Of a DNA stretch of 11,422 bases, positions 1 to 11,422 are shown one piece after another. Origin of the DNA: an uncultured Elusimicrobia bacterium (GTDB lineage: Bacteria > Elusimicrobiota > Elusimicrobia > Elusimicrobiales > Elusimicrobiaceae); assembly GCA_947164805.1 (NCBI GenBank), contig CAMUXX010000016.1, positions 1-11,422 of the forward strand, written 5' to 3'. The position numbers and the translations under genes are program-made. Each line of letters opens with the position of its first letter. Positions within the stretch are counted from its first letter, which is position 1. The notes beneath the pieces are model-generated. The model saw only the letters and a list, made by a program, of their open reading frames with translations, searched no databases and had not been told where the DNA came from.

Positions 1-2048
1 CATCATCTGACGGTAGCAATCTTCAAACGGCCCGCGGTTCCGGTATAGTTTTCTGGATTGTCACCGGCAAAAATTCCAGCTTAAATGTTAAGAGAGGTGA
101 CAAGGTAGGCCAAACTATACATGACGTAAAAATAGGTAACCTAATCAATACTAGTGAAAGTTTTTGGTTCAGTCTCTGCAGATACAGATGGTGTGATAAT
201 GTCGGGTTCTGCGATGTACCCGAAAGACAACAAAGCGCTAATGTGTGTTACTATGCAAAAGACAGTACATATCATTACTATACAATCATAGACTTAGAGG
301 GCGAAAAATTGAGATTTCCTCTCAACCCACCACTTAAAAATTATGAACCAGATGGTGAGGTTCCTCTATGCGATGAATTTTGTAGAGGAAATGATGGCGT
401 CATCAATTGCCCTCATAATAAAAAAATTGAGAAAGACAAAGTAAAAGAGCTCTTACCCGGAATTGACTTAAATGAAATTCCGTTATGTAACCCTTATTGT
501 CAGTACAAAGGTAAGAAGTATGATGCAACCTTGATAGATGATAGATACTATATTATCAATGCTGAAGTACGTGGTACAGATGTTAACGGTTTACCGGACT
601 GTCACCCACTTGCTTGGGCTTTTGAAGATGATGTGTTTGAAATCTATGATTTTGTAAACGAATATGATGACACACAACTTCCGTTAATACCAAACCAATT
701 AATGGGTGCTACGTCAGCAACACATAATAGTTATGAAACAGACCTAAGATATTTAGAACAATCTAGTTTATTTATAACTATTAGGGAGCAAGCTATTGCG
801 TCTGCGGAAGGTGATGTAAACTTCAAATTGTTCCCCAGGCTCGTCTTACCAAAAGACATTGTAGTGGATTTAAGCCCTTGTGTCTTCTGCGGACCTTCTT
901 TGTACGACAATGCTGATATTAGAGCTAAAGACAAAGTCATAGAAGATATATCAAGCCAAATACGTGAATGTATTAAAAGAATTGAATACTATGAATCTCA
1001 GGGCGCAACCAAATCTGTAGAAAAGCTCAAGAAAATATACTTCTACGGTTATGCAAGTAAACGCGGTTCACATGACCCAAATATGGTCCCAGGTTATCCG
1101 AGAGTTGGATGTACAACAAGTAAACATGGAGATGGTTCATCAAAGGGTCGCCAGAAAACCATGTGGGATGACGGCTACTTTGAATTAGGTGACTGTAATA
1201 AGGCCTTAAGTGAAGACCGTAACTTGTATATCATGGATAAAGTTCTGGAAGAATTGGCTCCTGATAAATTTGACATTGTTGGTGGTCATCAAAGCACCCT
1301 AAAATATCAGGGATACAATGGTTTCAGTAACACATTACCAGACAATAAACAAGCTCCGGGTGTAATAGACTACAGTGGAAAGACTTACCGTCTTACTACA
1401 CATCCCAGTGCAAATGGCGAAGAGTATATGTTTGTCTCAAGACCTTGTGGCTCTGAAGGCGCGCAAGCTGATTTCAAGGCAAATGTAAACGATCCGCAAG
1501 CTATAAAAGATAGGTTAGTCTTAATAGCACCTGTTGATAGGGACGATTATTGCACAAGAAGAGTTAGTTGTGATGAAAATGACCCTAACAATGTACAACA
1601 AGAATTAGACAAAATAAAAAGGGAAATTGAAGCTGAGTTATCTAAAAAAATCACAGTGTCTAAGACTCCAGGAACACAAGTTGTACAATCTAGTGTTCCT
1701 CTCATGACCACAACTACTGAGCCTTATATTGCTGATGAAGAAATGGAAGGAGAATTAACTGAGGAAGAGGAGGAAGTGTTAGCATTAGTTACAAAAATAA
1801 ACAATGCTACTGCAAGCAATTCATTAGGAAACACCGCGGTATGCAACTCGTTTATCAAACAAATGAACTCATATCTTGAACTCAGTGAAGATGATGGTAT
1901 ACCTGGAAATGAAACAACAGTGCAACAAAAACGAACTGCACTCTTGACTAAATTTCCACGAATTAAAAAGAGTTTTCAGAGAACCAGAACCCCATATACT
2001 GGTGACGGTTTCCCTAAAAACGAAAATATGTTAAATATAGAACAATAA
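1..2048 (+). CDS. Large cysteine-rich, probably exported protein with a divergent OmpA-like segment (5' end outside window)
   Basis: I do not recognise this gene as a named family. The reading frame is open from the left edge (first full codon at 3) to the stop at 2046-2048, about 681 residues, so the true start lies outside; the GTG at 243 is only an internal codon. The N-terminal third is rich in paired cysteines with a repeated pattern: VPLCDEFC (about 362-385), IPLCNPYC (about 479-502) and LPDCHP (about 591-608). About 861-1292 resembles an OmpA/MotB peptidoglycan-binding fold: IYFYGYASKRGS, then after an insert CNKALSEDR and the helix YIMDKVLEEL, ending near the small GGHQS strand. The Asp usual after the GH/GY motif appears as Ser; the Arg of LSxxR is kept. 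The C-terminal part has a KR/E helix, a Thr-rich linker and an acidic EEEEE stretch. Many Cys suggest disulfides and an extracytoplasmic place (inference). A strong terminator follows at once, so this is the last gene of its transcript. Confidence 0.75.
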   Translation, partial: SSDGSNLQTARGSGIVFWIVTGKNSSLNVKRGDKVGQTIHDVKIGNLINTSESFWFSLCRYRWCDNVGFCDVPERQQSANVCYYAKDSTYHYYTIIDLEGEKLRFPLNPPLKNYEPDGEVPLCDEFCRGNDGVINCPHNKKIEKDKVKELLPGIDLNEIPLCNPYCQYKGKKYDATLIDDRYYIINAEVRGTDVNGLPDCHPLAWAFEDDVFEIYDFVNEYDDTQLPLIPNQLMGATSATHNSYETDLRYLEQSSLFITIREQAIASAEGDVNFKLFPRLVLPKDIVVDLSPCVFCGPSLYDNADIRAKDKVIEDISSQIRECIKRIEYYESQGATKSVEKLKKIYFYGYASKRGSHDPNMVPGYPRVGCTTSKHGDGSSKGRQKTMWDDGYFELGDCNKALSEDRNLYIMDKVLEELAPDKFDIVGGHQSTLKYQGYNGFSNTLPDNKQAPGVIDYSGKTYRLTTHPSANGEEYMFVSRPCGSEGAQADFKANVNDPQAIKDRLVLIAPVDRDDYCTRRVSCDENDPNNVQQELDKIKREIEAELSKKITVSKTPGTQVVQSSVPLMTTTTEPYIADEEMEGELTEEEEEVLALVTKINNATASNSLGNTAVCNSFIKQMNSYLELSEDDGIPGNETTVQQKRTALLTKFPRIKKSFQRTRTPYTGDGFPKNENMLNIEQ

Positions 2049-2054
2049 CACATT

Positions 2055-2086
2055 AAATCCCCCGCGCAAACCGCGGGGGATTTTTT
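2055..2086 (+). terminator. Intrinsic terminator of the cysteine-rich protein gene
   Basis: A perfect 12-bp stem (2055-2066 AAATCCCCCGCG with 2072-2083 CGCGGGGGATTT) closes a 5-base loop CAAAC and runs into a T tract. It begins 7 bases after the stop codon. The T tract ends one or two bases before the left repeat of the DUF559 cassette. Confidence 0.93.
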
Positions 2087-2087
2087 G

Positions 2088-2157
2088 TTACCCTCACCCG
2101 TATGACGGGCGGAGGGTGTCAAGCAAATGGCATTTTATTTGCTTGACGGATGGGGGA
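2088..2157 (+). repeat. Left copy of inverted double-hairpin repeat
   Basis: Two hairpins in tandem. The outer GC-rich one pairs ACCCTC (2090-2095) with GAGGGT (2112-2117) and CCCGT (2097-2101) with ACGGG (2105-2109), with a bulge between. The inner one pairs GTCAAGCAAAT (2118-2128) with ATTTGCTTGAC (2137-2147), 11 bp perfect with loop GGCATTTT. A GACGGATGGGGGA tail follows. The right copy at 2526-2593 has the same layout in inverted orientation. Confidence 0.9.
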
Positions 2158-2177
2158 TAGAAAATACCTATCGAAAT

Positions 2178-2186
2178 TGATAAAAT
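2178..2186 (+). promoter_or_regulatory. Extended -10 promoter for the DUF559 gene
   Basis: TGATAAAAT (TG at 2178-2179, -10 hexamer TAAAAT at 2181-2186) ends six bases before the ATG at 2193. There is no Shine-Dalgarno sequence in between. Transcription starting 6-8 bases after the hexamer would give a leaderless message. No good -35 hexamer is seen at the normal distance. Confidence 0.45.
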
Positions 2187-2192
2187 AAATTT

Positions 2193-2525
2193 ATGGAAAA
2201 AGATTTAAAAGCTCTTGCACATGAAATGCGTTTAAACCCTACAAATCATGAAAGGTTTTTATGGTATAAATTAAAAGCAAAATTTCCTAAATATCATTTT
2301 AGAAGACAATTTCAAATCGGACCATATATAGTTGATTTTATAAACTTAAAAAGCAAACTAATATTGGAATGTGACGGTGGTCAACATACTAAAGAAAAAG
2401 ATAAAGCAAGAGATTTGTTTTTGCAAAATAAAGGTTATGTCGTGTTACATATTTGGAATAAAGATTTAATTACTAATATGAATGGAATTCTAACTTTAAT
2501 ATATGAACATCTAAAAGATAATTAA
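2193..2525 (+). CDS. DUF559 / Vsr-fold endonuclease-like protein
   Basis: A 110-residue protein that fits the DUF559 family from end to end; that family has the PD-(D/E)XK-type fold related to very-short-patch-repair nuclease Vsr. Visible motifs: the N-terminal helix with NPTNHERFLWYKLK (E20), FRRQFQIGPYIVDF (residues 36-49, with D48 as a likely metal ligand), the core LILECDGGQH (56-65, with E59, D61 and H65), and a C-terminal GYVVLHIWN strand. All expected acidic residues are kept, so the enzyme is probably active. Its DNA target is unknown. The start ATG has no Shine-Dalgarno sequence but has an extended -10 six bases upstream, which suggests a leaderless message. It is flanked on both sides by inverted hairpin repeats and shares no operon with its neighbours. 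Family assignment is firm; biological role is not. Confidence 0.92.
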   Translation: MEKDLKALAHEMRLNPTNHERFLWYKLKAKFPKYHFRRQFQIGPYIVDFINLKSKLILECDGGQHTKEKDKARDLFLQNKGYVVLHIWNKDLITNMNGILTLIYEHLKDN

Positions 2526-2593
2526 TTCCCCCCACCCGTCTTGCACTGATAATAGTGCAAGACACCCTCCGCCCGCCATGCGGGTGAGGGTAA
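2526..2593 (-). repeat. Right copy of inverted double-hairpin repeat
   Basis: Inverted copy of 2088-2157. Inner hairpin GTCTTGCACT (2538-2547) pairs with AGTGCAAGAC (2554-2563), 10 bp perfect, loop GATAAT. Outer hairpin pairs ACCCTC (2564-2569) with GAGGGT (2586-2591) and CCCGC (2572-2576) with GCGGG (2580-2584). The inner arms differ from the left copy (TTGCACT against AAGCAAAT) while both stay fully paired, so pairing rather than sequence is conserved there. Confidence 0.9.
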
Positions 2594-2637
2594 TAAAAAT
2601 ACCAATTTTACTTTTACCGTCTAAAAATTAAATTTAT

Positions 2638-2667
2638 TTGCACTTAAACCAAAATATTTGCTATAAT
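2638..2667 (+). promoter_or_regulatory. Promoter of tRNA-Tyr (and possibly rplM-rpsI)
   Basis: -35 TTGCAC at 2638-2643, an 18-base spacer, and a perfect -10 TATAAT at 2662-2667 with the extended TGn (TTTGC) directly before it. It lies about 70 bases upstream of the mature tRNA 5' end, leaving a leader to be trimmed. Confidence 0.8.
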
Positions 2668-2736
2668 TAATTATCAAGTTTAGGAAGTATTTAAACTTTT
2701 TTTAGTTCTTTGTTTTTTAAAAAAGATATTTTTAAA

Positions 2737-2820
2737 GGTTGGGTGGCTGAGTGGTCAAAAGCAACGGTCTGTAAAACCGTCGGGCTACGCCCTACATAGG
2801 TTCGAATCCTATCCCAACCA
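2737..2820 (+). tRNA. tRNA-Tyr (GTA)
   Basis: Class II tRNA of 84 bases. Acceptor stem GGTTGGG (2737-2743) pairs with CCCAACC (2813-2819), with discriminator A at 2820. Anticodon stem ACGGT (2764-2768) pairs with ACCGT (2776-2780) around the loop CTGTAAA; the anticodon GTA is at 2771-2773. A long variable arm (CGGGCTACGCCC region) precedes the T arm ATAGG-TTCGAAT-CCTAT (2796-2812). A long variable arm with GTA is the bacterial tyrosine tRNA. CCA is not encoded in full: 2818-2820 read CCA, but the two C belong to the acceptor stem, so CCA must be added. Confidence 0.96.
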
Positions 2821-2838
2821 ATTTTTTATGTAACAAAG

Positions 2839-2931
2839 TGCTAAATTAAAAATTTTTCGCGCTGTGGTCGCGCGAAGTAAAATTGTGATAATAGGACCCG
2901 AGTCAAATCCTATAAAACACAAAGGTATAAA
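2839..2931 (+). promoter_or_regulatory. Structured leader of rplM
   Basis: Two hairpins lie between tRNA-Tyr and rplM: TTCGCGC (2856-2862) with GCGCGAA (2870-2876), loop TGTGGTC, and ATAGGA (2891-2896) with TCCTAT (2908-2913). Neither has a T tract, so neither is a simple terminator. A possible extended -10 TGCTAAATT (2839-2847) would start a transcript just before the first hairpin. Weak ribosome binding site AAAGG at 2921-2925. Ribosomal protein operons are often controlled by their own products through such leaders; that role here is inference. Confidence 0.4.
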
Positions 2932-3357
2932 ATGACAAAAACAACACTCCCTTCAGTTAAAGAAGTGGAATCAACAAGAAAATGGCATCACTTTGATGCC
3001 CAAGGTAAAACCTTAGGCCGCCTCGCAACACAAATCGTGGTGTGCTTAATGGGTAAAAATAAAAGAACTTTTACCCCGCATATTGACTGTGGCGATTTCG
3101 TCGTCGTAACCAATGCGGCTAAAATAAAAGTTACCGGAAATAAAGCCATTGAAAAGGTTTATTTCTCACACTCAGGTTACGCAAAAGGCGGTAAAGAAAC
3201 CCCTTTTAAAGATATGCTCGCCAAGAACCCGACAAGAGTTCTTGAACTTGCTGTCTATCGTATGCTTGATAACAATAAATTGCGCGCAAGAAGGATGAAA
3301 CGCCTCAGAATCTTCGCTGAAGCGGAACATGCTTTTGCAGGTAGATTTTCTAAATAG
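2932..3357 (+). CDS. rplM: 50S ribosomal protein L13
   Basis: A 141-residue protein of the large ribosomal subunit that binds 23S rRNA early in assembly. Diagnostic stretches are WHHFDAQGKTLGRLAT (18-33), GKNKRTFTPHIDCGDFVVV (41-59), NAAKIKVTGNK (61-71), and VYFSHSGYAKGGK (76-88). The usual GMLPKN block reads YRMLDNNKLRARRMKRL, followed by EAEHAF. Length is normal for the family. The start ATG has AAAGG six bases upstream. It is followed, nine bases after its stop, by rpsI, the usual L13-S9 operon, and is preceded by a hairpin-bearing leader and tRNA-Tyr. Confidence 0.97.
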   Translation: MTKTTLPSVKEVESTRKWHHFDAQGKTLGRLATQIVVCLMGKNKRTFTPHIDCGDFVVVTNAAKIKVTGNKAIEKVYFSHSGYAKGGKETPFKDMLAKNPTRVLELAVYRMLDNNKLRARRMKRLRIFAEAEHAFAGRFSK

Positions 3358-3366
3358 GTGGTAATT

Positions 3367-3762
3367 ATGGCACAAAACAGTGAAATAAAAACAGGTAGAA
3401 GGAAAACTTCCGTCGCGCAAGCGAAACTTACAAAAGGTAAAGGCAATATTTTAGTTAATGCTAAACCTTTAAATGTGTATTTTAGCGCAAACAACCGCTA
3501 TCAACATACTGCAATGTCCCCTTTACTTGAACTTAAAGCGGATAAAACTTTTGATGCCGTTGTTAAAGTTTACGGCGGTGGTATTGCCTCACAAGCAGGT
3601 GCCGTTCGCCACGCTTTAGCACGCGGTTTGGCAGCAATGTCAGAAGAATATCATAAAGTTATGAAACAAGCCGGTTTCTTAACCCGCGATCCGCGCATGG
3701 TAGAAAGAAAGAAACCCGGTCAACCAAAAGCAAGAAGACGTTTCCAATTCTCAAAACGTTAA
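3367..3762 (+). CDS. rpsI: 30S ribosomal protein S9
   Basis: A 131-residue small-subunit protein whose basic C-terminal tail reaches the P-site tRNA. Seen here: GRRKTSVAQAKLTKGKGNI near the N-terminus, VYGGGIASQAGAVRHALARGL in the centre, LTRDPRMVERKKPGQPKA and the tail RRRFQFSKR, ending in the conserved Lys-Arg. I chose the ATG at 3367 because AGGTGG (3356-3361) sits at the right distance before it. The in-frame GTG at 3358 overlaps that ribosome binding site and would add only three residues. It ends the tRNA-Tyr/rplM/rpsI unit, as a terminator follows. Confidence 0.97.
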   Translation: MAQNSEIKTGRRKTSVAQAKLTKGKGNILVNAKPLNVYFSANNRYQHTAMSPLLELKADKTFDAVVKVYGGGIASQAGAVRHALARGLAAMSEEYHKVMKQAGFLTRDPRMVERKKPGQPKARRRFQFSKR

Positions 3763-3784
3763 TCTTGGAACTTGGACGATATTT

Positions 3785-3811
3785 AAGGGCGGTTTTAAAC
3801 CGCCCTTTTTT
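3785..3811 (+). terminator. Intrinsic terminator after rpsI
   Basis: GGGCGGTTT (3787-3795) pairs with AAACCGCCC (3797-3805), followed by TTTTTT. It lies about 23 bases after the rpsI stop. Confidence 0.92.
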
Positions 3812-3835
3812 ATTCCCCCATTACATAATACAAAC

Positions 3836-3865
3836 AAAAAACCCCGTCGTTAAACGGGGTTTTTA
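3836..3865 (-). terminator. Bidirectional intrinsic terminator after the GT32 gene
   Basis: ACCCCGT (3841-3847) pairs with ACGGGGT (3854-3860). The stem extends through A residues on the left and T residues on the right, so a U tract results on either strand. Placed 15 bases beyond the minus-strand stop at 3881, it ends the sugar cluster and also backs up the rpsI terminator. Confidence 0.9.
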
Positions 3866-3880
3866 ATTTTCAAAAAAGCC

Positions 3881-4645
3881 TTAATCTTCTTTAATAATTG
3901 ATGTTTTTTGTTGTTGCTTTGTCCATTTACCTTCTGCCTTATCAATATATTGGAAGTACTCATTTGTAAAACCGCCTTGAAAAGTTGATTTATAAGGAAA
4001 AGTACTAAATTTATTTACATCAAATAATTTACGGAAAACACCCGGCCCCGTCATATCAAAAATACTTTTAATGACATCTTCATCAATATTTTTCTTAATT
4101 TGATTTATAACTTTCTCAAGGTTTGGGTTATGCGGTGCCGCTGCTATAAATGAATTACAAATTCCGCTTTTTGTTTTAAGAAAAACTTCAGTATCATCGG
4201 CTTTTATCAAATTATCTAAAGAAGTTACAACTGTACCGTCAATATCCAAATAAACACCGCCGATTTTGTTTAAAACAAGTACACGCCAAAAATCCGCTTG
4301 TGCGGCACCTATTTGAATTTTAGAATATGCTTCATAAATATCTTTAGAATAATTTGCTTTAATAAACTCCGCTCTTTCTTCGGTAGAAACGAAACGGTGT
4401 TCATACGTAGGAGAAATAAACCTGTTAAAAAGATAATTTAAATATACTGGTAAAGTAACTTTATCGGTAAAATTAGTTTGCCAAATTATTCTTGGTATTT
4501 TTTGTTCATATTTTGCTTTTTTAAAAGCCTTTTTATAGGGCTGTATAGTAAAACGTTTTTTGGGAAAAAAGAAATGAAAAACATAACATAAAATTTTTGT
4601 AATATTTGCTAAAAATAATACTAAACCTTTTTTAAGAGATAACAT
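3881..4645 (-). CDS. GT32-type glycosyltransferase with DXD motif (Och1-like)
   Basis: A 254-residue sugar transferase of the Gly_transf_sug / GT32 group, which move sugars from nucleotide sugars onto surface glycans. Motifs in order: a hydrophobic N-terminal segment (residues 8-27, likely membrane anchor), IPRIIWQT (50-57), AAQADFWRVLVLNKIGGVYLDID (114-136) whose DID at 134-136 is the metal and nucleotide-sugar binding DXD, NSFIAAAPHNP (164-173), and TGPGVF (199-204). The core is complete; donor and acceptor cannot be told from sequence. AGAGGTG stands a few bases before the ATG. It is the last gene of the minus-strand cluster, separated from the lipoprotein gene by a terminator-like hairpin, so it depends on read-through or on a weak promoter of its own (TGTTAAATT, 4658-4666). 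Confidence 0.9.
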   Translation of the reverse strand: MLSLKKGLVLFLANITKILCYVFHFFFPKKRFTIQPYKKAFKKAKYEQKIPRIIWQTNFTDKVTLPVYLNYLFNRFISPTYEHRFVSTEERAEFIKANYSKDIYEAYSKIQIGAAQADFWRVLVLNKIGGVYLDIDGTVVTSLDNLIKADDTEVFLKTKSGICNSFIAAAPHNPNLEKVINQIKKNIDEDVIKSIFDMTGPGVFRKLFDVNKFSTFPYKSTFQGGFTNEYFQYIDKAEGKWTKQQQKTSIIKED

Positions 4646-4667
4646 AATACACCTCTGAATTTAACAA

Positions 4668-4697
4668 AAGGGTATTGTTATAAAAAACAATACCCTT
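4668..4697 (-). terminator. Hairpin between lipoprotein and GT32 genes
   Basis: A 12-bp perfect stem: AAGGGTATTGTT (4668-4679) and AACAATACCCTT (4686-4697), with a 6-base loop. On the minus strand it ends in TTTTG, a short U tract. It should terminate or reduce transcription leaving the lipoprotein gene. Confidence 0.75.
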
Positions 4698-4710
4698 AAT
4701 TAATTATAAT

Positions 4711-5022
4711 TTATTTATTTAAAGTTTCTTTCCAAGCATTTCTTTCGTCTTTGAGTTGCTTTTTAACTTCGTTGTATTTTTCCTTGGCAGAATCTTTGAT
4801 TGTATCAACGGCATTTTTACCGTTAGTAGCATTTTGGGCATCTGCTTCTTTTTGTGCTGCTTTGTAATTATTTACATTTTCGCGCATTTGGGCAGATTGA
4901 TCTAACACACTTTGAACAGAAACTTTTGAATAATCAATAGTAGTTTTTTCGGTAGTTCCTGCGGATTGGCAAGCACAGCAAGCCAAAGCGGCTGCCGCAC
5001 AAACGAGTAATGTTTTTTTCAT
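4711..5022 (-). CDS. Small lipoprotein, helical and charged
   Basis: 103 residues. The N-terminus is a short signal peptide: MKK, then a hydrophobic stretch TLLVCAAAALA, then a cysteine cluster CCAC at 15-18. The lipid-bearing cysteine is probably C15, C16 or C18; the box is not canonical enough to choose. The mature part is rich in Lys, Glu, Gln and Ala and predicted helical (about residues 35-100), with no recognised domain; it resembles the general style of small outer membrane or periplasmic lipoproteins. TAGGAGA stands before the ATG. It has its own extended -10 promoter at the end of the GT4-like gene and a terminator directly after it, so it may be made independently of the sugar genes around it. 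I cannot assign a function. Confidence 0.85.
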   Translation of the reverse strand: MKKTLLVCAAAALACCACQSAGTTEKTTIDYSKVSVQSVLDQSAQMRENVNNYKAAQKEADAQNATNGKNAVDTIKDSAKEKYNEVKKQLKDERNAWKETLNK

Positions 5023-5054
5023 ATTAATCTCCTATAATTTTTAATTACACTTAC

Positions 5055-5083
5055 ATTTTAGCAAATTATGAGGAATGTTTTAA
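5055..5083 (-). promoter_or_regulatory. Promoter of the small lipoprotein gene
   Basis: On the minus strand: -35-like TTAAAA (5078-5083), 17-base spacer, -10 TAAAAT (5055-5060) with the extended TGC directly before it. It gives a leader of about 25 bases containing TAGGAGA. It overlaps or abuts the stop of the upstream gene. Confidence 0.6.
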
Positions 5084-5084
5084 T

Positions 5085-6221
5085 TTATTGCTGACTTTCT
5101 ATGTTGCTTATAATTATTTGTAAGTACTGTTTATATGCTTTATCTATTGAACATTCCTTATTGATAACTTGTGATATATTAAATTTACCAATATTTCCGG
5201 ATAATACTTCCTTAAACATCAATTCAGTATTTTCTATTTTAATGGAGTTTATTTCTTCTTTACTACGCGGTGAACAATTTAATTCTAACACTTTTTTAAT
5301 ATTATCCCTTGTCAAGAAAAAGGAATAATTTTTTCCTAACAAACTACAAACAAGACAAGGAAAACCTAATTGACCTGCCTCCAACATTACTTGTCCTACA
5401 CCGCCGATAAAAAGATACTTATTACCTTTCGCTTGCAAAAATTTTACTGTGTCTACTCTCCCTATAAAACAATCATCTGCAATATCATATTCCTTTTGTA
5501 GCATATTTTTAATCATATCACCCTCATAATTATCTATATCCCCGGCTATAACGGGGTTAATTTTCCAATGTTTACATAATTCTATAAAACTTTTTATAGA
5601 AGGAAGTTTATCACCCGCAATTCTAGAAATTATTAATGCTTCCCTTTGATTAGAAAATTTATAACAAACACTATGTTTAGAAACAGCATTGGCGATAACC
5701 AAGAATTTCCGAAGAAAAGGGACCCTTATTCCATGAGTATAATGGGAACAGATGACATAATCACAATATTTTAAAAAATCTATTTTCCATGAAATATGCG
5801 AAGCATGCAATACCGCACCTATCTTAACTTTACGTTTAAATAATTTGATAAAAAAAAGAGGGGAACCTCCACCTCCCTCATTCCATTCTATAATCTTAAT
5901 AGGGAACTTTATTGTCAATATTTTTAATAATATACTGTTTAATAACTTGCTCCTGGTCAACCACAAATCAGGCGAACCGTCCCCATCAACCGCAGCAACA
6001 AAGACTTTATATCCTTCTCTTTTCAACAAAGCAGAATATTGAAAAATTCGCTTTTCAACACCTCCTACTCTATTAAAATTATAGGTCATTAATATAATAC
6101 TTAAATTTCTAAATTTTGGCATTCTATTGAAGGTATTAAAACTTTTAATACAGCGATTTAATAAAAATAACCATTTTTTTGTTTTATTAATCTTACGTTT
6201 TACGTGATGCATTACCATCAT
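5085..6221 (-). CDS. GT4-like glycosyltransferase, divergent
   Basis: 378 residues with the two-half layout of GT-B fold sugar transferases. The N-terminal half shows SIILMTYNFNRVGGVEKRI (41-59) with the GGVE loop typical of GT4 enzymes, then YKVFVAAVDGDG (71-82). The C-terminal half shows ISRIAGDKLPSIKSFIEL (198-215) where GT4 enzymes have their KG stretch, PVIAGD (223-228), and FIGGVGQVMLEAGQLGFPC (271-289) where the E-x7-E nucleotide-sugar motif should be; only the second Glu (E281) is present. The enzyme is thus probably a glycosyltransferase with an altered site. The start at 6221 is chosen because AAGGGT precedes it; the internal Met34 at 6122 has no such site. It begins 9 bases after the stop of the GT2 gene, so the two form an operon. 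Confidence 0.8.
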   Translation of the reverse strand: MMVMHHVKRKINKTKKWLFLLNRCIKSFNTFNRMPKFRNLSIILMTYNFNRVGGVEKRIFQYSALLKREGYKVFVAAVDGDGSPDLWLTRSKLLNSILLKILTIKFPIKIIEWNEGGGGSPLFFIKLFKRKVKIGAVLHASHISWKIDFLKYCDYVICSHYTHGIRVPFLRKFLVIANAVSKHSVCYKFSNQREALIISRIAGDKLPSIKSFIELCKHWKINPVIAGDIDNYEGDMIKNMLQKEYDIADDCFIGRVDTVKFLQAKGNKYLFIGGVGQVMLEAGQLGFPCLVCSLLGKNYSFFLTRDNIKKVLELNCSPRSKEEINSIKIENTELMFKEVLSGNIGKFNISQVINKECSIDKAYKQYLQIIISNIESQQ

Positions 6222-6230
6222 ATTACCCTT

Positions 6231-7205
6231 TTATCTAAAAATTTTTGTTAATATATACACGCTATTCCAACCAAATATTTTTACCAGACCAAACAATATA
6301 CTCCAACGAACCTTGTAAATAAAGGAACAATATTTTATGGAATCAGAAGCCACTTTCCAAACCTTCTTTTGCAATGATAACTGTTCATAACGTATATTTT
6401 TAGGAAGTTTTCTAAAACTGCATATCCTCCACACCGCAAGCCTAATCCATTCATCCATAATCTCTGACTTAAGCAATTTCCTATCGGATAATTGATTATA
6501 TAAATTTAAGAAATTATGCAAACCGTCTATAATCATTTTGTGACTGTTTGAAGTAATACAATTACTAAGTCCTTTACGATACCAATACAATATTTCTTTT
6601 TTAACAACAATTTTAGAAGCTACTAAAAAAGATAAAGCTATAAATGGGCAATCTTCTGCCACATGCCCCGGGTAAAAAGAAAGTTTATTTTTCTTCAACA
6701 TATCTAAACGAAATAATTTTCCCCATACCACAGAATCATGATAACCGCAAATAAAGCGGTCCTTTAAGTCATTCTTTGGCTCTTTATAAAAAATATGGGA
6801 ATATTTTGCTTTGCTTTTAATTTTTCCATCGGCACTTATTTCTTCAAAAAAACATTTAGTTATATCTGCATTTTGTGCTTCTGCAGCATTATATAGTTTA
6901 CACAAATAATCTTCACTGATGATATCATCTGCATCAACAAAGGCAATATATTTACCTTGTGCTTCTTCCATCAGACGATTTCTTGTAACTGCTACTCCGC
7001 TATTTTTTTGGCTAATTACTCTTATTAATGGAATAGTTTTAGAGCACTCTTTTAATATGTTTAACGAATTATCTATAGAACCATCATCTATACATATAAC
7101 TTCAAAATCTTTAAAGGTTTGAGATTGAATAGATTTTAGACAATCAGATATATAGTTTTCAGCATTATATACCGGTATTAAGACTGATACGGCTGGCTTT
7201 TTCAT
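6231..7205 (-). CDS. GT2 family glycosyltransferase
   Basis: A 324-residue GT-A fold enzyme that transfers a sugar from a nucleotide sugar, probably in the cytoplasm at the membrane, to build a surface polysaccharide. Motifs: SVLIPVYNAENYISDCLKSI (7-26), the substrate loop IDDGSIDNS (39-47), NSGVAVTRNRLMEEAQGKYI (68-87), the DXD-type metal site FVDADD (89-94), and AEDCPF (183-188) carrying the likely catalytic ED pair. The C-terminal third is basic and hydrophobic, as in many O-antigen or capsule enzymes. It has the good ribosome binding site AGGAGA, but that site is the 3' arm of a strong hairpin at 7207-7243, and a roughly 200-base structured RNA lies just upstream. It is the first gene of the cluster and leads straight into the GT4-like gene. 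Confidence 0.93.
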   Translation of the reverse strand: MKKPAVSVLIPVYNAENYISDCLKSIQSQTFKDFEVICIDDGSIDNSLNILKECSKTIPLIRVISQKNSGVAVTRNRLMEEAQGKYIAFVDADDIISEDYLCKLYNAAEAQNADITKCFFEEISADGKIKSKAKYSHIFYKEPKNDLKDRFICGYHDSVVWGKLFRLDMLKKNKLSFYPGHVAEDCPFIALSFLVASKIVVKKEILYWYRKGLSNCITSNSHKMIIDGLHNFLNLYNQLSDRKLLKSEIMDEWIRLAVWRICSFRKLPKNIRYEQLSLQKKVWKVASDSIKYCSFIYKVRWSILFGLVKIFGWNSVYILTKIFR

Positions 7206-7206
7206 A

Positions 7207-7243
7207 TATTTCTCCTAAGTTTATATAGTACTTGGGAGAAATA
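7207..7243 (-). promoter_or_regulatory. Hairpin burying the ribosome binding site of the GT2 gene
   Basis: On the minus strand TATTTCTCC (7235-7243) pairs with GGAGAAATA (7207-7215), then after one C-A mismatch AAGT pairs with ACTT, around the loop ACTATATAA. The 3' arm contains AGGAGA, the Shine-Dalgarno sequence that serves the ATG at 7203-7205. With the stem formed, the gene should be poorly translated. Confidence 0.75.
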
Positions 7244-7245
7244 AC

Positions 7246-7447
7246 CAAATAAAAACGGCCATTCACTCAGTCTCGTCACTTAACCGATATAAACAGCCGT
7301 AGTCAGCCGTAAAAATATTACGGCAAACATTAGGCACTAAGTAAACGGGTAATTAGTCCGTTTACCTAGGTGCCATACAGCTGTTTTTGGAGTGACGAAA
7401 CTGCCCAAGCAGTAACACTTATTCTCTCAATAAGCGTCCAAAAACAG
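7246..7447 (-). ncRNA. Highly structured RNA of unknown class, 5' of the GT2-GT4 operon
   Basis: This gene-free stretch holds six helices on the minus strand. P1: 7437-7447 with 7381-7391 (11 bp perfect). P2: 7429-7437 with 7415-7423 (one G-U). P3: 7409-7413 with 7400-7404. P4: 7358-7374 with 7333-7348 (one bulge, one G-U). P5: 7318-7324 with 7306-7312 (7 bp perfect). P6: 7289-7300 with 7255-7266 (12 bp, four G-U), followed by TTTTTATTT. A further 13-bp pairing joins 7391-7403 to 7268-7280, the loop of P6, making a pseudoknot with P1. The wobble pairs of P2, P4, P6 and the pseudoknot become A-C clashes if read on the plus strand, so the minus strand is the transcribed one. I could not match it to the riboswitch, tmRNA, 6S, RNase P or SRP consensus sequences I know. 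It may be a riboswitch or attenuator, or a stand-alone small RNA ending at P6. Confidence 0.75.
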
Positions 7448-7452
7448 AACAA

Positions 7453-7481
7453 TTTGTATAAATTGCGTTTTACACTAACAA
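7453..7481 (-). promoter_or_regulatory. Candidate promoter of the structured RNA
   Basis: On the minus strand TTGTTA (7476-7481), a 17-base spacer and TACAAA (7453-7458). Each hexamer matches consensus at four of six positions. The expected start, 6-7 bases further, falls at about 7447, exactly the 5' base of helix P1. Confidence 0.5.
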
Positions 7482-7557
7482 TTTATTTACTTCTAAATTA
7501 ATTCTAACATTTTTATTTTATCATGTAAATTTTTTTACCTTATATTTCCTCTAAAAA

Positions 7558-7566
7558 TGCTAAAAT
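7558..7566 (+). promoter_or_regulatory. Extended -10 promoter of fmt
   Basis: TGCTAAAAT (TG 7558-7559, hexamer TAAAAT 7561-7566) ends six bases before the fmt ATG at 7573. The gap ATAAGT has no ribosome binding site. The transcript should begin at or within a base or two of the ATG. No clear -35 is seen. The stretch 7482-7557 is AT-rich and otherwise shows nothing. Confidence 0.6.
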
Positions 7567-7572
7567 ATAAGT

Positions 7573-8520
7573 ATGTTAAAGACAGTATTTTTCGGTACTC
7601 CGCAAATTGCGGTTCCTTTTTTGGAAGTGCTTGCAAAACAGACGGATGTCAAATTAGTTGTAACTCAACCCGATAGGCCAAAAGGCCGCGGGCTTGTTTT
7701 GACACCTTGCCCCGTAAAAGAATTTGCATTAAAAAATAATTTACCCGTTGCCAGTCCGGAAAAATTAAAAGATTTTGTTCCAAATATCGCCGCATTAAAT
7801 GCTGATATAGGCATATGTGTTGCCTACGGTAAAATTTTCCGAAAACCTGCTTTGGAGGCTTTAAAACAAGGAATTGTAAATGTGCATTTTTCAATACTGC
7901 CGAAATATCGCGGTGCTTCACCGGTACAATCTGCTTTAATGAACGGGGAAACAAAAACCGGAATAACATTATTCTCCATTGATGAAGGCATGGATACAGG
8001 TGCAATAATTGCAACCAAAGAAACTGAAATTTTACCGCAAGACAATGCCGTAACTTTATTTGAAAAATTAACAAATATCGCCACAGTTGCTTTAAAAGAT
8101 TTTTTAATTAAAGCGGAAAACCAAACATACACAAAAACACAGCAAAACGGCACACCTTCTTTTGCACCTCTAATTAGTAAAGAACAAACTTTAATAAATT
8201 TTGAAAATCAGACAGCAGAGCAAATAAATAATTTAGTTCGTGCACTTGCCGCCGGCGCACCCGGTTTTGCAAAAGCATATACGCCTGACGGGCAAATTGT
8301 GCAGATAATTAAAACGGCTTTAACTCCCCCCCAACAAAATGCAAAAAATTATCAACCCGGGGCATTGGTTTCTATTGAAAGGAACGTCGGTTTTTTGGTA
8401 AAATGTAAAGAGGGTGTTTTACTGGTTGAAACAGTTCGCCCTGCAGGAAAATCTTTGATGCCTGCTTTTGCTTACATAAATGGCAAAAAATATCAAGAAG
8501 GAAATATAATTTTTAAATAA
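7573..8520 (+). CDS. fmt: Methionyl-tRNA formyltransferase
   Basis: A 315-residue enzyme that puts a formyl group from 10-formyltetrahydrofolate on initiator Met-tRNA, in the cytoplasm. Seen here: FFGTPQIAVPFLEVL (6-20), QPDRPKGRG (32-40), the catalytic stretch NVHFSILPKYRGASPVQ (103-119) with N103 and H105, and IDEGMDTGA (136-144) with D141; these match the known N-H-D catalytic triad with correct spacing. The C-terminal OB-like domain (about 205-315) is present, so the length is normal. Its message is probably leaderless (promoter ends six bases before the ATG), consistent with the absence of a ribosome binding site. It heads the plus-strand block; the next gene begins one base after its stop, so the genes are translationally coupled. 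Confidence 0.97.
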   Translation: MLKTVFFGTPQIAVPFLEVLAKQTDVKLVVTQPDRPKGRGLVLTPCPVKEFALKNNLPVASPEKLKDFVPNIAALNADIGICVAYGKIFRKPALEALKQGIVNVHFSILPKYRGASPVQSALMNGETKTGITLFSIDEGMDTGAIIATKETEILPQDNAVTLFEKLTNIATVALKDFLIKAENQTYTKTQQNGTPSFAPLISKEQTLINFENQTAEQINNLVRALAAGAPGFAKAYTPDGQIVQIIKTALTPPQQNAKNYQPGALVSIERNVGFLVKCKEGVLLVETVRPAGKSLMPAFAYINGKKYQEGNIIFK

Positions 8521-8521
8521 T

Positions 8522-9517
8522 ATGCAAGAAAACAATGAAATTCTACAGGATAAACAATCCGCAACTATTAAAGTTTTAAAAGCTGTCTCCGCATTAATTT
8601 TGCTTATTGCTTTTTTGGGCACGATAGCATTTTTTTCTTTTAACTGGGCATTTTCTGCCTTAGTTCATACGCGTAAAGAACAACCTGTTCCAGATTTGAC
8701 AAATAAGAACATTGACACTGCCTTAGATTTACTTGCAAATGTAAATCTAGCAATGAGAAAAGCCGGGGAGGAATTTCAACCGGATATTCCTGCCGGTTCT
8801 GTTATAAGGCAACTCCCCCCCGCCGGAATTTTAGTAAGGGAAGGCAAAGTTATACGCGTATGGGTAAGCCAAGGTAAAGAAAGTGTTGAAGTTCCTGATT
8901 TAACTTCAATGCCGTTAAGGGATGCGGAATTTACCTTAAGGCAAGCAAATTTAGAAGTCGGTAAAACAGATACTGCTTATTCAGTGGAAGTGGAAAAAGG
9001 CAATATTATCAGCCAAACACCTACACCTTTAACTTTGGTAGTAAAAGGTGAAAAAATTGATTTGGTAGTATCAAACGGCGCGCCAAACAGCGGTACAATT
9101 TTAGTACCTGATTTCCGTCATAAAAAATTTGCCGAAGCAAGCAACTGGGCTTCAAATAATAACATTGAAATCACTGTCACGGAAGATCCTGACTCTTTCT
9201 TTCCAAGTGGAACAATATTATCTCAAAAACCTGAATCGGATGAAGAAATAACAACAGGCGAAACCTTAAAACTTACAATAAGTTCCAATAAGGAAGTCAT
9301 GGGGGAAAAATTACACCGCATATATTATGAATTACCGCAGGGTAAAAATGATAATCGCGTGCGTATAATTTTAATTGATAATTTAGGCGAAAAAGAAATT
9401 TTAAATGAATTTAAACAAGCCGGAAGTAAAATAGATTTAAATGTTCCTTACGGCGGTGAAGCAACCGTAAGAATTTATGTTGACGGTATTTTAGTACGTC
9501 AAAAGGAATTAAAGTAA
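8522..9517 (+). CDS. Membrane-anchored three-PASTA-domain protein without kinase domain
   Basis: 331 residues. A short charged cytoplasmic N-terminus (1-19), one membrane segment (about 20-48), then an outside part with three PASTA repeats: about 53-117 (PVPDLTNKNIDTALDLL ... VWVSQG), 121-186 (VEVPDLTSMPLRDAEFTL ... LVVSNG) and 193-256 (ILVPDFRHKKFAEASNWA ... LTISSN). A C-terminal beta-rich domain (about 262-328) ends with RIYVDGILV and resembles the tail seen after PASTA repeats in some Ser/Thr kinases. PASTA domains bind peptidoglycan fragments, so a role in sensing or tethering the cell wall is likely. No kinase domain and no room for one: it starts one base after fmt. In many bacteria a PASTA kinase gene lies near fmt and rpe, so this may be the sensor half of such a system left alone. 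Confidence 0.9.
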   Translation: MQENNEILQDKQSATIKVLKAVSALILLIAFLGTIAFFSFNWAFSALVHTRKEQPVPDLTNKNIDTALDLLANVNLAMRKAGEEFQPDIPAGSVIRQLPPAGILVREGKVIRVWVSQGKESVEVPDLTSMPLRDAEFTLRQANLEVGKTDTAYSVEVEKGNIISQTPTPLTLVVKGEKIDLVVSNGAPNSGTILVPDFRHKKFAEASNWASNNNIEITVTEDPDSFFPSGTILSQKPESDEEITTGETLKLTISSNKEVMGEKLHRIYYELPQGKNDNRVRIILIDNLGEKEILNEFKQAGSKIDLNVPYGGEATVRIYVDGILVRQKELK

Positions 9518-9523
9518 AGGGTT

Positions 9524-10198
9524 ATGATACCGCTTCCGAGACCATCTTTTGATGCCATAGCACCGTCAATACTTTCCGCAAATCAATTGTGTTTGGGAGA
9601 GCAAACAAAAACAGTCACGGAACTTGGCGCAAGTTGGTTACACATTGATATTATGGACGGGCATTTTGTACCTAATTTAAGTTTCGGCCCGGCAACGGTT
9701 AAGTGGATAAACACCATTACGACACTGGCACAAGATGTGCATTTGATGGTGGAAGATCCTCAAAAATATTTGGATGCTTTTATAAAAGCCGGTGCAAGTT
9801 CTTTGACTTTACATGTAGAATCAAAAGGCAATTTAAAAGCACTTTTGGAACAAATTAAAGATGCAGGTTTATGTGCAGGTATTTCAATTAAACCCGACAC
9901 AAAACCGCAAGTTTTGGAACAGTTTTTAGATATTATAGACCTTGTTTTGGTAATGACTGTGTACCCGGGTTTCGGCGGGCAAGCGTTCTTGAAAAACGGG
10001 CCGAAACAAATTGAAGGAGTACGCAAAATAATTGCAAACCGCCCTATTTGGCTTGAAGTTGACGGCGGTATAAATAAAGACACCATAAAAATTGCCAAAG
10101 CGGCAGGTGCAAATGCTTTTGTAGCAGGTAATGCTTTGTTTGGAACAAGTGATATAAAACAGGCATTTAAAGATTTAAAGGATGCTATTAGCATCTGA
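9524..10198 (+). CDS. rpe: Ribulose-phosphate 3-epimerase
   Basis: A 224-residue TIM-barrel enzyme that interconverts ribulose 5-phosphate and xylulose 5-phosphate in the pentose phosphate pathway, with a bound metal. Motifs: APSILSAN (13-20), LHIDIMDGHFVPNLSFGP (39-56) with H40 and D42, DVHLMV (71-76) with H73, TVYPGFGGQAF (145-155), and LEVDGGIN (177-184) with D180; these are the two catalytic aspartates and the two histidine ligands. The phosphate loop FVAGNALFG (199-207) follows. The protein has about nine extra residues before the usual start. AAAGGG lies only two bases before the ATG, closer than usual, so initiation may rely on coupling to the PASTA gene six bases upstream. Confidence 0.97.
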   Translation: MIPLPRPSFDAIAPSILSANQLCLGEQTKTVTELGASWLHIDIMDGHFVPNLSFGPATVKWINTITTLAQDVHLMVEDPQKYLDAFIKAGASSLTLHVESKGNLKALLEQIKDAGLCAGISIKPDTKPQVLEQFLDIIDLVLVMTVYPGFGGQAFLKNGPKQIEGVRKIIANRPIWLEVDGGINKDTIKIAKAAGANAFVAGNALFGTSDIKQAFKDLKDAISI

Positions 10199-10236
10199 CT
10201 AGCGCATTAGGCGCAATCTAATAAAGGAGAGTATGT

Positions 10237-10479
10237 ATGGCAGTAGTAATTCGTCTACAAAGAACAGGCAAAAGGACACAGCCCCAATACCGCGTTATTG
10301 TTGCGGAAAAGAGGAGTGCCGTCGGTGCTCAAGCTAAAGAAGTGCTTGGTACCTTCAATCCTTGCTTAAAAGAAAACGAGCAACTCCATATTGACTTGGA
10401 AAAAGTTAATAAATGGGTCAAAGTCGGCGCTTTGCCTTCTAAGACTGTTGCAGCATTAATAAAAAAAGCAAGCAAATAG
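10237..10479 (+). CDS. rpsP: 30S ribosomal protein S16
   Basis: An 80-residue small-subunit assembly protein. It starts MAVVIRLQRTGKRTQPQYRVIVAEKRSA, the family signature, followed by VLGTFNPCLKEN and VNKWVKVGALPSKTV, the latter typical of the S16 C-terminal helix. AGGAG at 10225-10229 stands seven bases before the ATG, the best ribosome binding site of this block; an overlapping ATG at 10233 is out of frame. It opens the usual rpsP-khpA-trmD run. Confidence 0.97.
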   Translation: MAVVIRLQRTGKRTQPQYRVIVAEKRSAVGAQAKEVLGTFNPCLKENEQLHIDLEKVNKWVKVGALPSKTVAALIKKASK

Positions 10480-10489
10480 GTAATAAACC

Positions 10490-10720
10490 ATGAAAGAATT
10501 GGCAAGTTACTTATTAAAATCTTTAGCACAAAATAAAGATGCAGTAATTATAGATGCTAAGGAAGAAGATAACAATGTTTATCTTACCGTTCATGTTGAT
10601 GAAGCCGATAAAGGGCGCATTATAGGTAAAGACGGTTGTATTATTAAAGCTGTCCGCACCGTATTAGGCGCTTATGCGGCAAAAGAGAAACGGAAAGTAA
10701 CACTTAAACTTGAGGACTAA
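10490..10720 (+). CDS. khpA: KH-domain RNA-binding protein KhpA
   Basis: A 76-residue single KH domain protein (YlqC/KhpA family). The RNA-binding GxxG loop is GKDG at 46-49 inside GRIIGKDGCIIKAVRTVL. The family sits between rpsP and rimM/trmD in many bacteria and, with its partner KhpB, is linked to RNA binding and cell elongation or division in Gram-positive species. It begins 10 bases after rpsP; its stop overlaps the trmD start by one base (TAATG). The gene for RimM, usually between khpA and trmD, is not here. Confidence 0.93.
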   Translation: MKELASYLLKSLAQNKDAVIIDAKEEDNNVYLTVHVDEADKGRIIGKDGCIIKAVRTVLGAYAAKEKRKVTLKLED

Positions 10721-11422
10721 TGCTTAAAATTGATATCATCACTTTGTTTCCGGAAGTAATTATGCCTTACTTAAATACAAGTATTTTAAAGAAGGCGCGT
10801 GAAGCAAAAGCGGTAAATATCAGTTGCACAAATCCAAGAGATTTTACAAAAGATAAACACAGAACTGTTGATGACAGGCCTTACGGCGGCGGTGCCGGAA
10901 TGTTGATGAAAGCAGATCCGCTTTATAAGGCAATAAAGAAAGTTAAGAAAACAAATTCTTTAGTCATTTTAACAAGCCCCCGCGGCAAAAAGTTTTCACA
11001 AGTTTTGGCAAAAAAACTTGCAAAAAAGAAACACTTAATTATTGTTTGCGGGCATTATGAGGGTGTAGACGCAAGAATATACCCCGAAATAGACCTTGAA
11101 ATTTCTTTAGGGGATTTTATCCTGACAGGCGGCGAACTTGCAGCTTTGAGCATTACAGACGCAGTAACCCGCTTGCAAAAAGGAACTTTTAAAAAAGAAA
11201 CCGTTACAACGGAAGAAAGTTTTGAAAATTCTTTACTGGAAGCCCCACAGTATACTAGGCCGGAGGTTTGGCATAGAAGGCGCGTTCCGCAGGTTTTACT
11301 TAGCGGAAACCATAAAGAAATTGAGGCCTGGAAACAAAAAACGGCGCTTGAAATTACAAAAAAATTCAGGCCCGATATGCTTGATAATAGACCTCTCAAA
11401 ACAAGCGATGAAGTAAAAAGAC
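10720..11422 (+). CDS. trmD: tRNA (guanine-N1)-methyltransferase, 3' end outside window
   Basis: At least 234 residues, still open at the right edge. It uses S-adenosylmethionine to methylate G37 next to the anticodon of several tRNAs, preventing frameshifting. Motifs: MLKIDIITLFPE (1-12), RPYGGGAGML (53-62), SPRGKKF (86-92), CGHYEGVDAR (110-119), and the knot stretch SLGDFILTGGELAAL (129-143). The linker TTEESFENSLLEAPQYTRPEVW (163-184) contains the catalytic position: the Asp of the common DSF motif appears as Glu (E166). The ATG overlaps the khpA stop; GAGG at 10712-10715 precedes it. Only a short C-terminal tail should be missing. Confidence 0.96.
   Translation, partial: MLKIDIITLFPEVIMPYLNTSILKKAREAKAVNISCTNPRDFTKDKHRTVDDRPYGGGAGMLMKADPLYKAIKKVKKTNSLVILTSPRGKKFSQVLAKKLAKKKHLIIVCGHYEGVDARIYPEIDLEISLGDFILTGGELAALSITDAVTRLQKGTFKKETVTTEESFENSLLEAPQYTRPEVWHRRRVPQVLLSGNHKEIEAWKQKTALEITKKFRPDMLDNRPLKTSDEVKR

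Follow-up and report, generated by a model that had tools for sequence, protein, structure and literature searches.

The window, that is the whole analysed stretch of 11,422 nucleotides, carries on its minus strand (positions 7251-7485) a structured leader RNA of about 235 nt, located 5' of a gene for a family 2 glycosyltransferase. This leader is probably a cis-acting transcription attenuator that ends in a terminator before its own gene, a reading to which we give a probability of about 0.75. It belongs to what is apparently a family of on/off leader RNAs of Elusimicrobiota gut bacteria, often with many copies per genome. The family is of a known kind, the attenuator leaders, with two unusual traits, and it is apparently uncatalogued. 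Comparison of the copies shows the predicted helices P1 to P6 and a pseudoknot that varies from copy to copy.

Organization of the leader in the window

The elements of the leader and of its surroundings are the following, in the 5' to 3' order of the minus strand (numbering of the window).

7501-7529, minus strand: candidate sigma-70-type promoter, TTTACA-17-TAGAAT with an extended -10 (10/12 consensus matches)
7457-7485, minus strand: 5' hairpin P0, arms 7479-7485 and 7457-7465
7437-7447, minus strand: segment 1, the 5' arm of P1 (11 bp with 7381-7391)
7416-7436, minus strand: hairpin P2, arms 7429-7436 with 7416-7423; 7/7 family pairs change on both sides
7401-7412, minus strand: hairpin P3, short in the window copy; 8/8 family pairs change on both sides
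7391-7403, minus strand: PK1, first pseudoknot strand, 13 bp with 7268-7280
7376-7391, minus strand: segment 2, the 3' arm of P1 (7381-7391) and an extension beyond P1 that fits segment 3
7333-7374, minus strand: long hairpin P4, about 16 bp, arms 7358-7374 with 7333-7348; 16/16 family pairs change on both sides
7349-7357, minus strand: L4, apical loop of 9 nt, ACUAAUUAC, with the 6-nt palindrome UAAUUA, a candidate kissing loop
7306-7324, minus strand: hairpin P5, 7 bp, positioned from the fold and the model alignment
7292-7301, minus strand: segment 3, which would form the 5' arm of P6 (the terminator) or the 3' side of the antiterminator
7268-7280, minus strand: PK2, second pseudoknot strand, inside the terminator loop
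7251-7264, minus strand: segment 4 (7255-7264) and T-run (7251-7255) of a terminator-like hairpin
7208-7242, minus strand: hairpin over the ribosome-binding site AGGAGA (7211-7216), arms 7230-7242 with 7208-7220
6231-7205, minus strand: family 2 glycosyltransferase gene behind the leader (PF00535, E 1.9e-35)

All the arm pairs proposed in the first-pass annotation (P1 to P6, a 13-bp pairing and the ribosome-site hairpin) can be located in the window, and we equate its P6, 7292-7301 with 7255-7264 and further bases, with the stem of the terminator. The 5' end, which had been placed exactly at P1, has to be moved: the candidate promoter (7529-7501) would put it near 7494, ahead of P0. A small hairpin of variable sequence is visible by eye at the place equivalent to P0 in many other copies. 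The P3 of the window copy is poorly matched in the covariance-model alignment, and its 3' arm shares three bases with the 13-bp long-range pairing. A GC-rich hairpin followed by a T-run lies between the leader start and the start codon, the latter 45 nt past the T-run. The window terminator was not listed by a simple terminator scan restricted to loops of 3-8. No fixed -10 box was seen before the copies (527 hits against 467 in shuffled sequences, 172 copies).

The minus strand folds with an energy of -101.6 kcal/mol and a z of -8.1, a value equalled by 0 of 200 shuffles. The plus strand has a comparable z of -9.0, so folding energy cannot pick the strand. The covariance model scores 142.6 bits on the minus strand against 20.7 bits for the best plus-strand match, and in most other copies a gene follows the leader in the sense direction, in agreement with the minus strand. 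The plus-strand reading was rejected on the basis of this model and of the downstream genes; both, and not the energy, back the minus strand chosen in the first-pass annotation.

The hairpin that hides the ribosome-binding site of the glycosyltransferase gene is a possible extra translational control. It was also seen by eye in copy L005 and in L006 at position 118, both before homologues of this gene, and it is absent from several other copies. Elsewhere in the window, 2193-2525 encodes a DUF559 / MTES_1575-like endonuclease-fold protein, and 243-2048 and 5085-6221 are long open frames with no Pfam match. The frame 5085-6221 comes after the glycosyltransferase gene; as it has no Pfam match, the name GT4 that it had received is unconfirmed.

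Distribution of the family

A DNA search detected four places in the genome of the window, and a DNA search with the window leader gave matches at E <= 0.001 in 31 of 100 related genomes, own genome counted in. Of 28 places listed for a first alignment, 27 were aligned and 24 were used to build the covariance model R1 (L019, L021 and the first L006 copy were left out). R1 recovered in the genome of the window 28 full copies with an E of 1e-15 or lower, a minimum since scoring covered 150 of 556 candidates. Another five matches are weaker and lie across strong ones on the opposite strand. Copies are present in 80 of 90 genomes of Elusimicrobiaceae, in two of six genera, with 1 to at least 26 copies per genome where present. 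In a sample of the phylum Elusimicrobiota, 85 of 294 genomes have copies, and they belong to the family of the window and to one other. In the genus g2, a divergent copy is clear in the genome G018 (E 5e-12), where a second match is doubtful (E 5e-4), and the genomes G023 and G025 have none. The clear copy of G018 lacks P4, and the protein of its next gene begins, as judged by eye, like those behind leaders L014, L054 and L059. Of the 50 stretches recovered by a pattern scan of named genomes, 47 bear titles with Elusimicrobi- or Candidatus Avelusimicrobium, and many of these were obtained from rumen, rectum or faeces samples. The remaining three (Desulfobulbus, Saprospiraceae, Nostoc) were taken for chance matches.

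Some leaders are found in pairs close together (L006 at 118-317 and 1499-1699, L175, L244). Both copies of L006 also share an upstream stretch, and the DNA search with the window leader caught the second only. In L242 (from 159), short AT-rich repeats extend over an unusual length between P4 and segment 3.

Several copy sets were used for the counts below. L051, which is the same place as L111, was excluded from the later copy sets. The weak or cut copies L191, L180, L246, L250 and L206 were left out of the pseudoknot, 2:3-duplex, downstream-gene and loop counts, and L177 and L190 are missing from the pseudoknot counts because the P1 anchor was not found. The later set of 80 copies contains 79 new ones (L266 is the same place as L042); it was drawn from the same two genera with the same model and is thus not independent in descent.

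Covariation of the nested fold

Covariation in homologues, which the first-pass annotation had suggested as a check, is strong. Both sides change in 48 of 70 pairs among the 24 seeds and in 59 of 70 among 97 distinct copies; 0 of 500 shuffles reached as many in either case. Slid controls lower the pairing of the seeds from 91% to 38-48%. In the alignment of the 97 copies, which is fitted to the model, 94.0% of cells are paired against 78.1% in shuffles. Every pair of P2 to P5 changes on both sides, and P1 and the base of the terminator are nearly invariant.

A pseudoknot private to nearly every copy

PK1 consists of the bases just ahead of the 3' arm of P1, and its partner PK2 lies in the terminator loop; the two pair mostly over 9-13 bp. 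Pairings of 8 bp or more are present in 171 of 177 copies and in 75 of the 80 copies of the later set. Among the six copies under this threshold, L102 fails through a wrong anchor. The end of PK1 is at most one base from the P1 arm in 157/171 copies. The 13-bp pairing reported in the window is present, and comparison shows it to be a copy-specific pseudoknot and not one more arm of the fold.

We observe 160 distinct PK1 strings in the 177 copies. The identity of PK1 between copies is near random (0.32 in the main set, 0.36 in the second set), against 0.87-0.95 for the P1 arms. The own partner gave the best fit in 24 of the first 25 copies. Cognate partners score 24.7 and non-cognate ones 12.9 over the 177 copies, and the own partner ranks first in 141 copies and among the top three in 163; pseudoknots are shared between related copies, and chance matches are added by long windows. 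Exceptions to the private pseudoknot include L011 and L244_927. Within the genome of the window no PK1 fits the PK2 of another leader well (maximum 15.5), and the corresponding maxima in four other genomes are 14.5 to 19.0. Selection for orthogonal pseudoknots within a genome was not seen in five genomes (104 leaders), where non-cognate complementarity is 8.15 within and 8.06 between genomes. In the light of this equality, the privacy of the pseudoknots may be a mere free drift of paired bases. In L011 (259-467) the own pseudoknot is mismatched and PK2 is identical to that of L014; this copy may have arisen by recombination or be a switch broken in nature.

Two proposed competing states

Segments 1 and 3 are alike, as are segments 2 and 4. 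Segment 2 therefore has two possible partners, 1 and 3, and so has segment 3, with 2 and 4. P1 and the terminator, which had been listed as arms, would thus compete with a possible antiterminator. The two states are deduced from sequence and energies. The 2:3 duplex has an energy of -8 kcal/mol or lower in 169 of 179 copies, fixed windows cutting segment 3 in a few rows (e.g. L175_1268, L210, L224), and in 80/80 copies of the later set. In the divergent copies L176, L178, L021 and L032, segments 2 and 3 have changed jointly so that 2:3 is kept, and the consensus partners fit them worse. Other deviating copies show a poor 2:3 or no gain over the consensus partners (L018 -5.9, L077 -5.6, L083 -6.5, L165 and L190). 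The second set has lost the first 1:2 pair, with segment 2 still fitting segment 3, in 14 of 37 aligned rows; among these 37, two places occur twice and some rows are weak matches to the opposite strand.

The covariation of 2:3 is weak in the main set because segments 2 and 3 hardly vary: four pairs change on both sides, with as many in 11 of 500 shuffles, and the observed values are reached by 32/500 shuffles for paired cells and by 94/500 for the covariation score. The cognate 2:3 energy (-12.4) is near the non-cognate one (-11.6). A putative antiterminator pairing that excludes the terminator is conserved, weakly so when judged by the covariation of the main set alone. Directly past segment 3, a complement of at least 4 bp to the CCAAA of segment 2 is present in 74/97 copies.

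When the 97 copies were folded as RNAs cut at PK2, 2:3 was formed in 94 and 1:2 in 0. Full-length folds contained 1:2 in 76 copies, 3:4 in 81 and 2:3 in 15. The energy model used is free of pseudoknots. With both states forced, 2:3 was lower in 18/97 copies; one of these is the window copy, whose full-length optimum is the on state by 1.2 kcal/mol. The layout is that of an attenuator decided during transcription, and we infer that the leader works so in the cell.

Palindromic loops of P4

The apical loops of P4 form a set rather than a single conserved sequence, with the palindromes UAAUUA, UUAUAA, UCAUGA, UUCGAA, UCUAGA, UUGCAA and UAGCUA, or the shorter cores GAUC and AGCU, which comprise four bases only. 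A 6-nt palindrome is found in 93 of 175 loops; shuffles gave 10.3, with a maximum of 21 over 500 rounds. Of 11 loop-class representatives, hand-picked after the loops were known, six are palindromic, a value reached by 1 of 20000 shuffles. The later set has 67/80 palindromic loops (7.3 expected) and, without UAAUUA, still 24/37 (2.6 expected). The P5 loops have no 6-nt palindrome (0/65) and, being mostly of 4-5 nt, are a poor control. The same loop switches between palindromes, and several classes coexist within one genome (G034, G000).

A pairing of L4 elsewhere in its own leader was rejected: a further occurrence of the palindrome was seen in 3 of 67 leaders, for about 6.7 by chance. Since the two middle bases of the palindrome are adjacent and unable to pair in one chain, it is likely that two leaders kiss through their P4 loops. 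The argument from adjacent bases of a palindrome is also applied to OLE and GOLLD in the part of PMC12286853 considered here. Three points speak against such a contact: loops of the AAGCUAUG type, found in one subclade of the second family, have no consistent palindrome, the GAUC and AGCU classes offer four bases only, and L178 lacks P4.

Genes behind the leaders

Of 179 copies classified with a motif rule, 86 precede a prepilin-like gene, and in 44 a different gene follows whose ribosome site is good; the next gene is unclear for 42 copies and seven have no frame in reach, some copies of these last two groups being at contig ends. The rule misses some pilins (e.g. L089, L215, L219). The median distance from T-run to start codon is 59, 60 and 65 nt in the three scored gene groups. 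Judged by their N-terminal sequence, family 2 glycosyltransferase-like genes also follow L005, L006 and L023. Ten chosen non-pilin genes were compared with Pfam: two encode TPR proteins, two polysaccharide pyruvyl transferases, and the others GT8, rhamnan synthesis RgpF, sulfatase, bPH_2, HSDR_N and one unmatched lipoprotein-like protein. Similar small proteins are encoded directly behind L068, L076, L084, L085, L087 and L091 of the genome of the window; both of those tested with Pfam (L068, L084) are TPR proteins. Five genomes have 18 to 114 prepilin-like genes each (PF07963), so the leader is present on part of the pilins only. In G034, 20 of the 21 leaders examined precede pilins and one a lipoprotein-like gene. 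The leader-gene pairs L041/L043/L029, L054/L059, L022/L027 and L060/L061 recur between genomes.

The first-pass annotation regarded the element as a regulator of glycosyltransferase genes (GT2-GT4). A structured leader acting in cis before the GT2 gene, of no known class, is supported by the strong covariation, by the lack of Rfam match and by the start codon at 45 nt. The link to glycosyltransferases is incidental, because the family is multi-copy and its commonest downstream gene is a prepilin.

Comparison with known RNAs

Attenuators of the trp type follow a logic of 1:2 and 3:4 versus 2:3. Terminator/antiterminator attenuators and transcriptional riboswitches share with the leader four segments whose pairings are mutually exclusive and a terminator-like hairpin with a T-run before the gene. 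The leader stands apart from them by its palindromic P4 loops, by its many copies per genome, each with a private pseudoknot, and by the lack of a known aptamer. The DIS kissing loop of HIV-1 has a layout of 2+6+1. Like the P4 loop, it carries a 6-nt palindrome in an apical loop; according to the part of PMC7357161 considered, it serves dimerisation of a viral genome and its flanking purines are strictly conserved, whereas A/C and C are common in the P4 loops. OLE, ROOL and GOLLD are large RNAs with solved oligomer structures (PMC12286853, in part), whereas the leader has about 235 nt, many copies and no Rfam model, and its dimer is predicted from sequence.

With Rfam 15, the whole window contains only a tRNA above the gathering threshold and nothing near the leader. 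The leader region alone, searched with E up to 10, gave three microRNA/snoRNA matches, all far under threshold, and ten further loci gave three tRNAs and one tmRNA, all outside leaders. No family reaching threshold, this covariance search agrees with the initial impression that no known class is matched. In open-access titles and abstract openings on Elusimicrobi, Elusimicrobium and Avelusimicrobium, a field where most subscription papers lie outside this scope, the RNA is not described. PMC8632094 has no occurrence of the terms searched. The leader RNA is not described in the parts of PMC2864571 and PMC11109978 considered. The former reports the Termite-flg and Termite-leu motifs, structured RNAs of termite hindgut metagenomes, which have Rfam accessions, unlike the leader. 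The latter reports a weak riboswitch candidate before a tetrahydrofolate gene, and multi-copy private pseudoknots are not described in that part.

Proposed mechanism and alternative explanations

In the attenuator that we propose, the off state would be composed of 1:2 (P1) and 3:4 (the terminator). The on state would consist of the 2:3 antiterminator, lengthened by the PK1:PK2 helix, with segment 4 left unpaired. As long as the polymerase has advanced only as far as PK2 the on state would be favoured, and once segment 4 is made the off state would usually be lower in energy; the outcome would then be set by whichever state is first to form and persist. Although segments 1-4 are common to the copies, pairing would be kept in cis by the private pseudoknot, and the palindromic P4 loops would probably allow kissing of two leaders. 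A small molecule, a protein or a leader-leader contact are the candidate triggers of the switch. The targets would be mostly prepilins and other cell-surface genes.

As for the trigger, we put forward tentatively that the leaders dimerise via their P4 loops, with several specificity classes per cell, and that the attenuator responds to this contact. The growing leader would be bound by a leader of its class, either already terminated or nascent nearby, and so be shifted between terminator and antiterminator, and the private pseudoknot would hold the switch in cis. If true, this would be a regulation by the concentration of leader RNA, of the leader itself and of its class-mates, without ligand or protein.

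A riboswitch of a new class, in which the body P1-P5 binds a small molecule or second messenger and so picks terminator or antiterminator, is possible but we consider it doubtful. Its expression platform would be the same. The GEMM / c-di-GMP riboswitches of Geobacter are present in many copies per genome before pilin genes, as is the leader, which differs from them by its lack of Rfam match. GGDEF proteins, 1-3 per genome, were found in seven genomes, but their presence is unspecific. Against a riboswitch, no Rfam family is matched, riboswitches included, and the P4 loop, near-invariant in the first seeds, switches between unlike palindromes, which is unlike a binding pocket; P4 can even be missing, as in L178.

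Surface-sugar operons are classic targets of control by LoaP/RfaH or CsrA. A protein-dependent antitermination or RNA-binding site, for a NusG paralogue (LoaP/RfaH) or for CsrA, is improbable: among seven genomes (the genome of the window being 80% complete), CsrA was found in 0/7 and a single NusG match in 7/7, and control by these two was rejected; another protein may still take part.

The first-pass annotation had also considered a separate small RNA. A free-standing RNA that ends at the T-run, the gene having its own promoter, would agree with the candidate promoter of the window, the compact fold and the terminator-like 3' end. We regard it as quite improbable, for in many copies a gene with a Shine-Dalgarno sequence starts 20-60 nt past the T-run, in unrelated gene families, which leaves scant room for a second promoter.

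A MITE-like mobile or repeat element, scattered before genes with no regulatory role, would fit the copy number (0 to at least 26 per genome among relatives) and the paired copies (L006, L175, L244) but is very improbable, as the copies diverge with their structure kept by compensatory change, lie mostly directly upstream of a gene in its sense direction and recur with the same genes between genomes, and as the window leader has no match in phage records and the family pattern none in viral contigs, by which a phage origin was also rejected.

The proposed attenuator family represents a class of regulatory RNA with up to dozens of uses in small gut genomes that is missing from Rfam 15. It offers a handle on the choice that Elusimicrobiota make among up to 114 prepilin-like genes, and a natural library of private pseudoknots for the study of attenuation. 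Functional RNA oligomers are "rarely observed in nature" according to the part considered of a 2020 review (PMC7357161); if the P4 loops kiss, the family would provide a case of a bacterial leader that exerts regulation in the form of an RNA dimer.
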